The position numbers and the translations under genes are program-made. Under the pieces are notes generated by a model. It made no database searches. It was not told the DNA's origin and saw only the letters and a list, made by a program, of their open reading frames with translations. 64,000 nt of DNA. Origin: Lysobacter sp. MMG2. Lineage in GTDB: Bacteria > Pseudomonadota > Gammaproteobacteria > Xanthomonadales > Xanthomonadaceae. The DNA lies in contig NZ_JAERQY020000001.1 of assembly GCF_016735495.2 (NCBI RefSeq), positions 1,550,001-1,614,000 of the forward strand, read 5' to 3'. Positions 1 to 64,000 of the stretch are shown here, piece after piece; position 1 is the stretch's first letter, and each line of letters begins with the position of its first letter.

Positions 1-1726
1 AGGCCAGCAGCTCGAAGCTGTAGACGTCGACCTTTTCCTTGGACTTCTTGCCTTCGCGGATCACGTTGCGGCTGTAGTGGTGCGCGAACGAGGGCTCGAT
101 GCCGTTGGAGGCATTGTTGGCCAGCGACAGCGAGATCGTGCCGGTCGGCGCGATGGAGCTGTGGTGGGTGAAGCGCGCGCCGGTCTCGGCGAGCTCGTCC
201 ACCAGCTCGGGCGCGACTTCGGCGATGCGCTGCATGTAGCGGCTGTACTTGGCGTGCAGGACGCGGCCCGGGATCTCCTGGCCGATCTTCCAGCCATCCT
301 TCTTCATTTCAGGACGCTTGCGCAGCATCTCGGCGGTGACTTCGAAGCGCTCTTCCATGATCGGCGCGGCGCCCTTTTCCTTCGCCAGCGCCAGGCCCAT
401 TTCCCAGCCGGCCACGGCCATTTCCTGTGCGATGCGCTCGGTGAACTCGCACGATTCCTTGCTGCCGTACTTCATGCGCAGCATGGTCACCGTGGAGCCC
501 AGGCCGAGGAAGCCCATGCCGTGGCGGCGCTTGCGCATGATCTCCTCGCGCTGCTGCGGAAGCGGCAGGCCGTTCACTTCGACGACGTTGTCGAGCATGC
601 GGGTGAACACGCGCACGACTTCCTTGTACTCCTCCCAGTCGAAGGAGGCCTTGTCGGTGAAGGCGTCGCGCACGAACTTGGTCAGGTTGACCGAGCCCAG
701 CAGGCACGCGCCGTACGCCGGCAGCGGCTGCTCGCCGCACGGATTGGTGGCGCGGATGTTCTCGCACCACCAGTTGTTGTTCATCTCGTTGACGCGGTCG
801 ATGAGGATGAAGCCCGGCTCGGCGTAGTCGTACGTCGAGACCATGATCATGTCCCACAGATGACGGGCACGGATGTGGCCGTAGATCTTGCAGGCCACCA
901 GGCCGTCGTCGCGCACGATGTAGTTGCGGTGCGTGGGCCACTCGCGCCACACGACCTGCGTGGCGTCTTCGATGTCGAGGTCGCCGCGCTCCTTGATGTT
1001 CACCGGGAAGACCAGCGGCCAGTCGGCGTCGGTTTCGACCGCCTGCATGAAGCCGTCGGTGATCAGCAGCGACAGGTTGAACTGGCGCAGGCGGCCGTCT
1101 TCGCGCTTGGCGCGGATGAAGTCCTTCACATCGGGATGCGCGACGTCGAACGTGCCCATCTGCGCGCCGCGACGGCCACCGGCCGAGGACACGGTGAAGC
1201 ACATCTTGTCGTAGATATCCATGAAGGACATCGGCCCGGAGGTGTACGCGCCGGCGCCGGCGACGAACGCGCCGCGCGGGCGCAGCGTGGAGAACTCGTA
1301 GCCGATGCCGCAACCGGCCTTCAGCGTGAGGCCGGCTTCGTGGACCTTCTCCAGGATGCCGTCCATCGAGTCTTCGATGGTGCCCGAGACGGTGCAGTTG
1401 ATGGTCGAGGTGGCGGGCTTGTGCTCCAGCGCGCCGGCGTTGGACGTGATGCGGCCGGCGGGAATGGCCCCGCGGCGCAGCGCCCAGACGAAACGCTCGT
1501 TCCAGTACTGCTGCTTTTCGGCGGTGGGCTCGGCCTCGGCCAGGGCCTTGGCGACGCGCTGGTAGGTGGCGTCGATGTCCGCGTCCACCGCCTGGCCGGT
1601 CTTGGTCTTCAGCCGGTACTTCTTGTCCCAGATGTCCTGGGAGGCGGGCTGCATGGGGACGTCCCTGTTGGGATCGGCCCGATCCGCCGCGGCTGTCTTG
1701 ACCGCCTCGAGGCGCACTGTGCTCAT
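1..1726 (-). CDS. nrdJ: Adenosylcobalamin-dependent ribonucleotide reductase, class II (N-terminal part)
   Basis: Reduces ribonucleotides to deoxyribonucleotides in the cytoplasm with a cobalamin-derived radical, so it works with or without oxygen. The reading frame is open to the window edge, so the C-terminal part is missing; about 575 residues are visible. Near the N-terminus a STINCTVSG stretch carries the first redox cysteine, followed by KAGCGIGYEFS and SSAGGRRGAQMG; further on NPCGEQPLPAYGACLLGSVN has the active-site cysteine pattern of the class II enzymes. The start is the ATG after a GACAGG stretch, giving MSTVRLEAV. It is transcribed from a promoter about 290 nt upstream with two probable NrdR boxes. 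No nrdAB or nrdDG lies in view. The class call rests on the motif set and on the absence of a separate small-subunit gene. Confidence 0.93.
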   Translation of the reverse strand, partial: MSTVRLEAVKTAAADRADPNRDVPMQPASQDIWDKKYRLKTKTGQAVDADIDATYQRVAKALAEAEPTAEKQQYWNERFVWALRRGAIPAGRITSNAGALEHKPATSTINCTVSGTIEDSMDGILEKVHEAGLTLKAGCGIGYEFSTLRPRGAFVAGAGAYTSGPMSFMDIYDKMCFTVSSAGGRRGAQMGTFDVAHPDVKDFIRAKREDGRLRQFNLSLLITDGFMQAVETDADWPLVFPVNIKERGDLDIEDATQVVWREWPTHRNYIVRDDGLVACKIYGHIRARHLWDMIMVSTYDYAEPGFILIDRVNEMNNNWWCENIRATNPCGEQPLPAYGACLLGSVNLTKFVRDAFTDKASFDWEEYKEVVRVFTRMLDNVVEVNGLPLPQQREEIMRKRRHGMGFLGLGSTVTMLRMKYGSKESCEFTERIAQEMAVAGWEMGLALAKEKGAAPIMEERFEVTAEMLRKRPEMKKDGWKIGQEIPGRVLHAKYSRYMQRIAEVAPELVDELAETGARFTHHSSIAPTGTISLSLANNASNGIEPSFAHHYSRNVIREGKKSKEKVDVYSFELLA

Positions 1727-1960
1727 GCCTGTCCTGTCTCCTTGCTGTGGCGTCGCCGTATCGGTCCGGCACGCCGGTGGATTCTTATGTTGGGTACTGC
1801 ACCGTCGTGGCCACGTGCCTGGAGGCCGCCGACGGCTATGCCCGCAACCGCGTTTTCAGCGGGCGCGACGGCATGGGTTTTTCTGGAAATCTCCGCTCAT
1901 CCTGCTCCGCCATGCGCCCTCCCCCGAAAGCGCCGCCAGTCAAGCAACTCCAAGCACGGA

Positions 1961-2008
1961 ACCCCAAATTTGGGTCCTCGCCACCGCCATGACCACTAGA
2001 TGTAGTGG
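1961..2008 (-). promoter_or_regulatory. Tandem NrdR boxes upstream of nrdJ
   Basis: Two 16-bp palindromes lie at 1961-1976 (core CCCAAATTTGGG) and 1993-2008 (CCACTAGATGTAGTGG). Their centres are exactly 32 bp apart, three helical turns, which is the usual spacing of paired NrdR boxes. The second box fits the ACACTATATATTGTGT-like consensus well, the first less well. They begin just downstream of the predicted nrdJ transcription start, a position suited to repression. NrdR is the ATP/dATP-sensing repressor of ribonucleotide reductase genes; its gene is not in this window. Confidence 0.65.
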
Positions 2009-2023
2009 CGGCAGCGAAGGCTC

Positions 2024-2052
2024 AAGCTACCCCCGGCCCCGGGAAGTGTCAA
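2024..2052 (-). promoter_or_regulatory. Sigma-70 promoter of nrdJ
   Basis: Read on the minus strand, a perfect -35 TTGACA (2052-2047) is followed after 17 nt by TAGCTT (2029-2024). The start would be near 2017, which places the NrdR palindromes at about +9 and +41 and leaves a leader of roughly 290 nt before the ATG. Confidence 0.6.
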
Positions 2053-2062
2053 CGATTTTTTT

Positions 2063-2093
2063 GATGGCAGTCACATCACTGTGATGGCGGTCA
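2063..2093. promoter_or_regulatory. 20-bp-spaced direct repeat with central palindrome
   Basis: GATGGCAGTCA (2063-2073) recurs as GATGGCGGTCA (2083-2093), exactly 20 bp later, and a TCACA-N4-TGTGA palindrome (2071-2084) lies between. This sits between nrdJ and the protease gene. It looks like an operator, but the half-sites point the opposite way from a CRP/Clp site and I cannot name a regulator. The rest of the gap (2094-2293) has an AT-rich TATTTAAT at 2192-2199 that could be a -10 for the protease gene but no convincing -35. Confidence 0.3.
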
Positions 2094-2293
2094 AGCAGCT
2101 TGATTCGCACGCTTGCCGCCTCCGTGCAAACGTGCACGACGCACCGTCGGCACGCTTGGATCGGGCCCTGGAGGGGCAAAACTTCATCGCATATTTAATG
2201 CCGTTCACGGACACTGACCGTCTCCGCGGTGGGGACGCGGTGCCCCGTTGCCGACGCCTCCCACGCCCATTCACCTTTTCCCAGAACGACGCG

Positions 2294-3724
2294 ATGCGCC
2301 CTCTGCCGACCTTGCTCACCCTGTCCCTCGCCGCCGCCTTCGGTGGCTTCGTCGCCATCGCGGTGCGCGACGGCCTGGAGGCGCCCGCCCAGGCCGCCCC
2401 GGCGACCGCCGTGACCACGCCGACCGTGGCCGCGCTGCCGGCGATCGTGGGCGGGCAGCCGTTGCCCTCGCTGGCGCCGATGCTGGCCAAGGTGACGCCG
2501 GCGGTGGTGAGCGTGCACACCAAGCAGCGCGTGCGGGTGAGCCCGTTCGGCAACGATCCGATGTTCCGGCGCATGTTCCCGGAGCTGAGCCAGGAGCGGA
2601 TCAACGAGTCGCTGGGCTCGGGCGTGATCGTCGACGCGCAGCGCGGCTACGTGCTGACCAACCACCACGTGATCGAAGGGGCCGATGAGGTGTCCGTGAC
2701 GCTGGCCGACGGGCGCACGCTCACGGCCGACTTCGTGGGCTCCGATCCCGACACCGACGTGGCGCTGATGCGCATCAACGCTTCGAACCTGACCGCGCTG
2801 CCGATGGCCGATTCCAGCGCGTTGCGCGTGGGCGACTTCGTGGTGGCGGTGGGCAATCCGTTCGGGATCGGCCAGACGGTGACGTCCGGCATCGTCTCGG
2901 CGGTGGGGCGTACGGGCCTGCGCGGGCTGGGCTTCCAGAACTTCATCCAGACCGACGCGTCGATCAATCCGGGCAATTCCGGCGGCGCGCTGGTGAACCT
3001 CAACGGCGAGCTGGTGGGCATCAACACGGCCAGCTTCAATCCGCGCGGTTCGATGGCGGGCAATATCGGGCTGGGCTTCGCCATTCCCACGAGCCTGGCG
3101 CGCAACATCATGGGCCAGCTGATCGCCAACAACGGCGTGGTGATCCGCGGCTCGCTGGGTTTGGAGTCGCAGGACGTGGACGACCGCCTCGCCAAGGCGC
3201 TGGGCCTGAGCGAGACGCGCGGCGCGGTGGTGACGCAGGTGTTCTCCGGCAGCGCGGCGGCGGCGGCGGGCGTCAAGGTGGGCGATGTGATCCTTGCCGC
3301 CAACGGCGAGCGCATCGACAGCCACGACGAACTGCGCAACTACGAAGGCCTGCAGGCCGTGGGCAGCCGCATCGCGCTGGACGTGCGCCGCGACGGCAAG
3401 CCGCTGACGCTCAATGCGTCGCTGCGCGAGCAGCCCAAGTCGTTCCAGGGCCTGGAACTGGATCCGCGCCTGTCGGGTGCGGTGTTCGCTGAATTGCCCG
3501 AGCGCCTGCGTCAGGCAGGTCTATCCGGCGTGATGGTGGCGTCCGTTGCCAGCGGCAGCCGCGCCGAAGCGAACCGTTTGCGCAAGGACGACGTGGTGAT
3601 CGCGTCCAACACGGGCAATTTCGATGATCTGCCGGGCTTCCGCGCGAGCTTCACGCAGCGTCCTGCACAGTTGGTGCTCCGCATTCTCCGCAGCAACCGC
3701 TCGGCCGACCTGCTGATGCAGTGA
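2294..3724 (+). CDS. degQ: Periplasmic serine endoprotease, DegQ/HtrA (Do) family
   Basis: Degrades or holds misfolded envelope proteins in the periplasm. The 476-residue product begins with a signal-like segment (MRPLPTLLTLSLAAAFGG). The catalytic triad is His125 (TNHHV), Asp155 (DTDVALM) and Ser229 (NPGNSGGAL), followed by two PDZ domains, one at about residues 285-375 and one at about 395-470. Length and architecture match DegQ/DegP; the short Q-linker favours DegQ or MucD over DegP. I chose the ATG at 2294 because it precedes the signal peptide; an upstream GTG in frame would add an implausible leader. It is divergent from nrdJ and is followed after 52 nt by a separate membrane-protein cluster. 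Confidence 0.92.
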   Translation: MRPLPTLLTLSLAAAFGGFVAIAVRDGLEAPAQAAPATAVTTPTVAALPAIVGGQPLPSLAPMLAKVTPAVVSVHTKQRVRVSPFGNDPMFRRMFPELSQERINESLGSGVIVDAQRGYVLTNHHVIEGADEVSVTLADGRTLTADFVGSDPDTDVALMRINASNLTALPMADSSALRVGDFVVAVGNPFGIGQTVTSGIVSAVGRTGLRGLGFQNFIQTDASINPGNSGGALVNLNGELVGINTASFNPRGSMAGNIGLGFAIPTSLARNIMGQLIANNGVVIRGSLGLESQDVDDRLAKALGLSETRGAVVTQVFSGSAAAAAGVKVGDVILAANGERIDSHDELRNYEGLQAVGSRIALDVRRDGKPLTLNASLREQPKSFQGLELDPRLSGAVFAELPERLRQAGLSGVMVASVASGSRAEANRLRKDDVVIASNTGNFDDLPGFRASFTQRPAQLVLRILRSNRSADLLMQ

Positions 3725-3776
3725 CGCCGTGGCGGCGGTGCGGATCCGCAATACCCAGTCACACAGGAGCCGTTCG

Positions 3777-4196
3777 ATGAACACCAGCCCCACCGATCCC
3801 ACCAACCCCGGCGACAACAGCTCGGCAGCCTCCGGCGCCGCGAGCTACCGCGACGGCCTGCGCAGCAACCTCAGCGAGGCCGGCGGTCATGTGAAACAGG
3901 CCGCCAGCGATGCGGGCTCCGCGCTGCGCGGTGCCGCCGCGGCAGCGGGCGAAGAACTGCGCGTGGGCAAGGCCCACGTCAAGGCGGACCTGGCCGACAG
4001 CGCGCTGGCCGGAATCGCCGCGGCGGAGAACGCCGGCGGTGCCGCGCGCGAGCAGATGGACGCGCTCATGGACAAGGGCCGCGATCTGGTCGACAGCGCC
4101 GCCGAACTGATCCGCGAACGTCCGCTGGCCTCCTTCGGCGTGGCCTTCGCGGCGGGATGGATCCTCGCCAAGCTCGCCCGCAGCGGCGACAAGTAA
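3777..4196 (+). CDS. DUF883 family protein (ElaB/YqjD-like), membrane anchored
   Basis: A 139-residue protein with a long Ala-rich amphipathic helix region (residues about 20-115) and a single C-terminal membrane segment ending ASFGVAFAAGWILAKLARSGDK, the layout of ElaB/YqjD/DUF883 proteins, some of which bind ribosomes at the inner membrane in stationary phase. The ATG at 3777 follows an AGGAG at 3765-3769. It heads a tight cluster in which the next gene starts 6 nt after its stop, an order like yqjD-yqjE-yqjK of enterobacteria. Function here is inferred only from the family. Confidence 0.8.
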   Translation: MNTSPTDPTNPGDNSSAASGAASYRDGLRSNLSEAGGHVKQAASDAGSALRGAAAAAGEELRVGKAHVKADLADSALAGIAAAENAGGAAREQMDALMDKGRDLVDSAAELIRERPLASFGVAFAAGWILAKLARSGDK

Positions 4197-4202
4197 GCCC
4201 CC

Positions 4203-4751
4203 GTGAGCGAGGCCGACGAGCGTCGCGAACACGAAGACCCGGCGGCGCCACCGCCGCCGGACCTGGCCGAGTCGCTGCGCGACATCGGCAGTACGGCAAA
4301 GGCCAGCCTGGGGGCGGCGGCCGATTCGGCGCGTGCGTTCCGCACGCTGGTGGCCGCGGACCTGTCGCTGGCACGCAGCGCGCTGGGGCGTGCGCTGACC
4401 TTCGCCGGTGTGGCGGTGGTGTTCGGCGCCTCGGCGTGGCTGTTCCTGATGGCCACGCTGGTGGCGCTGCTGCGCAGCTTCGGCATCTCGTGGCTGGTTT
4501 CGATGCTGATCGCCGCGGGCCTGAGCCTTGTCGTCACCGTCTACGCCGGACTGCGCGCGGCGCACTATTTCGAATACACACGCATGCAGGCCACGCGCCG
4601 TCAGCTGGCGCGGTTGGGCATCGGCGAGCTGGCCGACCTCATGCCCACGCCCGACTCCGCCGAATCGGCGCGCGCGGCGGCGAAGGATCTGCGGCAGGAT
4701 GCCGAGAAGCTGAAGCACTCCGGCAACGGCACCCACATCACTCCGCCCTGA
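4203..4751 (+). CDS. Phage holin family / DUF1469 (YqjE-like) membrane protein
   Basis: A 182-residue protein with a polar N-terminus, two adjacent hydrophobic segments (about residues 58-82 and 90-115) and a charged C-terminal helix, as in YqjE/DUF1469 proteins. The family is named after holins, but chromosomal members next to DUF883 genes are housekeeping or stress membrane proteins of unknown role, not lysis proteins. It starts at GTG 4203, only 6 nt after the previous stop, which implies translational coupling; the next gene starts 2 nt after its stop. Confidence 0.75.
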   Translation: MSEADERREHEDPAAPPPPDLAESLRDIGSTAKASLGAAADSARAFRTLVAADLSLARSALGRALTFAGVAVVFGASAWLFLMATLVALLRSFGISWLVSMLIAAGLSLVVTVYAGLRAAHYFEYTRMQATRRQLARLGIGELADLMPTPDSAESARAAAKDLRQDAEKLKHSGNGTHITPP

Positions 4752-4753
4752 CC

Positions 4754-5251
4754 ATGGCCGACCGCAAGCCCCATAAGACGCTGAGCTTCAAGCAGCTCGT
4801 CGCCAAGGTTCACCAGGCCGAGGACGTGCTCGAGGAGAGGGAGCGCACCGTCGCCGCCGACCTGGGCCAGCTCAAGTCGTCGTGGCTTGCGGCGTGGACG
4901 CCGTGGCGCATCGTGACGGCGGGGCTGGTGAGCGGCTTCGTGGTCGGTCGCGCCGAGCCGCTGCGTGCGATCGGCAAGAGCGGCGGGCTGATGCAGATGG
5001 TGTCGATGGTCGCCAGCCTGGTCGCGGGCGGCAGCGCGAAGGTCGCCGCCGAGGAAGCGACGGAGGCGAACGAACAGGTGCAGGCCGAAGCGGCGGAAAC
5101 CTCGGCGACCGGGGCCGGTTTCGCGCAGCGCGCGGTGCCGCCCGACGCGGTCGCGCCGCCTGGCGAGGTCGACGAAGCGCTCGCGCTGGCGCAGGCCGAA
5201 CTACGCATGCGCGCGGCGCGCACCGCCACGGTCGACCAGGTGGCGCCATGA
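4754..5251 (+). CDS. Hypothetical protein in the YqjK position of the cluster
   Basis: A 165-residue protein (MADRKPHKTLSFKQLV). The N-terminal third is charged and helical, the middle (about residues 48-95) holds a weak hydrophobic stretch with Gly (VTAGLVSGFVVGR), and the C-terminus is Ala/Glu-rich. It occupies the place that yqjK has in enterobacteria, but I see no secure sequence resemblance. The start is the first ATG, 2 nt after the previous stop, and its stop overlaps the next start as ATGA, so all four genes of the cluster are probably one transcript. Confidence 0.7.
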   Translation: MADRKPHKTLSFKQLVAKVHQAEDVLEERERTVAADLGQLKSSWLAAWTPWRIVTAGLVSGFVVGRAEPLRAIGKSGGLMQMVSMVASLVAGGSAKVAAEEATEANEQVQAEAAETSATGAGFAQRAVPPDAVAPPGEVDEALALAQAELRMRAARTATVDQVAP

Positions 5252-6378
5252 GCGCGCTGCCACCGGCGCCTCCCGCCTCCGACGACATCGTCCACGCCGA
5301 CGAAGGCGACGAACTTCCTCCCAGTCCCGTCTCGCCGCGTCCGCGCTCCTCGAGCGCGGCGATGGTGCTGGCGACGCTCGCGGTCGGATTCACGTTGTGG
5401 GCGGCGCAGGAGCTGATCCTGCCGATCCTGCTGGCGATGTTCTTCGCGCTGATCGGCAACCCCATCCTGCGCGGGCTGCAACGTTTGTACGTGCCGCGCT
5501 TCCTCGGCGCGCTGCTGGTGCTGCTGGGCGGATTGGCCGCGGCCGGTGCGCTGGGCAATCAGCTGATCGAGCCGGCCAGCGAGTGGGTGCGCCAGGTGCC
5601 GCGCGAGATGAAGCAGATCGCGCCGAAGCTGCGCGACCTGACCAAGCCGATGCTCGATGCGAACAAGGCCGCGCAGAACATCGCGCGTGCGGCCGGTGGC
5701 GAAAGCACCAGCAAACCCGTGCAGGTGATCCGCACCGAACTCAACGAGCCCTACAAGGCGCTGACCGCGACGCCGCGACGCGTGGCTTCGGTGCTGGCGG
5801 TGGTGCTGCTGACGTTCTTCTTCATGGTCTACGGCCAACAGTTGCAGCGCAACGCGATGGCGCTGCTGCCCACGCGCCAGCAGAAGAAGCTGACGGTGGA
5901 CATCCTCACTTCGATCGAGCGCGCGATCTCGCGCTACGTGCTCACCATCACCGTGATCAACACCGGCGTGGGCCTGGCGCTGGCCGGTTCGCTGTACTGG
6001 CTGGGCGTGCCGATGCAGGAAGCGCTGCTGTGGGGCACGATGGCGGCGATCCTCAACTTCGCACCGTATGTCGGTCCGTTGATCGGCATCGTCATCATGC
6101 TGCTGATGGGGTTCGTCGCCTTCGACGAACTGTGGCCGTCGCTGCTGCCGGCGGGCCTGTACCTGGCGCTGCACACGCTGGAAAGCCAGATCATCACGCC
6201 GATCGTGCTCGGCCGCAGCATGCGCTTGTCGCCGCTGGTGCTGATCCTGGCGCTGATGGTGTTCGGCTGGCTGTGGGGCATCGTCGGCCTGCTGCTGGCG
6301 GTGCCGATGCTCGTGTGCGTGAAGCTGGTGCTGGCGCGCATCGAGGGGCTGACGGGGTGGGCGAAGTTGTTGGAGTGA
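5248..6378 (+). CDS. AI-2E family transporter (PerM/TqsA superfamily)
   Basis: A 376-residue inner-membrane protein with the family layout: paired N-terminal membrane segments (about residues 38-58 and 86-108), a soluble helical region (110-185), then at least five further segments. The conserved LNFAPYVGPLIG motif and the LESQIITPIVLGR motif in the C-terminal half identify the family. Members include TqsA and PerM and some Na+/H+ antiporters, so the name does not prove autoinducer export. Its start overlaps the preceding stop by 4 nt, an unusual link to a DUF883/YqjE cluster. A hairpin repeat follows 27 nt after the stop. Confidence 0.88.
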   Translation: MSALPPAPPASDDIVHADEGDELPPSPVSPRPRSSSAAMVLATLAVGFTLWAAQELILPILLAMFFALIGNPILRGLQRLYVPRFLGALLVLLGGLAAAGALGNQLIEPASEWVRQVPREMKQIAPKLRDLTKPMLDANKAAQNIARAAGGESTSKPVQVIRTELNEPYKALTATPRRVASVLAVVLLTFFFMVYGQQLQRNAMALLPTRQQKKLTVDILTSIERAISRYVLTITVINTGVGLALAGSLYWLGVPMQEALLWGTMAAILNFAPYVGPLIGIVIMLLMGFVAFDELWPSLLPAGLYLALHTLESQIITPIVLGRSMRLSPLVLILALMVFGWLWGIVGLLLAVPMLVCVKLVLARIEGLTGWAKLLE

Positions 6379-6405
6379 GCCTCGTCATGGGCCCTATCCC
6401 GCGTT

Positions 6406-6447
6406 GAGCCCCTCTCCCGCTTGCGGGAGAGGGGTTGGGGTGAGGGC
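6406..6447 (+). repeat. Short hairpin repeat (CCCCTCTCCCGC type)
   Basis: CCCCTCTCCCGC, a short loop and GCGGGAGAGGGG, followed by TTGGGGTGAGGGC. The same unit recurs at 9213-9254, inside the PBP2 gene (33015-33139) and inverted at 58174-58212. It could end the transporter transcript although there is no T-run. Confidence 0.8.
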
Positions 6448-6500
6448 TCGGGGAGAGCAATGCAGTGATGCTCGCGGTCAGGCTCCTGCGCTGTGCACTT

Positions 6501-6610
6501 CACCCCTCCCCAACCCCGCGGCCTCCGGGCACAGCCCGGAGGCGTTCGTCGGGACGCGCGCCAGTGGCGCGCAAACGTCCCTCCTCACCCCTGCAAGCAG
6601 GGGAGGGAGC
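6501..6610 (+). repeat. Modular repeat, module 1
   Basis: Starts CACCCCTCCCCAACC, carries two hairpins (CCTCCGGGC/GCCCGGAGG and CGCGCGCCAGTGGCGCGC) and ends in CCCCTGCAAGCAGGGGAGGG. Its core is the reverse complement of the left half of the composite repeat at 60417-60605. Confidence 0.75.
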
Positions 6611-6616
6611 GAAAAA

Positions 6617-6847
6617 CTACAGATCCGGGCACTGCAACCGTTCGATCGTGTACACCGGCGTGCGCACGCCGTGGAAGCTGTAGCTGTTGTCGCAGTGGCC
6701 GATCTGCCAGCCCACCGCGTTGCCGGCTTCGTCGTAGAACGTCTGGATGTAGGGCCAACGTCCGGCGCTGGCGGTGCCGGCGAGCACCAGCACCAGCGCG
6801 GCGATGCCCAGCAGGCGGGCGAGCGTGGATCGGCGTGGAATGCGCAT
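6617..6847 (-). CDS. Small secreted protein, DUF6289-like
   Basis: A 76-residue product with a clear signal peptide (LLGIAALVLVLAGTASAG) and a mature part of about 45 residues containing two cysteines, an ADEAGN-like turn, GWQIGHCDN and a VRTPVY motif. The C-rich, Tyr/Thr-containing mature peptide resembles the short DUF6289 proteins common in Lysobacter and related genera, whose role is unknown. The ATG at 6847 has an excellent AAGGAGG ribosome site 5 nt upstream on the minus strand, so this short gene is very likely real. It stands alone between repeats and the divergent phosphatase gene; 6848-7074 holds nothing else I recognise. Confidence 0.72.
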   Translation of the reverse strand: MRIPRRSTLARLLGIAALVLVLAGTASAGRWPYIQTFYDEAGNAVGWQIGHCDNSYSFHGVRTPVYTIERLQCPDL

Positions 6848-7074
6848 GACTTTCCTCCTTGAGGCGGCACAAGCCGCCGTGGACCGCGGCGCGCGAGCCG
6901 TCCTGGGCGCGCCCGGCGACAGGGCCGTCGGCACGCACGCCGGTGGGCCGGAACGGGCTCCGCGCGTGCCGTGAGCTGGATACACCCCCGCGCACCGGGG
7001 AACCGGGACCGCGTCCGCAAACCCCGTCTCGCGGGCTCGCGCATGCGACGAACGGGCGGGCGGCGCAGTAAGGC

Positions 7075-7080
7075 TAAAAT
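7075..7080 (+). promoter_or_regulatory. -10 box for a leaderless HAD gene transcript
   Basis: GGCTAAAAT places TAAAAT exactly 6 nt before the ATG at 7087. There is no Shine-Dalgarno sequence and no clear -35, so the mRNA probably starts at the A of the ATG. Confidence 0.55.
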
Positions 7081-7086
7081 CGGGGA

Positions 7087-7803
7087 ATGGCTTTCCCCGT
7101 CCGCGCGATCACCCTCGACCTCGACGACACCCTGTGGCCCTTCGCGCCCATCGGCGCGCGGGTCGAGCGCGTGCTGCACGACTGGCTCACCACGCATTGC
7201 CCGCGCACGGCGCAGCGCTTCCCGATCGAGGCCATGCGCGAGCTGCGCGAACGCATCTACTTCGAACGCCCCGACCTCGCCCACGACTTCAGCCTGCTGC
7301 GCAAGCTGAGCCTGGTACGCGCGATGGAGCTGGCCGGCGACGACCCGCTGCACGCCGACGCCGCGTTCGAAGCCTTCTACGACGAGCGCAACCGCGTGGA
7401 GTTCTACGACGATTCGCTCGATGCCCTCGCGCGCCTGGCCGCGCGCGTGCCGCTGGCGGCCATCAGCAACGGCAATGCCGACCTGGCGCGCGTGGGCATC
7501 GGCACGCACTTCGTCTTCCAGCTGGGCGCGCGCGAACACGGCACGCCCAAGCCGGCGGCGAGCATTTTCCACGCCGCCTGCGAGCGTTTTCCGCTCGCGC
7601 CCGCCGACGTGCTGCACGTGGGCGACGACATCGAAATGGACGTGCTCGGCGCGCAGCGCGCGGGCCTGCGCAGTTGCTGGATCAACCGCACCGGCGCGCA
7701 CTGGCCGCACGCGGACGTCCGCCCCGACCTTGAATTCACCACCCTCGCCGGGCTGGCCGACTGGCTGGACGCGGCGCAATCACCGGAAACCGCTGCCGCA
7801 TGA
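7087..7803 (+). CDS. HAD-superfamily hydrolase, YigB-like phosphatase
   Basis: A 238-residue cytoplasmic phosphatase. HAD motif I is DLDDTLWP (residues 10-17, nucleophile and acid/base Asp), motif II the Ser in AISNGN, motif III the Lys in GTPKPAASIF, and motif IV HVGDDIEMDVLGA. The DLDDTLWP form and the helical cap between motifs I and II resemble YigB, a phosphatase acting in flavin synthesis, but the substrate cannot be fixed by eye. In Escherichia coli yigB follows xerC; here the xerC operon is 47 kb away and this gene instead overlaps the aminopeptidase gene by 4 nt (ATGA). Confidence 0.85.
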   Translation: MAFPVRAITLDLDDTLWPFAPIGARVERVLHDWLTTHCPRTAQRFPIEAMRELRERIYFERPDLAHDFSLLRKLSLVRAMELAGDDPLHADAAFEAFYDERNRVEFYDDSLDALARLAARVPLAAISNGNADLARVGIGTHFVFQLGAREHGTPKPAASIFHAACERFPLAPADVLHVGDDIEMDVLGAQRAGLRSCWINRTGAHWPHADVRPDLEFTTLAGLADWLDAAQSPETAAA

Positions 7804-9179
7804 GCCTGCCGACTGGATTCGTCGACATCACCACCACCGCCGCACTGCCGCTGCACGTCGTCACGCGCGACGGACTGGCCCAGTGGCGCTCGACGCAGCC
7901 GGCCGCGGTCGGCGCCTGGCTCGACGCGCAGGGCTTCGACGGCTCGCCGTTCTCCACCATCACCTTGCCTGCGGCCGACGGCGGCATCGCCGCCGCGGTG
8001 ATCGGCGTGGGCGATCCGCTCGACCCGTTCGCCTACGGCCATGCGCCGTTCGCACTGCCGCCGCGCGCATTTTCGCTGGCGACCGAGTTGCCGGCCGAGG
8101 CGCAGGCGGCGTTCCAGCTCGGCTGGGGCCTGGGCTGCTACCGCTTCAACCGCTACCGCACGCCGTTGCGCGCGCCGGCGCAGCTCGCGCTTGCGCAGGG
8201 CGATGCGGACGCGTTCGCGCAGTTGGCCGCCTGCATCCGCGTGCGCGATCTGGTCAACACGCCGACCGAGCACATGGGCCCGGACCAGCTGGAACAGGTG
8301 GCGTGCGAGATCGCCGAACGCTTCGGTGCGCACATCGAAGTGTTCAGCGGCGACGACCTGCTCACGCACAACTTCCCCGCGATCCACGCCGTCGGCCGCG
8401 CCAGCCACCGCGCGCCGCGCCTGATCACCCTGCGCTGGGGCGACGAGTCGCACCCGCACGTGGTCATCGTCGGCAAGGGCGTGTGCTTCGACACCGGCGG
8501 CCTGGACCTCAAGCCCGCCGACGGCATGCGCAACATGAAGAAGGACATGGGCGGCGCGGCGCACGCGATCGCGCTGGCCGAGCTGGTGATGACGCAGCGC
8601 CTGCCGCTGCGCATCACGTTGCTGGTGCCGGCGGTGGAGAACGCGGTCGGCCCCAACGCGTTCCGCCCGGGCGAAGTGGTGGACACGCGCAAGGGCATCA
8701 CGGTGGAAATCGACAACACCGATGCCGAAGGCCGCGTGATCCTCTGCGACGCGCTGACCTACGCCGTGGAAATGCAGCCGCAGCTGCTGCTGGATTTCGC
8801 CACGCTCACCGGCGCTGCGCGCATCGCGCTGGGCCCTGACCTGCCGGCGCTGTACAGCAACGACGAAGGCGTGGCGCAGCAGTGGCTCGAGGCCGGCATG
8901 CAGCTGCGCGATCCGCTGTGGCGCATGCCGCTGTGGCGTCCGTACGTGCGTTACCTGCTGAGCAACGTGGCCGACATCGCCAACGGCGGGCCGTCGAAGA
9001 TGGCCGGCAGCATCACGGCGGCGGTGTACCTGGACCGCTTCGTCCCGCCCGCGCAGAAGTGGGCGCACCTGGACGTGTACAGCTGGAACGACAGCGATCG
9101 CCCGGGCCGTCCGGCCGGCGGCGAGGCGCAGGGGCTGCGCGGGGCGTATGCGTTGTTGAAGCGGCACGCGGGCGTTTGA
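7800..9179 (+). CDS. Leucyl aminopeptidase family (M17) metallopeptidase
   Basis: A 459-residue cytoplasmic peptidase of the M17 family, which removes N-terminal residues from peptides using two metal ions. GKGVCFDTGGLDLKP contains the conserved Lys and Asp ligands, MKKDMGGAA the next block, and NTDAEGRVILCDAL is the family signature with Asp and Glu ligands and the catalytic Arg. The N-terminal 150 residues are divergent and shorter than in PepA, nearer PepB or the short M17 group. The start overlaps the stop of the phosphatase gene, so they are co-transcribed. A hairpin repeat begins 34 nt after the stop. Confidence 0.9.
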   Translation: MSLPTGFVDITTTAALPLHVVTRDGLAQWRSTQPAAVGAWLDAQGFDGSPFSTITLPAADGGIAAAVIGVGDPLDPFAYGHAPFALPPRAFSLATELPAEAQAAFQLGWGLGCYRFNRYRTPLRAPAQLALAQGDADAFAQLAACIRVRDLVNTPTEHMGPDQLEQVACEIAERFGAHIEVFSGDDLLTHNFPAIHAVGRASHRAPRLITLRWGDESHPHVVIVGKGVCFDTGGLDLKPADGMRNMKKDMGGAAHAIALAELVMTQRLPLRITLLVPAVENAVGPNAFRPGEVVDTRKGITVEIDNTDAEGRVILCDALTYAVEMQPQLLLDFATLTGAARIALGPDLPALYSNDEGVAQQWLEAGMQLRDPLWRMPLWRPYVRYLLSNVADIANGGPSKMAGSITAAVYLDRFVPPAQKWAHLDVYSWNDSDRPGRPAGGEAQGLRGAYALLKRHAGV

Positions 9180-9212
9180 TTCCTGCCTCCCGCCCCACTG
9201 CGCCGATGGCGC

Positions 9213-9254
9213 GATGAGCCCCTCTCCCACCGGGAGAGGGGTTGGGGTGAGGGG
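9213..9254 (+). repeat. Short hairpin repeat (CCCCTCTCCC type)
   Basis: CCCCTCTCCCACCGGGAGAGGGG followed by TTGGGGTGAGGGG, the same unit and orientation relative to the upstream gene as at 6406-6447. Confidence 0.78.
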
Positions 9255-9326
9255 CAACGGAGGCAGACGCGCTGGCTCTCGCGCACGCATGTCCGCGCTG
9301 CGCTGTTGCTTGGATCAAAGCGAAGG

Positions 9327-9407
9327 TGGCTTCCAGCTTCGCTGGAATGACGGCATAGGATGCGGACGGCGTGACGGCCTGGGTCCCGGCCTTCGCCGGG
9401 ATGACGG
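9327..9407 (+). repeat. Pair of stem-CTTC-stem-GATGACGG repeats
   Basis: Two small hairpins of the form stem-CTTC-stem followed by ATGACGG: TTCCAGCTTCGCTGGAA at 9333-9349 and CCCGGCCTTCGCCGGG at 9385-9400. A related unit is at 18115-18143. They lie between converging genes, where they may act as terminators. Confidence 0.65.
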
Positions 9408-9454
9408 GTGCGCGAGGCAATCGCCCCTAACGGGACGCCAAGACACTGGCGCCC

Positions 9455-10072
9455 CTACAACCACCCCTTCTGCCGCGCCAACCGATACGCCTCGATGCGA
9501 TTGCCGACGCCGAGCTTGCCGATCGATTCGGACAGGTAGTTGCGCACCGTGCCCTGCGACAGATGCAGGCGCGCGGCAATCTCGCCCGCCGTCAGCCCCT
9601 CGCCCGCCAGGCGCAGCACCTGGCGCTCGCGTTCGTTGAGCGGATCGGCCTCGCCCCAGGCGTCCACCGCCAGCTGCGGGTCGATCGCGCGGCCGCCGCG
9701 ATGCACCTGCCGGATCGCCTCGGCCAGTTGTTCGGCCGGCGCGTCCTTGAGCAGATAACCGCTGGCGCCGGCTTCCAGCGCGCGGCGCAAAAAGCCCGCG
9801 CGGGCGAAGGTGGTGACGATGATGACCTTCGTCGCCCAGCCGTGGCGCTGCATGCGCTGCGCGAGTTCCAGGCCGCTCAGGCCGGGCATCTCGATGTCGG
9901 TGACCAGCACGTCCGGCACGCGGCCCTCGCGCTGCATGCGCTCCAGCAGGCTCCATGCGGCCTCGCCGTCGGTGGCCGTGCCGAGCACGTCGATGTCGGA
10001 CTCCAGACGCAACAACGCCGACAGCGCGCCCAGCACCATCGCCTGATCTTCGGCCAGCACCACTCCGATCAT
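9455..10072 (-). CDS. NarL/DesR-type response regulator
   Basis: A 205-residue two-component regulator. The receiver domain spans residues 1-120 with the acidic pocket at Glu8-Asp9 and the phospho-acceptor Asp59 in VTDIEMPG; Thr and Lys switch residues lie in VTTF and LLKDA. The LuxR-type DNA-binding domain is at about 140-200 (LNERERQVLRLAGEGLTAGEIA). It is the last gene of a minus-strand set and lies 49 nt behind the kinase gene, its evident partner. By analogy with LnrK/YvfU and DesR it may activate the neighbouring ABC transporter genes. Confidence 0.9.
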   Translation of the reverse strand: MIGVVLAEDQAMVLGALSALLRLESDIDVLGTATDGEAAWSLLERMQREGRVPDVLVTDIEMPGLSGLELAQRMQRHGWATKVIIVTTFARAGFLRRALEAGASGYLLKDAPAEQLAEAIRQVHRGGRAIDPQLAVDAWGEADPLNERERQVLRLAGEGLTAGEIAARLHLSQGTVRNYLSESIGKLGVGNRIEAYRLARQKGWL

Positions 10073-10121
10073 CGCCTGCGCCTCCAGCGGACTGCGCGCA
10101 CGTTAGCACTGCGCGCGCAGG

Positions 10122-11321
10122 TCAGGCCGCGGCGGGCGGCACCTGCGTGCGCAGCGCCGTGGCGTCGGGCGCATCCATCGTCATTCGCGGCAACGGCACC
10201 TGCGCCTGCACGCAGGTGCCCTGCCCCGGCGTGGAGTCCACGCGCAGGCGACCGCCGAGCGCCTCCAGCCGTTCGCGCATGCCGCTCAGTCCATTGCCGG
10301 GCGCGATCGCGCCGCCGCGTCCGTCGTCCTCGATGTGCAACACCGCTTCCTCGCCCTGCGTGTGCAGGCGAACGCGTGCGTTGCGCGCGCGCGCGTGGCG
10401 CTGGATGTTGGTCACCGCTTCGCGCAGCGTCATCGCCAGCACGGTTTCCACCTCGGCCGGCAATGCCATCGGCGCGAACTCGTAGTGGAACACCACGCCG
10501 TCCGATTCCAGCAGCAGACGCGCCGACGCCAGTTCCGACGCCACGCCCGCCGCGCGGATGCCGGTCACCGCGCTGCGCACCTGGCCGAGCGCGTCGCGGG
10601 CGATGCGCGTCACCTCCGACAGTTCACGCACGGCCGCTTGCGGATCGCGCTCCACCAGCTTGCCTGCGAGCTCCGACTTCAGCGCCACCAGCGACAGCGT
10701 GTGGCCGAGCAGGTCGTGCAGGTCGCGGCCGATGCGTTCTCGTTCGGCCAGTGCGGCCAGCCGGCGCACTTCGTCGTGCGAGAGCTGCAGCGCGGCCTGC
10801 TTGCGGCGGCTTTCCAGGAAATGGTGGTTTCCGAAGAACACCGCCACCGCGACGATCAGCGTGATCAGGAACACGAACACCGGATAGCGCAGCAGCACGA
10901 TCTCCACCAGCAGGCCGGCGAGCATCGCCGCCATCCACGCCAGTCGCTGCCACAGCGGGCCACCCACGGTCGCCGCGAAGCCGCACGCGTAGATCAGGTA
11001 GGTGTTGGCGAAGGGATTGCTGGGCAGCACCAGGTAACCCAGCGCGGCGATCGCCAGCATGCAGGCCACCTTCCTCGCGCCGATCTGCCGATACGCGGCG
11101 AAGTACAGCGGCAGGAACAGCGCGATCGACACCAGCGTCGGCCACAGCTGCGTGCGCCCGCCGAAGACGCGATCGTTCTCGCCGATCCACGCCAGCAGCG
11201 TGGGCAGGAACAGGAAGCTCAGGTAGCCCAGCAGGAAGAACGGCGTCCAGCCCAGGCCGAGCGCTTCGGGGATCAGGCGTCCCCGCCAGCGCAGCAACGC
11301 CGGTTTGATCGATCCGGACAT
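10122..11321 (-). CDS. DesK-type sensor histidine kinase
   Basis: A 399-residue membrane kinase. Five or six hydrophobic segments fill residues 20-170 with hardly any periplasmic loop, so the signal is probably sensed within the membrane. ERERIGRDLHDLLGH is the HisKA_3 dimerisation motif with the phosphorylated His; the ATPase domain follows with REAVTNIQRHA (N box), IEDDGRGG (G1) and GNGLSGMRERL (G2). I chose the ATG at 11321, 9 nt after a GGAG; an in-frame ATG at 11354 would add 11 residues without a good ribosome site. It sits between the ABC-2 permease and regulator genes. Confidence 0.88.
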   Translation of the reverse strand: MSGSIKPALLRWRGRLIPEALGLGWTPFFLLGYLSFLFLPTLLAWIGENDRVFGGRTQLWPTLVSIALFLPLYFAAYRQIGARKVACMLAIAALGYLVLPSNPFANTYLIYACGFAATVGGPLWQRLAWMAAMLAGLLVEIVLLRYPVFVFLITLIVAVAVFFGNHHFLESRRKQAALQLSHDEVRRLAALAERERIGRDLHDLLGHTLSLVALKSELAGKLVERDPQAAVRELSEVTRIARDALGQVRSAVTGIRAAGVASELASARLLLESDGVVFHYEFAPMALPAEVETVLAMTLREAVTNIQRHARARNARVRLHTQGEEAVLHIEDDGRGGAIAPGNGLSGMRERLEALGGRLRVDSTPGQGTCVQAQVPLPRMTMDAPDATALRTQVPPAAA

Positions 11322-11373
11322 GGCGCGGACTCCGTCGGTGTGGCGCGTGTTCATGACTGTAGCCCCGGGTTCG

Positions 11374-12144
11374 TCAGCGCGAAAGACGGCGGCGCGCGAG
11401 CAGGAAGAAGACGACGGTGATCGCCGCCAGCACGGCGACGTGCATCACCGCCGATGCGCCGGCATCGCGCCCGACTACCTTCAGTGCGAGCTGCCCCAGG
11501 TGCCACGCCGGCCACAGCGGTGCGAGCTGGACGAACACCGGCGGCAGCACGCTCAGCGGCATCCACAGGCCGGACAGGAATGCCATCGGCATGTACACCA
11601 GGTTGACCACGGCCGGGGCGCCGCTGCCGCCGACCAGGCTGCCGATGTACAGGCCGATCGCGCAGAACGGCAGCGCGCCGGCGATGTTCACCAGCCACAG
11701 CATCGCCCACTGCCCCGGCGCCAGCGACACGCCGCCCAGCGATGCGCCCAGCACCGCGAGCAGCAGCGAGATGATCGCGCAGAACAACGCCGCCATCGCC
11801 ATCTTCGCCAGAAGGTACGCGCCGGGCGGCATCGGCAGTGCGCGCTTGAGTTCCAGATACCCGTTCTCGCGCTCGATCGCCACGCTCACGCCGAAGCCGA
11901 ACAGCGCCGCGCCCATGACGCCGAACACGCCGTAGGTCGCCAGCAGGTATTGCGACGCCGCGACGCCACCGCGCGAGCCGGCCAGCAGCACGCCGAACAG
12001 CACGTAGAACAGCGTGGGAAACAGCAGCGTCGGCACGGCGAACATCGGCGTGCGCAGCAGGCGCAGGAACTCGTACTTCGCTTCCAGCCGGTAGCTGCGC
12101 AGCGTGGTGTCCGGCCTGGATGCAATGCTGGCAAGGGTGTTCAT
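11374..12144 (-). CDS. ABC-2 type transporter permease
   Basis: A 256-residue inner-membrane protein with six hydrophobic segments and the ABC-2 permease pattern: a cytoplasmic N-terminus (YRLEAKYEFLRLLR), a conserved ERENGYLELKRALPMPP loop after the second segment, and MAFLSGLWMPLSVLP before the last segments. It pairs with the ATPase encoded just upstream; the two genes share a TGATG junction. With kinase and regulator following, the set resembles Bacillus yvfRSTU and lnrJKLMN, where the transporter exports membrane-active compounds. The substrate here is unknown. Confidence 0.85.
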   Translation of the reverse strand: MNTLASIASRPDTTLRSYRLEAKYEFLRLLRTPMFAVPTLLFPTLFYVLFGVLLAGSRGGVAASQYLLATYGVFGVMGAALFGFGVSVAIERENGYLELKRALPMPPGAYLLAKMAMAALFCAIISLLLAVLGASLGGVSLAPGQWAMLWLVNIAGALPFCAIGLYIGSLVGGSGAPAVVNLVYMPMAFLSGLWMPLSVLPPVFVQLAPLWPAWHLGQLALKVVGRDAGASAVMHVAVLAAITVVFFLLARRRLSR

Positions 12145-13052
12145 CACGCAGCCTCCCGGTTGTCTTCGCGGGTGAGTTCGAGGAAGGCGTCGGCCAGTCC
12201 GGCGCGCGACACTTCCAGTTCGGTAAGCGCCGCGTCCTCGGCGAGCAGACGGCGCACGACGGGTTCGGCGGATTCGGCGATCACTTCCAGGCGCGCGCCG
12301 TCGCGACGCGCTTCCATCACGCACGGCCATGTCGCCACGCGCTCGGCGGCCACGGCGCTGAAGCAGCGGATGCGACGCTGGGCGAGATGGCCGCGCAGTT
12401 CGTCGACCGATCCCTGCGCGATCACGCGCCCGCGCTGGAGCACGACGACGCGATCGGCCAGCGCTTCGGCCTCCTCCAGGTAATGCGTCGTCAGCAGCAC
12501 GCCGCAGCCTTCGCCGACCAGTTCGCGGATCGCGCGCCACAGCATCCGGCGGGCCTCGATGTCCAGGCCCGTGGTGGGTTCGTCGAGGAACAGCAGCTTC
12601 GGTCGTCCACAGATCGCCAGGGCGAACTGCACGCGCCGCTGCTGTCCGCCGGAGAGGCGGCCGTAGCGCCGGTCCATCAGACCGTCGAGTCCGGCAAGCA
12701 TCACGCAGTCGGCGACGCTGCGCGGCTGCGCGTAGTAGCTGCGGGTGAGCGCTAACAGTTCGGACACCTTCAACATGTCGGGAATGCCCGCGCTCTGCAG
12801 CATCACGCCGATGCGGCGGCGCACGGCGAGTTCGTGCGGCGACGCGCCGAACAGCGACACCGTGCCCGCATCCGCCCTGCCCTGGCCGAGCAGCAGTCCG
12901 ATCGCGGTGCTCTTGCCTGCGCCGTTGGGGCCCAGCAATGCCAGCATCTGGCCGCCGCGCACCGTGAGGTCCACGCCCGCGAGAGCCTCAATGGGGCCGA
13001 ACGACTTGTGCACCCCGTCCAGCCGCGCCAGCACCGCGTGTTCGCTGTTCAT
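12144..13052 (-). CDS. ABC transporter ATP-binding protein (drug-export type)
   Basis: A 302-residue ATPase. Walker A is LLGPNGAGKST (about residues 37-47), the signature LSGGQQRRVQFAL, Walker B LLFLDEPTTGLD and the switch His in LLTTHYLEEAE. The C-terminal 80 residues form the extra domain seen in DrrA/CcmA-type exporters. The ATG at 13052 has GGAGAGC upstream on the minus strand; a further in-frame start would add 13 unlikely residues. It is the first gene of the permease-kinase-regulator unit and is divergent from the efflux operon starting at 13292. Confidence 0.9.
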   Translation of the reverse strand: MNSEHAVLARLDGVHKSFGPIEALAGVDLTVRGGQMLALLGPNGAGKSTAIGLLLGQGRADAGTVSLFGASPHELAVRRRIGVMLQSAGIPDMLKVSELLALTRSYYAQPRSVADCVMLAGLDGLMDRRYGRLSGGQQRRVQFALAICGRPKLLFLDEPTTGLDIEARRMLWRAIRELVGEGCGVLLTTHYLEEAEALADRVVVLQRGRVIAQGSVDELRGHLAQRRIRCFSAVAAERVATWPCVMEARRDGARLEVIAESAEPVVRRLLAEDAALTELEVSRAGLADAFLELTREDNREAA

Positions 13053-13155
13053 CGCCTGCTCTCCATGCGGGATCGTCCCGAGTGAAGGCATCCTGCGCGG
13101 GTGCGTTCTGGCGCGGCAGTCGCAGCCGTCACGGCGAACACATGACAGACATCAG

Positions 13156-13185
13156 GTGACCGCGCGGGCCCGCATCGAATAGGCT
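13156..13185 (+). promoter_or_regulatory. Promoter of the MacAB-like operon
   Basis: GTGACC (13156-13161), 18 nt, then TAGGCT (13180-13185), giving a start near 13192 and a leader of about 100 nt. TAGGCT is also the -10 of mreB in this window. The remainder of the gap between the two divergent transport operons shows only a loose inverted repeat around ATGACAGACATCAGGTGA (13142-13159), possibly a regulator site. Confidence 0.4.
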
Positions 13186-13291
13186 TGGCGCTGTCCTGGC
13201 CGCCCTGGCGGCAGAAAGTTACTTCCGGCCCCTAGCGCAGGCGCGGTCGGACTGCCCACACTTCTCCCCTTTCACATCGTCCGGATCGTCG

Positions 13292-14554
13292 ATGAACAAC
13301 TCTGCCGACCTGCTGAAGGAATTGCGGATCGACCGCTCGACACCACCGCCCCCGGCATCGCGCCGCGGGCTGTGGATCGCATTGGCCGCCGTGGCCGCAC
13401 TCATCGTGCTGGTGCTCGTCGCATGGGCGGTGTTCGGCCGCTCACGCGGCGTGGAAGTCCAGACCGCCACCGTCACCGCGATCGGCAACGGCGGCAGCAG
13501 CGCGTCGGTGCTGGATGCCACCGGCTATGTGGTCGCGCGTCGCATGGCGACGGTGTCGGCGAAGATCACCGGCAAGGTACGCGAGGTGTTCATCGAGGAA
13601 GGCATGCGCGTGGAGGAAGGCCAGGTGATGGCCACGCTCGATCCGCTGGACGCCGACGCCGAACGCACGCTCGCCAGCGCGCAGCACAGCGCATCGCGCA
13701 GCCAGGTGGAAAGCGTGCGAGCGCAGCTGTCGGAGGCCGAGGCCAATGCGCGTCGCCTGTCGACGCTGGTGAACCAGCAGCTGGTGTCGAAGGCGCAGTA
13801 CGACGAGGCCATCGCCGCGCGCGATTCGCTGCGCGCCGAGCTCATCACCTCCGAGCGCAACGCCAAGGTCGCCGGCGACCGCCTGCGCATCGCCGACATC
13901 GGCGTGGACAACACCATCGTGCGCGCGCCGTTCGCCGGCGTGGTCACGGCGAAGGCGGCGCAGCCGGGCGAGATCGTCTCGCCGCTCGCCACCGGCGGCT
14001 TCACCCGCACCGGCATCGGCACGATCGTCGACATGGATTCGCTCGAGATCGAAGTGGAAGTCGGCGAGGCCTTCATCGGCCGCGTGCAGCCGAAGATGCC
14101 GGTGGAAGCCACGCTCAACGCGTACCAGGACTGGAAGATTCCGGCCGAGGTGATCGCGATCATTCCCGCCGCCGACCGCGGCAAGGCCACGGTGAAGGTG
14201 CGCGTGGCGCTGAAGCAGAAGGACCCGCGCATCGTGCCCGACATGGGCGTGCGCGTGAGCTTCCTGGAAGCCAGGAAGCCCGACGCGCCGGCGCAGAAGC
14301 CGGGCGTGCTGGTGCCGGCCGCGGCGATCGCCTCGCGCGATGGCAAGCAGGTCGCCTTCGTCGTCAACGACGATCGCGCGCAGCGCCGCGAGGTCACCGT
14401 CGGCCGCAGCCTGGGCGAGGACCGCGAGGTCACGCAGGGACTCGCAGGCGGTGAGACGGTGGTGCTGGATCCTCCCGAACGTCTCGCCGACGGCGACCGC
14501 GTGCGCGTCGCCGCGGCGGACGCCGAGTCGGCGTCCGATTCCGCAAGCGAGTAA
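13292..14554 (+). CDS. Periplasmic adaptor (HlyD/MacA type) of an ABC efflux system
   Basis: A 420-residue membrane-fusion protein. An N-terminal membrane anchor (residues 28-48, LWIALAAVAALIVLVLVAWAV) is followed by a lipoyl-like half (VREVFIEEGMRVEEGQVMATLD), a coiled coil at about 125-205, the second lipoyl half (IVRAPFAGVVTAKAAQPGEIVSP) and beta-barrel and membrane-proximal domains. It joins an inner-membrane transporter to an outer-membrane channel; no TolC-like gene is in view. It opens an operon followed by an ATPase and two FtsX-type permeases, the MacAB layout with the ATPase split from the permease. Confidence 0.87.
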   Translation: MNNSADLLKELRIDRSTPPPPASRRGLWIALAAVAALIVLVLVAWAVFGRSRGVEVQTATVTAIGNGGSSASVLDATGYVVARRMATVSAKITGKVREVFIEEGMRVEEGQVMATLDPLDADAERTLASAQHSASRSQVESVRAQLSEAEANARRLSTLVNQQLVSKAQYDEAIAARDSLRAELITSERNAKVAGDRLRIADIGVDNTIVRAPFAGVVTAKAAQPGEIVSPLATGGFTRTGIGTIVDMDSLEIEVEVGEAFIGRVQPKMPVEATLNAYQDWKIPAEVIAIIPAADRGKATVKVRVALKQKDPRIVPDMGVRVSFLEARKPDAPAQKPGVLVPAAAIASRDGKQVAFVVNDDRAQRREVTVGRSLGEDREVTQGLAGGETVVLDPPERLADGDRVRVAAADAESASDSASE

Positions 14555-14608
14555 GGCCTTACGAACCGCAGGACGCAGTCCCCCTTTCATCGTTTCGAGG
14601 ACGTCGCA

Positions 14609-15304
14609 ATGGCTACGCTGGTTTCGATCCGCAACCTGAGGAAGACCTATCAACGCGGTCCGGAGAAGGTCGAGGTGCTGCACAGCATCGACCTGGACAT
14701 CCCCAAGGGCGATTTCGTCGCGCTGATGGGTCCGTCCGGTTCTGGCAAGACCACGCTGCTCAACCTCATCGGCGGGCTGGATTCGCCCACCGGCGGCGAG
14801 ATCACCGTGGACGGCCAGCGCATCGACACGATGACGGCCGGCCAGCTCTCGCACTGGCGCAGCCAGAACGTCGGATTCGTGTTCCAGTTCTACAACCTGA
14901 TGCCCACGCTCAATGCGCAGAAGAACGTGGAGCTGCCGCTGCTGCTGACCAAGCTGTCCTCGGCGCAGCGCAAGCGCAATGCGGAGATCGCATTGCAGCT
15001 GGTGGGCCTGGCCGATCGCGGCAAGCACCGTCCGAACGAATTGTCCGGCGGCCAGCAGCAGCGCGTGGCGATTGCGCGGGCGATCGTGTCCGACCCGACG
15101 CTGCTGATCTGCGACGAGCCCACGGGCGATCTGGATCGCCAATCCGCCGAGGAGATCCTCGCGCTGCTGCAGTCGCTCAACCGCGACCACGGCAAGACCA
15201 TCCTGATGGTCACGCACGATCCCAAGGCCGCCGACCACGCGCAACGCACGATCCATCTGGACAAGGGCACGCTCGTGGAGCGTGAGCTTGCGGTGGAGCA
15301 CTGA
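14609..15304 (+). CDS. ABC transporter ATP-binding protein (MacB/LolD type)
   Basis: A 231-residue stand-alone ATPase. Walker A GPSGSGKTT (residues 39-47), Q-loop at FVFQFYNLMPTL, signature LSGGQQQRVAIARA, Walker B LLICDEPTGDLD and switch VTHDPKA are all intact and of the LolD/MacB subfamily, which works with FtsX-like permeases to power periplasmic movements rather than transmembrane transport. It is separated from the first permease gene by a 156-nt gap filled by a modular repeat, while the adaptor gene is 54 nt upstream. Confidence 0.92.
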   Translation: MATLVSIRNLRKTYQRGPEKVEVLHSIDLDIPKGDFVALMGPSGSGKTTLLNLIGGLDSPTGGEITVDGQRIDTMTAGQLSHWRSQNVGFVFQFYNLMPTLNAQKNVELPLLLTKLSSAQRKRNAEIALQLVGLADRGKHRPNELSGGQQQRVAIARAIVSDPTLLICDEPTGDLDRQSAEEILALLQSLNRDHGKTILMVTHDPKAADHAQRTIHLDKGTLVERELAVEH

Positions 15305-15320
15305 CATCGATTCCTTGCTC

Positions 15321-15435
15321 CTCCCCCTGCATGCAGGGGGAGGTTGGGAGGGGGTCCGAGGCGCGCAAGCGCCGAGCTCGCCGCTAAGCGGCTCGCAACC
15401 CCTCCGCAACCCTCCCCTGCGCCGCAGGGGAGGGA
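15321..15435 (+). repeat. Modular repeat with module 2
   Basis: Begins CTCCCCCTGCATGCAGGGGGAG, continues with TTGGGAGGGGGT, the core GCGCCGAGCTCGCCGC and ends CCTGCGCCGCAGGGGAGGG. Close copies are at 52325-52433 and 60525-60605. It lies inside an operon, between ATPase and permease genes. Confidence 0.8.
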
Positions 15436-15460
15436 GTGAAATCACCTTGAGGACGCGCAG

Positions 15461-16618
15461 ATGAAATACCTGCACCTGATCTGGGCCGCGCTGTTCCGAA
15501 GCAAGACGCGCACCTTCCTGACGCTGCTGTCGGTGGTGACCGCGTTCCTGCTGTTCGGCATGCTCGACTCGGTCCGCGTGGCGTTCAACACCAGCGCCAA
15601 CGTTTCCGGCTACAACCGCCTCATCACCACCTCGCGCCTGTCGATCACGCAGTCGCTGCCGTACCGGCTGCAATCGCAGATCGAAAGCGTGCCGGGCGTG
15701 ACGAAGGCGTCCTACGCGACGTGGTTCGGCGGCATCTACCAGGATCCGAAGAACTTCTTCCCCAACTTCGCCGTCGGCCCGGGCTACATCGAGCTGTACC
15801 CGGAGTACGTGATCCCCGCCGACCAGCTCAAGGCGTTCTACGCCACGCAGGACGGCGCGATCGTCGGCGAGGCGCTGGCCAAGCTGCACGGCTGGAAGAT
15901 CGGCGACACGATCCCGCTGCAGGCCACCATCTTCCCGACCAAGGGCAGCAACAACTGGAACTTTAAGCTGGTCGGCATCTTCCGCATGAACGACAACAAG
16001 CGGAAGGGCGAAGAAAAGCAGCTGATGTTCAACTGGAAGTACTTCGACGAAGCCAACGACTACATCAAGGGCCAGGTGCACTGGTACGTGGTCGATGTCG
16101 CCAAGGCCGACCAGTCCAACCAGGTGGCGCAGGCGATCGACAAGCTCTCCGACAACTCCGACCACGAAACCAAGACGCAGACCGAGCAGGCCTTCAACCA
16201 GGCCTTCTTCAAGCAGATCGGCGACATCGGCCTGATCGTCACCTCGATCATGGGCGCGGTGTTCTTCACGCTGCTGCTGCTGACCGGCAACACGATGGCG
16301 CAGGCAGTGCGCGAGCGCATCCCGGAACTGGCGGTGCTCAAGACGATCGGCTTCTCCAATCGCAGCGTGCTGTGGCTGGTGCTGGCCGAAGCGACGCTGC
16401 TGGTGGTGCTGGGCGGCCTGATCGGCCTGGGACTGGCGGCGTTGATCATGCCGGCGGTGAGCCAGGCCAGCATGGGCCTGATCCAGCTGCCGAACGTGCC
16501 CGCCGCGACCTGGGGCCTGGGTCTGGTGCTGATGGTCGTCATCGGCGTGGTCGTCGGCCTGCTGCCGGCGATGCGCGCGATGCGCCTGAACATCGTCGAT
16601 GCCCTCGCGGGCCGCTGA
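15461..16618 (+). CDS. FtsX-like ABC permease (first of pair)
   Basis: A 385-residue MacB/FtsX-type permease: one membrane segment at the N-terminus (about residues 18-38), a large periplasmic domain (40-255), and three C-terminal segments (about 265-290, 310-335, 350-375) with the conserved cytoplasmic ERIPELAVLKTIGF coupling stretch that contacts the ATPase. The ATG has a GAGGAC ribosome site. It follows the repeat-filled gap and is followed 13 nt after its stop by a second permease, so the transporter is probably a heterodimer. Confidence 0.87.
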   Translation: MKYLHLIWAALFRSKTRTFLTLLSVVTAFLLFGMLDSVRVAFNTSANVSGYNRLITTSRLSITQSLPYRLQSQIESVPGVTKASYATWFGGIYQDPKNFFPNFAVGPGYIELYPEYVIPADQLKAFYATQDGAIVGEALAKLHGWKIGDTIPLQATIFPTKGSNNWNFKLVGIFRMNDNKRKGEEKQLMFNWKYFDEANDYIKGQVHWYVVDVAKADQSNQVAQAIDKLSDNSDHETKTQTEQAFNQAFFKQIGDIGLIVTSIMGAVFFTLLLLTGNTMAQAVRERIPELAVLKTIGFSNRSVLWLVLAEATLLVVLGGLIGLGLAALIMPAVSQASMGLIQLPNVPAATWGLGLVLMVVIGVVVGLLPAMRAMRLNIVDALAGR

Positions 16619-16631
16619 CAGGAGACACGAC

Positions 16632-17963
16632 ATGAGCCGTGCAAGAAAGTGGTTGGGCAACACCGGCGTCGTGCTGGCGCTGGTCGCGGGACTGGCCGTG
16701 TGGACGATGCTGCCGTGGTACGCGGTGCTGGCGCTCGTCGTCGCGCTGGCGCTCTGGCTGGTGCTCACGCGCACCGGACGCCTGGCGCTGGAGGCCACGC
16801 GCATCGGCATCGCCAGCCTGCCGCAGCGATGGGGTGCTTCGAGCGTGATCGTGGTCGGCATCGCCGGCGTGGTCGGCGTGCTGGTGGCGATGCTGGCGAT
16901 GGGCGCGGGCTTCGAGGCCACGCTCAAGCAGACCGGCAACGACAGCACCGCGATCATCCTGCGCGGCGGTTCGCAGGCGGAGACCAACTCGGTCATCACC
17001 CGCGACCAGGTGCCGCTGGTGAGCGCATTGGCCGGCATCGCAAAGGGCCCGGACGGACGTCCGGCGATCTCGCCCGAGCTGTCGCAGGTGGTGAACATGG
17101 TCACCCGCGCCGACCACACCGACGCCAACGCGCAGCTTCGTGGCGTGGGCGAAGCGGCGTGGGCGCTGCGTCCGCAGGTGAAGATCGTCGAGGGCCGCAA
17201 GTTCAACCCGGGCATGCGCGAGCTGGTGATCGGCCAGGGCGCGCGCAAGCAGTACGTCGACCAGCAGTTCAACGATCTCAAGCCGGGTTCGCAGATCGAA
17301 CTGGCGAACCAGATCTGGACCGTGGTGGGCTTCTTCGCATCGGGCGATTCGCACGACTCGGAACTGTGGGCCGATGGCGAGACGCTGGCTTCGACGTACC
17401 GCCGCAGCGCCTACCAGTCGGTGACGGTGAAGCTGGACGGCAAGGACGGCTTCAACCAGCTCAAGGCCGCGATGGCCGCCGACCCGCGCCTGAAGCTCGA
17501 CGTCGACACCACGCGCCACTACTACGCCAAGCAGTCCGAAGGGCTGAGCAAGTTCCTGCGCGTGCTGGGCATCGTGATCGGTTCGATCATGGCGGTGGGC
17601 GCGGTGTTCGGCGCGCTCAACACGATGTATGCGGCCGTCGCCGGCCGCGCGCGCGAGATCGCGACGATGCGCGCCATCGGTTTCCGCGGCCTGCCGGTGG
17701 TGGTGGCGGTGATGCTGGAGACGATGCTGCTGGCGCTCATCGGCGGCCTCCTCGGCGGCGCGGTGGCGTGGCTGGTGTTCAACGGCTACAGCGTGTCCAC
17801 GCTGGGCAACAACTTCAGCCAGGTGATGTTCCAGTTCAAGGTTTCACCGGCGCTGCTGTGGAACGGCATCATGTGGGCGTTGGGCATCGGCCTGGTCGGC
17901 GGTCTGTTCCCGGCGCTGCGCGCGGCGCGATTGCCGGTGACGGAGGCGTTGCGGGCGGCGTGA
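16632..17963 (+). CDS. FtsX-like ABC permease (second of pair)
   Basis: A 443-residue permease with two hydrophobic stretches in the first 50 residues, another at about 75-95 (VIVVGIAGVVGVLVAMLAMG), a periplasmic domain and three C-terminal segments. The coupling motif REIATMRAIGFRG is conserved. Two in-frame upstream starts overlap the preceding gene; I chose the ATG at 16632 because AGGAGA lies 8 nt before it. The paired permease has a single N-terminal segment, so the two subunits are not simple duplicates. A strong terminator follows. Confidence 0.87.
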   Translation: MSRARKWLGNTGVVLALVAGLAVWTMLPWYAVLALVVALALWLVLTRTGRLALEATRIGIASLPQRWGASSVIVVGIAGVVGVLVAMLAMGAGFEATLKQTGNDSTAIILRGGSQAETNSVITRDQVPLVSALAGIAKGPDGRPAISPELSQVVNMVTRADHTDANAQLRGVGEAAWALRPQVKIVEGRKFNPGMRELVIGQGARKQYVDQQFNDLKPGSQIELANQIWTVVGFFASGDSHDSELWADGETLASTYRRSAYQSVTVKLDGKDGFNQLKAAMAADPRLKLDVDTTRHYYAKQSEGLSKFLRVLGIVIGSIMAVGAVFGALNTMYAAVAGRAREIATMRAIGFRGLPVVVAVMLETMLLALIGGLLGGAVAWLVFNGYSVSTLGNNFSQVMFQFKVSPALLWNGIMWALGIGLVGGLFPALRAARLPVTEALRAA

Positions 17964-17986
17964 TCGCCACTTGTGGCTGAAGACGG

Positions 17987-18019
17987 AAAGGCCGCGAGCA
18001 ATCGCGGCCTTTCTTTCAT
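17987..18019 (+). terminator. Intrinsic terminator of the MacAB-like operon
   Basis: AAAGGCCGCGA, loop GCAA, TCGCGGCCTTT and then CTTTCATT form a strong hairpin with a T-rich tail 24 nt after the last permease stop. The A-run on the left side lets it work in both directions. Confidence 0.8.
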
Positions 18020-18020
18020 T

Positions 18021-18143
18021 CCCGCGCAGGCGGGGTCTTTTGGGCCGCCGTATGGCGGCACCATCCAGGCGTCAGCTGCGCCACCACTGCCGAAGAGCGT
18101 CACACGCCTGAATGTTGGATTCCCGCCTTCGCGGGGATGACGG
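18021..18143 (+). repeat. CCCGC-GCGGG/GATGACGG repeats
   Basis: Two copies of a small hairpin repeat: CCCGCGCAGGCGGG at 18021-18034 and TTCCCGCCTTCGCGGGGATGACGG at 18120-18143. The latter matches the GATGACGG repeats at 9333-9407. They lie between converging genes. Confidence 0.55.
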
Positions 18144-18172
18144 CTTGAACAAGCCGCAGCGGCGACTGCGCC

Positions 18173-18673
18173 TTACACCACCACCCGCTCCGACTCGATC
18201 TTCCCCAGCAACCACTGCAATCCCGCCAGGTGCTGCTGATCATGGCTGCACAGGTAGTGCACGAGGCTGCGCAGCGTCAGCGGCCCATAACCTTCGAACT
18301 GCGCCGTGCGCGCCAGCTGCGCCGCGTCCAGCCGCGTGATCGTCTCCACCGTGCGCGCACGCGCATCGCGGAAATCGTGCAGCACCGCATCCGCGTCCGC
18401 ATCGCCGTAGCGGCGCTCCACGGCCAGCGGTTCGCTGTCGATCGACGGGAGTAGCGGATGCGATTCTTCCAGCGTGCGGCGGATGCGCTCGTGGTAACCC
18501 TCGATCTCGATGTCGCGCACGTGGCACAACTGTTCGATCGCAGTGAAGTGCTCGCTGGGAATACCGTCCCAGCTGGGCGGCGTCCAGTGGCGGTATTCGG
18601 CCGGAATCGCCTTGTAGTGCGCTTCCAGTTGCAGGGGGAATAGCGCCAGCGCGCTCAGTGTCGTCTTGTCCAT
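18173..18673 (-). CDS. DinB family protein
   Basis: A 166-residue protein with the four-helix DinB/YfiT fold pattern: an N-terminal SALALFPLQLEAHYK helix, HFTAIEQLCHVRDIEIEGYHERI with the first His, and a C-terminal LVHYLCSHDQQHLAGLQWL with the HxxxH metal-binding pair. DinB proteins are metal-dependent thiol transferases or of unknown function; several in Gram-negatives act as small stress proteins. The ATG at 18673 follows AGAGGAG; a longer in-frame start exists but lacks a ribosome site. It lies 13 nt after the rarD stop on the same strand, so it may be co-transcribed. Confidence 0.82.
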   Translation of the reverse strand: MDKTTLSALALFPLQLEAHYKAIPAEYRHWTPPSWDGIPSEHFTAIEQLCHVRDIEIEGYHERIRRTLEESHPLLPSIDSEPLAVERRYGDADADAVLHDFRDARARTVETITRLDAAQLARTAQFEGYGPLTLRSLVHYLCSHDQQHLAGLQWLLGKIESERVVV

Positions 18674-18686
18674 GACGTAGCTCCTC

Positions 18687-19598
18687 TTATGCCGTGGCGG
18701 GCAGCGCCGACTGACGCCGCGCACGCCACAGGCCTTCGCCGGCGAAGATCACCAGCGCGATCCAGATGAAGACGAAGCCGGTCGCGCGGTCGCGATCGAA
18801 GGCTTCACCGAAGAACAGCACGCCGAGCAGGAACTGGATCGTCGGCGCGATGTACTGCATCAGGCCCACCACCGACAGCGGCACGCGGCGCACGGCGTAG
18901 GCGAAGCCGATCAGCGGCAACGCAGTCAGCGCGCCGGCGAAGATCAGCAGCAGGTCCGCGCCCAGGCCGTAACCGCCGACGAAACCGCCGCCGCCGTGCG
19001 TCTCGCTCCACAGCAGCAGCGCCAGCGCGGGCAGGAACAGATAGACGCTCTCCACGCCCAGACCGCTGACCGCATCCACCGCGACCAGCTTGCGGATCAG
19101 TCCGTACAGCCCGAACGTCAGCGCCAGTCCCAGCGCGATCCACGGCGGCTGCCCGTATTGCCAGGTCAACCACGCCACGCCGAGCCCGGCGAGTGCGACC
19201 GACACCCACTGCACGCGGTTGAGGCGCTCGTGCAGGAACACCACGCCCATCACCACGCTGATCAGCGGGTTGATGAAGTAGCCCAGGCTGCTCTCGACGA
19301 CATGCCCGGCGTTCACGGCCCACACGTACAGGCCCCAGTTGGCCGAGATGAGCAGGCCGCTCAGCCCGAGCATCCACGCCGCACGCGGGCGCGCCAGCGC
19401 CGCGCGCAGCCAGCCGCGTCCCTGCTTCCACGCCAGCCAGCCGGCGACGAGCAGCGCGCTCCACACGATGCGATGCAGGACGATCTGCAGTGACGGCACC
19501 GCCTTGAGCAGGTGCCAGTACAACGGCATCAGGCCCCACAGGACGAATGAGGCCGCCGCGATCCACAGCCCGTTGCGGGTGGCGTGGGCGTCGTTCAT
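18687..19598 (-). CDS. rarD: RarD-like EamA/DMT superfamily transporter
   Basis: A 303-residue inner-membrane protein with ten hydrophobic segments in two EamA repeats. The N-terminal FVLWGLMPLYWHLLK, the SSLGYFINPLISVVMGVVFLHERL stretch and LMQYIAPTIQFLLGVLFFGE are typical of RarD, the chloramphenicol-sensitivity protein family, whose substrate is uncertain. Its start codon overlaps the stop of the next upstream exporter gene by 4 nt, so the two EamA proteins are made together. Confidence 0.88.
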   Translation of the reverse strand: MNDAHATRNGLWIAAASFVLWGLMPLYWHLLKAVPSLQIVLHRIVWSALLVAGWLAWKQGRGWLRAALARPRAAWMLGLSGLLISANWGLYVWAVNAGHVVESSLGYFINPLISVVMGVVFLHERLNRVQWVSVALAGLGVAWLTWQYGQPPWIALGLALTFGLYGLIRKLVAVDAVSGLGVESVYLFLPALALLLWSETHGGGGFVGGYGLGADLLLIFAGALTALPLIGFAYAVRRVPLSVVGLMQYIAPTIQFLLGVLFFGEAFDRDRATGFVFIWIALVIFAGEGLWRARRQSALPATA

Positions 19599-20533
19599 GC
19601 CGCCGGCTCCGAGGTCGGCGCCGGTGCGACCGGCCGCGATGCGCGCGCCTTCGCCAGCGTGATGATGACCACGCCGACCAGGATCACCGCCATCGCGCCC
19701 AGATCGTGCGCGGTGAAATGCTCGCCGCCGAGCAGCGCGCCGAACATCACCGCGATCGGCGGATTCACGTAGGCGTAGCTGGTCGCCAGCGCCGGGCGCA
19801 CGTGATGCAGCAACCAGATGTAGGCGGTGAAGCCGAAGATGGAGCCGGCGACGACGAGGTAGAGCATCGCGCCGGTGGCCGACAGCGACGGCATCTGCGT
19901 CATGCGCTCGCCGTGGATCATCGCGGCGATCAGCATCCAGATGCTGCCCGTGAGCATTTGCCCGGCGGCGGACATGAAGGGCTGCGGCAGGTCCTGGTCG
20001 CGGCTCCAGATGGAGCCCCAGGCCCAGGCGATCGGCGCGATGACCAGGCACACCAGGCCCAGCATCGACGACGACAGTTCGCTGCCCGCGTTGAGCCACA
20101 GCACGCCGAGGAAGCCGATGATCAGGCCGACCCATTCGATCTTCGACGGATGCCGCCCGCGCAGCATCGCGAACACGCCGGCGAACAGCGGCATGGAAGC
20201 CACCGCGATCGCGGCCAGGCCGGAGCCGACCTCGGTCTCGGCCAGGTTCACCAGGCCGTTGGACAACAGCACCATCCAGATCGAGAGGATCCACAGCGTG
20301 CGCCACTGCTTGCCGGTGGGCGACGGCACGCCGCGCGCGCGCAGCACCGCATACATGATCAGCCCGGCCAGGAACATGCGACCGGCACCGAGCAGGAACG
20401 GCGGGTAGCTCTCCAACGCGAAGCGGATGGCGAGGTAGGTCGAGCCCCAGAGGATGTAGACCGAGGCCAGGGCGAAGGCGACGGCCAGCGCGCCGGGCGC
20501 GGCCCGGTCGACGGTGGGTGCAGCGGTGCTCAT
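19595..20533 (-). CDS. EamA family transporter (YedA-like)
   Basis: A 312-residue drug/metabolite transporter with ten hydrophobic segments. The N-terminal LASVYILWGSTYLAIRFALESYPPF motif and the C-terminal SYAYVNPPIAVMFGALLGGE motif match YedA/RhaT-type EamA exporters of amino acids or other metabolites. The ATG at 20533 follows CGGAAC on the minus strand. The divergent Lrp-type regulator suggests that this exporter handles amino acids or related effectors, a common pairing; that is inference from position. Confidence 0.87.
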   Translation of the reverse strand: MSTAAPTVDRAAPGALAVAFALASVYILWGSTYLAIRFALESYPPFLLGAGRMFLAGLIMYAVLRARGVPSPTGKQWRTLWILSIWMVLLSNGLVNLAETEVGSGLAAIAVASMPLFAGVFAMLRGRHPSKIEWVGLIIGFLGVLWLNAGSELSSSMLGLVCLVIAPIAWAWGSIWSRDQDLPQPFMSAAGQMLTGSIWMLIAAMIHGERMTQMPSLSATGAMLYLVVAGSIFGFTAYIWLLHHVRPALATSYAYVNPPIAVMFGALLGGEHFTAHDLGAMAVILVGVVIITLAKARASRPVAPAPTSEPAA

Positions 20534-20710
20534 GCGGGTTCCGGACGTGGGGGGAGGTGAGGCACTGCAACTGCTTTCGTGAACAGCGGGCCGTCGAAAC
20601 ACAGCGTTGCGGCCCGTCTGCACCGAAGACACCACGGGCACCGCGCTGGTCGGAGCATCCTTTGCGAAGGACGCTGCGCGCGCGGTGCCTGGGGTCGTTC
20701 GGATGCATCA

Positions 20711-20773
20711 AGCGTAACGCCACCGCCCCGCGACATGCTTGATTAATCATGCGCTTGCGCGCAAAAATTTTGC
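20711..20773. promoter_or_regulatory. Divergent control region with palindromes
   Basis: TACGCT at 20716-20711 on the minus strand is a likely -10 for the exporter gene. A perfect TGATTAATCA (20740-20749) lies in its -35 region and GCAAAAATTTTGC (20761-20773) abuts the regulator's ATG. Both AT-rich palindromes stand out in very GC-rich DNA and are plausible sites for the Lrp-type regulator on itself and on the exporter. Confidence 0.5.
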
Positions 20774-21268
20774 ATGCCCGCATCGCCGCTCGCACTGGAT
20801 GAATTCGACCATCGCCTGCCGGAGCTCCTGCAGCGCGATTCGGCCGCTACGCTGACGACGCTCGGCGAGGCGGTCGGGCTGTCGGCCAGCGCCGTGCAGC
20901 GGCGCATCACGCGCTACCGCCGGCATGGACTGATGCGCGAGATCGCGGTGCTCGACCCGGCGCTGCTGGGCACCACCACGCTGGCGACCGTGCTGGTGGC
21001 CATGGAGCGCGAGTCGGCCAAGCTGCACGCCGCGTTCCACCATCGCATGCGCGCCGCGCCGGAGGTGCAACAGTGCTACTCACTGGCCGGCGAGTGGGAT
21101 TACCTGGTCATCCTGTGCACCACGGGCGTTGCGCATTGCCGCGAGATCGCCGATCGGCTCTTCATGGACGAAGGCAACATCAAACGCTACGAGACGCGGA
21201 TGGTGTTCGACGTGGTGAAGACCGGGCTACACGTGCCGACGCGGGCGCCGGTGAAGCGGAAGCGGTAG
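20774..21268 (+). CDS. Lrp/AsnC family transcriptional regulator
   Basis: A 164-residue regulator. The N-terminal helix-turn-helix (residues about 8-60, LDEFDHRLPELLQRD, LGEAVGLSASAVQRRITRYRRHG) is followed by an Lrp ligand-binding domain (RESAKLHAAFHHRM, VQQCYSLAGEWDYLVILCT) that binds amino acids and forms octamers. It faces the EamA gene. The ATG has no ribosome site; a palindrome occupies the position and an in-frame TAA at 20744-20746 excludes an upstream start, so translation may be leaderless or the site unusual. Confidence 0.87.
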   Translation: MPASPLALDEFDHRLPELLQRDSAATLTTLGEAVGLSASAVQRRITRYRRHGLMREIAVLDPALLGTTTLATVLVAMERESAKLHAAFHHRMRAAPEVQQCYSLAGEWDYLVILCTTGVAHCREIADRLFMDEGNIKRYETRMVFDVVKTGLHVPTRAPVKRKR

Positions 21269-21291
21269 CGGGGCGAGGCGCGCTGCGCGTG

Positions 21292-21316
21292 GACCTCTCC
21301 TGCAATGGGAGAGGTC
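21292..21316 (+). terminator. Hairpin between converging genes
   Basis: GACCTCTCC, loop TGCAAT, GGGAGAGGTC forms a stem 24 nt after the regulator stop. There is no T-run; it may be a degenerate member of the CCTCTCCC hairpin repeats or a terminator shared by converging genes. Confidence 0.4.
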
Positions 21317-21369
21317 GGGCAATGTCGGCAGGAAACGTTGCTGGGCGCGGAGGCGCCTTCGTCACGCCA

Positions 21370-21816
21370 TCATGCTTCGGCGCGATACACCAGCACGGGA
21401 ATCGCGGAGTGCGTCAGCACCTTCAGCGTTTCGCTCCCCAGCACCAGCGCCTTGATGCCGCGACGCCCGTGCGAGGCCATGGCGATCAGGTCGCAGCCGC
21501 GATCGGCGGCGGTGGCGATGATGGCCTGGTACGGAAATTCGTCTTCCACGACGATCGGCTCGCACGGCACGGCCAGTTCATGCGCGCGGCTGATCACGGT
21601 ACGCAGGTGGCGCCACGCGGCCTCCTGCGCGCTGCGCCCGTACTCCTCGCCGCTGACGACCAGTTGCTCCGGCGTCACCGCAAAGACGTGCAGCGGCTGG
21701 GTCACGCACAACGCCGTCACCCGCGCGTGCAATGCATGCGCCAGTAACAAGGCCTGTTCGACCGCGTGATCGGACAGCGGCGAACCATCGGTCGGGATGC
21801 AGATGTGGTGGTACAT
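21370..21816 (-). CDS. Universal stress protein, UspA family
   Basis: A 148-residue protein starting MYHHICIPTDGSPLSDHAVEQA, the usual UspA opening. ATP-binding residues are visible as the early Asp (PTDGS) and the C-terminal GSHGRRGIKALVLGSETLKVL with the G2xG9xG(S/T) pattern, so it probably belongs to the nucleotide-binding class. It acts in the cytoplasm under general stress. The ATG at 21816 has a GGAG site 7 nt upstream. It stands alone; the 101-nt gap from the Lrp gene holds only a hairpin. Confidence 0.88.
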   Translation of the reverse strand: MYHHICIPTDGSPLSDHAVEQALLLAHALHARVTALCVTQPLHVFAVTPEQLVVSGEEYGRSAQEAAWRHLRTVISRAHELAVPCEPIVVEDEFPYQAIIATAADRGCDLIAMASHGRRGIKALVLGSETLKVLTHSAIPVLVYRAEA

Positions 21817-21917
21817 GGCGCACTCCGGGGTGGATGTACCCCCACCTTCCCGCGGCCTGCGCACCGATGTTTGATCCGGATCAATCCCGCGTCATCGTCG
21901 CGACGGACGGCGGGGCA

Positions 21918-22748
21918 CTACGCCGCCTGTTCGCGCTCCAGCACCCGCTGCTTGAGCGGAAGCCCCCAGCGATAGCCGCCGAGCGACCCGTCGCCGCGGA
22001 TCACGCGATGGCAAGGCACGACGATGGCGACGTGGTTGTTCGCGCACGCGTTGGCGACAGCGCGCGACGCACTCGGATGGCCGATCTGCTGCGCGATCTG
22101 CGCATAACTGCGCGTCTGCCCGCGCGGGATCTTCATCAGCGCATCCCACACCTTCTTCTGGAACGCGGTGCCGATCAGGTCCACCGGCACCTGCGCCTGC
22201 TTGCCGGCCAGCGCATCGGCGACGGCGCGCAGGCGCGGCGCAAGGAATTCATCGCGACCGGCATCCACGCGTTCGAGCTGCGCCTTGGGGAATTCCTCGT
22301 GCAGACGCGCTTCCAGCACCGCCGCATCGTCGCCGAGTTCGATCGTGCAGATGCCGCGCTCGGTGGTGGCGACGAGCGCCTGCCCCAGCGCGGTGTCGGC
22401 GATGCTCCAGCGGATCTGCTCGCCCGCACCGCCGGCGCGGTAGCGTGCGGGCGTCATGCCCAGCTTCGCCGCGCCGCCTTCGTACACGCGCGAAGGCGAG
22501 CCGTAGCCGGCGTCGTACAGCGCGGCACTGACGTCGCTGCCTTCGCGCAGCGCGCCCTTCAGCGCGCCGAGCTTGCGCTGGGCGAGATACTGCGCCGGAC
22601 TGAGGCCGAAGCGCGCGGCGAACTGGCGTTGCAGGTGCGAGGCACTGAGGCCGACGGCGACCGCGAGGTCGGCCAGCGTCGGCTCGCCGTCGTCGAGCAG
22701 GCGGCGGGCGTGGTCGAGCTTGTCGCGAAGTTGGCGTGCCGTGTTCAT
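21918..22748 (-). CDS. Ada-like DNA-repair protein: AraC domain fused to methylguanine methyltransferase, no N-terminal zinc domain
   Basis: A 276-residue fusion. Residues 5-105 are an AraC-type DNA-binding domain (LADLAVAVGLSASHLQRQFAARFG). Residues about 115-270 are an O6-methylguanine-DNA methyltransferase with FQKKVWDALMKIPRGQTRSYAQIA, the Asn/Arg recognition stretch SRAVANACANN and the methyl-acceptor Cys246 in PCHRV. The Cys4 zinc domain that in full Ada takes methyl groups from phosphotriesters and triggers activation is absent, and no upstream frame supplies it. It repairs alkylated guanine; whether it still regulates is unclear. The ATG is preceded by TACGCT and 7 nt, with no ribosome site. 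Confidence 0.87.
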   Translation of the reverse strand: MNTARQLRDKLDHARRLLDDGEPTLADLAVAVGLSASHLQRQFAARFGLSPAQYLAQRKLGALKGALREGSDVSAALYDAGYGSPSRVYEGGAAKLGMTPARYRAGGAGEQIRWSIADTALGQALVATTERGICTIELGDDAAVLEARLHEEFPKAQLERVDAGRDEFLAPRLRAVADALAGKQAQVPVDLIGTAFQKKVWDALMKIPRGQTRSYAQIAQQIGHPSASRAVANACANNHVAIVVPCHRVIRGDGSLGGYRWGLPLKQRVLEREQAA

Positions 22749-22755
22749 GGCCCAA

Positions 22756-22761
22756 AGCGTA
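22756..22761 (-). promoter_or_regulatory. -10 box for a leaderless ada-like transcript
   Basis: On the minus strand GCTACGCT puts TACGCT 7 nt before the ATG at 22748. No Shine-Dalgarno sequence is present, so transcription probably begins at the start codon. Confidence 0.5.
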
Positions 22762-22836
22762 GCGGGCGCCCTGAGGCGCCCGCTATCCGTTCTTTGCGAT
22801 GTCCGCCTCGGATGCACTGGCGGCCCGCGAGACGTA

Positions 22837-22855
22837 GCCCCCTGAGTCAGGGGGC
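22837..22855. terminator. Perfect palindrome downstream of prc
   Basis: GCCCCCTGAGTCAGGGGGC is a perfect 19-bp palindrome 26 nt beyond the prc stop on the minus strand. It lacks a T-run but is well placed to end the prc transcript before the ada-like gene. Confidence 0.5.
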
Positions 22856-22880
22856 GATTCGCGCGCAGCCTGGGAACCCG

Positions 22881-25142
22881 TCAGTCGGCCCAGTGGCCGG
22901 CCGTCGTGGCCGTCGGCAGCACCTGCGCCGAGAGCTGGCGGTCGTTGTTCAACAGGCGCACGGCATCGGCCAGGATCGCGGCCGATTCGCGCAGCAGCGG
23001 GTCCGGACGCTTGTCGGCCAGCTTCTCGCGCTCGGCATCCTTGGCGATGTCGCGCTCGTTCGCGGCCAGGCCGTCGTCGTTGTAGTCGTCGGCCAGCGGG
23101 TCCAGGTCCAGGCCCAGCGCCTTGCGCTGTTCCTGGCGCGTCTTGCGCTTGGCGTCCTCGTTGTCACGCTCGGCGCGACGCTCGGCTTCGTTGAGGCTCA
23201 CCCACTTCTTGGCGCGCTCCTCGCGGAACTGCGCGACGTCTTCGCTCCACCACTGGAATTCCTTGTCGTTGGCGATGCGCGTGGTGTGCAGCGTTTCCAG
23301 CTTCGGCAGCAGCGGGCTGAAGTTGCCGTAGGTGGTGTGCGGCACGGCCGAGATGCGCGTCCACGGCAGCGCGTTGTCGTACGTGCTCTCGCCGTACTCA
23401 CTGGCGTCGACCGAAACCGGGAAGGCCACGTCCGGCACCACGCCCTTGTTCTGCGTGGAACCGCCGCTGACGCGGAAGAACTGCGCGATGGTCAGCTTCA
23501 CCTGGCCGAAGCGCGCTTCTTCGTTGGCCGGCCAGCGGTCGAGGTCGACCAGGTTCTGCACCGTGCCCTTGCCGAAGCTCGTCTCGCCGATGACCAGGCC
23601 GCGACCGTAATCCTGGATCGCGCCGGCGAAGATTTCCGATGCCGAAGCCGAACCGCGGTTGATCAGCACCGCCAGCGGGCCTTCCCAGGCGATGCCGGTG
23701 TCGCTGTCGCCTTCCACGCTCACGCGGCCGCCGGACTCGCGCACCTGCACGACCGGGCCGCGGTCGATGAACAGACCGGTGAGTTCGATGGCTTCATTGA
23801 GCGAGCCGCCGCCGTTGTTGCGCAGGTCGAGCACGACGCCGTCGACCTTCTTGCCGCGCAGCTCTTCCAGCAGCTTGGCGACGTCACGCGTGGCCGAGGC
23901 GTAATCGTTGCTGTTCTTCCGGCGACCTTCGAAGTCCTGGTAGAAGCCGGGCAGTTCGATCACGCCGATGCGCTGCTCGGGTGCGCCGTCCTTGCCGGGG
24001 ATGGTGATGACCTTCGACTTGGCGGCCTGGTCTTCCAGGCGCACCTTGTCGCGCACCAGCACCAGGCGCTGCGGCTGGCTGTCCAGGCCGGCTTCGGCCG
24101 GGATCACGTCCAGGCGCACCTTCGTGCCCTTGTTGCCGCGGATCTTGGCGACGACATCGTCGATGCGCCAGCCGATCACGTCTTCCATCGGGCCGCTGTC
24201 GCCCTGGCCCACGCCGACCACGCGGTCACCGGGCTTGAGCTTGTTGGACTTGCTGGCCGGGCCGCCGGGCACGATCTCGCGGATCGCGACCACGTCGTCC
24301 TGCTTCTGCAGCACCGCGCCGATGCCTTCCAGCGACAGCGACATCGACACGTTGAAGTTGTCGGCCGTCTTGGGCGTGAAGTAGTCGGTGTGCGGATCGA
24401 CCGAGTTGGCGTAGCTGTTGAGGAAGGTCTGGAACACGTCCTCGCCCTTGAGCTCGGCGATCGACTTGCCCATGTTGGTGTAACGCTTGTCCAGCGTCTT
24501 GCGGATCTCCTCCGGCTTCTTGCCGGCGAGCTTCAGGCGCAGATAGTCGTTGCGCACCGACGCCTTCCAGAGCGAGTCCAGCGCGGCATTATCGGTCGCC
24601 CACGGTGCGTCCTCGCGGTCGTACTCGTAGCGGTCGCTGCCGGTGAAATCGAACATGTCCTGCTTGAGCAGGTTGCGCGCATAGCCCACACGCTGATCGA
24701 CGCGCTGCTTGTAGGTCGAGAAGATCGCGTAGGCCGGCGCGAGGTCGCCGCTCTTGATCGCGTCGTCGAACTTCAGCTTGTAGGCATCGAACTTGGCGAT
24801 GTCCTGCGCGGTGAAGAACTGCTTGCCGCCGTCGAGCGCTTCCAGGTAACGCTTATAGATGTCGGCCGAGAGCATGTCGTCCAGCGTGACCGGGCGGTAC
24901 GCGTAGCGGCTGTCGGAAAGCAGTCCGTAGACGAGCTTGGCGGCCGTGGTCTGGTCGGCGGTCGCCGCGCGCGGCAGCGGCGACGGTTCCATCGACTTGA
25001 TGAGGTTCGGCTTCTCGCGCTCCGGCAGTTCGACCTGCGAGGTCTTCTTGTCGGCAGCACTGTCGGACTGCGCGAGCAACGCCACGGGCGTGGTCAGCAG
25101 GAAGGCGACGAGGACGGAGGCAGGTGCGGTTTTGGCTTTCAT
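22881..25142 (-). CDS. prc: Tail-specific (C-terminal processing) protease Prc
   Basis: A 753-residue periplasmic protease of family S41 that trims C-termini, for example of penicillin-binding protein 3, and degrades tagged proteins. After a signal peptide (VLVAFLLTTPVALLA) comes the N-terminal helical domain, a PDZ domain at about residues 255-345 (LEGIGAVLQKQDDVVAIREIVPGGPA), the protease core with NRGSASASEIFAGAIQDYG carrying the Ser nucleophile and ETSFGKGTVQ carrying the Lys, and the DUF3340-like C-terminal domain. The length is that of Prc rather than the short CtpA type. It is a single gene; 25143-25413 upstream holds no other feature I can support. Confidence 0.93.
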   Translation of the reverse strand: MKAKTAPASVLVAFLLTTPVALLAQSDSAADKKTSQVELPEREKPNLIKSMEPSPLPRAATADQTTAAKLVYGLLSDSRYAYRPVTLDDMLSADIYKRYLEALDGGKQFFTAQDIAKFDAYKLKFDDAIKSGDLAPAYAIFSTYKQRVDQRVGYARNLLKQDMFDFTGSDRYEYDREDAPWATDNAALDSLWKASVRNDYLRLKLAGKKPEEIRKTLDKRYTNMGKSIAELKGEDVFQTFLNSYANSVDPHTDYFTPKTADNFNVSMSLSLEGIGAVLQKQDDVVAIREIVPGGPASKSNKLKPGDRVVGVGQGDSGPMEDVIGWRIDDVVAKIRGNKGTKVRLDVIPAEAGLDSQPQRLVLVRDKVRLEDQAAKSKVITIPGKDGAPEQRIGVIELPGFYQDFEGRRKNSNDYASATRDVAKLLEELRGKKVDGVVLDLRNNGGGSLNEAIELTGLFIDRGPVVQVRESGGRVSVEGDSDTGIAWEGPLAVLINRGSASASEIFAGAIQDYGRGLVIGETSFGKGTVQNLVDLDRWPANEEARFGQVKLTIAQFFRVSGGSTQNKGVVPDVAFPVSVDASEYGESTYDNALPWTRISAVPHTTYGNFSPLLPKLETLHTTRIANDKEFQWWSEDVAQFREERAKKWVSLNEAERRAERDNEDAKRKTRQEQRKALGLDLDPLADDYNDDGLAANERDIAKDAEREKLADKRPDPLLRESAAILADAVRLLNNDRQLSAQVLPTATTAGHWAD

Positions 25143-25413
25143 CGAGAGGCTTCGCGCGGCCGAGGAGCAGCCGTCATAGGGGTTGCAGATCAGGAAGAAC
25201 CTGAGGAGTCAAACGCAGAATGGACGGCGTTTGGACAATCCCACAGTGCCGAAAGTTGCGGCGGCTGTCACCCGCCGTCCACGGGAATTAGCGTGCCGCC
25301 AGCCGCATTTCGCCCATTCATGGCTGCGTGTTCAGCTGGGCGACGGGCAGCGGTCAGGCAGGGGTAAGCCTCGGGCTTTCCCGATCAAAGGCGCGTGAGC
25401 GGAACAAGGCCGA

Positions 25414-26427
25414 TCAGGCGGCGACGAAGCCGGCTTCCATCGCGGAGCGATCGGCGTGGTACGAGGAGCGGACCAGCGGGCCGGAGGCGACGTGGGTGAA
25501 GCCCAGGCTCATGCCGTACTCCTCCAGCGCCTTGAACTCCTCCGGCGTCCAGTACCGCAGGACCGGATGGTGGTGCGGGCTGGGCTGGAGGTACTGGCCG
25601 ATGGTGATCATGTCCACGTCGTGCGCGCGCAAGTCGCGCAGCGTGGCCTGCACCTGCTCCATGGCCTCGCCCAGGCCCAGCATGATGCCGCTCTTGGTCG
25701 CCACTTCCGGGTGCTGCGCCTTGAACTTCTTCAGCAGGGTCAGCGACCACTGGTAGTCGGCGCCCGGGCGGACGTTGCGATACAGGTCCGGCACGGTCTC
25801 GACGTTGTGGTTGAACACGTCCGGCGGGTTCGTCGCCAGGATTTCCAGCGCGCGCTCCATGCGGCCCTTGCCGCGGAAGTCGGGCGTGAGGACCTCGATC
25901 TTGGTGCGCGGGCTGTGGTGGCGGATCGCCGCGATGCAGTCGACGAAGTGCTGGGCACCGCCGTCGCGCAGGTCGTCGCGGTCGACGCTGGTGACCACCA
26001 CGTACTTGAGGTTCATGTCGGCGACGGTGGTCGCCAGGCTCAGCGGTTCGGCCGGATCCGGCGGCTTCGGACGGCCGTGGGCGACGTCGCAGAAGCTGCA
26101 GCGGCGGGTGCAGACCTCGCCGAGGATCATGAAGGTCGCCGTGCCGTGGCTGAAGCACTCGTGGATGTTCGGGCAGCTGGCCTCTTCGCAGACCGTGACC
26201 AGGCGGTTCTCGCGCAGCTTGGCCTTGAGCTGCTGCACCGAGTTGCCGGAGGGAATCCGAACGCGGATCCACGACGGCTTGCGCAGCACCGGCGCGTCGG
26301 CGAACTGCACCGGCGAGCGCGCGATCTTGTCGCCGGCGACCTGCTTCACGCCGGGCTGCAACGTGGACGGCGCGGCGTCGCCACTCACCACCGACAGCGG
26401 GATGGTCTTGGAAGCGGACTCGGTCAT
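25414..26427 (-). CDS. lipA: Lipoyl synthase
   Basis: Radical-SAM enzyme that inserts two sulfur atoms into protein-bound octanoyl groups to make lipoamide for pyruvate and 2-oxoglutarate dehydrogenases. The 337-residue protein has the auxiliary cluster motif [12 protein letters not shown] (CX4CX5C), the radical-SAM motif [10 protein letters not shown] (CX3CX2C) and the conserved C-terminal RSSYHAD with the Ser ligand. It follows lipB by 58 nt, closing the ybeD-lipB-lipA set, the usual order. Confidence 0.97.
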
Positions 26428-26485
26428 GGCGTGCGTGGATCTCTGGAGCGGCGGCCCCGGTCTGCGGAGCGCGTCGGAATGGGGG

Positions 26486-27178
26486 TCAGAACGTCGGCGG
26501 CGGGGCCGGTTGGACGTCGAGGCCGAACTGGCGGGCGACGTGCTCGATCAGCACCGGCTTCACCGCATCCAGCCCGGACGGGCCGCCCAAGTCTAGCATC
26601 GAGGTCACCTGCAGCCCCTGATAGCCGCAGGGGTTGATGCGCTGGAACGGCTCCAGGTCCATGGCGATGTTGAACGCCAGGCCGTGGAAGGTGCAGCCGC
26701 GCCGCACGCGGATGCCCAGCGCGCCGATCTTGGCGTCGTTGACGTACACGCCCGGGGCGCCGTCGCGGCGCTGGGCGAGGATGTTCCAGTCGGCCAGCGT
26801 GTCGATCATGGCCTGCTCGATCCGGTGGACGTATTCCTTGACGCCCACCTTCAGCCGCTTCAGGTCGAGCAGCGGGTACAGCACGATCTGGCCGGGGCCG
26901 TGGTAGGTCACCTGGCCGCCGCGGTCGACGTGGATCACCGGGATGTCGCCGGGAAACAGGACGTGCTCGTCCTTGCCGGCCTGGCCGAGGGTGAACACCG
27001 GGTCGTGCTCGACCAGCCACAGTTCGTCGGGCGTGTCCGCCGTGCGCGCGTCGGTGAAGGCTTGCATGGCGTGCCAGACGGGCTCGTAGGCACGGCGGCC
27101 CAGGTCGCGCAGGCGGGCCGAGGGCACGGTGGGCGCCGGCTCGGGCGCGACGACGACCGGCTCGCTCAGAGCGTCCAC
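26486..27178 (-). CDS. lipB: Octanoyltransferase LipB (GTG start)
   Basis: Transfers octanoyl groups from acyl carrier protein to lipoyl domains, the step before LipA. The family core begins [18 protein letters not shown]; the [12 protein letters not shown] motif, the catalytic Lys in [13 protein letters not shown] and catalytic Cys in [11 protein letters not shown] are present. No ATG lies near the N-terminus. I chose the GTG at 27178, which has GGAAG just upstream and gives 230 residues, the usual length; it overlaps the end of ybeD by 13 nt, implying coupling. The open frame continues upstream to 27559 but that part is the antisense frame of ybeD. Confidence 0.92.
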
Positions 27179-27444
27179 TTCACTTCCGGGTGTTCGCGCA
27201 GCACCTGATGCGCCAGGTCGTACTGCTCGCGGCTGGTCGCACGGAAACTGATCCGCACGGACACATAGCGCCCGTTGCTCGACAGCTTCCAGTTGACGGT
27301 TTCGTGCAGGACTTCGATGCCTGCATCCAGCAGCAGCGTCGGCAGCACCGTTTCCAGGTCCTTCTCGGCCGCGCCCATGGCGCTCAACTCGAACGTGCCG
27401 GGGAACTGGAAGCCGTGTTCCGGGTTGTCGGATTTGATTTCCAT
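27166..27444 (-). CDS. ybeD: YbeD/DUF493 family protein
   Basis: A 92-residue protein ([16 protein letters not shown]) with a ferredoxin-like ACT-type pattern: [26 protein letters not shown] and the C-terminal EHPEVKWTL. YbeD proteins are encoded next to lipB throughout the gammaproteobacteria and may regulate lipoylation, though the role is unproven. The ATG at 27444 lacks a ribosome site but has CATAAT 7 nt upstream, so I prefer it to the ATG at 27453 that would lie inside the promoter. Confidence 0.87.
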
Positions 27445-27451
27445 GGCGGTC

Positions 27452-27457
27452 ATTATG
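27452..27457 (-). promoter_or_regulatory. -10 box for a leaderless ybeD-lipB-lipA transcript
   Basis: CATAAT (27457-27452) lies 7 nt before the ybeD ATG, with TTGGGT as a possible -35 at 27480-27475 after a 17-nt spacer. Confidence 0.45.
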
Positions 27458-27678
27458 GGTCTGCCCCCCGGCAAACCCAACCCGGTTTCCGGCCTGCACA
27501 GGCGTTGCAGCGTCAGGCCGCCAAGCGCACTTCCTGTTCATCCGGACGAAGACGGACACGTGCCGACCGCCCCTCGTTCGCGACGCGGCGCCTGCCTCGC
27601 GGCCTCTTCAGACTTCGTCCTATTTCGACGGACGGCGCGCGCGCCGAGACTTCGCGGGCTCGAACACCGGCCCGGCCC

Positions 27679-27972
27679 ATGACCCCTGCGTTCTCCCACC
27701 GCGCGCTGATCGCGCTGCTGGCCGTCCACACCTCGGCCCTGGCCGCGCTGGCGCTGATCCTGTCGCTGATGGTCGCCGGCTATGGCGAGACCGGCACGGC
27801 AGACGCGCTCGCGATCGCGGCACCGTGCATCGCTTTGTTGTACGCCCTGGCCATGGCGACGTACCTCGTCACCGCCCGGCTGCTGCGACAGGGCCGCCAC
27901 AGCGCGGTGATCGGCTGGCTGTTCGGCTACGCCTGCGTGCCTTTGCCGATGCTGGCCGCGATGCTGCTCTGA
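27679..27972 (+). CDS. Small hypothetical membrane protein
   Basis: A 97-residue, very hydrophobic product with three predicted membrane segments (about residues 10-34, 42-65 and 75-97, ending GWLFGYACVPLPMLAAMLL). I do not recognise the family. It is inserted in opposite orientation between the dac and ybeD genes, which are neighbours in many relatives. There is no good ribosome site before the ATG at 27679, so the exact start is doubtful, but the strong terminator behind it and the coherent membrane pattern support a real gene. Confidence 0.5.
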   Translation: MTPAFSHRALIALLAVHTSALAALALILSLMVAGYGETGTADALAIAAPCIALLYALAMATYLVTARLLRQGRHSAVIGWLFGYACVPLPMLAAMLL

Positions 27973-28005
27973 CGCCGGTTCCACGCCCAACAAGACACGC
28001 CCAAC

Positions 28006-28034
28006 AAAAAAGGCCGGCTTGCGCCGGCCTTTTT
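28006..28034. terminator. Bidirectional intrinsic terminator
   Basis: AAAAAGGCCGGC, loop, GCCGGCCTTTTT: a strong GC stem flanked by A- and T-runs. It serves the small membrane-protein gene on the plus strand and the dac gene on the minus strand. Confidence 0.88.
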
Positions 28035-28056
28035 GCTATGTGAGTGCGAGGTCGGA

Positions 28057-29271
28057 TCAGTCCGACTCCCACCACATCCAGAACTCGTCCCACAGGCGCT
28101 TGAAGAAGCCGCCCTGCTCGACCGCGTTGAGCGCGACCAGCGGACGCTGCGAGACGACCTTGCCGTCCAGCATCACCTTCACCGTGCCGATCTTCTGGCC
28201 CTTGGTGATCGGCGCGACCAGCGTCTTGGGCACGTCCATCATCGGCTTGAGCTGGTTGTACTTGCCGCGCTGCACGGTTACCAGCAGCGGTTCGTCGACG
28301 CCCAGCTGCACTTCGTCGGACGCGCCCTTCCACACCTTCTGCTTCGCCACGGCCTTGCCGGTGTCGTAGAGCTTGTGCGTCTCGAAGAAGCGGAAGCCCC
28401 AGTTGAGCAGCGCCTGGCTGTCGTTGGTGCGCTGGTCGTCGGACGTGGAGCCCATGACGACCGAGATCAGGCGCTGGTCACCGCGCTTGGCCGACGCCAT
28501 GAGGCAATAGCCGGCGCCGGAGTGATGGCCGGTCTTGATGCCGTCCACGGTGGAATCGCGCCACAGCAGGCGATTGCGGTTCGACTGGGTGATCGGGCCG
28601 ACCGTGAATTCCTTGATCCGGTTGTACGAGTACGCGACCGGGAAATCGTGCACCAGCGCGCGGCCCAGCAGCGCCAGGTCGCGCGCGGTGGAGAAGTGCT
28701 CCGGATCCGACAGGCCCGTCGGGTTGACGAAGTGGCTGTTCTTCAGGCCGATGCGCGCGGCGTACTGATTCATCAGCGCGGCGAAGGCGTCGGTGCTGCC
28801 GGCGACATGCTCGGCCAGCGCGATGGCGGCGTCGTTGCCCGACTGCACCACCATGCCCTTTTCCATCTCCAGCAGCGGCGCGGTCTTGTTGACCTCGAAG
28901 CCGGAGTAGCTGCCGTCGGTGCCGGCGCCGCCGACGCGCCAGGCGTTCTCGGTCATCATGACCTGGTCGTCGCCCTTGACCTTGCCGGCGGCCATTTCCG
29001 CGGCGATCACGTAGCTCGTCATCACCTTGGTGATGCTCGCCGGCTCCAGGCGGGTGTCGTAGTTCTCGCCGGCCAGGATGTTGCCGCTGGCGGCGTCCAT
29101 CAGCACCCAGGCGGTGCCGGTGATCTTCGGCGGCGGCGGCACCGGCAGCGATTCGCTGGCGGCCGGCAGCGCGGTGCGCGGCGCGGGCGTGGTCTGGGCG
29201 AGCGCGAGGCCGGCCACGAGGGTGGCAGCGGCCGCGACGACGGCGGCTCTGGCGAGAGCGGGGACTTTCAT
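28057..29271 (-). CDS. dacC: D-alanyl-D-alanine carboxypeptidase (PBP5/6 type)
   Basis: Removes the terminal D-Ala of peptidoglycan pentapeptides, limiting cross-linking, at the outer face of the inner membrane. The 404-residue protein has a signal peptide (AAVVAAAATLVAGLALA), the three active-site motifs SITK, SGN (VVQSGNDAAIAL) and KTG (DGIKTGHHSGAG), a C-terminal beta domain, and an amphipathic anchor rich in Trp (FFKRLWDEFWMWW). It is the last gene of the elongation block and follows rlpA by 59 nt. dacA and dacC cannot be told apart by eye. An in-frame ATG at 29310 is an alternative start, but neither has a strong ribosome site. Confidence 0.92.
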   Translation of the reverse strand: MKVPALARAAVVAAAATLVAGLALAQTTPAPRTALPAASESLPVPPPPKITGTAWVLMDAASGNILAGENYDTRLEPASITKVMTSYVIAAEMAAGKVKGDDQVMMTENAWRVGGAGTDGSYSGFEVNKTAPLLEMEKGMVVQSGNDAAIALAEHVAGSTDAFAALMNQYAARIGLKNSHFVNPTGLSDPEHFSTARDLALLGRALVHDFPVAYSYNRIKEFTVGPITQSNRNRLLWRDSTVDGIKTGHHSGAGYCLMASAKRGDQRLISVVMGSTSDDQRTNDSQALLNWGFRFFETHKLYDTGKAVAKQKVWKGASDEVQLGVDEPLLVTVQRGKYNQLKPMMDVPKTLVAPITKGQKIGTVKVMLDGKVVSQRPLVALNAVEQGGFFKRLWDEFWMWWESD

Positions 29272-29330
29272 TTTCGGTACGGCTCCGGGCGCCGGCGTCA
29301 GGCCGGCCATTGGCAAGAGTGGGAAGAATT

Positions 29331-30572
29331 CTAGTCGCGGACGCGCTGCGGCTGCCCGAATCCCAGACCGGCGATGCGGGCGGCGAGTTCCGTGGCCTGG
29401 GCGGCCTGCAGCGGACCGACGCGCAGGCGCCAGATGGTCTGGCCGTTGGCGCTGGCGTCGCTGAGCTGGGCGGTGTCGATGCCGGCCTCGCGCAGGCGGG
29501 TCAGCGCGCGGTCGGCGTTGGCGCGGGCGGTGAAGCTGGCGACCTGGAAGACGACCTTGTCGCCACCGGCCGACGCGGGGGCCGCGACCGGCACCGTGGC
29601 GGCGGGGAGGGCGATGGGCGCGGTGACGGCCGGGCTCGGGGCAGCGGACTGGACCGATGCGACGGCGCCGGCAAACTTGCCACCGTTCGCGTTCATCGGC
29701 GTGGGCTTGCCGGTGGCGATGCGCACGCCCGGAGGCAACACGGCGGCGCCGGCGGTGCCGACCGGGATCGCGGCGACAAGGCGGTCCATAGCGCTGGGCG
29801 ACTTCTGCGGTGCGGGGGGCGTGGGCTGAGGCGTCGGCTGGGCAGTCGGCCGCTCCGGCGCGGAGGCGTAGATCGGCGCGTCGTCGCCCGGCTTCAGCGC
29901 ACGCACTTCGACCTTGCCCGTGCCCTTCTGGGTGATGCCCAGCTTCACCGCGGCGGCGTAGCTGAGGTCGATTACGCGCCCTTCGTGGAACGGGCCGCGG
30001 TCGTTGACGCGCACCACCACCGACTTGCCGTTGTCGAGGTTGGTCACGCGCGCGAAGCTCGGCAGCGGCAGCGTCTTGTGCGCGGCGGTGAAGGCGTACA
30101 TGTCGTACACCTCCAGGTTGGACGTGCGGCGTCCATGGAACTTCTGCCCGTAGTACGAGGCCGTGCCGCGCTCCACATACCCCTTGGTGTCGTCCATCAC
30201 CTTGTAGGTCTTGCCGAGCACGACGTAGCTGGGGCGATTGCCCACGGCCGAACGCGGTTCGTTCGTGACCTCGGGCTCGGGGATGGAATCGACGTCGGGC
30301 ACGTAGTCCGGCGTGGTGTCCTTCACGCCCGGCTTGTAGAGCCCGCCGGCGGTGTAGTGGCCGCGCGTGTTCGGGTCTTCCTGGGCCGGGGCGTAAGGCG
30401 ATTTCTTCTTGCTTCCGGGAAGCGGTGCGTGATGCACGCCGCCACGATCCGGCGCGGCTGTGGGCCGCGAAGCAGACTTCTTCGGCGAACTCGCGCAGGC
30501 GGCGAGACAGACCACCGCGACCGCCAGGAGCGTCCGGGCGGCCACGGTGCCGAGGGCAGGCAGGCGCATCAT
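29331..30572 (-). CDS. rlpA: Septal ring lytic transglycosylase RlpA
   Basis: An outer-membrane lipoprotein of 413 residues that cleaves peptidoglycan strands lacking stem peptides. Signal peptide with lipobox VCLAAC, a double-psi beta-barrel domain at about residues 130-220 (GTASYYGQKFHGRRTSNLEVYDM, VRVNDRGPFHEGRVIDLS with the catalytic Asp), a long Pro/Ala-rich linker, and a C-terminal SPOR domain (VVFQVASFTARANADRAL) for binding denuded glycan at the septum. The first ATG of an ATGATG start overlaps the mltB stop by 4 nt. Confidence 0.92.
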   Translation of the reverse strand: MMRLPALGTVAARTLLAVAVVCLAACASSPKKSASRPTAAPDRGGVHHAPLPGSKKKSPYAPAQEDPNTRGHYTAGGLYKPGVKDTTPDYVPDVDSIPEPEVTNEPRSAVGNRPSYVVLGKTYKVMDDTKGYVERGTASYYGQKFHGRRTSNLEVYDMYAFTAAHKTLPLPSFARVTNLDNGKSVVVRVNDRGPFHEGRVIDLSYAAAVKLGITQKGTGKVEVRALKPGDDAPIYASAPERPTAQPTPQPTPPAPQKSPSAMDRLVAAIPVGTAGAAVLPPGVRIATGKPTPMNANGGKFAGAVASVQSAAPSPAVTAPIALPAATVPVAAPASAGGDKVVFQVASFTARANADRALTRLREAGIDTAQLSDASANGQTIWRLRVGPLQAAQATELAARIAGLGFGQPQRVRD

Positions 30573-31720
30573 GCGGACGGCTGTCCTGCGGGTGCGGCCG
30601 CGACCGGCGCATCACCGTTGCCGGCGATCGCCTGGCTCAACTGGTACACCGCCATCGCGTAGTGCTTGGAGATGTTGTAGCGGGTGATCGCGTAGAAGTT
30701 GCGGAAGCCGAACCAGTACTCCGGCCCGGCATCGCCGTCGAGCTTCACCACCGTGGCGTTCTGTTCCGGCGGCGTCACCGGCTGCAGCGGGCGGAAGCCG
30801 CGCGTGGCCAGGTCGCTCATCGTGTACAGCGGATCCAGGCTTTCCGGCTCGATCGGCTGCGCATTGGCCGACGCATTGGCGCGCACCGTCACCGGCCCGC
30901 CGCGCACCCAGCCGCCCTTCTGCACGAAGTAATTGGCGATGGAGGCGAAGACGTCGTCGAGGTTGTTGAACAGATCGCGCTTGCCGTCGCCGTTGCCGTC
31001 CACCGCGAACTCGCGGTAGCTCGACGGCATGAACTGGCCCCAGCCCATCGCGCCGGCGTAGCTGCCCTTGAGCGCGGTGATGTCCAGTCCGGTTTCCTTG
31101 CCCAGCGCGAACAACTGGGCCAGCTCGCCGCGGAAGAACGCTTCGCGGCGGTTCTCGCGATCCAGCTTGGCCGGATCGCCGCTGCGCGGATAGGCGAAGG
31201 CCAGCGTGTACAGCGCATCGAGCACCGGATAGGAACCGGTGTTGCGGCCGTAGTTGGTTTCCACGCCAATGATGGAGACGATCACTTCGGCGGGGACGCC
31301 GTACTTCTCCTGAGCGCGTGCGAGTTCTTCGCGGTGCTCGGCCAGGAAGGCGCGGCCGCCGTCGATGCGCGACTGGGTGATGAAGATCGGCCGGTAGTCG
31401 CGCCACGGCTTGGCTTCGGCCGGTTTGGACATCGCGGCGACGATGCTGTCGCGGATCTGCGCCTTCGCCAGCACCGATTCGATGTAGGCCGGGTCGATTC
31501 CGTACTGCGCGGCGGTCTCGCGAACGAACGCGGCACGCGCGAGGTCCAGCGGCTGCTGCAGCACCGGATCGGGCAGCGCAGGCGTGCCCGGCACCGGCCT
31601 GGCCGGAGCGGCGGGGGTGGAAGTCTGCGGAACGGGCGCGGAGGCCTGGGTGGCGCAACCGGCCAACGCGAGAAAGGACGCGCTGATCACGGCGCTACGG
31701 ATTAAGTGGCGTCGGGTCAT
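30569..31720 (-). CDS. mltB: Membrane-bound lytic murein transglycosylase B
   Basis: A 383-residue lipoprotein (lipobox LALAGC) that cuts glycan strands to 1,6-anhydro ends. The catalytic Glu is in GVETNYGRNTG; SYAGAMGWGQFMPSSYREFAVDGNGDG is the conserved substrate-binding and calcium-loop block of MltB; YNISKHYAMAVYQLSQAI is the usual C-terminus. The ATG at 31720 has no ribosome site but has TACCCT 7 nt upstream, so it may be leaderless and start a sub-operon with rlpA. An in-frame start at 31768 would place extra charged residues before the signal peptide. Confidence 0.92.
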   Translation of the reverse strand: MTRRHLIRSAVISASFLALAGCATQASAPVPQTSTPAAPARPVPGTPALPDPVLQQPLDLARAAFVRETAAQYGIDPAYIESVLAKAQIRDSIVAAMSKPAEAKPWRDYRPIFITQSRIDGGRAFLAEHREELARAQEKYGVPAEVIVSIIGVETNYGRNTGSYPVLDALYTLAFAYPRSGDPAKLDRENRREAFFRGELAQLFALGKETGLDITALKGSYAGAMGWGQFMPSSYREFAVDGNGDGKRDLFNNLDDVFASIANYFVQKGGWVRGGPVTVRANASANAQPIEPESLDPLYTMSDLATRGFRPLQPVTPPEQNATVVKLDGDAGPEYWFGFRNFYAITRYNISKHYAMAVYQLSQAIAGNGDAPVAAAPAGQPSA

Positions 31721-31727
31721 CGACGCG

Positions 31728-31733
31728 AGGGTA
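31728..31733 (-). promoter_or_regulatory. -10 box for a leaderless mltB transcript
   Basis: TGCTACCCT on the minus strand puts TACCCT 7 nt before the mltB ATG, with no Shine-Dalgarno sequence between. It lies in the 107-nt gap after rodA, suggesting that mltB-rlpA-dac can be expressed apart from the mre genes. Confidence 0.5.
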
Positions 31734-31827
31734 GCACGCGCTCCGGATGGCCAGAACCGCACGTTCATGCAGGACAGGGCATCGAGTCAGGTTCGCGCGG
31801 CCCTGCCCTGCACGATGAACAGGTGTG

Positions 31828-32940
31828 TCAGCGCGCGTAGATCGGCCGGTGCGCGCGAACGGCCATCACCACGCCCAATCCCGCCAGCAGCGAGACGGCC
31901 GACGTGCCGCCGTAACTCAACAGCGGCATGGGCACGCCGACCACCGGCAGCAGGCCGGAGATCATGCCGCCGTTGACGATCACGTACACGCAGAACGCCA
32001 GGCCGAGCGCCCCGGCGATCAGTCGCGAATAGCCGTCGCGCGCCTCCGCCGCGATCCACAGGCAGCGGCCGATCACGAACAGGTACAGCGCCAGCACCGT
32101 GCCCACGCCGATCCAGCCGAACTCTTCGCTCAGCACGGCGAAGATGAAGTCGGTGGTGTGCTCGGGCAGGTAATTGAGGTGCGACTGCGAGCCCTGCCCC
32201 CAGCCCTTGCCGGTGAGGCCGCCCGCGCCGATGGCGATCTTCGACTGGATGATGTTCCAGCCGGTGCCCAGCGGATCGGACTCGGGATTGAGGAAGGTGA
32301 GGATGCGGTCCTTCTGGTACGGGCGCAGCAGCCAGAACCACGCGACCGGCGCCACGGCCGCGACCGCGCCGAACGCCATGCCGAACCACCACCACGGCAG
32401 TCCCGCCAGGTACAGGGCGAACGCGCCGCTGGTGGCAACCAGCATCGCGGTGCCGAAGTCGGGTTGGAGCAGGATCAGGCCGGTCGGCACGGCGATCAGC
32501 ACGCCGGCGATCAGCACCGTGCGGAACCGCGGCGGCAACGCCTGCCGATCGAGGTACCACGCGACCATCATCGGCAGGCTGAGTTTGAGCAGCTCGGCCG
32601 GTTGCACGTAGACCACGCCGAGGTTGATCCAGTGGCGGCCGTGCTTGCCGGTGCCGATCAGCAGCACCAGCACCAGCGGCAGCAGCGAGGCGCCGAACAC
32701 CAGCGGCGTCCAGTTGCGCAGCTGGTTGGGCGGCACGCGCGAAAGCGCCCACATCACGCCCAGACCGGCGACGAAGAACGCACCCTGGCGCACGACCAGC
32801 CCCATGGCGTGATCGGCGGCGCTGTACAGCACCGCCAGGCCGATCACCATCAGCGCCAGCAGCGCGCCGAGCAGCGGCAGATCGAGCGTGCGCGCGAAGC
32901 GCACGAGCAGGTCGAACAGCCAGCGCAGGATCAGCCTCAT
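31828..32940 (-). CDS. rodA: Peptidoglycan glycosyltransferase RodA
   Basis: SEDS-family polymerase of the elongasome, 370 residues with about ten membrane segments. The WINLGVVYVQPAELLKLSLPMM stretch, LLQPDFGTAM with the catalytic Asp, and the C-terminal NGGMISGLLPVVGVPMPLLSYGGTS motif are diagnostic. It pairs with PBP2, whose gene is directly upstream and overlaps by 4 nt (ATGA), so the two partners are made in step. Confidence 0.95.
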   Translation of the reverse strand: MRLILRWLFDLLVRFARTLDLPLLGALLALMVIGLAVLYSAADHAMGLVVRQGAFFVAGLGVMWALSRVPPNQLRNWTPLVFGASLLPLVLVLLIGTGKHGRHWINLGVVYVQPAELLKLSLPMMVAWYLDRQALPPRFRTVLIAGVLIAVPTGLILLQPDFGTAMLVATSGAFALYLAGLPWWWFGMAFGAVAAVAPVAWFWLLRPYQKDRILTFLNPESDPLGTGWNIIQSKIAIGAGGLTGKGWGQGSQSHLNYLPEHTTDFIFAVLSEEFGWIGVGTVLALYLFVIGRCLWIAAEARDGYSRLIAGALGLAFCVYVIVNGGMISGLLPVVGVPMPLLSYGGTSAVSLLAGLGVVMAVRAHRPIYAR

Positions 32941-35132
32941 CGGGTGGGTTCCTGCGGTGGGGTGGGTTGCGGTGGCTGTTGCGACAGCGGTTGCGATTGT
33001 CCCGGCTGCGGCGCTTCCCTTCTCCCGCTTGCGGGAGAAGGTGCCCGGAGGGCGGATGAGGGCAAGGGCGCCGGCGGCGTTGAAGTCACCACGGCCGCTT
33101 CGTTCGCCCTCACCCCTCTCCCGCCAGCGGGAGAGGGGCTCGATACAGCCGTGGCGCCCGCCGCGACGGGCGTTCCCGCCACCGGCAGCAACGTCGGCAC
33201 CGGACCGGCCGCCGTGCCGGCGACCGCAGTCACCGGCGCCGCATGCGGCTGGGCCGGGCGCGTGTACTTGGGATCGGTCGGCACCGGATCGGGCATCTTG
33301 CCCAGCAGCCAGGCATCGAAGATCTTGCGCGCGATCGGCGCCGCGGTGCTGCCACCGAAGCCGCCGTGTTCGACCGAGATCGCCACCACGATGGTCGGGT
33401 TGTCGGCCGGCGCATAGCCCACGAACAGCGCCTGGTGGCGCAGGTGGTAGGGCAGCGAATGCGGATCGAAGCTCTGGCTGCCCTTGCGGCTGATCTTCTG
33501 CGCGGTGCCGGTCTTGCCGGCCATCATGTACGGCGCGCCGATCGCCATCGCGCGGCCGGTGCCGCCGGCGCCATGGATGGTCTGGATCATGCCTTCCTGC
33601 ACCGCGCGCAGGTTGCTGGCGTTGTCGGTGATGCGCGATGGCGCGGGCTGCGGCAACGGCACCCACGGCGTGTCGTAGCCGTCGCGGCGCTCCGAGACCA
33701 GGTGCGGTCGCATCAGGTCGCCGCCGTTGGCGATCGCTCCCGTGCCGCGCACCAGCTGCAGCACCGTGGCGATCCAGTAGCCCTGGCCGATGCCGGCGTT
33801 GACCGTCTCGCCCGCGTACCACGGCTCCTTGGTTCGCTTGCGCTTCCAGTCCGGCGACGGCACCACGCCCTTGTTCTCGCCCGACAGGTCGATGCCGGTG
33901 GGCGCGCCGAATCCATACTTGCGCATGTATTCGTCGAATCGCTCGATGCCCATCTCGTAGGCGAGCTTGTAGTAGTAGAAGTTCACCGACGCGGCGATCG
34001 ACTTGCGCAGGTCCGTCCAGCCCGCACCGCCGTGCGCGTCGCGCCAGCCGCGCTTCTGCCCGGGGATGTAGAACGTGCCGGTGGAGAACACCTTCGACTC
34101 GGGCGTGCGCAGCCCGCTGTCCAGGCCGGCCAGCGCGATCAGCGGCTTCACCGTCGAGCCCGGCGGGCCGCCGCCGAGCACGTTGCGGTTGAACAGCGGG
34201 CGCGACGGGTTGTCCATCAGCGCGCGGTAGTCGACGTTGGAGATGCCGTTGACGAACAGATTGGTGTCGTAGCCCGGCAGGCTGACCATGGCGAGGATTT
34301 CGCCGGTGCGCGGGTCCATGGCGACGGCCGAGCCGTCCATGTCGCCGAACGCCGTCACCATCGCCTGCTGCAGGTCCAGGTCGATGCTGAGCTTGAGGTC
34401 GGCGCCCGGCGTGGCCGGAACATGCCCGACCTGGCGCATCGGCCGGCCGTCGACGTTGGTCTCGATCTGCTCGTAACCGACCTTGCCGCGCAGCGCTTCC
34501 TCGTAATAGCGCTCCAGGCCGGTCTTGCCGACGTGGGTCAGCGCGGCCCCGCCCTCGCCCAGGTCCTTGAGGTCGTCGGCGTCGATGCGGCCGACGTAGC
34601 CGATCACGTGCGAAAGCAGTTCGCCGTAGGGATAGCGCCGGTTGAGGTAGGGCACCAGGTCCACGCCGGGGTAGCGCCAGCGGTCCACGGCGAAGCGCGC
34701 GGCCTCGTCCTCGGTGACGCGCAGCTTGAGCGTGATCGGCTTGAAGCCGCGCGTGGCGCGACGCTCGTCCTCGAACCGCGCCTTGTCCTCGGGCGTCAGC
34801 GCGATGATTTTCGCCAGCGAGGGCAGCCAGGTGTCGGTCTTGCCGGCTTCGAACGGCGTCACTTCGATGCGGTACGCCGGCACGTTGTCGGCCAGCACGC
34901 GGCCCTTGCGGTCCAGGATCAGCCCGCGGCCCGGCACCACCGGACGCAGCTTGATGCGGTTGGCTTCCGAGCGCGTGGCGTAGTCGGCGTGCTGCAGGAC
35001 CTGCAGGCGGAAGTACCAGAAGCCCAGCCCGGCCAGCGCCGCCAGCACGCAGATGAAGGCGATCGCGGAGCGCAGGCGGAACTGGTTGGCTTCGGCTGCG
35101 CTGTTCTTCAGGACGCGACGACGCGGGCCCAT
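32937..35132 (-). CDS. mrdA: Penicillin-binding protein 2 with a repeat-extended C-terminal tail
   Basis: Elongation-specific transpeptidase, 731 residues. An N-terminal membrane anchor (about 20-40) precedes the pedestal domain and the transpeptidase domain with Ser326-TVK329, SVN at 382-384 and KTG at 540-542. The family core ends near residue 613 (IARKIFDAWLLGK). About 118 further residues are a Pro/Ala/Ser-rich tail; residues about 665-676 and 690-706 are encoded by two copies of the intergenic hairpin repeat. I chose the ATG at 35132, 1 nt after the mreD stop; an upstream in-frame ATG lies inside mreD. Confidence 0.95.
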   Translation of the reverse strand: MGPRRRVLKNSAAEANQFRLRSAIAFICVLAALAGLGFWYFRLQVLQHADYATRSEANRIKLRPVVPGRGLILDRKGRVLADNVPAYRIEVTPFEAGKTDTWLPSLAKIIALTPEDKARFEDERRATRGFKPITLKLRVTEDEAARFAVDRWRYPGVDLVPYLNRRYPYGELLSHVIGYVGRIDADDLKDLGEGGAALTHVGKTGLERYYEEALRGKVGYEQIETNVDGRPMRQVGHVPATPGADLKLSIDLDLQQAMVTAFGDMDGSAVAMDPRTGEILAMVSLPGYDTNLFVNGISNVDYRALMDNPSRPLFNRNVLGGGPPGSTVKPLIALAGLDSGLRTPESKVFSTGTFYIPGQKRGWRDAHGGAGWTDLRKSIAASVNFYYYKLAYEMGIERFDEYMRKYGFGAPTGIDLSGENKGVVPSPDWKRKRTKEPWYAGETVNAGIGQGYWIATVLQLVRGTGAIANGGDLMRPHLVSERRDGYDTPWVPLPQPAPSRITDNASNLRAVQEGMIQTIHGAGGTGRAMAIGAPYMMAGKTGTAQKISRKGSQSFDPHSLPYHLRHQALFVGYAPADNPTIVVAISVEHGGFGGSTAAPIARKIFDAWLLGKMPDPVPTDPKYTRPAQPHAAPVTAVAGTAAGPVPTLLPVAGTPVAAGATAVSSPSPAGGRGVRANEAAVVTSTPPAPLPSSALRAPSPASGRREAPQPGQSQPLSQQPPQPTPPQEPTR
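33015..33139. repeat. Two inverted hairpin repeats inside the mrdA coding sequence
   Basis: CTTCTCCCGCTTGCGGGAG with GAGGGCGGATGAGGGC (33018-33063) and the oppositely placed GCCCTCACCCCTCTCCCGCC...GGGAGAGGGG (33106-33139) are the same unit as the intergenic hairpin repeats at 6406, 9213 and 58174. Together with about 42 nt between them they encode part of the PBP2 tail without disturbing the frame. Confidence 0.85.
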
Positions 35133-35133
35133 C

Positions 35134-35619
35134 TCAGCGCGCCCTCCAGCGGCCGTGACGGAGGGAATCCAGGCCAACGTACACCAACGGCCACAGCAGC
35201 AGGCCCGTCAGCGGCGACAGCCAGGTCAGCGGCAGCGGCGTGCGTTCGCCGACGGCGAGGTGAATCGCCGCGATGACGATGCAGTCGTTCAACAGCAGGC
35301 CGCCGATCGCCAGCGCCTGCTGCGACATCGGGAAGAAGCGCAGCCGCGCGCGGAAGCGCTGCAGGATGTAGGCCATCACGACCAGGCGCAGCGCGTGTTC
35401 GCCGAACAGGCTGCCGTACACCAGATCGCCCAGCAGCCCGACGATGAAGGCGACGCCCAGGCCGACGTGGTCGGGGTCTTCGATCACCCAGTAGGCCAGC
35501 ACGAGCGCCAGCCAGAACGGCCGCAGCGGCTGCAGGGCCGGCGGCAGCGGCAGCAGGCCCAGCATCAGCGCCACGACGATGCTGAGCGGCAGCACCCATT
35601 GCGGACGGACGCGGCTCAT
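35134..35619 (-). CDS. mreD: Rod shape-determining protein MreD
   Basis: A 161-residue inner-membrane protein with five to six hydrophobic segments, including ALVLAYWVIEDPDHVGLGVAF and the GLLGDLVYGSLFGEHALRLVVMAYILQRFR block that is typical of MreD. It links MreC and the elongasome enzymes. Its start overlaps the mreC stop by 4 nt and its stop lies 1 nt before the mrdA start. Confidence 0.92.
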   Translation of the reverse strand: MSRVRPQWVLPLSIVVALMLGLLPLPPALQPLRPFWLALVLAYWVIEDPDHVGLGVAFIVGLLGDLVYGSLFGEHALRLVVMAYILQRFRARLRFFPMSQQALAIGGLLLNDCIVIAAIHLAVGERTPLPLTWLSPLTGLLLWPLVYVGLDSLRHGRWRAR

Positions 35620-36686
35620 CGGCGGGCCTCCGGCGGCGCGTTGGGGCGCGGCGGTTGGACCGGCGCGGACGCGGGCGCATTCGGTGCGGCCTGCGTGGCC
35701 GGCCCGCTGGACGGGGTCGGGGTCGCTGGCGCGGTTCCGCCCGTCGCAGCAGGCACGACCGGCGACACCGCCGTCGCGGCTCCGCCCGCGGCAGGCGCTG
35801 CGCCGGCATCCGACGGGGTGAACGCCGTGGCGGCCGGCAGCGGGTTCGGCATCGACAGCAGCACCAGCACCTCGCGGCCGCGGTCGAGCTGCGCGGCCGG
35901 CGTCACCTCGCCGACGAGGAAGGCGCGGCTGTCGTCGGGCTTGAGCGAGGCGATCGTGCCGACCGGGAACCCCGGCGCGAAGCGGCCGCCCAGGCCCGAG
36001 GTGACCAGCACGTCGCCGACCTTCACGTCGCTGGAGAGCGGCACGCTGGTCAGGCGCAGCCGGTCGCTGCGCCCTTCGCCGTACACCACCAGCCGCACGC
36101 CATTGCGCGCCACGGCCACCGGCACCGCGTGCGAGGGATCGGTGAGCAGCAGCACGTTCGCGTACATCGGCGTCACGGCGATGATCTGGCCGAGCAGGCC
36201 GCCGGAGTCGATCACGTTCTGCCCGACCTCCACCCGGTCGCGCGTACCGGCATTGAGCACCAGTCGCTGCCGCGTGGGGTCCAGGTCGATGTCCAGGATC
36301 GGCGCCAGCTTGACGTCGAGGCGACCGCGCTCGGCGGCGTCGAGCAGTCCGCGCAGGCGCGCGTTGTCGGATGCCAGCGTCTGCAGGCGGGCCATGCGCG
36401 CCTGATTGAGCATCAGGTCGTTGCGCAGGCGGCGGTTCTCGGCGGTGAGCTGGGTGAGCGTGCCGGCATCCTCGCTGATGCGCTCCACCACCTGCCCGGG
36501 CCAACCGGCGACCATCCACAGCGGCTGCACGAGCAGGGTCACCTGCTGGCGCGCCTGCGCGAGCCAGCCGCCCCGGTGGTCCAGGACGATCAGCACCACC
36601 GCCAGCGCGAGGTAGGCCAGCAGCTTGAGCGTGCCGGCCACGTCACCGGGACGTGCTGAGGTGGGTGGGCCGGCGTAGGTGGGCAT
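35616..36686 (-). CDS. mreC: Rod shape-determining protein MreC
   Basis: A 356-residue bitopic protein: a short cytoplasmic N-terminus, one membrane segment (about residues 18-36, LLAYLALAVVLIVLDHRGG), a coiled coil (65-100, TLTQLTAENRRLRNDLMLNQ) and the two beta-barrel domains that bind PBP2, ending near residue 285. The last 70 or so residues are a Pro/Ala/Thr-rich tail. The ATG at 36686 has no ribosome site; the upstream gap is filled by GGGAATC repeats, so translation initiation here is uncertain, but the family alignment starts close to this point. Confidence 0.93.
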   Translation of the reverse strand: MPTYAGPPTSARPGDVAGTLKLLAYLALAVVLIVLDHRGGWLAQARQQVTLLVQPLWMVAGWPGQVVERISEDAGTLTQLTAENRRLRNDLMLNQARMARLQTLASDNARLRGLLDAAERGRLDVKLAPILDIDLDPTRQRLVLNAGTRDRVEVGQNVIDSGGLLGQIIAVTPMYANVLLLTDPSHAVPVAVARNGVRLVVYGEGRSDRLRLTSVPLSSDVKVGDVLVTSGLGGRFAPGFPVGTIASLKPDDSRAFLVGEVTPAAQLDRGREVLVLLSMPNPLPAATAFTPSDAGAAPAAGGAATAVSPVVPAATGGTAPATPTPSSGPATQAAPNAPASAPVQPPRPNAPPEARR

Positions 36687-36691
36687 GGGGC

Positions 36692-36846
36692 CGGGAATGG
36701 GGAATCGGGAATGGAGAGTAGGAGAGCGTCGCGCCTGTGCGCTTGCCATGCCGGCGGAGCACCCCGCCCCGCCCGGCATGCTTGTACTGGGACCAGGCCG
36801 GGAACGCCGCAGCGCAGCCGCAACGATTCCCGATTCCCGATTCCCC
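36692..36846. repeat. GGGAATC iterated inverted repeat between mreB and mreC
   Basis: A left arm of GGGAATGGGGAATCGGGAAT and a right arm CGATTCCCGATTCCCGATTC (36827-36846) can pair across a loop of about 105 nt. The same GGGATTC iteration occurs at 39128-39203 and 53845-53920. Confidence 0.7.
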
Positions 36847-36855
36847 TTCTGCGGC

Positions 36856-37973
<1,118 letters not shown>

Positions 37974-38190
37974 GGAAAAAACCCGGATTTCCCGGTACTT
38001 CCTGCGCCTTCAGTCACCTTTCGGATATGTCCTAGGCCAGTTCGCGGTGGCGGGCCGCTCCCGGCGGCTGGCCGTGGACGCCCCCAGCGGCTACCCTAGC
38101 GCCCGCGCGGCACTGGGCCGCCTCCCGCGATTTTCTCGCAACCGCCGTACGCCGCCTGCGCGGCCGGCCTCCTCGACCTGGGTACTTCCG

Positions 38191-39123
38191 ATGTCTGCAC
38201 TGATCTGCGGATCCATGGCCTACGACACCATCATGGTGTTCCCGGACCAGTTCAAGAACCACATCCTCCCGGACAAGGTGCACATCCTGAATGTGTCCTT
38301 CCTCGTGCCGCGGATGCGCCGCGAGTTCGGCGGCTGCGCCGGCAACATCGCCTACAACCTCAAGCTGCTGGGCGGCAACCCGATCCCGATGGCCACCGCC
38401 GGCCAGGACTTCGGTCCGTACCGCGAGCACTTCGAGCAGCAGGGCATTCCGCTGGATCACGTCAAGATCATCCAGGAACTGTTCACCCCGCAGGCCTTCA
38501 TCACCACCGACCACGACAACAACCAGATCACCGCGTTCCATCCGGGCGCGATGATGCGGTCGTACGAGAACCACGTTAAGGACGTGAAGGGCGTGACGTT
38601 CGGCATCGTCAGCCCCGACGGTCGCGAAGGCATGCTGCAGAACGCGCAGGAATTCGCCGACGCCGGCATCCCCTTCATCTTCGATCCGGGCCAGGCGATG
38701 CCGTTGTTCAACGGCGAAGAGCTGCGCAACTTCATCGAGCTGGCGCAGTACGTCACCGTCAACGACTACGAGTCCAACCTGCTGCAGGAACGCACCGGCT
38801 GGAGCGAGGGCGACATCGTCAAGCGGGTGAAGGCCTACATCACCACGCGCGGCCCGAACGGCTCGCAGATCCACACGCCGGAGAAGACCTTCGACATCCC
38901 GCCGGCGCACGAGCGCCGCGTGACCGATCCGACCGGCTGCGGCGACGCGTTCCGCGCGGGCCTGATCTTCGGCATCGAGAAGGGCTACGACTGGCTCACC
39001 ATCGGCCGCATGGGCAACCTGATGGGCGCGCTGAAGGTCGAGCATCCGGGCACGCAGAACCAGCGCTTCGACTTCGACGAGTTCAGCGAGCAGTTCAAGC
39101 AGCAGTTCGGTTACGCGCTGTAA
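38191..39123 (+). CDS. PfkB-family carbohydrate/adenosine kinase
   Basis: A 310-residue sugar or nucleoside kinase. The N-terminal GSMAYDTI and the EFGGCAGNIAYNLKLLGG motif (PfkB signature 1) and the C-terminal TDPTGCGDAFRAGL with anion-hole residues and catalytic Asp252 are clear. The protein lacks the lid insertions of ribokinase and resembles the adenosine-kinase-like group of gammaproteobacteria; the substrate is not certain. The ATG at 38191 is chosen because the upstream in-frame sequence has no protein character. It is divergent from mreB. Confidence 0.85.
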   Translation: MSALICGSMAYDTIMVFPDQFKNHILPDKVHILNVSFLVPRMRREFGGCAGNIAYNLKLLGGNPIPMATAGQDFGPYREHFEQQGIPLDHVKIIQELFTPQAFITTDHDNNQITAFHPGAMMRSYENHVKDVKGVTFGIVSPDGREGMLQNAQEFADAGIPFIFDPGQAMPLFNGEELRNFIELAQYVTVNDYESNLLQERTGWSEGDIVKRVKAYITTRGPNGSQIHTPEKTFDIPPAHERRVTDPTGCGDAFRAGLIFGIEKGYDWLTIGRMGNLMGALKVEHPGTQNQRFDFDEFSEQFKQQFGYAL

Positions 39124-39127
39124 GGCC

Positions 39128-39203
39128 GGGATTCGAGAATCGGGATTCGGGATTCGCAAGAGCAGCGCTTCTTCGAATCCCGAATCTCCAATCCCAAATC
39201 CCG
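39128..39203 (+). repeat. GGGATTC iterated hairpin repeat
   Basis: GGGATTCGAGAATCGGGATTC and a further GGGATTCG unit pair with GAATCCCGAATCTCCAATCC on the other side of a short loop. It lies directly after the kinase stop between converging genes and may end transcription. Confidence 0.75.
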
Positions 39204-39219
39204 ACGCCGCGAAGCGGCG

Positions 39220-39687
39220 TCACATCATGTGCGCCAGCCAGAGCATCTCCGGCGCGGCCAGGCGCTCGAACTCGCGATACGGCATGCGCACCACTTCGGT
39301 GTGGTTGCCGGCGTTGAACGCGATCTCGTCCTGGTGCGCCAGGCGCGAATCGACGTACACCGGCATGCCGTACAGATGCCCGAACGGCGGCATCGCGCCG
39401 GGCTCGCAGTCGGAGAACGCCTCGCGGAACTCGCTCTCTTCGGCCAGTTCCACCGGCACGCCGCCCAGCGCCAACGACAGGCGGTAGAGATCGGCCCGAT
39501 ACGCAGATGGCATCACCACCATCGCCAGCCGTCCATCGGCCTTGATCATCACCGTCTTGGCGAAGTGATTGGGCTCCACGCGCGTGGCCGATGCGGTCTC
39601 GTGCGCGGTGACGGTGCGCGGGTGCGTCAGCGTCGTGTAGGGCGCCTGGCCCTGGTCCAGCAGATTGTGCAGACGTGGGGAGAGCAT
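39220..39687 (-). CDS. YbaK/EbsC-type aminoacyl-tRNA deacylase
   Basis: A 155-residue cytoplasmic protein of the YbaK/ProX family, which hydrolyses mischarged aminoacyl-tRNAs. The conserved opening (RLHNLLDQGQAPYTTLTHPRT), the Lys in AKTVMIKADGRLAMVV and GAMPPFGHLYGMPVYVD are visible. The C-terminal NAGNHTEVVRMPYREFERL is typical of stand-alone members. The ATG at 39687 follows a TGGAGG site. It is alone; the 171-nt gap upstream shows no feature I can support. Confidence 0.85.
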   Translation of the reverse strand: MLSPRLHNLLDQGQAPYTTLTHPRTVTAHETASATRVEPNHFAKTVMIKADGRLAMVVMPSAYRADLYRLSLALGGVPVELAEESEFREAFSDCEPGAMPPFGHLYGMPVYVDSRLAHQDEIAFNAGNHTEVVRMPYREFERLAAPEMLWLAHMM

Positions 39688-39858
39688 GGCGTCCTCCACC
39701 CAATGCGATGCCGCGCCGACTGCGATCCGATCGCGTCGCATGCGGCTGGCGAACCGGCGCGGGCTTCCGTGCTCGCGTCGCCCGATACACGGCACATGGC
39801 CGGCATCGGGGAGGAGCTTACGAATGCAGCGCGTAAGGCAGTGTGGAGACGCGGACCT

Positions 39859-40564
39859 TCAGCCGCGCGCGTCACGCGACGCCGCCAGCGCGATGCCGGC
39901 GCGTTGCAGGATCGCGTTCAACGCCTTCTCGTCGCCCATCGTAGGTCTGGTCGGCTTCCAGCGCCACGGCTCCATCGATGACGATACCGACCTGCCCGCA
40001 GCCGTAGCAAAGCAGGACTTCGTAGCGGTGGTCATGCGCCTGGAAAGCGATCGCATGGCGATACTCGGGGATGCAAGCGGCCGCATAGCTGGGGACCTTG
40101 GACAACGACGCATGCAGCGCGTCCCGAACGGCCGCCGCATCCGCCGCACCAACGACTGTCCTGCCCAGGATCTTGTTGCGATCCAGACACGCATCGCGCG
40201 TGCACCACTCCTTCTCGCTGCGTCGCCACGCGGCGGTCTGCTCGCGATCGAAGATCTCGCGCTGCGGCGTGCCATAAGCGGGCGGGGGGCCCGCCGGTGC
40301 AGGCGGCTGCCACGGTTGCAGCGAGTACAGCTCGAACCTCTCGGCCTTTGCCATCGCCTCCAGCGCCTGCGCGCGCGGCGAGCCGGGCTCGGGCGCGGAC
40401 ACACGGGTTTCGGGCAGGACCGCGGGCTCGTCGGAAATGCGCAGCCCCGCCACGACGTCCTCGGGCGCCGCGGATCGTCCGGACTCCCGGCACCCGGCCA
40501 GCGCGACGAGCAGCAGCGCCAGGCCCAGCGCACTGGCCGAAGCCTTGCGCCTGCTCAGTTCCAC
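39859..40564 (-). pseudogene. Lipoprotein gene with a probable frameshift near its 3' end
   Basis: From a GTG at 40564 the frame gives a lipoprotein (signal peptide ALGLALLLVALAGC) with paired cysteines (EKEWCTRDACLDRN and VLLCYGCGQVGI). The natural-looking sequence runs to EADQTYDG and then becomes Arg-rich to a stop at 39872. If one G of the GGG at 39935-39937 (CCC on the plus strand) is removed, the protein continues DEKALNAILQRAGIALAASR to a stop at 39859, which reads like a true C-terminus. Either a recent frameshift, a sequencing error or a programmed shift. The function is unknown; its start overlaps the upstream lipoprotein gene by 10 nt. Confidence 0.6.
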
Positions 40565-41280
40565 TTCGGCATCCGCGACGAATCCAGCCCAGCTACTTCG
40601 AACACCGCCGTGCGCGTGCCACCCGCCTTCACCGGGAATTCGATCGCGATGACCTTCGCGCCTTTGACCGTCTTCCACAGCATCTTCTCGTCCTCGATGA
40701 ACATGGCGATGGCCTCGTCGGTCTTCGGGCGGCTCGCGTCCACCGGCTTGGGCGCGGCATCGTCGACCTTCAGCTTCACCTTGCAGCCGCCGTAGCAGTC
40801 GAAATCGCCCTTCTCCAGCACGAGGTAGCTGCTGCGGCCCCAGTCGGGCCGGTCGCGGAAGATCAGCTGCACCGGACGCGGGCCGCTGCCGTCGGTGTCG
40901 ACGTGATCCTTGGCGTAGATCGACGCCGAAACCTGCTCGCCCTTCTCCACCGGCTGCGTCTGGTACGTCCACAACGCGGCGGTGCGGCGCTGCTCGCGTT
41001 CCTGCGCGGCCTTGTCCTTCACCTCGCCATACCGCGCTTCGATGCGGGCGAACGCGGCACTGGCGGGATACTTCGCCGCGAGCACGTCGCCGTGCGCGCG
41101 TGCCAGCGCCCAGTTCTGCTTTCCGTATTCGGTCTCGAAGGACTTCGCCATTTCCTCGGCCGCCTGCTCCTGCGCGGCGGCCTGTGCGGCGGCTTCGGCC
41201 TTGGGATCGGCCGCCGGCTGGCACGCGACGAGCGCGCCGGCGAGCGCGAGAACGGACAACTGCAATGCAGCGTGCTTCAT
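40555..41280 (-). CDS. Hypothetical lipoprotein
   Basis: A 241-residue lipoprotein (LSVLALAGALVAC lipobox) with an Ala/Glu-rich helical N-terminal region (residues 25-95) and a beta-rich C-terminal half with DFDCYGGCKVKLKVDD, a probable disulfide-bearing loop, and a closing EVAGLDSSRMPKWN. I do not recognise a family. It lies between an alpha/beta hydrolase gene (4-nt ATGA overlap) and the frameshifted lipoprotein gene (10-nt overlap), so the three form one transcript and may act together in the envelope. Confidence 0.78.
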   Translation of the reverse strand: MKHAALQLSVLALAGALVACQPAADPKAEAAAQAAAQEQAAEEMAKSFETEYGKQNWALARAHGDVLAAKYPASAAFARIEARYGEVKDKAAQEREQRRTAALWTYQTQPVEKGEQVSASIYAKDHVDTDGSGPRPVQLIFRDRPDWGRSSYLVLEKGDFDCYGGCKVKLKVDDAAPKPVDASRPKTDEAIAMFIEDEKMLWKTVKGAKVIAIEFPVKAGGTRTAVFEVAGLDSSRMPKWN

Positions 41281-42263
41281 CGTGATGTTCCTTGTTCGAT
41301 CAGCGCGATCACCGCACGAGCGACCGCGTCGGGTTGTTCCAGGATCGACATGTGGCCGCAGCCGTCGAGCATGACGCGTTGCGCCTGCGGAATGCGTCGG
41401 GCGTACAGCTCCAGTGCGCTGGCGTCGATCACCGCGTCCTGGCGGCACCATAGCAGCAGCGTCGGCTGGCGGATGCGCGCGGCGTCTTCGCCGGGCAGGA
41501 AGCGCTCGCTGCCGCGGCCGATGCGATCGAGCACGTGCTGCTCGAAGGCCGCGTCCGCCCGGCGGCGTTCGATGTAGATGCGATCCACCGGCCACGGGAT
41601 CACCGGCTTGGCTGCATCGTCGAAGAACACCGTGTCCAGGTAGCGTTCGAGCGTGCGTGCATCGCTGACGCCGAACGGATTTCGTCCGGCCAACACGTCC
41701 AGGCCGAAGCGGTTGTCGGCGAAGCGCACGCCGGCCGCGTCGATCAACCCCACGCGCGCGACCTTCCCCGGATGCCGCGCGGCCGTGAGCGCGGCGATGC
41801 CACCGCCCATCGAATGCCCCAGCAGCACGACGCTGCGCTCCGGCGACACGGTATCGATGAAGCGCGCGACGCGTTCGCTCTGGGCGAGGAAGCCGTAGTC
41901 CGCGCGCTCGATGCGCCGGCTTTCGCCCCAGCCGGGCAGATCGGGAATGACGAGTCGGTACTTCCCGCGCAGCCTGCGCGCGACGGAATACCAGTTCTCC
42001 TTGCTGCCGGTGAATCCGTGCAGCATCACAACGGTGGGTGCATCGGCCGGCGCGTCGTCGCTGTAGGCGTAGACCCAACGTTCCTCGCCGATCTGCACGC
42101 TCGCCTTCGACAGGCCGGCGATGACGCGCTGACGCGTGAAGTCGCCGCTGATGAGGGCGTAGGGGTTGCGCCAGAGGAACGCGGCGGCGGCGAGCAGCAA
42201 CGCGAGAAGGACGATGGCGAATGTACGCAGCGTTCGACGGCGCAAGCGCGACCTCCCTCCCAT
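41277..42263 (-). CDS. Alpha/beta-fold hydrolase, membrane anchored
   Basis: A 328-residue alpha/beta hydrolase with an N-terminal membrane segment (LRTFAIVLLALLLAAAAFLW). The oxyanion motif HGFTGSKENW, nucleophile elbow GHSMGGG, an Asp in CRQDAVIDASALE and the terminal His in GCGHMSILEQPD make a complete triad. The resemblance is to lipase or esterase-like monoacylglycerol hydrolases; the substrate is unknown. The ATG lies inside a hairpin repeat whose GGGGGAGG is too close to serve well; a TTG at 42245 after GGGAGG is an alternative start. Confidence 0.85.
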   Translation of the reverse strand: MGGRSRLRRRTLRTFAIVLLALLLAAAAFLWRNPYALISGDFTRQRVIAGLSKASVQIGEERWVYAYSDDAPADAPTVVMLHGFTGSKENWYSVARRLRGKYRLVIPDLPGWGESRRIERADYGFLAQSERVARFIDTVSPERSVVLLGHSMGGGIAALTAARHPGKVARVGLIDAAGVRFADNRFGLDVLAGRNPFGVSDARTLERYLDTVFFDDAAKPVIPWPVDRIYIERRRADAAFEQHVLDRIGRGSERFLPGEDAARIRQPTLLLWCRQDAVIDASALELYARRIPQAQRVMLDGCGHMSILEQPDAVARAVIALIEQGTSR

Positions 42264-42290
42264 CCTCCCCCTGCGAGCAGGGGGAGGGGC
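42256..42290 (-). repeat. Hairpin repeat overlapping a gene start
   Basis: TCCTCCCCCTGCGAGCAGGGGGAGG is the same stem as the left end of the modular repeats. On the minus strand it lies after the M1 peptidase stop and covers the start of the hydrolase gene. Confidence 0.7.
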
Positions 42291-42311
42291 AAACGCACGG
42301 CTTCGAGCCGC

Positions 42312-44252
42312 TTACGACTTCGCCGGCTGCTTCGCCTTGGCGATCGTCTCTTCCACCGACTGCGTCGTGATCGGGTGGTAGCCCGCACGCGCCTTGGCGA
42401 AGGTGTCCTCGGCCAGCTTCAGGCCTTCGGGCGTCTTCACCAGTTCGACGTAGGTCGGCATTATCAGCTTGCGACGGCCGACGCGGCTGATGAACTCCGC
42501 CGCTGCCGCGTTCGCCTGCGTGTAGCCGCTGCGCACCGCCAGCGGGTACCAGCGCTGCGCGATCTCGCCGTTCGGCGTGCCGGTGAACTTGAACGCCGCA
42601 TCCAGCGCAGCCAGCTGCTCGGGCTTGAGCGTCTGCGGCATGCCGTCGATGAAGTGCACCCACTCCTGCGTGCTCCACTTCGCCGTCGCGCCCGATGTCG
42701 GCAGCGTGCCGCCGTCCAGCCACGCCTTGCGCGCGGCATCCACCGCGTCGAAGCGCGGCGACACGGTCTTCGGCGCGCTGTCCGGCACGCCCGGCTCGTA
42801 GATCCACTGGTCGAGCTCGGCTTCGGTGACCTTGCCCGGGTACTTGGCGAGCAGGTTGGCCTTGGCGTACTCGATGAACGTCGTGGTCGGGATCGACTGG
42901 AACGCGAAGTGGTTGAAGTATTCCTTCAGGAACGGATCGAACGCTTCGCGACCGTAGCGCTCTTCCAGGAATTGCAGGAACCACGCGCCCTTGGTGTAGA
43001 CGGTCGAGCTGCTCTGGCCGTCCGGATCGGACAGCGTGCCCGGTCGCAGCGCCATCACCTGCAGCTTGGGATCCAGCTCCTTGTACTCGGCGGCCAGCTC
43101 GTTACGCGAGATCACCTTCTCCATGTCGGCCGCTTCCTTGCCGTACAGGTCCTCGACGATGCGGTTCTCGACGTAGCTGGTGAAGCCTTCGTTGAGCCAG
43201 CTGTCCTTCGGCGTGGAGAACGTCACCAGGTTGCCCGACCAGCTGTGCGCGAGTTCATGCGCCACCAGCGAGACCAGCGACTTGTCGCCCACGATCACCG
43301 TCGGCGTGGCGAACGTCAGGCGCGGGTTCTCCATGCCGCCGTACGGGAACGACGGCGGCAGCACGAGGATGTCGTAACGCTCCCAGCGGTACGGACCGTA
43401 CAGGCGTTCGGCCGTCTGCATCATCTTGTCTGTGTCGGCGAACTCGGCGGCGGCCTTCTTCACCATGCCCGGCTCGGCCCACACGCCGGCGCGCTCGCTG
43501 ATCGGCTGGAACGTGAGGTCGCCCGCGGCGATCGCCAGCAGGTACGACGGGATCTTCTGCGGCATCTTGAAGCTGTAGTCGCCATCGCGCGCGGCCTTGG
43601 GATCGTTGTCGGCGCTCATCAGCACCATCGCGTCCTGCGGCGAGGTCACGTGCGCGGTGTAGGTGAAGCGCACGCGCGGCGTGTCCTGCAACGGCACCCA
43701 CGAACGCGCGTGGATCTGCTGCGACTGGCTGAACATGAAGGGCGTCTTCTTGCCCTGCGTCATCTCCGGCGTGAGCCACTGCAGGCCCGAGGCTTCCGGC
43801 GAGGTGTGGTAGGTCACGCGGATGCGCGCATTGCGCTGCGGCGATTCGATGGTGAACTTGTTGCCGAGCACCTTGTCCTTGTCGGCGACCGTGAACTTCA
43901 GGTCTTCCCACTTGCCGTCGCTGCGCTCGCCGACGACCTTCTCGACGGTGATGTCGCGCGTGTCCAGGATGAGCTGCGTCGCCTTCGGATCGAGCCAGTC
44001 CAGCGTGTAGGTCGCGCTGCCGCCGAGTTCCTTCTTGTCGAAATCGACCTTGAGTTCCAGTGCGAGGTCGTTGATGCGGACCTTGTCGGGTTCGGAGTAC
44101 GAGTACTCGTCCACTTCGGCGACGTTCTTCTGGTCGGCGGCGGCGGTCACGGCGGCATCCTTGTTGGCGGTGTCGGCGGGCGGCGCGGCATCGCGCGAAC
44201 AACCGGCGGCAAGGGCAGCGGCGAGGCACAGGGTCAGGATCGAATAACGCAT
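42312..44252 (-). CDS. M1 family aminopeptidase lipoprotein
   Basis: A 646-residue zinc metallopeptidase with a lipoprotein signal (LAAALAAGC). The exopeptidase motif GGMENP is at residues 305-310 and the zinc site HELAH is at 332-336 with the third ligand Glu355 in NEGFT. The C-terminal armadillo-like domain with DSAPKTVSPRFDA resembles leukotriene-A4-hydrolase-type M1 enzymes. It would remove N-terminal residues from peptides in the periplasm. It precedes the hydrolase gene by 48 nt of repeat. Confidence 0.92.
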   Translation of the reverse strand: MRYSILTLCLAAALAAGCSRDAAPPADTANKDAAVTAAADQKNVAEVDEYSYSEPDKVRINDLALELKVDFDKKELGGSATYTLDWLDPKATQLILDTRDITVEKVVGERSDGKWEDLKFTVADKDKVLGNKFTIESPQRNARIRVTYHTSPEASGLQWLTPEMTQGKKTPFMFSQSQQIHARSWVPLQDTPRVRFTYTAHVTSPQDAMVLMSADNDPKAARDGDYSFKMPQKIPSYLLAIAAGDLTFQPISERAGVWAEPGMVKKAAAEFADTDKMMQTAERLYGPYRWERYDILVLPPSFPYGGMENPRLTFATPTVIVGDKSLVSLVAHELAHSWSGNLVTFSTPKDSWLNEGFTSYVENRIVEDLYGKEAADMEKVISRNELAAEYKELDPKLQVMALRPGTLSDPDGQSSSTVYTKGAWFLQFLEERYGREAFDPFLKEYFNHFAFQSIPTTTFIEYAKANLLAKYPGKVTEAELDQWIYEPGVPDSAPKTVSPRFDAVDAARKAWLDGGTLPTSGATAKWSTQEWVHFIDGMPQTLKPEQLAALDAAFKFTGTPNGEIAQRWYPLAVRSGYTQANAAAAEFISRVGRRKLIMPTYVELVKTPEGLKLAEDTFAKARAGYHPITTQSVEETIAKAKQPAKS

Positions 44253-44283
44253 GCGTGGAACCGTTCTGGCGGGTGAGCGGCCG

Positions 44284-44359
44284 AGTTTAGCGCCTCCGGG
44301 AGGGCTCACGGCAGGACCGCGGCGGTCTTGCGGCATGCCGTACGGCAGCCGATGCCGTA
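44284..44359 (-). promoter_or_regulatory. Control region between the M1 and monooxygenase genes
   Basis: TAAACT (44289-44284, minus strand) is a likely -10 for the M1 gene. Upstream of it a perfect 12-bp palindrome TGCCGTACGGCA (44336-44347) and a second TGCCGTA half-site (44353-44359) could bind a regulator of either gene. No factor can be named. Confidence 0.35.
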
Positions 44360-44544
44360 TTCACTCTTCCCATTCCCGGCCAGGCGCCAAACCGGCAGTG
44401 TCGGACCTTAGGCAAAACCAACGCCCTGCCCACTCGGACGCAGCGGTCCCTTTGGGGCGCGACATGCGGGGAAAATAACCAACTGCACGGCACGGCGGCA
44501 GAGACTAGCCTGCGCCCCTTCGTCGAGATCGTAAGGAAGGCACC

Positions 44545-44850
44545 GTGACCCACCTCATCGCCATCGCCGCCACCGCTCGCGCCAAGGCGAACCGATCGGA
44601 AGAACTTGGCGCTGCGTTCATGGCGCTGGTAGCGCCGTCCAGAGCAGAGCCCGGATCAATCGTCTATGAGTTGCATCGCTCGACGCAGGACGCGGACCTG
44701 TGGATGGTCTACGAGGTCTGGGCGAGCCAGGAGGCCTTCGACGCCCACCTCGCTACTGCGCACCTCCAGGCGTTCCTCGGCCGGGCCCCCGAGCTCGTCG
44801 AGGGGGACATCGACATCCAGCCCTTCGTTCCGCTGACTCGCGCCCCGTAG
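44545..44850 (+). CDS. Antibiotic-biosynthesis-monooxygenase (ABM/YgiN-like) domain protein
   Basis: A 101-residue single-domain protein with the ABM ferredoxin-like fold pattern: THLIAIAATARAK strand, EPGSIVYELHRSTQD, WMVYEVWASQEAFDAHLAT and a His-rich helix. Members are quinol monooxygenases or small stress enzymes that need no cofactor; many take part in quinone redox cycling. It starts at GTG 44545 with a good AAGGAAGG site. It stands alone, converging with ubiE. Confidence 0.82.
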   Translation: MTHLIAIAATARAKANRSEELGAAFMALVAPSRAEPGSIVYELHRSTQDADLWMVYEVWASQEAFDAHLATAHLQAFLGRAPELVEGDIDIQPFVPLTRAP

Positions 44851-44926
44851 GCAGAACAGCTCCGATCCTTCCGGGCCCGACTCCGCCGAAATCCGGCTAC
44901 CTCGGGTCCGAAAGGAACATGACGGC

Positions 44927-45700
44927 TTACACCTTGTACCCGGTATGGATCGCCACGATCCCCGCCGACAGATTGCGGTAATCGCAACGCGCGAAGCCCG
45001 CCGCCTGCATCATCGATTTCAGCTCGTCCTGCGGCGGGTGCTTGCGGATGCTTTCGGCGAGGTACTGGTAGCTGTCGGCGTCGTTGGCGAACAGCTTGCC
45101 CAGGCGCGGCAGCACCTGGAAGGAATGGAAGTCGTAGATCGGCTTGAACCAGTCGGCCTTCACTTCCGAGAACTCCAGCACGCGCGCCTGGCCGCCGACC
45201 TTCAGCACGCGGTTCATCTCGCGCAGGGCGGCGTCCTTGTCGGTGACGTTGCGCAGGCCGAAGGCGATCGTCACCAGGTCGAACGTGCCGTCCGGGAACG
45301 GCAGCTTCTCGGCGTTCATCTGCACGTATTCGAAACCGCCAACCTTGCCCATGTCGGTCATGCGGTCGCGCCCGGTGCGCAGCATCGCGCCGTTGATGTC
45401 GCCCAGCACGATGCTGCCCGATGCGCCCACGCGGTCGCGCAGCAGCAGCGCGATGTCGCCCGTGCCGCCGGCCAGGTCGAGCACGCGGTCGCCGCGCTTC
45501 ACCTGCGCCGTGCCGACGAAGTAGCGCTTCCAAACGCGGTGGACGCCCAGCGACATCAGGTCGTTCATCAGGTCGTAGTTGCGCGCGACCGACGAGAACA
45601 CCTCGCCGACGAGCTTCTGCTTCTCGCCCGTGGGCACGTCGCGGAAACCGAAGTGGGTCGTGCCGGAGTTGGCGTCTTGCTTCTGGCTGGGATCGTTCAT
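44927..45700 (-). CDS. ubiE: Ubiquinone/menaquinone C-methyltransferase UbiE
   Basis: SAM-dependent methyltransferase of ubiquinone synthesis, 257 residues. The SAM-binding motif VLDLAGGTGDIALLL, FSSVARNYDLMNDLMSLGVHR and AFGLRNVTDKDAALREMNRVLK are the two UbiE signatures. A substrate loop YDFHSFQVLPRLGKLF follows. The ATG at 45700 has no ribosome site; GATAAT lies 6 nt upstream, so the mRNA is probably leaderless. It is divergent from the MFS pump gene, with 97 nt between the starts. Confidence 0.96.
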   Translation of the reverse strand: MNDPSQKQDANSGTTHFGFRDVPTGEKQKLVGEVFSSVARNYDLMNDLMSLGVHRVWKRYFVGTAQVKRGDRVLDLAGGTGDIALLLRDRVGASGSIVLGDINGAMLRTGRDRMTDMGKVGGFEYVQMNAEKLPFPDGTFDLVTIAFGLRNVTDKDAALREMNRVLKVGGQARVLEFSEVKADWFKPIYDFHSFQVLPRLGKLFANDADSYQYLAESIRKHPPQDELKSMMQAAGFARCDYRNLSAGIVAIHTGYKV

Positions 45701-45706
45701 GCGGCG

Positions 45707-45712
45707 ATTATC
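45707..45712 (-). promoter_or_regulatory. -10 box for a leaderless ubiE transcript
   Basis: GATAAT on the minus strand (5 of 6 matches to TATAAT) with exactly 6 nt to the ubiE ATG. Confidence 0.6.
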
Positions 45713-45797
45713 GCACCCCGTGCCAAACTGCGCCCCACCGGCCGCGCGCATCGAGGCGTCCCCGCCGGCCCCGCGCCCAGGGAGGACCACCGCGCCC

Positions 45798-47456
45798 ATG
45801 AGCCGTTACGCGCCGCGCGACTGGCTGCCGCACGAGCGGCCGACGCTGCCCGGATCGCCCTCGACCCCGCTGCACACGCCGGCGCGCCGCGTGGCCTTCG
45901 GCCTGGTCGGCTTCCTGGTCGCCATCACGGGCGGGCTGGGCAATGCGCTGGTCACGGCCAACCTGCTGAACCTGCAGGGCGCGATCGGCGCGACCTCGGC
46001 CGAGGTCCAGTGGCTGCCCGCCGCCTACGTGATGACCAACGTATCGGCGAATTTGCTGCTGGTGAAGTTCCGCCAGCAGTTCGGCCTGCGTCTGTTCACC
46101 GAAGTGTTCCTGGGCCTGTACGTGCTGCTGACCTTCGCGCATCTGTTCGTGCACGGGCTGGGCTCGGCGATCGCGGTGCGTGCGGCGCACGGCATTGCCG
46201 GCGCGGCGCTGAGCACGCTGGGCCTGTACTACATGATGCAGGCCTTCCCGGCCGCGCACCGGCTGCGCGGGCTGGTGGTGGGCATCGGCGTGGCGCAGCT
46301 GGCCACGCCGCTGGCGCGGATTTTCTCGGCCGAGCTGCTGGAGTTCGGCGAATGGCGCGGCCTGTACCTGTTCGAGCTGGGGCTGGCGCTGATTTCGCTC
46401 GGCGGCGTGCTGATGCTGCGGTTGCCGCCGAGCGACCGCATGAAAGTGTTCGAGAAGACCGACTTCCTCACCCTGGCCTTGTTCGCGCCGGGCATCGCGC
46501 TGCTGTGCGCAGTGTTGTCGCTGGGGCGCATCGACTGGTGGTTCGATGCGCCCTGGATCGGCTGGGCCCTGGCCGGTTCGATCGTGCTGCTGACCGCGGC
46601 CATCGCGGTGGAGCATTTCCGCGCGAACCCGCTCATCAACACGCGCTGGCTGGCGAGCGGGACGATGGTGCGGCTGGGCGTGTCCGTGCTGCTGATCCGC
46701 TTCGCGTTGTCGGAGCAGAGCACCGGCGCGGTGGGCTTCATGCAGGCACTGGGGTTGAACAACGACCAGATGCACAGCCTGTTCGCGATGGTGGCGCTGG
46801 GCTGTGCGGCGGGCATCGTCGCCAGCGCGATCACCATCCGCCCCAACCGGATGATCATCCCCTCCTCCATCGCGCTGGCCTGCATCGCCATCGGCGCACT
46901 GCTGGATGCGCAGTCCACCAACCTCACGCGCCCGCAGAACATGATGCTGAGCCAGTTCCTGATCGGCTTCGGCAGCACCTACTTCCTCGGCCCGGCCATG
47001 GTGCTGGGCATGGGCCAGGTCATCGGCCAGCCGCGCAACCTGATCACCTTCGTCGTGCTGTTCGGCATGGCGCAGAACCTGGGCGGGCTGATGGGCACGG
47101 CGGCGCTGGGCACGTTCCAGACGGTGCGCGAGAAGTTCCACTCCAGCCAGCTCGTCGAGCCCCTCACGTTGCAGGACCCGCTGGTGGCCGCACGCGTGCA
47201 GGCCGGCGCGTCGGCGTATTCGCGGGCCATCACCGACCCGGCCCTGTTGAACCAGCAAGGCGTGCGGGCGCTCGGCGCGGCCGCTTCACGCGAGGCCAAC
47301 GTGCTGGCCTACAACGATGTCTTCATGGCGATCGCCGCGATCGCGCTGCTCACGCTGGTCTGGATGCTCGTGCATCGCCTGCGCCTGCTGCAGCGCGACC
47401 GCGCCGCCGCCCGTGCCGCCTCCCCCTCCACGCCCGCCGCCACTGCCGCTCCATGA
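45798..47456 (+). CDS. MFS transporter, DHA2 (EmrB-like) family
   Basis: A 552-residue inner-membrane pump with about 14 hydrophobic segments, as in EmrB/FarB. The first loop (AEVQWLPAAYVMTNVSANLLLVKFRQQFG) carries the MFS motif A region, and a C-terminal periplasmic section (about residues 440-510) precedes the last segment. The ATG at 45798 follows AGGGAGGACC. Its stop overlaps the adaptor start (ATGA). No outer-membrane channel and no TetR/MarR regulator lies nearby, so it probably uses a shared TolC-type channel. Confidence 0.88.
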   Translation: MSRYAPRDWLPHERPTLPGSPSTPLHTPARRVAFGLVGFLVAITGGLGNALVTANLLNLQGAIGATSAEVQWLPAAYVMTNVSANLLLVKFRQQFGLRLFTEVFLGLYVLLTFAHLFVHGLGSAIAVRAAHGIAGAALSTLGLYYMMQAFPAAHRLRGLVVGIGVAQLATPLARIFSAELLEFGEWRGLYLFELGLALISLGGVLMLRLPPSDRMKVFEKTDFLTLALFAPGIALLCAVLSLGRIDWWFDAPWIGWALAGSIVLLTAAIAVEHFRANPLINTRWLASGTMVRLGVSVLLIRFALSEQSTGAVGFMQALGLNNDQMHSLFAMVALGCAAGIVASAITIRPNRMIIPSSIALACIAIGALLDAQSTNLTRPQNMMLSQFLIGFGSTYFLGPAMVLGMGQVIGQPRNLITFVVLFGMAQNLGGLMGTAALGTFQTVREKFHSSQLVEPLTLQDPLVAARVQAGASAYSRAITDPALLNQQGVRALGAAASREANVLAYNDVFMAIAAIALLTLVWMLVHRLRLLQRDRAAARAASPSTPAATAAP

Positions 47457-48541
47457 ACACACCCGCTCCAACTCCCGCCGCGCCCGACCCGTCCGCCTCG
47501 CGCCGGCGCCGGCGGCGCTGGCAGATGGCGGCCTTCGCCGGCGTTGCCCTGGCAGGCGTGCTCGTCGTGCTCTACGCCTGGCGCCTGCCGCCGTTCCGCA
47601 GCGCCATCCAGAGCACAGAGAACGCGATGGTGCGCGGCCAGGTGACGATCATTTCGCCGCAGCTCGGCGGTTACATCACCAAGGTCGCGGTGCAGGATTT
47701 CGACCATGTGCGGCGCGGCCAGCTGCTGGTGCAGATCGACGACCGCATCTACCGGCAACGTTTGGAGCAGGCGCAGGCGCGGCTGCAAAGCGAACGCGCG
47801 GCGCTGGCCAACGCGACCCAGGCGCGGCGCAGCGCGGAGGCGTCCGTGGTGCAAAGCGACGCCGCCGTGCGCAACGCGCAGGCGCTGGCGCAGAAGACCC
47901 AGGCCGACCTGCGCCGCATCGATCCGCTGGCGAAGCAGCAGCTGCTCTCGCAGGCCGATCGCGACCAGGCCCGCGCGGCCAGCACGCAGGCGCAGGCCGG
48001 CGTGAGCGAGGCGCTGGCCGGCGTGGAGATCGCGCGCCAGAGCGTGCGCAGCGTGTCGGTGAACATGGCGGTGCTGGAGGCGGCGGTCGCCAATGCGGAG
48101 GCGGCGTTGCAGCTGGCGCGCATCGACCTGGACAACACCCAGGTTCGCGCACCGCGCGACGGCCAGCTCGGCCAGGTGCAGGTGCGGCTGGGCGCGTTCG
48201 TCAATCCCGGCACGCAGTTGATGGCGCTGGTGCCCGAACGCATGTGGGTGGTGGCCAACATGAAGGAAACGCAGATGGAGCACGTGCGCATCGGCCAGCC
48301 GGTGACGTTCAGCGTCGACGCACTGGGCGGCGCGCGCCTGCGTGGACGCGTGGAGGAGATCTCGCCCGCCACCGGCTCGGAGTTCAGCGTGCTCCCGCCC
48401 GACAACGCCACCGGCAATTTCGTCAAGATCGCCCAGCGCATCCCGGTGAAGGTGTCCATCGACGCCGACCAGGCACCGGCGGCGCGGTTGCATCCGGGCA
48501 TGTCGGTGGTGGTGAGCATCGACACGTCGGGCGACCGCTGA
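47453..48541 (+). CDS. EmrA/HlyD family periplasmic adaptor
   Basis: A 362-residue membrane-fusion protein that partners the preceding EmrB-like pump. N-terminal anchor (AAFAGVALAGVLVVLYAW), lipoyl half IISPQLGGYITKVAVQDFDHVRRGQLL, a long coiled coil at about residues 105-215, the second half VRAPRDGQLGQVQVRLGAFVNPG and a C-terminal beta domain (VPERMWVVANMKETQMEHVRIGQPV). The pattern is that of EmrA rather than RND adaptors. Together the two give a tripartite drug-efflux system. Confidence 0.9.
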   Translation: MNTPAPTPAAPDPSASRRRRRRWQMAAFAGVALAGVLVVLYAWRLPPFRSAIQSTENAMVRGQVTIISPQLGGYITKVAVQDFDHVRRGQLLVQIDDRIYRQRLEQAQARLQSERAALANATQARRSAEASVVQSDAAVRNAQALAQKTQADLRRIDPLAKQQLLSQADRDQARAASTQAQAGVSEALAGVEIARQSVRSVSVNMAVLEAAVANAEAALQLARIDLDNTQVRAPRDGQLGQVQVRLGAFVNPGTQLMALVPERMWVVANMKETQMEHVRIGQPVTFSVDALGGARLRGRVEEISPATGSEFSVLPPDNATGNFVKIAQRIPVKVSIDADQAPAARLHPGMSVVVSIDTSGDR

Positions 48542-48565
48542 GGCGCGCGCTGGCATCATGCGCGC

Positions 48566-49051
48566 ATGACCGCTCCGCTCAACGCCCTGCGCTGGCAGGC
48601 CCGCCTGTTCCGCGAACTCGACGCCGGCACGCTGTACGCGCTGCTCAAGCTGCGTTCGGAAGTGTTCGTCGTCGAGCAGCAGTGCGTGTACCTGGATCCC
48701 GACGGCAAGGACACGCATCCGGACACGGTGCATGTGTTCGCGACCGACGACGACGGCGCCATCGCCGCCTACCTGCGCATCCTCGCGCCGGGCCTGAGCT
48801 ACCCGCAGGTGAGCTTCGGCCGCGTGCTCACCGCGCCGGCCTGGCGCGGCCGCGGCCTCGGCGATCCGCTGGTGCATCAGGCGCTGGCGCAGATCCAAGC
48901 GCGCTGGCCCGGCTGCGACGTGCAGATCGGCGCGCAGGCGCATCTGCAGCACTATTACGCGCGGCACGGTTTCGTGCCGTCTTCCGAACCCTACCTCGAC
49001 GACGGCATCGCGCACATCGACATGCTGCGTGCCGCTGGAGCTTCCGCATGA
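48566..49051 (+). CDS. elaA: GNAT acetyltransferase, ElaA family
   Basis: A 161-residue N-acetyltransferase. The ElaA opening (LYALLKLRSEVFVVEQQC), YLRILAPGLSYPQVSFGRVLT and the acetyl-CoA loop WRGRGLGDPLVHQAL are clear. ElaA substrates are unknown. A weak CATCAT lies 6 nt before the ATG and no ribosome site is visible. It starts 24 nt after the pump operon and its stop overlaps the next gene (ATGA). Confidence 0.88.
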   Translation: MTAPLNALRWQARLFRELDAGTLYALLKLRSEVFVVEQQCVYLDPDGKDTHPDTVHVFATDDDGAIAAYLRILAPGLSYPQVSFGRVLTAPAWRGRGLGDPLVHQALAQIQARWPGCDVQIGAQAHLQHYYARHGFVPSSEPYLDDGIAHIDMLRAAGASA

Positions 49052-49503
49052 TCCACACGCCCGACTACCGCGCCCTGCTCGCCACCGCCGTCGAGGAAGC
49101 CCGCAAGGGGCTGGCCGAAGGCGGCATTCCGATCGGCGCGGCGCTGTACCACGACGACGGCCGCCTGCTCGGCTGCGGCCACAACCGCCGCATCCAGGAG
49201 AACGACCCGTCGGTGCACGGCGAAACCGACGCCTTCCGCAAGGCCGGCCGCCAGCGCCGCTACCGCGACACCATCATGGTCACCACGCTGGCGCCGTGTT
49301 GGTACTGCAGCGGACTGGTGCGCCAGTTCAACATCGGCACGGTGGTGGTGGGCGAATCGGTGAACTTCCGCGGCGGCATCGACTGGCTGCGCGAGAACGG
49401 CGTCAAGGTGATCGACCTGGAAGACGCGCAGTGCATCGGCATGCTCGGCGATTACATCGCCGCGAACCCGGACGTGTGGAACGAGGACATCGGCGAGGAT
49501 TGA
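49048..49503 (+). CDS. Nucleoside/cytosine deaminase family protein
   Basis: A 151-residue zinc deaminase. The zinc motif is HGETDAF (His and catalytic Glu) and APCWYCSG (two Cys), in the HGE form of yeast-type cytosine deaminase rather than HAE of TadA; the C-terminal DIGED tail also resembles the Fcy1 family. It probably converts cytosine to uracil, but guanine or other bases cannot be excluded. The start overlaps elaA by 4 nt. Confidence 0.85.
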   Translation: MIHTPDYRALLATAVEEARKGLAEGGIPIGAALYHDDGRLLGCGHNRRIQENDPSVHGETDAFRKAGRQRRYRDTIMVTTLAPCWYCSGLVRQFNIGTVVVGESVNFRGGIDWLRENGVKVIDLEDAQCIGMLGDYIAANPDVWNEDIGED

Positions 49504-49507
49504 GCGC

Positions 49508-49918
49508 ATGCCGGCGTGGTCCTGCCCGAACTGCGGTCGCGTCTTCAACCGCGCCAACGTGAAGCACAGCTGCGGCACGGGCGACCGCGCGGCGATGCTG
49601 GCGAACAAGCCGGCGGCACTCGTGGCGCTGTACGAGGAACTGGAACGCACGGTGCACGGCTACGGCGACGTCGAGATCGTGCACAAGGATCGCTACGCGC
49701 TGCTGCGCACCACGCGCATCTTCGCCGACGTGGTGTTCATGAAGGACGCGTTGCGCCTGGCGTTGCAGCTGGACCGCGAGTTCGACCACCCGCAGTTCTT
49801 CAAGACCGCGCGCGATGAACGCGGCCGCGTGCAGCAGGTCGCGAAGCTGCGCGATGCGGCCGACCTGCGCGCCATCGAACCCTGCCTGCGCGCGGCCTGG
49901 CAGTTCGCCGCCGGCTGA
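49508..49918 (+). CDS. DUF5655-domain protein with a CxxC motif
   Basis: A 136-residue protein. Residues 6-22 (CPNCG ... HSC) form a small possible metal site, followed by the DUF5655 pattern NKPAALVALYEELERTV, VHKDRYALLRTTRIFADVVFMKD and LALQLDREFDHPQFFK. The domain often occurs in uncharacterised proteins, some linked with DNA metabolism, and has no known activity. The ATG at 49508 is 4 nt after the deaminase stop, within a GAGGATTG site, so the three genes are probably co-expressed. Confidence 0.75.
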   Translation: MPAWSCPNCGRVFNRANVKHSCGTGDRAAMLANKPAALVALYEELERTVHGYGDVEIVHKDRYALLRTTRIFADVVFMKDALRLALQLDREFDHPQFFKTARDERGRVQQVAKLRDAADLRAIEPCLRAAWQFAAG

Positions 49919-50009
49919 GGGTTTCAACCCGGCGCCGCGCTCGTGCATCCCAGGACGGGCTGACTTCCGCCACTGGCCCGTTCCGTCCCGCGTCCCTCAG
50001 GATTCCCGC

Positions 50010-50717
50010 ATGCACGCCCACGCCGGTTTCGAAACCCGCCATGACGCCCGCGACGTGCTCGGCACGCACCGGCACGGCGGCGCGTACGCGGCACTGGTGA
50101 TCGACGGCAGCCACGTCGAGGCCAGCCCCGACGGCCCCATCGCCTGCGAACCCGGCACGCTGGTCCTGCACCCGCGCTGGCATGCGCACGGCAACCGCTT
50201 CGGGCGGCTCGGCGCGACGGTGGCGAACCTCGACCTGGCCGATGCCGCCGCGCCGGACACGCTGCGCGTGCTGCGCGTACCGGACGCAAGGCAAGCACGG
50301 GCGGTGTTCACCGATGCGCCGCAGCGGCTGGGCGAACTCATCGCCGCGTGCACGCCGGTGCGCGCGCCCGAGCTGCATGCGTGGCAGGCGGAGTTCCTGC
50401 GGGAGCTGGAGCTGGGCGAGCTGGACGTCGCCACGCTGGCGCGCCGCGCGGGTGTCTCGGCCGCGCATGCCTCGCGCGTGTTCGCGGTTTCGCACGGAAT
50501 GCCGCCTCAGTTGTTGCGCCGCGAACTGCGCTGCCGCCGCGCTCTGCGCCTGCTGGCCGATGGCCTGGCACTGGCCGACATCGCCGCGCTCGCCGGATTC
50601 GCCGACCAGGCACACCTCAGCCGGACGCTGCGCGCCGCCACCGGCGCCACGCCGTCGCGGTTGCGGGGGCAGATCAAATGCGTTCAAGACGCCCCGCCCC
50701 GCCCCGCGCTGCAATGA
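50010..50717 (+). CDS. AraC-family transcriptional regulator
   Basis: A 235-residue regulator. The N-terminal half is a cupin-like sensing domain (GTHRHGGAYAALVIDGSHVEASPDGP, GTLVLHPRWHAHGNRF) with His residues that could bind a metal. The C-terminal AraC domain has two helix-turn-helix motifs (LATLARRAGVSAAHASRVFAV-like and LADIAALAGFADQAHLSRTLR). An AGGA precedes the ATG. It may regulate the downstream gene encoding a secreted protein with an HExxH motif, with which it nearly overlaps. Confidence 0.87.
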   Translation: MHAHAGFETRHDARDVLGTHRHGGAYAALVIDGSHVEASPDGPIACEPGTLVLHPRWHAHGNRFGRLGATVANLDLADAAAPDTLRVLRVPDARQARAVFTDAPQRLGELIAACTPVRAPELHAWQAEFLRELELGELDVATLARRAGVSAAHASRVFAVSHGMPPQLLRRELRCRRALRLLADGLALADIAALAGFADQAHLSRTLRAATGATPSRLRGQIKCVQDAPPRPALQ

Positions 50718-50758
50718 GCGTGAAGACGGCCGCCGGCCGTCGACCGAACGGATTCCCC

Positions 50759-51823
50759 ATGCCCCACGCCATCCGCATCGCCCCACTGTTCCTCGCCGCA
50801 CTGTTGCCGGCCGCGTACGCCGCCGAGCCTGAAACGTCCACGCCGGCCGCGACCGCCGCGATCGCCGAGTCCACCAACGCGATCCTGCAGGGCGATGGCC
50901 CGCGCGCCGTGCGCGCACTGCGCGAATCGCCCATCGACGGCTTCCGCGGCAAGGACGCCGTCTACCGGGCCTGCATGCTGGCGCGCCACGCGGATGCGCC
51001 GGTGTTCGCCACCGACGCCATCACCGACGACTTCGCCCGCGGCGTGCTGCACGATTACCAGGACTACTGGTGGCACGCGATGAAGTCGCCGTCGCAGCGC
51101 GCGGCACTGGAAGGAAAACTGCTGGAAACCCTGCGCAAGCGCATCGGCGCCGATGCTGCGGGCGCGAAGGACATGGACGCGCTGGAACCGATCCTGCAAG
51201 GCCAGCTGCTCGCGCACGGCTACCGCGCGCAACTGGGCCGCACCCTGCCGCTGCGCGAGCTGATGATGTGGCGCAAGCAGGACACCCGTCCGTACAACGT
51301 GGAACTGCCGGAAGGCCCGTACACCGTGAAGGTGGAGCTGCTGGACGACTGGGTCAGCCGCGGCTGGACGTCGTACGGCCGTTGCGAGCGCGGCTCCGCC
51401 GGTGGCTGGGCGACCGCCGAAGCGCTGTACGCCGTGGTGCCCAGCTACAGCGAAGGCCTCGACAGCGAAGCGTTCCGCGTCGTGTTCCTCGGCCACGAAA
51501 CGCAGCACTTCGCCGACCAGAACGCGTTCCCCGGCATGGCCTCGTGGGAACTGGAATACCGCGCCAAGCTGGTCGAACTGGCGCAAGCGCGCGAAGTCAG
51601 CGCCAAGCGCCTGGGCTCGTTCATCTCCGCGCAGAGCGACGACATGGATTCGCCGCATACGTACGCCAACAAGCGCGTCGTCGCCGACCTCACCGCGCGG
51701 CTGGGCGAATCGCCGGACAAGGTGAGCATCGAGCGCCTGCAACAGGCCGCGCGCGATCAGCTCATCGAGGACACGCGCCGGCGCAAGGCCGCAGGTGCGC
51801 ACGCCGATCCTGTCGCCCGCTGA
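50759..51823 (+). CDS. Secreted protein with HExxH motif, unknown family
   Basis: A 354-residue exported protein (signal peptide IAPLFLAALLPAAYA). I recognise no family. Residues 246-250 read HETQH in VVFLGHETQHFADQNAFPG, a zinc-protease-type motif, and Glu264 or Glu266 (WELEYRAK) downstream could be the third ligand. A DYQDYWWHAMK block and SRGWTSYGRCERG are other conserved-looking stretches. The mature N-terminus is Ala-rich with charged helices. I preferred the ATG at 50759 before the signal peptide; an ATG at 50714 would overlap the regulator gene. Confidence 0.7.
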   Translation: MPHAIRIAPLFLAALLPAAYAAEPETSTPAATAAIAESTNAILQGDGPRAVRALRESPIDGFRGKDAVYRACMLARHADAPVFATDAITDDFARGVLHDYQDYWWHAMKSPSQRAALEGKLLETLRKRIGADAAGAKDMDALEPILQGQLLAHGYRAQLGRTLPLRELMMWRKQDTRPYNVELPEGPYTVKVELLDDWVSRGWTSYGRCERGSAGGWATAEALYAVVPSYSEGLDSEAFRVVFLGHETQHFADQNAFPGMASWELEYRAKLVELAQAREVSAKRLGSFISAQSDDMDSPHTYANKRVVADLTARLGESPDKVSIERLQQAARDQLIEDTRRRKAAGAHADPVAR

Positions 51824-51869
51824 GCGCGCTGTGGCATGGTGGCGGCCCGCCCACACGGAAGCCGCCGCC

Positions 51870-52316
51870 ATGTCCGAACACCTCGCCTCGATCCGCTGGA
51901 CCCGCAACGGCCAGCCGTTCGACTACGAGCATTACCCGCGCGATCACGAGGTGCGTTTCGAACGCGGGCAACGCATCACCGGCTCGGCGGCGCCGGCCTA
52001 CTTCGGCAGCGCGCAGGGCGTGGATCCGGAGGAGATGCTGGTCGCGGCGCTGTCGTCGTGCCACATGCTGACGGCGCTCGCGATCGCGGCGAAGAAGGGC
52101 TGGACCGTCGATGCCTACGAGGACGATGCGGTCGGCACGCTGGGCAAGAACGACGAAGGACGCGCGGCGGTCACGCATGTGACGCTGCGTCCGCGCATCG
52201 TGTTCGCCGACCAGGCGCCGAGCGCGGAAGAGCTCAAGAAGCTGCACGAGTCCGCGCATCGCAATTGCTTCATCGCGAGCTCGGTGAAGACGGTGGTTGC
52301 GGTGGAGCCGCGCTGA
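51870..52316 (+). CDS. OsmC/Ohr family peroxiredoxin-like protein
   Basis: A 148-residue protein with the two redox cysteines of the OsmC/Ohr family, Cys64 in SSCHMLT and Cys133 in RNCFIASSV, and the conserved Arg/Glu of the active site (RFERGQRI, EEMLVAA). It reduces organic hydroperoxides with lipoyl or other thiols. The resemblance is to the YhfA/OsmC subgroup. The ATG at 51870 has weak upstream signal, 46 nt after the secreted-protein gene. A modular repeat follows the stop. Confidence 0.86.
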   Translation: MSEHLASIRWTRNGQPFDYEHYPRDHEVRFERGQRITGSAAPAYFGSAQGVDPEEMLVAALSSCHMLTALAIAAKKGWTVDAYEDDAVGTLGKNDEGRAAVTHVTLRPRIVFADQAPSAEELKKLHESAHRNCFIASSVKTVVAVEPR

Positions 52317-52324
52317 TTACAGCC

Positions 52325-52433
52325 CCTCCCCCTGCTTGCAGGGGGAGGTTGGGAGGGGGTCGAGGCGCGTCAGCGCCGAGCTCGCCGCGATGCGGCTTCG
52401 CCACCCCTCCCCACCTGCGCGCAGGGGAGGGAG
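52325..52433 (+). repeat. Modular repeat with module 2
   Basis: CCTCCCCCTGCTTGCAGGGGGAGG, TTGGGAGGGGGT, the core GCGCCGAGCTCGCCGC and closing CTGCGCGCAGGGGAGGG; same order and orientation as 15321-15435, and again directly behind a stop codon. Confidence 0.82.
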
Positions 52434-52451
52434 CATTCGTGGAGTTTGGGC

Positions 52452-53840
52452 TTACAGAATGTACCGGCTCAGATCCGGATCCTGCACCAGCTCGCCCAGG
52501 TGCTGGTCGACGTAGGCGCGGTCGATGCGCACCGCCTGTCCGTCGCGATCCGGCGCCTCATAACTGAGTACATCGAGCAGACGCTCCAGCACCGTGTGCA
52601 GGCGACGCGCGCCGATGTTTTCCTGGCGCTCGTTCACCTGCGCTGCGATTTCCGCCAGGCGCTCCACCGCGTCCGGCGTGAATTCCAGGCCTACGCCTTC
52701 GGTGCGCAGCAGTTCGATGTACTGCGTCGTCAGCGCGGCCTTGGGCTCGGTGAGGATGCGCACGAAGTCGTCCTTGCGCAGCGCGCTCAGTTCCACGCGG
52801 ATCGGGAAGCGGCCCTGCAATTCGGGGATGAGATCGCTCGGCTTGGCCAGATGGAACGCGCCCGACGCGATGAACAGGATGTGGTCGGTCTTCACCGGGC
52901 CGTACTTGGTGCTCACGGTGGAGCCTTCCACCAGCGGCAGCAGATCGCGCTGCACGCCTTCGCGGCTGACGTCGCCGCCGCTCAGGCCCGCTTCGGTGCG
53001 CTTGGCGACCTTGTCGATCTCGTCGATGAAGACGATGCCGTGCTGTTCGCAGGCCTCGATGGCGGCCTCGCGCACTTCGTCTTCGTTGACCAGCTTGCCG
53101 GCTTCCTCTTCCGTCAGCTGCGAACGCGCGGTGCGGATCGGCAACGTCTTCTTGTGCGTCTTCGCTCCGGCCACCTGCGAGAACATCTGCCGCAGCTGCT
53201 GGCCCATTTCCTCCATGCCGGGCGGCGCCATGATGTCGACGCCGACGTTCACCGCCGTCTCGATCTCGATCTCGCGGTCGTCCAGCGCGCCGCTGCGCAG
53301 CTGCTTGCGCAGCTTGGCGCGGGTTTCGTTCTCCTGCGACGAGGGTTCGTCCTTCGCCGCTTCTTCGGCATTGAAACCGAACACGGTCGTCGCACCCTGG
53401 CGGCGCGGCAGCAGCGCATCGAGGATGCGCTCCTCGGCGCGCTCTTCGGCCTGCGTGCGCACGCGGTGCTTGGCCTGCTCGCGATACAGCTTCACCGCCG
53501 TGTCGGCCAGGTCGCGCACGATCTGCTCCACGTCCTTGCCGACGTAGCCGACCTCGGTGAAGCGCGTGGCTTCCACCTTCACGAACGGCGCGTTGGCCAG
53601 CGTCGCCAGGCGGCGTGCGATCTCGGTCTTGCCCACGCCGGTCGGGCCGATCATCAGGATGTTCTTGGGCATGACCTCGTTGCGCAGCTCGGCCGGCAGC
53701 TGCATGCGGCGCCAGCGGTTGCGCAGGGCGATCGCGACCGCGCGCTTGGCCGAATGCTGGCCGACGATGTGTCGATCCAGCTCCTGCACGATCTCGCGCG
53801 GCGTCATGGTGGCGTTGGAGTTATCAGGCTTGATGGGCAT
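52452..53840 (-). CDS. hslU: HslU, ATPase subunit of the HslUV protease
   Basis: AAA+ unfoldase that feeds substrates to HslV. The 462-residue protein has Walker [10 protein letters not shown], the pore loop GYVGKD, Walker B VFIDEIDK, a sensor region GRFPIRVEL and the C-terminal LSRYIL tail that inserts into HslV. The I-domain (about residues 110-240) is present. Its ATG has no ribosome site; the GGGATTC hairpin repeat lies directly upstream, between hslV and hslU. Confidence 0.95.
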
Positions 53841-53844
53841 TTTT

Positions 53845-53920
53845 CGGGATTCGGGATTCGGGAGTGGGGATTCGCAAAAGCAAGGCGGGACGGGCTTCGA
53901 ATCCCGAATCCCTAATCCCG
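53845..53920. repeat. GGGATTC hairpin repeat between hslV and hslU
   Basis: CGGGATTCGGGATTCGGGAG on one side and CGAATCCCGAATCCCTAATC on the other form a hairpin of the same family as 39128-39203, inside a two-gene operon. Confidence 0.78.
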
Positions 53921-53923
53921 GCT

Positions 53924-54475
53924 CTACAGTTCTTCCACCACCACGTTGCGGTTCGTGTAGATGCACACGTCGCCGGCGATGTTGATCGCCTCGGTGGCGA
54001 TGGTGCGTGCGTCCAGCTGGGTATGCGCGATCAGCGCGCGCGCGGCGGACAGTGCGTACATGCCGCCGGAACCGATGGCGATGATGCCGTCCTCGGGCTC
54101 GATCACGTCGCCCGTGCCGCTGATGATCAGCGAGGTTTCCCTGTCGGCGACCGCGAGCAGCGCTTCGAGCTTGCCCAGGCGTCGCTCGGTGCGCCAATCC
54201 TTGGCCAGTTCCACCGCTGCACGCGTGAGCTGGCCATGCTTCTCCAGCTTGGCTTCGAACAATTCGAACAGGGTGAAGGCATCGGCGGCGGCGCCGGCGA
54301 AACCGGCCAGCACCTGGCCGTCGCGGCCAAGTCGTCGCACCTTGCGTGCGTTGGCCTTCATCACCGTGTGGCCAAGGGTGACCTGACCGTCGCCGGCGAC
54401 CGCGACGCGACCGTCGCGGCGCACCGACACGATGGTCGTGGCGTGGAAAACGTTGGGGTTCTGACTCGGATCCAT
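53924..54475 (-). CDS. hslV: HslV, peptidase subunit of the HslUV protease
   Basis: Threonine peptidase of the bacterial proteasome-like complex. The 183-residue precursor has a short N-terminal extension before [25 protein letters not shown]; the mature enzyme would start at Thr13. The [33 protein letters not shown] stretch is typical. A CGGAGG site precedes the ATG at 54475. The upstream heat-shock promoter would drive both subunit genes. Confidence 0.95.
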
Positions 54476-54500
54476 GCGACCTCCGGGGGATTCCCAGTGG

Positions 54501-54527
54501 GTGGGGGCATGGACGGGCGGGTTCAAG
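54501..54527 (-). promoter_or_regulatory. Heat-shock (sigma-32) promoter of hslVU
   Basis: CTTGAAC (54527-54521), a 13-nt spacer and CCCCCAC (54507-54501) on the minus strand fit the sigma-32 pattern CTTGAAA-N13-CCCCATnT. The start would lie about 20 nt before the ATG. Confidence 0.6.
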
Positions 54528-54589
54528 CCGGCGGGTTGCGCGACGATGCCGATGCGCATGCGTGAAGACGCACGCGCGCGACCGAATGC

Positions 54590-54790
54590 CTAGAGCAACG
54601 CCATGCGTGGATTGTCCGGGGAGGGCTCGATGCCCCACTCCTCGTACCAGTGTTCGCCCTGCGATTCGGCCGGGTGCATGACGCGTCCGGAGCCGTTGCC
54701 GCAGGCCAGCGATTGCGCCGGGCAGTAGCGGTCGCAGCCCCAGCAGATGCGCTCGGGGTGTTTGGGATTCAGGGGGAAGTTCTTCGCCAT
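54590..54790 (-). CDS. DUF3079 domain protein, Cys-rich
   Basis: A 66-residue protein ([23 protein letters not shown]) with four to five cysteines in a CxxCxxxC plus C arrangement, probably binding zinc or a cluster. It matches the DUF3079 family, whose role is unknown. The ATG at 54790 follows GTGGAG. It is placed between xerC and hslV on the same strand, 114 nt from hslV. Confidence 0.8.
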
Positions 54791-54926
54791 GGCCCGGGTC
54801 TCCACTGGATATTTGCCCGTGCAAGCAAAGCTACGGACGAGGCCCGGCGGGAGATTTGAGACGAATCAGAAAAGTTCCTGGACCCTCTCCAGGAGGCCTC
54901 GCGAGAGCGGTCGGTACGGAAAGCGT

Positions 54927-55874
54927 TCAGCCTTCGCCGGTCTTGCGGCGGGCACGCGGGTGCGCGGCGTCGTACACCTTGGCCAGGTGCTGGTAGTCCA
55001 GGTGGGTGTAGATCTGCGTGGTGGCGATGTCGGCGTGGCCGAGCAGCTCCTGCACGCCACGCAGGTCGCCGGAGGATTCCAGGATGTGGCTGGCGAAGGA
55101 ATGCCGCAGCAGGTGCGGATGCACGCGCTTGAACAATCCCTGCTGCTGCGCCAGATGACGCAGCCGCAACTGCACCGCGCGCGGCGTGATCGGCGCGCCG
55201 CCGCGACCGGGAAACACCGGTGCGTCGTTGCCCGCGCCCGTGGACGCGCGCCATTCGCCCAATGCGTTACGCGCATGCGAACCCAGCGGCACGCTGCGCT
55301 GCTTGCTTCCTTTGCCGAGCACGGTGACCAGCGCATCGGCCAGGTCGAGGTCGCGCCAGCGCAGCGCGCACAGTTCCGACAGACGCAGGCCCGAGGAATA
55401 GAACAGTTCCAGCAGCGCGCGATCGCGCAGGCCCAGCGGCGCATCGGTCGGCACTTCGACCAATGCCTTGGCTTCGTCGGGATCGAGCACCTGCGGCAAT
55501 TTGCGCGGTGCCTTGGGCGAACGGATCGACGCGGCCGGGCTCGCTGCGATGCGCCCCTGCTTCACCAGCCAGGCATAGAAACTGCGGCATGCGGAAAGCC
55601 GCCGTTGCAGGCTCTTGGGCGACAGGCCGCGGCGGTGTTCGGCGGCGACGAAGCCGCGGATCTGCTCGCCATGCAGCGATGTCACCTCGCTGCCTTCGCG
55701 CTGCGCCCACTGTGCGAGCGCGAGCAGATCGCGCCGGTACGCATCGAGCGTGTGCGCGGACATGCGGCGTTCGACCTGCAGATGTGCGAGGTAGTCCTCG
55801 ATCTGCGCCACGCGCGGCGCCTCGTCCGGTGCATCCGGTGGAAGCGACACCGCGCCGGCGCGCGCGCGCGGCAT
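54927..55874 (-). CDS. xerC: Tyrosine recombinase XerC
   Basis: Chromosome-dimer resolvase acting with XerD at dif. The 315-residue protein has the SAM-like N-domain (about 20-105) and the catalytic residues Arg164 (SGLRLSEL), Lys188 (GKGSKQR), His254-x-x-Arg257 (HPHLLRH), His280 (GHADIATT) and Tyr289. Its start shares a TGATG junction with the DUF484 gene. The lptM-dapF-DUF484-xerC order is the ancestral gammaproteobacterial one. Confidence 0.95.
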   Translation of the reverse strand: MPRARAGAVSLPPDAPDEAPRVAQIEDYLAHLQVERRMSAHTLDAYRRDLLALAQWAQREGSEVTSLHGEQIRGFVAAEHRRGLSPKSLQRRLSACRSFYAWLVKQGRIAASPAASIRSPKAPRKLPQVLDPDEAKALVEVPTDAPLGLRDRALLELFYSSGLRLSELCALRWRDLDLADALVTVLGKGSKQRSVPLGSHARNALGEWRASTGAGNDAPVFPGRGGAPITPRAVQLRLRHLAQQQGLFKRVHPHLLRHSFASHILESSGDLRGVQELLGHADIATTQIYTHLDYQHLAKVYDAAHPRARRKTGEG

Positions 55875-56548
55875 CAGCCCGGGAAGCGCTTGAGCGCGGT
55901 GGCGAGCGATTCGCCCATCATGCGCAGGAACAATGTGCCCATGCCGGGGAAGAAGCGGTTCGCATCGCGACTGCCCACCGCCACCAGGCCCACGCCCGGC
56001 AGCGGCAACAGCGCGGTGGACTGCACTTCCTCCGCGCGAACGCCGTACAGCAGCGCGTGCTTCTCCGGCTGCAGACGGCCGCACAGCGGTTCGCCGTCGG
56101 CCAGGCAGTCGCGGAACGGATGCAGGCGCGCATCGTCCTGCGCGATGACCTGCAGCCAGTCGGTATCGCCCAGGCCGTCGATCGGACGGAACACCACCAG
56201 CCGCACCAGATCGCCGTTGAAGTCTTCGGCGAGGCTGGCGGCCATCGCGCGCAGCGTGTCGGCGGCGCTGCCCTGGCGCATCAGCGCCAGCGTGAGCTGG
56301 TGCGTGCGCACCGACAGGCGCTCGTTCTCCTGCGCGTTGACGAACAGTTCCTGGAGGCGGCGCGAAAGCTCGCGGTTCTTGTCGCGCAGCACTTCCAGCT
56401 GATAGCTCGCCAGCGACGATGCCGAACCTTCCTCGCGCGGGACGACCAGGCTCAACGCGAGGTCGGGGAACTGCTGCAGGAAGCGCGGGTGCCGGCGCAG
56501 CCAGGCGGCGACTTCGTGGGCGCCGAGCTTTTCCAGCGTGTCAGTCAT
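55874..56548 (-). CDS. DUF484 family protein (YigA-like)
   Basis: A 224-residue protein with the family opening [18 protein letters not shown], a charged coiled coil (residues about 45-80) and a GAF-like domain ([36 protein letters not shown]). The role is unknown, although its position beside dapF and xerC is conserved in many gammaproteobacteria. It overlaps the dapF end by 8 nt. Confidence 0.88.
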
Positions 56549-57386
56549 GAGTCCACTCTCCTTCGAAGACGAACGCAGCCGGCCCGGACATCGTCAACGG
56601 GGCATCGTCCGCAGGCCAGGCGATGCGCAGTTCGCCGCCTGGCAGCGCGACGGTGACCTCGCGATCCACGCGTCCGCGCCGCATCAGCACCGCCGCCGCG
56701 GCGCAGGCGCCGCTGCCGCAGGCCAGCGTCTCGCCGACGCCGCGCTCGTACACGCGCAGGCGGATGCGATCGCGCGATTCGACCTGCGCGAAGCCGACGT
56801 TCACCGATTCCGGAAAGGCCGGATGCGATTGCAGCAGGGGCGCGACGGCTTGCACTGGCGCGTGATCCACGTCGTCGACCTCGATCACCGCGTGCGGGTT
56901 GCCCATCGACACCGCGCCGAAGGTGAATACCGAGTCGTCGTGGTACAGCACGTATTCGTCCTGCGCGCCTTCGAAGCCGCGCAGCGGGATGCTGGCCGGC
57001 GCGAAGCGCGGCAGGCCCATTTCGATGCGATAGCCGCCGCCGTCCAGGCGCGTGACGGCATGCGCGCCGACGGGGCTGTCGAGGACGAACTCGCCGCTCA
57101 GCGCTTCGCCGCGCGATTGCGCGTCGCGCATCACCCACGCGGCGATGCAGCGCGCGCCGTTGCCGCACTGCTGCGACGAGGAACCGTCGGCATTCCAGAT
57201 GCGGTAACGCGCGGCGGCACCGTTGTCGGCGCGTTCGACGGTGAGGATCTGGTCGCAGCCCACGCCGGTGTGGCGGTCGGCCAGCGCGCGGCATACCTCG
57301 GGCGAAGGCGGCGGCGTATCGCCGCGCAGGTCGAGCACGACGAAGTCGTTGCCCGCGCCGTGCATCTTGGTGAAACGCAGGGTCAT
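56541..57386 (-). CDS. dapF: Diaminopimelate epimerase
   Basis: Converts LL- to meso-diaminopimelate for lysine and peptidoglycan. The 281-residue enzyme has the two active-site cysteines, Cys74 in [10 protein letters not shown] and Cys223 in [11 protein letters not shown], and the opening [15 protein letters not shown]. The start overlaps the lptM end by 4 nt. The co-location of a cell-wall precursor gene with the lipoprotein gene is standard for the group. Confidence 0.96.
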
Positions 57387-57643
57387 GAGCGCGGCGTGTC
57401 GGTGTTTTCCGGCGGATCGGAGTCGTCGTCGTCCAGGTCCGATTCGGCGTTGGTGGCGTCGGCCTTGGGCGTTTCGTCGATGGCGTCGCTGGCGTCGCCG
57501 ATTTCCTGTGCCGGCGCCGCACCGACCTGCGTGTCCACGGGGACCTTCGGCGGCAGGATCAGGGGGCCCTTGTTGCCGCACGCCGACAACAGCAGCGGCA
57601 GGGCAAGCAGGGAAACGGCGGCGAGCAGGCGGACGGGATTCAT
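57383..57643 (-). CDS. lptM: LPS-transport lipoprotein LptM (YifL-like)
   Basis: An 86-residue lipoprotein with the lipobox LLLSAC directly followed by GNKGPLILP, the LptM signature, where the mature N-terminus mimics lipopolysaccharide to help LptDE assembly. The rest is an acidic, low-complexity tail ([13 protein letters not shown]). It starts the operon with dapF. Confidence 0.9.
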
Positions 57644-57679
57644 GCCCGAAGTGTAGCCCGGGGCGCGCGCGATGGAACC

Positions 57680-58096
57680 TCAGGCACGCGGATGCGGCGG
57701 CGGTTCCGGGCGTCGCCACAGCCAGACTGCGACCACGGCCATGATTCCGGTGCCGGTCGCGGCCATCCACCAGCGCGGCGCGGTGAGGAACATGATCACC
57801 GCGCAGACGGCCATCATCGACACCGCCAGGCGCTTGGCGCGCCGCGAAACGGCGCCGTGCGCCTCCCAGTCGCGGATCATCGGCCCGAACTGGCGATGCG
57901 CGAGCAGCCAGTCGTGCAGCTTCCGCGAACCGCGCGCGGCGGCGAAGGCCGACAGCAGCACGAACGGCACGGTCGGAAGCCCGGGGACGACGATCCCGAT
58001 CACGCCCAGCGCGAGGCTGGCGTAGGCGAGCAGCCACCAGGCCCAGCGGAAGCGGGCTTTGGGGCGTGGCGTGGGCGATGGAAGCGGGGTAGTCAC
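57680..58096 (-). CDS. YbaN/DUF454 family membrane protein
   Basis: A 138-residue inner-membrane protein with four hydrophobic segments; [30 protein letters not shown] and the [24 protein letters not shown] cytoplasmic loop are typical of DUF454. The function is unknown. I took the GTG at 58096, close to the usual family N-terminus; an ATG at 58162 would add 22 atypical residues and neither has a clear ribosome site. Confidence 0.78.
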
Positions 58097-58173
58097 GTGG
58101 TGGTCTTGACGTTCCGGGGGCTTTGCGAAAGCAGTAGCGGCATGTGGCGAGCGGCGCCTCACCGCACGCCCCG

Positions 58174-58212
58174 GCCCTCACCCCAACCCCTCTCCCGGCG
58201 GGAGAGGGGCTT
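58174..58212 (-). repeat. Short hairpin repeat (CCCCTCTCCCG type), inverted
   Basis: CCCTCACCCCAACCCCTCTCCCGGCGGGAGAGGGG is the reverse complement of the units at 6406 and 9213 and lies 20 nt beyond the S9 peptidase stop, so its orientation relative to the upstream gene is preserved. Confidence 0.78.
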
Positions 58213-58232
58213 AACGCTCGGCACTGCCGGGC

Positions 58233-60371
58233 TTACTTCGAAGCAGTCGCCGCAGGCGCCGCGGCCAGGCCCAGCTGGTCGAGCATGAACGCATACATCT
58301 CCGACAGCTCGCGATAGCGGCGGAAACGGCCCGACTTGCCGCCATGGCCGGCGTCCATGTTGGTGCGGAACACGACGGTGTTGTCGGAGGTGTCCACGTC
58401 ACGCAGGCGCGCGACGTACTTGGCCGGCTCCCAGTACTGCACCTGCGAATCCCACAGGCCGGTGCCGATGAACATCGCCGGATACGCCTGCCTGGACAGG
58501 TTGTCGTACGGCGAATACGACAGCATGTAGTCGTAGTAGTCCTTCTTTTCCGGGTTGCCCCACTCGTCGTATTCGTTCGTGGTGAGCGGGATGGTCGGAT
58601 CGAGCATCGTCGTCACCACGTCCACGAACGGCACCTGCGAGAGGATCACGCGGTACGTGTCCGGCGCCATGTTGGCGATCGCGCCCATCAGCAGGCCACC
58701 GGCGCTGCCGCCGTACGCCGCGACGCGATCCTTCGCTGCATAGCCCTGCTTCACCAGGTCGTGGGTGACGTCGATGAAGTCGGTGAAGGTGTTCTTCTTG
58801 TGGAACAGCTTGCCGTCGTCGTACCACTTGCGGCCCATTTCCTGGCCGCCGCGGATGTGGGCGATGGCGTACACCATGCCGCGATCGAGCAGGCTCACCA
58901 CCGGACCGTTGAAGCGCGGATCGGTGGAGGAGCCGTAGCTGCCGTAGGCGTATTGCAGCATCGCGGCCTTGCCGTCCTTCTCGAAGCCCTTGCGATACAC
59001 CAGCGACACCGGGATCTTCACGCCGTCGCGCGCGGTCGCCCACACGCGCTGCGTGACGTACCTCTCCGGGTCGTAGCCGATGACGGGTTCGCGCTTGAGC
59101 AGCTTGCGCTCGCCGGTTTCGACGTTCACTTCGTACGTCGTGCCCGGCGTGGTCAGCGAGGTGTAGCTGTAGCGCAGCCACGGCGTGTCGTGTTCGGAAT
59201 TGACCGACAGGCCCATCGAATATGCCGGCTCGTCGGCCTTGACGTACTCCTCCTTGCCGTCCTTCTTCAGCACGCGCAGGCGCTCCAGCGCGTCGGAACG
59301 TTCGGCGATGGTGGTGAAGCCGTCGAACAGCTCGAAGCCTTCGATGAACACGTCGTCGCGGTGCGCCACCCAGTCCTTCCACTGCTTGCGCGAGGTGGCA
59401 TCCGACGGCGCGGTCATCAGCTTGAAGTTCTTCGCGCTGCCTTCGTTGGTGCGGATCACCCAGCGTCCGTCGAGGTGATCGGCCTGGTATTCCACGTCGC
59501 GCTCGCGCGGCGCGAGCACGGTGAACTTGTCCGGGTTCGCGGCCGGCGCGCAGCGCATCTCGCTCGAGACGGTGCTTTCCACGCCGATGCAGATGAACTT
59601 GTCGTCGCGCGAGCGATCGATGCCCATGTAGAAGCTGTCGTCCTTCTCCTCGTACACCAGCACGTCCTGCGAGGTGGGCGTGCCGAGCACGTGCTTCTTC
59701 ACGCGCACGGTGAGCAGGGTTTCCGGATCGTTCTCGACGTAGAACAGCGTCTTGTTGTCGTCGGCCCAGACCAGGTTGGGCGAGACGCCCTTGATCTCGT
59801 CGGGGTAGACCTCGCCGGTTTCCAGGTTCTTGAAGCGGATGACGTACTGGCGGCGGCCCACGGCGTCGTCGGCCCAGGCGAGGATCTTGTTGTCCTGGCT
59901 GACTTCCCAGTCGCCGACGTTGAAGTAGTCCTTGCCCTTGGCCATGACGTTGACGTCGAGCAGCACCTGCTCGGTGGCGTTCATGTCGCCCGCGCGGCGC
60001 GCGTAGATCGGGTAGTCCTGGCCGGTCTCGAAGCGGCTGTAGTACCAGTGGCCGCGCTCGCGGTACGGCACGGAGGCGTCGTCCTGCTTGATGCGGCCGA
60101 CGATCTCTTCGTACAGCTTGTTCTCCAGCGGCTTCAGCGGTGCCATCACCGCGTCGACGTAGGCGTTCTCGGCGTTGAGGTACGCCAGCATGTCGGGATT
60201 CTTGCGCTCGTCGTCGCGCAGCCAGTAGTACTCGTCCTCGCGCTGCGCGCCGAACGGGGCCTTGACGATGTGAGGCTTCTTCGCCGCATCGGGCGGGGGG
60301 GCGGTGGCGGCGAGGCTGGGGGCGGTGGTGCTCATGATCAGGGCCGAAAGCAGGAGATGGGTCGGTTTCAT
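58233..60371 (-). CDS. Exported oligopeptidase B-like S9 peptidase
   Basis: A 712-residue serine peptidase. A signal peptide (LLLSALIMSTTAPSLAA) precedes the beta-propeller domain (about 90-440) and the alpha/beta catalytic domain with Ser556 in YGGSAGG, Asp641 in GLWDSQVQYWEP and His676 in MDAGHGG. The PtrB-like GLWDSQVQYWEPAK stretch and the S1 acidic residues suggest cleavage after basic residues. Oligopeptidase B is usually cytoplasmic, so a leader is notable. Its neighbour is another S9 enzyme in the same orientation. Confidence 0.92.
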   Translation of the reverse strand: MKPTHLLLSALIMSTTAPSLAATAPPPDAAKKPHIVKAPFGAQREDEYYWLRDDERKNPDMLAYLNAENAYVDAVMAPLKPLENKLYEEIVGRIKQDDASVPYRERGHWYYSRFETGQDYPIYARRAGDMNATEQVLLDVNVMAKGKDYFNVGDWEVSQDNKILAWADDAVGRRQYVIRFKNLETGEVYPDEIKGVSPNLVWADDNKTLFYVENDPETLLTVRVKKHVLGTPTSQDVLVYEEKDDSFYMGIDRSRDDKFICIGVESTVSSEMRCAPAANPDKFTVLAPRERDVEYQADHLDGRWVIRTNEGSAKNFKLMTAPSDATSRKQWKDWVAHRDDVFIEGFELFDGFTTIAERSDALERLRVLKKDGKEEYVKADEPAYSMGLSVNSEHDTPWLRYSYTSLTTPGTTYEVNVETGERKLLKREPVIGYDPERYVTQRVWATARDGVKIPVSLVYRKGFEKDGKAAMLQYAYGSYGSSTDPRFNGPVVSLLDRGMVYAIAHIRGGQEMGRKWYDDGKLFHKKNTFTDFIDVTHDLVKQGYAAKDRVAAYGGSAGGLLMGAIANMAPDTYRVILSQVPFVDVVTTMLDPTIPLTTNEYDEWGNPEKKDYYDYMLSYSPYDNLSRQAYPAMFIGTGLWDSQVQYWEPAKYVARLRDVDTSDNTVVFRTNMDAGHGGKSGRFRRYRELSEMYAFMLDQLGLAAAPAATASK

Positions 60372-60416
60372 GGATGGGGTCCGGTTGTGCCAATGACAAC
60401 GTGCGGCTCTTGGAAC

Positions 60417-60605
60417 CCCTCCCCCTGATTGCATGGGGAGAGGCAGGACTGCTTGCGCGCCACTGGCGCGCGTCCCGGCGAACGCCATCGGGCTGTGCCC
60501 GCTGGCCGCGGGTTGGGAGGGGGTGGTGAGGCGCGTCAGCGCCGAGCTCGCCGCTGCGCGGCTTCGCCCCCCTCCCCAACCCTCCCCTGCACGCAGGGGA
60601 GGGAG
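60417..60605. repeat. Composite modular repeat (module 1 inverted plus module 2)
   Basis: The left half (to about 60512) is the reverse complement of the module at 6501-6610, including the GCGCGCCACTGGCGCGC and CGGGCTGTGCCCG segments. The right half, from GTTGGGAGGGGGT, is the module 2 repeat of 15321 and 52325. Together they fill most of the gap between the two peptidase genes. Confidence 0.78.
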
Positions 60606-60618
60606 AAACAGCAGCGGC

Positions 60619-62739
60619 TTACTTGCCGCTCAATTCATTCCACAGGAACGTAAACGCCAACGCACTCATATGCGCCGCCTGGGCGTTTTTGGCCGAACCG
60701 CCGTGGCCGCCCTCGATGTTCTCGTAGTAGCGCACGTCCTTGCCGGCGTCGAGCATCTTCGCCGCCATCTTGCGTGCATGGCCCGGGTGCACGCGGTCGT
60801 CGCGCGTGGAGGTCATGAACAGCGCCGGCGGATAGGTGCGCTTCGCGTCGAACAGGTGGTACGGCGAGAAGGTGCGGATGTAATCCCAGTCGGCCGTGTC
60901 CGGATCGCCGTACTCGGCCATCCACGAGGCGCCGGCCAGCAGGTGGCTGTAGCGCTTCATGTCCAGCAGCGGCACCTGCACGACCACCGCGCCGAACAGC
61001 TCCGGGTACTGCGTGAGCATGTTGCCGGTGAGCAGGCCGCCGTTGCTGCCGCCCTGGATGCCCAGGTGCGGGGTCGAGGTCACCTTGCGCGCGATCAGGT
61101 CCTGCGCGACCGCGGCGAAGTCCTCGTAGGCCTTGTGGCGATTGGCCTTCAGCGCGGCCTGGTGCCAGCGCGGGCCGTACTCGCCGCCGCCGCGGATGTT
61201 CGCGACCGCGTACACGCCGCCTTTCTCGAGCCAGCCCTTGCCGACGCCGCCGGAATACGCGGGCGTCAGCGAGATCTCGAAGCCGCCGTAGCCGTACAGC
61301 AGCGTCGGCGCCTTGCCGTCGAAGGCCAGGTTCTTCGGGCGCACCAGGAAGTACGGCACGCGCGTGCCGTCCTTGGACGTGGCGAAGTGCTGTTCGATCG
61401 CATCCCGGGACGCATCGAAGAACACCGGCATCGTCTTCAGGACTTCCGGCTTCGACCCCAGCTGCGCCAGCGACAGCGTCGTCGGCGTGAGGTAGTCGGT
61501 GGCGGTGAGCCAGACCGCGTCGCTTTCGTCCGGATCCACCGCCGACACCGCCAGCGTGCCGAAGGTCGGCGCGCCGGTGAATTCCTTGCGCGTCCATTCG
61601 CCCGCGCCCGGCGTCAGCACGCTCAGGCGGTTCTTCACGTCGTCCAGCACGTTCAGCACCAGGCGCGACTTCGTCCAGGTGTAGCTGGACAGCGAGGTCT
61701 GCTCGGTCGGCGTGAACAGCGCGGTGAACTCGCGCTTGCCGGCCATGAAGTCGTCGAACTTCGTGGCGACGAGGCTGCCGGCCGGCCAGGTCTTGCCGCC
61801 GGCTTCATAGGGCTCGCGCAGCTCCAGCAACAGCCACTCGCGGTGCGCGGACTTGTTGGCGGAGTTGGGCGCGTCAATCTTCGCCAGCGAGCCATCTGCC
61901 TTCCGCAGATAGAGTTCGTCGTTGTAGAACGCCAGCGTGCGGCTGACGAAATCGCGCTCGAAGCCCGGCGTGTGATCGCGCAACGCCGCGATGTACATGT
62001 CGGTCGGCTTGCCTTCGTACACCACGCGCGCCTGCTCGATCGGCGTACCGCGCTTCCATTCCTTGACGATGCGCGGGTAGCCCGAGCTGGTCATCGAGTC
62101 GGCACCGAAGTCGGTGTAGACGTACACGGTGTCGCGGTCGATCCAGCCCAGCGCGCCCTTGGCCTCGGCGCGGAAGAAGCCGTCCTTCACCCAGCTCTTG
62201 GTGGACAGGTCGAACTCGCGGGTGACGTCGGCATCGGCGCCGCCGCGCGAGAGCGCGATCAGGCAGCGCGTGTAGTCCGGGCGCAGGCAATCCACGCCGT
62301 GCCAGACCCAGTTTTCGTTCTCGGACTTGTTCAGCGCGTCCAGGTCGATGACCGTTTCCCAGCGCGGCTTCTCCTTGCGGTATTCCTCCAGCGTCGTGCG
62401 CCGCCACAGGCCGCGCTCGTGCTGCTTGTCCTTCCAGAAGTTGTAGTAGTACTCGCCGATCTTCTCCACGCCCGGGATCTTGGCGTCGGAATCGAGGATG
62501 GCGCGGATGTCGGATTCCAGCTGCTTGAACTGCGGCGTGGACGCCAGTTCGGCCTCGGCCTGCGCGTTATGCGCCTTGACCCAGTCGAGCGAACGCTCGC
62601 CGGTGACATCTTCAAGCCAGGCATAGGGATCGGCGGACACGGCGGGGGACTCCTTGGCGGGTGCGGCGCCGGCCAGCGAGGCGACGGCAAAACCTGCGGA
62701 GATCGCCAGGGTCTGGCAGGCAAGCGACAACTTCGGCAT
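60619..62739 (-). CDS. Exported prolyl oligopeptidase (S9A)
   Basis: A 706-residue serine peptidase with a signal peptide (ISAGFAVASLAGAAPA), the POP N-terminus (ADPYAWLEDVTGERSLDWVKAHN), a beta-propeller and a catalytic domain with Ser565 (GGSNGG), Asp at 647-648 (TRDDRVHP) and His679 (GGHGG). The propeller has the prolyl-oligopeptidase form, and the S1 pocket block NIRGGGEYGPRWHQA is present. Likely to cut after Pro in small peptides in the periplasm or outside. It is transcribed ahead of the oligopeptidase B-like gene. Confidence 0.92.
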   Translation of the reverse strand: MPKLSLACQTLAISAGFAVASLAGAAPAKESPAVSADPYAWLEDVTGERSLDWVKAHNAQAEAELASTPQFKQLESDIRAILDSDAKIPGVEKIGEYYYNFWKDKQHERGLWRRTTLEEYRKEKPRWETVIDLDALNKSENENWVWHGVDCLRPDYTRCLIALSRGGADADVTREFDLSTKSWVKDGFFRAEAKGALGWIDRDTVYVYTDFGADSMTSSGYPRIVKEWKRGTPIEQARVVYEGKPTDMYIAALRDHTPGFERDFVSRTLAFYNDELYLRKADGSLAKIDAPNSANKSAHREWLLLELREPYEAGGKTWPAGSLVATKFDDFMAGKREFTALFTPTEQTSLSSYTWTKSRLVLNVLDDVKNRLSVLTPGAGEWTRKEFTGAPTFGTLAVSAVDPDESDAVWLTATDYLTPTTLSLAQLGSKPEVLKTMPVFFDASRDAIEQHFATSKDGTRVPYFLVRPKNLAFDGKAPTLLYGYGGFEISLTPAYSGGVGKGWLEKGGVYAVANIRGGGEYGPRWHQAALKANRHKAYEDFAAVAQDLIARKVTSTPHLGIQGGSNGGLLTGNMLTQYPELFGAVVVQVPLLDMKRYSHLLAGASWMAEYGDPDTADWDYIRTFSPYHLFDAKRTYPPALFMTSTRDDRVHPGHARKMAAKMLDAGKDVRYYENIEGGHGGSAKNAQAAHMSALAFTFLWNELSGK

Positions 62740-62891
62740 CGGCGTTCAGGCGTGGTGATCGGAGCCGGAAACCTAGCACAGCGCGCGCGGCCCGCCGGGC
62801 GGACGGGGGCCGGACGGGGCGCGGGTGGTGTACGACGTCGCAGGGCTCGTTCGAACCCGTCTTCGGGCCGGCGGCCGGCCCGGCTGGGGGC

Positions 62892-63194
62892 TCAGGCCGC
62901 CTGCGAGTGGCGACGATGCAGCACCGACGGCCGGCGGCGACGCGCCTGGGCGCCGCTGCGGCGACGCGTGCGTACGGTGGCGGCCTCGTCGGCCTCGCGC
63001 GCGGGCAGGCGGAAGCGGTGCAGCGCCCACCACGCGGCCAGCGGCATCGCCACCAGCCACAGCGGCATCCAGCCGAAGGTGGGGCTGAAACCGCGCGCGG
63101 CCGGCAACAGCAACACGATCGCCACGCCGATGGCGACGGCATGACGCATCAGGACGTCGAGGTCGGGGTGGATCGAGGGGCGGGTCGGCTGCAT
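62892..63194 (-). CDS. Small hypothetical membrane protein
   Basis: A 100-residue product with two hydrophobic segments (about residues 18-34 and 40-60, PTFGWMPLWLVAMPLAAWWALHRF-like) and a strongly basic, Arg-rich C-terminus of about 30 residues. I recognise no family. The ATG at 63194 follows ACGGAG. The basic tail could bind nucleic acid or anionic lipids, but that is conjecture. It lies alone between the peptidase and regulator genes. Confidence 0.6.
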   Translation of the reverse strand: MQPTRPSIHPDLDVLMRHAVAIGVAIVLLLPAARGFSPTFGWMPLWLVAMPLAAWWALHRFRLPAREADEAATVRTRRRSGAQARRRRPSVLHRRHSQAA

Positions 63195-63344
63195 GGCACG
63201 GGCTCCGTGGACGATGGGGCCAGCGTGCGGCGGGAGGATCTCATGGGTTGCGACGGTCTGCCGGGAGACCACACGCGGCACGCACCCCTGCCCTCGCACC
63301 TCCTGGCCCAAGGGCTGGTCTGACCCTGCCCACCTCACCCCACT

Positions 63345-63443
63345 CCGTTCGTCCTGAGCGTAGGCGCGAAGCGCCGAAGTCGAAGGATGAGCGGGCATCA
63401 CGGCCCGTCCGCCCTTCGACTTCGCTTCGCTCAGGACGAACGG
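63345..63443. repeat. Long inverted repeat CGTTCGTCCTGAGCG
   Basis: CCGTTCGTCCTGAGCG (63345-63360) and its complement CGCTCAGGACGAACGG (63428-63443) are perfect 16-bp arms; inside them CGAAGTCGAAGG and CCTTCGACTTCG form a second pair. This is a further repeat type, seen once here. It fills most of the 314-nt gap between the membrane-protein gene and the regulator; the rest of the gap shows nothing else. Confidence 0.72.
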
Positions 63444-63508
63444 GGACACGTACGACCCCGACCCGATGCTCCGCGACTGCCTGCGCGTGCTGCTACTGCG
63501 CCCGCGCC

Positions 63509-64000
63509 TCAGCGCTCGTAATTGCTCAACGCCAACTGCAACAACGCCCGCGCCTGCTCGCGCAGCACCTGCGGCTCGACGATTTCCGCATCGCTGCCGT
63601 AATGCATCACGTCCATCAGCAGTTCGCGGCCGGCGCTGTAAGGCACCTTCAGCTCGTAACGGCCGTCGGGCAGGAAGCGCCCCTGCTGCTGCGAATGCCA
63701 GTGCTCGTCGGCCACCCAGCGCGCCGCCTTCGGCGTGAACACGATCGTCGCCCAGCCCTTCGGCGTGCCGGAGAAGATGCCATAGCTCGACGCCAGATGC
63801 TGGTCGAGCTGCTCGTCGGGGAGGTCGCGCGCCGCGTCCTCGCCGAGCTTGGCCGAGCTGATGCGATCCACGGCGAAGCTGCGTAGCGCCTCGCGGTTGT
63901 GGTCCCAGGCGTCCAGGTACCAGTTCTCGCGGTAATGCGTCAGGCGCTGCGGCGAGACGAGGCGACGCGTCTGCTCGTCGGTGGAACGCGCGCGGTATTC
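63509..64000 (-). CDS. WYL-domain transcriptional regulator (C-terminal part)
   Basis: The frame is open to the window edge, so only the last 163 residues are seen and the N-terminal helix-turn-helix is outside. The WYL domain has RENWYLDAWDHNREALRSFAVDRISSAKL with the Trp-Tyr-Leu motif, and ADEHWHSQQQGRFLPDGRYELKVPY. The C-terminal GSDAEIVEPQVLREQARALLQLAL is the WCX extension. Such YafY/PafC-type regulators respond to nucleic acids or second messengers. No partner gene can be identified in the visible part. Confidence 0.88.
   Translation of the reverse strand, partial: EYRARSTDEQTRRLVSPQRLTHYRENWYLDAWDHNREALRSFAVDRISSAKLGEDAARDLPDEQLDQHLASSYGIFSGTPKGWATIVFTPKAARWVADEHWHSQQQGRFLPDGRYELKVPYSAGRELLMDVMHYGSDAEIVEPQVLREQARALLQLALSNYER

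Follow-up and report, generated by a model that had tools for sequence, protein, structure and literature searches.

A REP-like palindromic repeat in frame at the 3' end of mrdA in Lysobacter sp. MMG2, probably derived from a dispersed intergenic family

In Lysobacter sp. MMG2, the 3' end of mrdA, the gene of the cell-wall enzyme PBP2, carries a composite palindromic element. The element is in frame with the gene and belongs to a hairpin family dispersed through the same genome. The mrdA tails of relatives include repeat-free forms, and decayed forms of the repeat are present in some of them. We consider it likely that a single REP-like, non-autonomous palindromic intergenic element of approximately 125 bp was inserted into the 3' end of mrdA and tolerated there, the encoded peptide being probably neutral or nearly so. 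The site offers a clear example of an intergenic repeat that turned into coding sequence in a core cell-wall enzyme, and among relatives it is found empty, decayed or intact. Repeats within genes are known as such, but several relatives carry the repeat at this site, with the same direction and reading frame. The window referred to below is the whole 64,000-nt stretch that was analysed, and all positions given are positions within it.

The mrdA reading frame is located at 32937..35132 on the minus strand (start ATG 35132) and its product matches PF03717 and PF00905. Its stop codon overlaps the ATG of rodA (31828..32940, minus strand; PF01098) as ATGA at positions 32937-32940. In E. coli, mrdA is essential and its product is periplasmic. 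The transpeptidase domain spans 33318..34334 (minus strand; PF00905, E 6.2e-67; residues 282-620 of P0001), and since the domain stops at residue 620 when the protein is read from TTG 35177 (746 residues), the repeat is contained wholly within the PBP2 tail. The element itself (33013..33141, minus strand) encodes the peptide SPSPAGGRGVR...PSSALRAPSPASGRRE and can be described along the coding strand as follows. Hairpin A (33113..33138; stem of 12 bp, CCCCTCTCCCGC/GCGGGAGAGGGG, loop of 2 nt) is followed by the linker TGAGGGC (33107..33113), a spacer, the linker GCCCTCATCCGCCC..CGGGCACC of the B side (GCCCTCATCCGCCCTCCGGGCACC, 33040..33063) and hairpin B (33018..33041; stem of 11 bp, CCTTCTCCCGC/GCGGGAGAAGG, loop of 2 nt), all on the minus strand. 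Both hairpins are in the mrdA frame and correspond approximately to residues 665-705 of 731, numbered from ATG 35132. A reading of this DNA based on sequence only had placed in-frame hairpin repeats at 33015..33139, ahead of the overlap with rodA, which is correct. It had described them as two copies of one unit inverted to each other. The repeats are indeed present, but they form two hairpins with four arms: the exact 11-mer CCCTCTCCCGC, found at 33114-33124 on the plus strand and at 33127-33137 on the minus strand, represents the two arms of hairpin A alone, whereas the arm of hairpin B is the variant CCTTCTCCCGC. Taken as 25-nt arms, hairpins A and B are 88% complementary. The window contains the 11-mer five times, where 100 shuffles gave 0.07 on average. 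The 136-nt coding strand containing both hairpins folds with -83.6 kcal/mol (z -5.5), a value equalled in none of 200 shuffles.

Hairpins of the form TCTCCCGCNNGCGGGAGA, with at most one mismatch allowed, are found 77 times in the 4.17-Mb, 10-contig genome and not once in the reversed control. The complete A-spacer-B composite was detected with a strict pattern at three further loci (L106, L110 and L114), and close-set hairpin pairs are also observed at L010 and L098. Within the window, a further hairpin A copy of the same family (6410..6433, no strand assigned) lies, by eye, directly past an apparent gene end, and copies with a shorter loop are located at 9220-9240 and 58188-58208. Genome-wide, 36 hairpins are of the long-loop kind (mrdA copy included) and 29 of the short-loop kind. 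Of the 77 sites, 50 were considered further, all of them exact matches; three are in the window (two in mrdA), and the coding status was assessed for the two mrdA hairpins and for the 47 outside the window. A codon model built from the other genes of the window was applied to the two best open segments with a threshold of 60 codons and +10 upstream, a procedure that would miss hairpins near gene starts because 60 coding-like codons are required upstream. The open segment upstream of the two mrdA hairpins scored +207 and +215 and none of the 47 others passed; a looser first version of the test singled out L001 and L099 as weak cases, in each of which the hairpin lies on the 5' side of an open segment. 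The mrdA gene is the exception among the sites examined, and the family, with its many and mostly extragenic copies, is a dispersed REP-like repeat in the broad sense. No orientation bias relative to the upstream gene was seen among the 47 hairpins (19 forward and 16 reverse for the 35 called with a rough gene finder, 12 uncalled). An inherent scarcity of stop codons in the repeat was considered and rejected: the 47 single copies have on average 5.06 of six frames open, and 42-mers drawn at random from the window (2000 of them) have 5.08. As to the full elements, the one in the mrdA gene of MMG2 is stop-free in four of six frames and that of strain CFH 32150 (G019) in two of six.

The family extends well beyond this genome. 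Of the 24 family genomes examined, 21 contain A hairpins, and the number per genome ranges from 0 to 262; the highest count belongs to G072, where many of the listed hairpins are paired 50-57 nt apart. The B side matches 130 plasmid or chromid records, 106 of which are from Sinorhizobium or Rhizobium. In the best 20 of these 130 records the likeness to the mrdA element concerns only the B side of the query, with 80.6-85.7% identity, and 19 of the 20 display no annotated gene beneath the match (one record is unannotated and the gene table is incomplete). Judging from these matches, the repeat family may span the alpha- and gammaproteobacteria. The rhizobial repeats are possibly of the RIME type (rhizobial mosaic elements such as RIME1 and RIME2).

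The mrdA tails were compared in 123 genomes, namely 120 of the 189 matching family genomes (198 searched) together with G001, G002 and G009; G157 was left out as its contig ends there. Within the genus, mrdA is present in 12 of 12 genomes: that of MMG2 (G000), one of the same species (G009) and ten of other species. The mrdA match of G001 is divided over two reading frames (L060/L061), which suggests a frameshift or a sequencing error. The G009 tail is identical to that of MMG2. Measured from ARKIF, the MMG2 tail is 131 aa long, and in nine of the ten other-species genomes it amounts to 78-100 aa and contains no intact repeat. The L. arvi tail (G002) reaches 127 aa and includes a copy that has decayed but is in the same frame. 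In the genus relatives, mrdA still overlaps the following start codon as ATGA or GTGA. Across the 123 genomes, the shortest tail has 7 aa and the longest 150, the median being 74. The comparison of C-termini proposed in the sequence-only reading thus returned empty, decayed and intact versions of the site, and the idea that a repeat became protein sequence is upheld by these shorter tails, by the A-spacer-B copies elsewhere in the genome and by the fact that none of the 47 other hairpins examined passed the coding test.

Each tail was then scored against 1000 codon shuffles of itself. Both halves of the element were matched in none of the 1000 shuffles for G000, G009, G002 (decayed), G019 (intact) and G035 (a Lysobacter MAG, decayed), and in G139, also decayed, the B half alone stands out. 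Clear copies are accordingly present in six of the 123 genomes, which represent five species and four genus codes. A B-like remnant was detected by the same procedure in G007 (L. soli); the value obtained for B in G001 (2/1000) is close to the chance expectation over 246 tests. As the hairpins are palindromes, G000 and G019 score high in the reversed orientation too. In all five species with a clear copy, orientation and reading frame are identical and PSSA is found at the B linker. A stretch in G008 could be a deletion remnant; its pattern is seen in 0 of 20000 shuffles and in one of 123 genomes, but it was picked after viewing G008 and could serve as a lead, not as a test. Taken with the possible remnants in G007 and G004, this stretch suggests that an older insertion may have occurred within the genus. 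Such an insertion fits poorly with the perfect hairpins of MMG2, unless the copy was renewed or constrained.

Two explanations that dispense with an inserted repeat of no function were weighed. In the first, the Ser/Pro/Gly-rich tail would only resemble the repeat through convergent amino-acid composition. The tails of relatives are generally Pro/Ala-rich, which is in its favor, but the hairpins are perfect, the linker sequences match as well and the DNA match of both halves exceeds what codon shuffles of the very same tail can produce. Convergence is refuted by this DNA-level match and has practically no likelihood left; the sequence-only reading had named relatives with the same protein tail but lacking repeat-like DNA as the finding that would contradict repeat capture and imply convergent composition, which the shuffles reject. 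The same reading had also considered that RNA structure might have been positioned at the translational junction. The hairpins would then be a functional structure that guards the upstream mRNA or tunes the coupled translation of rodA. The fold is very stable, its stems are perfect both in CFH 32150 and in the MMG2 species, and the distance from the end of hairpin B to the rodA start is 77 nt. In addition, the MMG2 species ranks second highest of 11 genomes for how open its rodA ribosome site is predicted to be. None of the ten other-species genus genomes nevertheless possesses an intact hairpin pair, which is absent or decayed in at least nine of them (decayed in L. arvi). The openness values of 0.56 at the ribosome site and 0.43 at the start are furthermore to be compared with 0.04-0.64 and 0.30-0.70 in ten relatives, two copy carriers (G002 and G019) included. 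A placed RNA switch is disfavored because the predicted openness of the rodA start is not distinct from that of these relatives, and a functional RNA structure appears quite improbable. A search of Rfam with E values up to 10 gave 25 matches. All stayed below their gathering score, the best being miRNA models with E 0.03 or worse.

The age of the copy and the number of arrivals are addressed by synonymous divergence, by the loops and by the mrdA phylogeny. The dS between the MMG2 species and nine congeners is 0.285-0.350. The value for G062, a member of another genus with a higher dN, is 0.265; as this falls under the congener range, synonymous sites are not clock-like and the dS clock is a rough one. 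On this rough scale, with half of 0.29 on the MMG2 branch, an insertion older than the nearest split should have gained approximately seven changes in its 46 stem bases. None is observed, so that the copy arrived after the split, was renewed or is constrained. The MMG2 copy looks young. The copy of CFH 32150 also has perfect stems and is of the short-loop kind, and its genome contains six exact short-loop hairpins (mrdA copy included) and no exact long-loop hairpin. The long loop of the MMG2 copy and the short loop of the G019 copy lean weakly to separate arrivals, the argument being weak because the MMG2 genome holds both kinds. A quick mrdA tree of 41 rows puts the filled genomes at four positions, with G035 and G139 together, which amounts to at least four changes; this tree includes long branches (0.3 for G035 and G139, longer for others) and a G001 row that is only 36% filled.

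A single ancient insertion in the ancestor of the family, passed on to the five species and since lost or degraded in the others, would account for the identical orientation and frame, for the remnant-like stretches in G007 and G008 and for bits of spacer that G000 and G002 have in common by eye. It is at odds with the scattering of the filled genomes on the tree and with stems that stay intact in two distant lineages despite the synonymous divergence (dS available for the MMG2 genus only). The spacers of G000 and G019 also appear unrelated by eye, and the difference in loop kind counts weakly against it. We regard one such ancient event as rather unlikely. It is also doubtful, though conceivable, that intergenic repeats recurrently land in, or are retained by, the mrdA tail of this family, with several independent captures in the same orientation and frame. 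The rodA frame and the Pro/Ser/Ala peptide of the used register would then act as a filter, and selfish repeats would supply raw material for the tail. The chance that four separate events agree in register is about 1/64 if four open registers are equally likely, a rough, post hoc figure that rises with fewer events. Such agreement may point to descent or to selection in favor of a Pro/Ser/Ala peptide, and the recurrence of the register may reflect descent, repeated insertion or selection. If it reflects repeated capture, the frame and coupling constraints of an overlapping junction would filter selfish DNA into protein. If the case is an ordinary one, it represents one further intragenic REP in a dispensable tail.

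The preferred reading, insertion of one REP-like element, can be summarized as follows. An element composed of hairpin A, spacer and hairpin B would have entered the 3' end of mrdA, by transposition or copying as we infer. It would have been tolerated for three reasons: the tail that follows the transpeptidase domain of PBP2 is Pro/Ala-rich, evolves fast and appears dispensable; no stop interrupts the element in the register used; and the net length change preserves the frame up to the ATGA junction. The element would survive selection as the translation of rodA, presumably coupled through ATGA, is maintained. Considering the topology of PBP2, the tail is presumably disordered and periplasmic, and the extra residues are very probably neutral or close to it. 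The same orientation and frame in five species are nevertheless more orderly than pure neutrality predicts. A MITE would be marked by a target site duplication and by terminal inverted repeats in common with a transposon; no clear target duplication is apparent by eye at the mrdA site, and the search for a parent transposon covered PF01797. The description of the repeat as mobile-like holds for its dispersal, from which mobility is inferred; a RAYT-type transposase (Y1_Tnp, PF01797) was not found in the 10-contig draft, and one of the 12 genus genomes gave a weak match below the cut-off.

The element may be compared with several known systems. According to PMC3733652, intragenic REPs of the GTAG and CGTC families are short palindromic sequences, often dimers, that are mostly intergenic or near 3' ends; a few lie in frame in known genes, slightly more than 10% of the in-gene cases being at the gene end. 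The peptides encoded by dimers or groups amount to 20-30 residues, and two Xanthomonas species carry a REP at approximately the same site of recB (PMC3733652). The mrdA element is likewise a short palindromic doublet in frame at a gene end, but it belongs to a different sequence class and the gene affected is mrdA: GTAG is found within 10 nt of the stem core in only one of 47 hairpins and CGTC in none. REPINs, as described in PMC3116915, consist of two inverted REPs that form one multicopy unit and are associated with RAYTs. The mrdA element shares with them the two inverted hairpins with a spacer and the multicopy doublet (L106, L110 and L114) and differs by non-identical halves and by the lack of a GTAG tag and of a PF01797 transposase. 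The repeat behaves like a GTAG REP or REPIN but was filed as neither because of the missing tag and transposase. In Rickettsia, palindromic elements are found in frame in conserved protein genes, as outlined in PMC3733652. The mrdA copy likewise lies in frame in a conserved gene, some homologues of which have no such element; the comparison is one of description, not of sequence, the host is unrelated and a single gene is affected among the MMG2 sites examined. Intragenic REPs and Rickettsia palindromic elements are already published, and the mrdA case adds one more. A literature search for a palindromic repeat or REP in mrdA or PBP2 found no report, a prior listing in the supplement of PMC3733652 being possible.

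A second type of repeat was encountered in mrdA tails. In two other genera, G031 (L147) and G123 (L154) display in-frame runs of GATTCCC/AATCCCC-like units at the mrdA 3' end. GGGAATC heptamer repeats are known from Xanthomonas (PMC4692102), and the units found here resemble them and are unrelated to the A-spacer-B element. These two genomes of 123, considered without shuffle control, fit a general tolerance of the mrdA tail for intergenic repeats. Three tandem GATTCCC heptamers are also located at 36825-36845 of the window, between two reading frames that we take to be mreB and mreC, and are likely the same kind of heptamer repeat.
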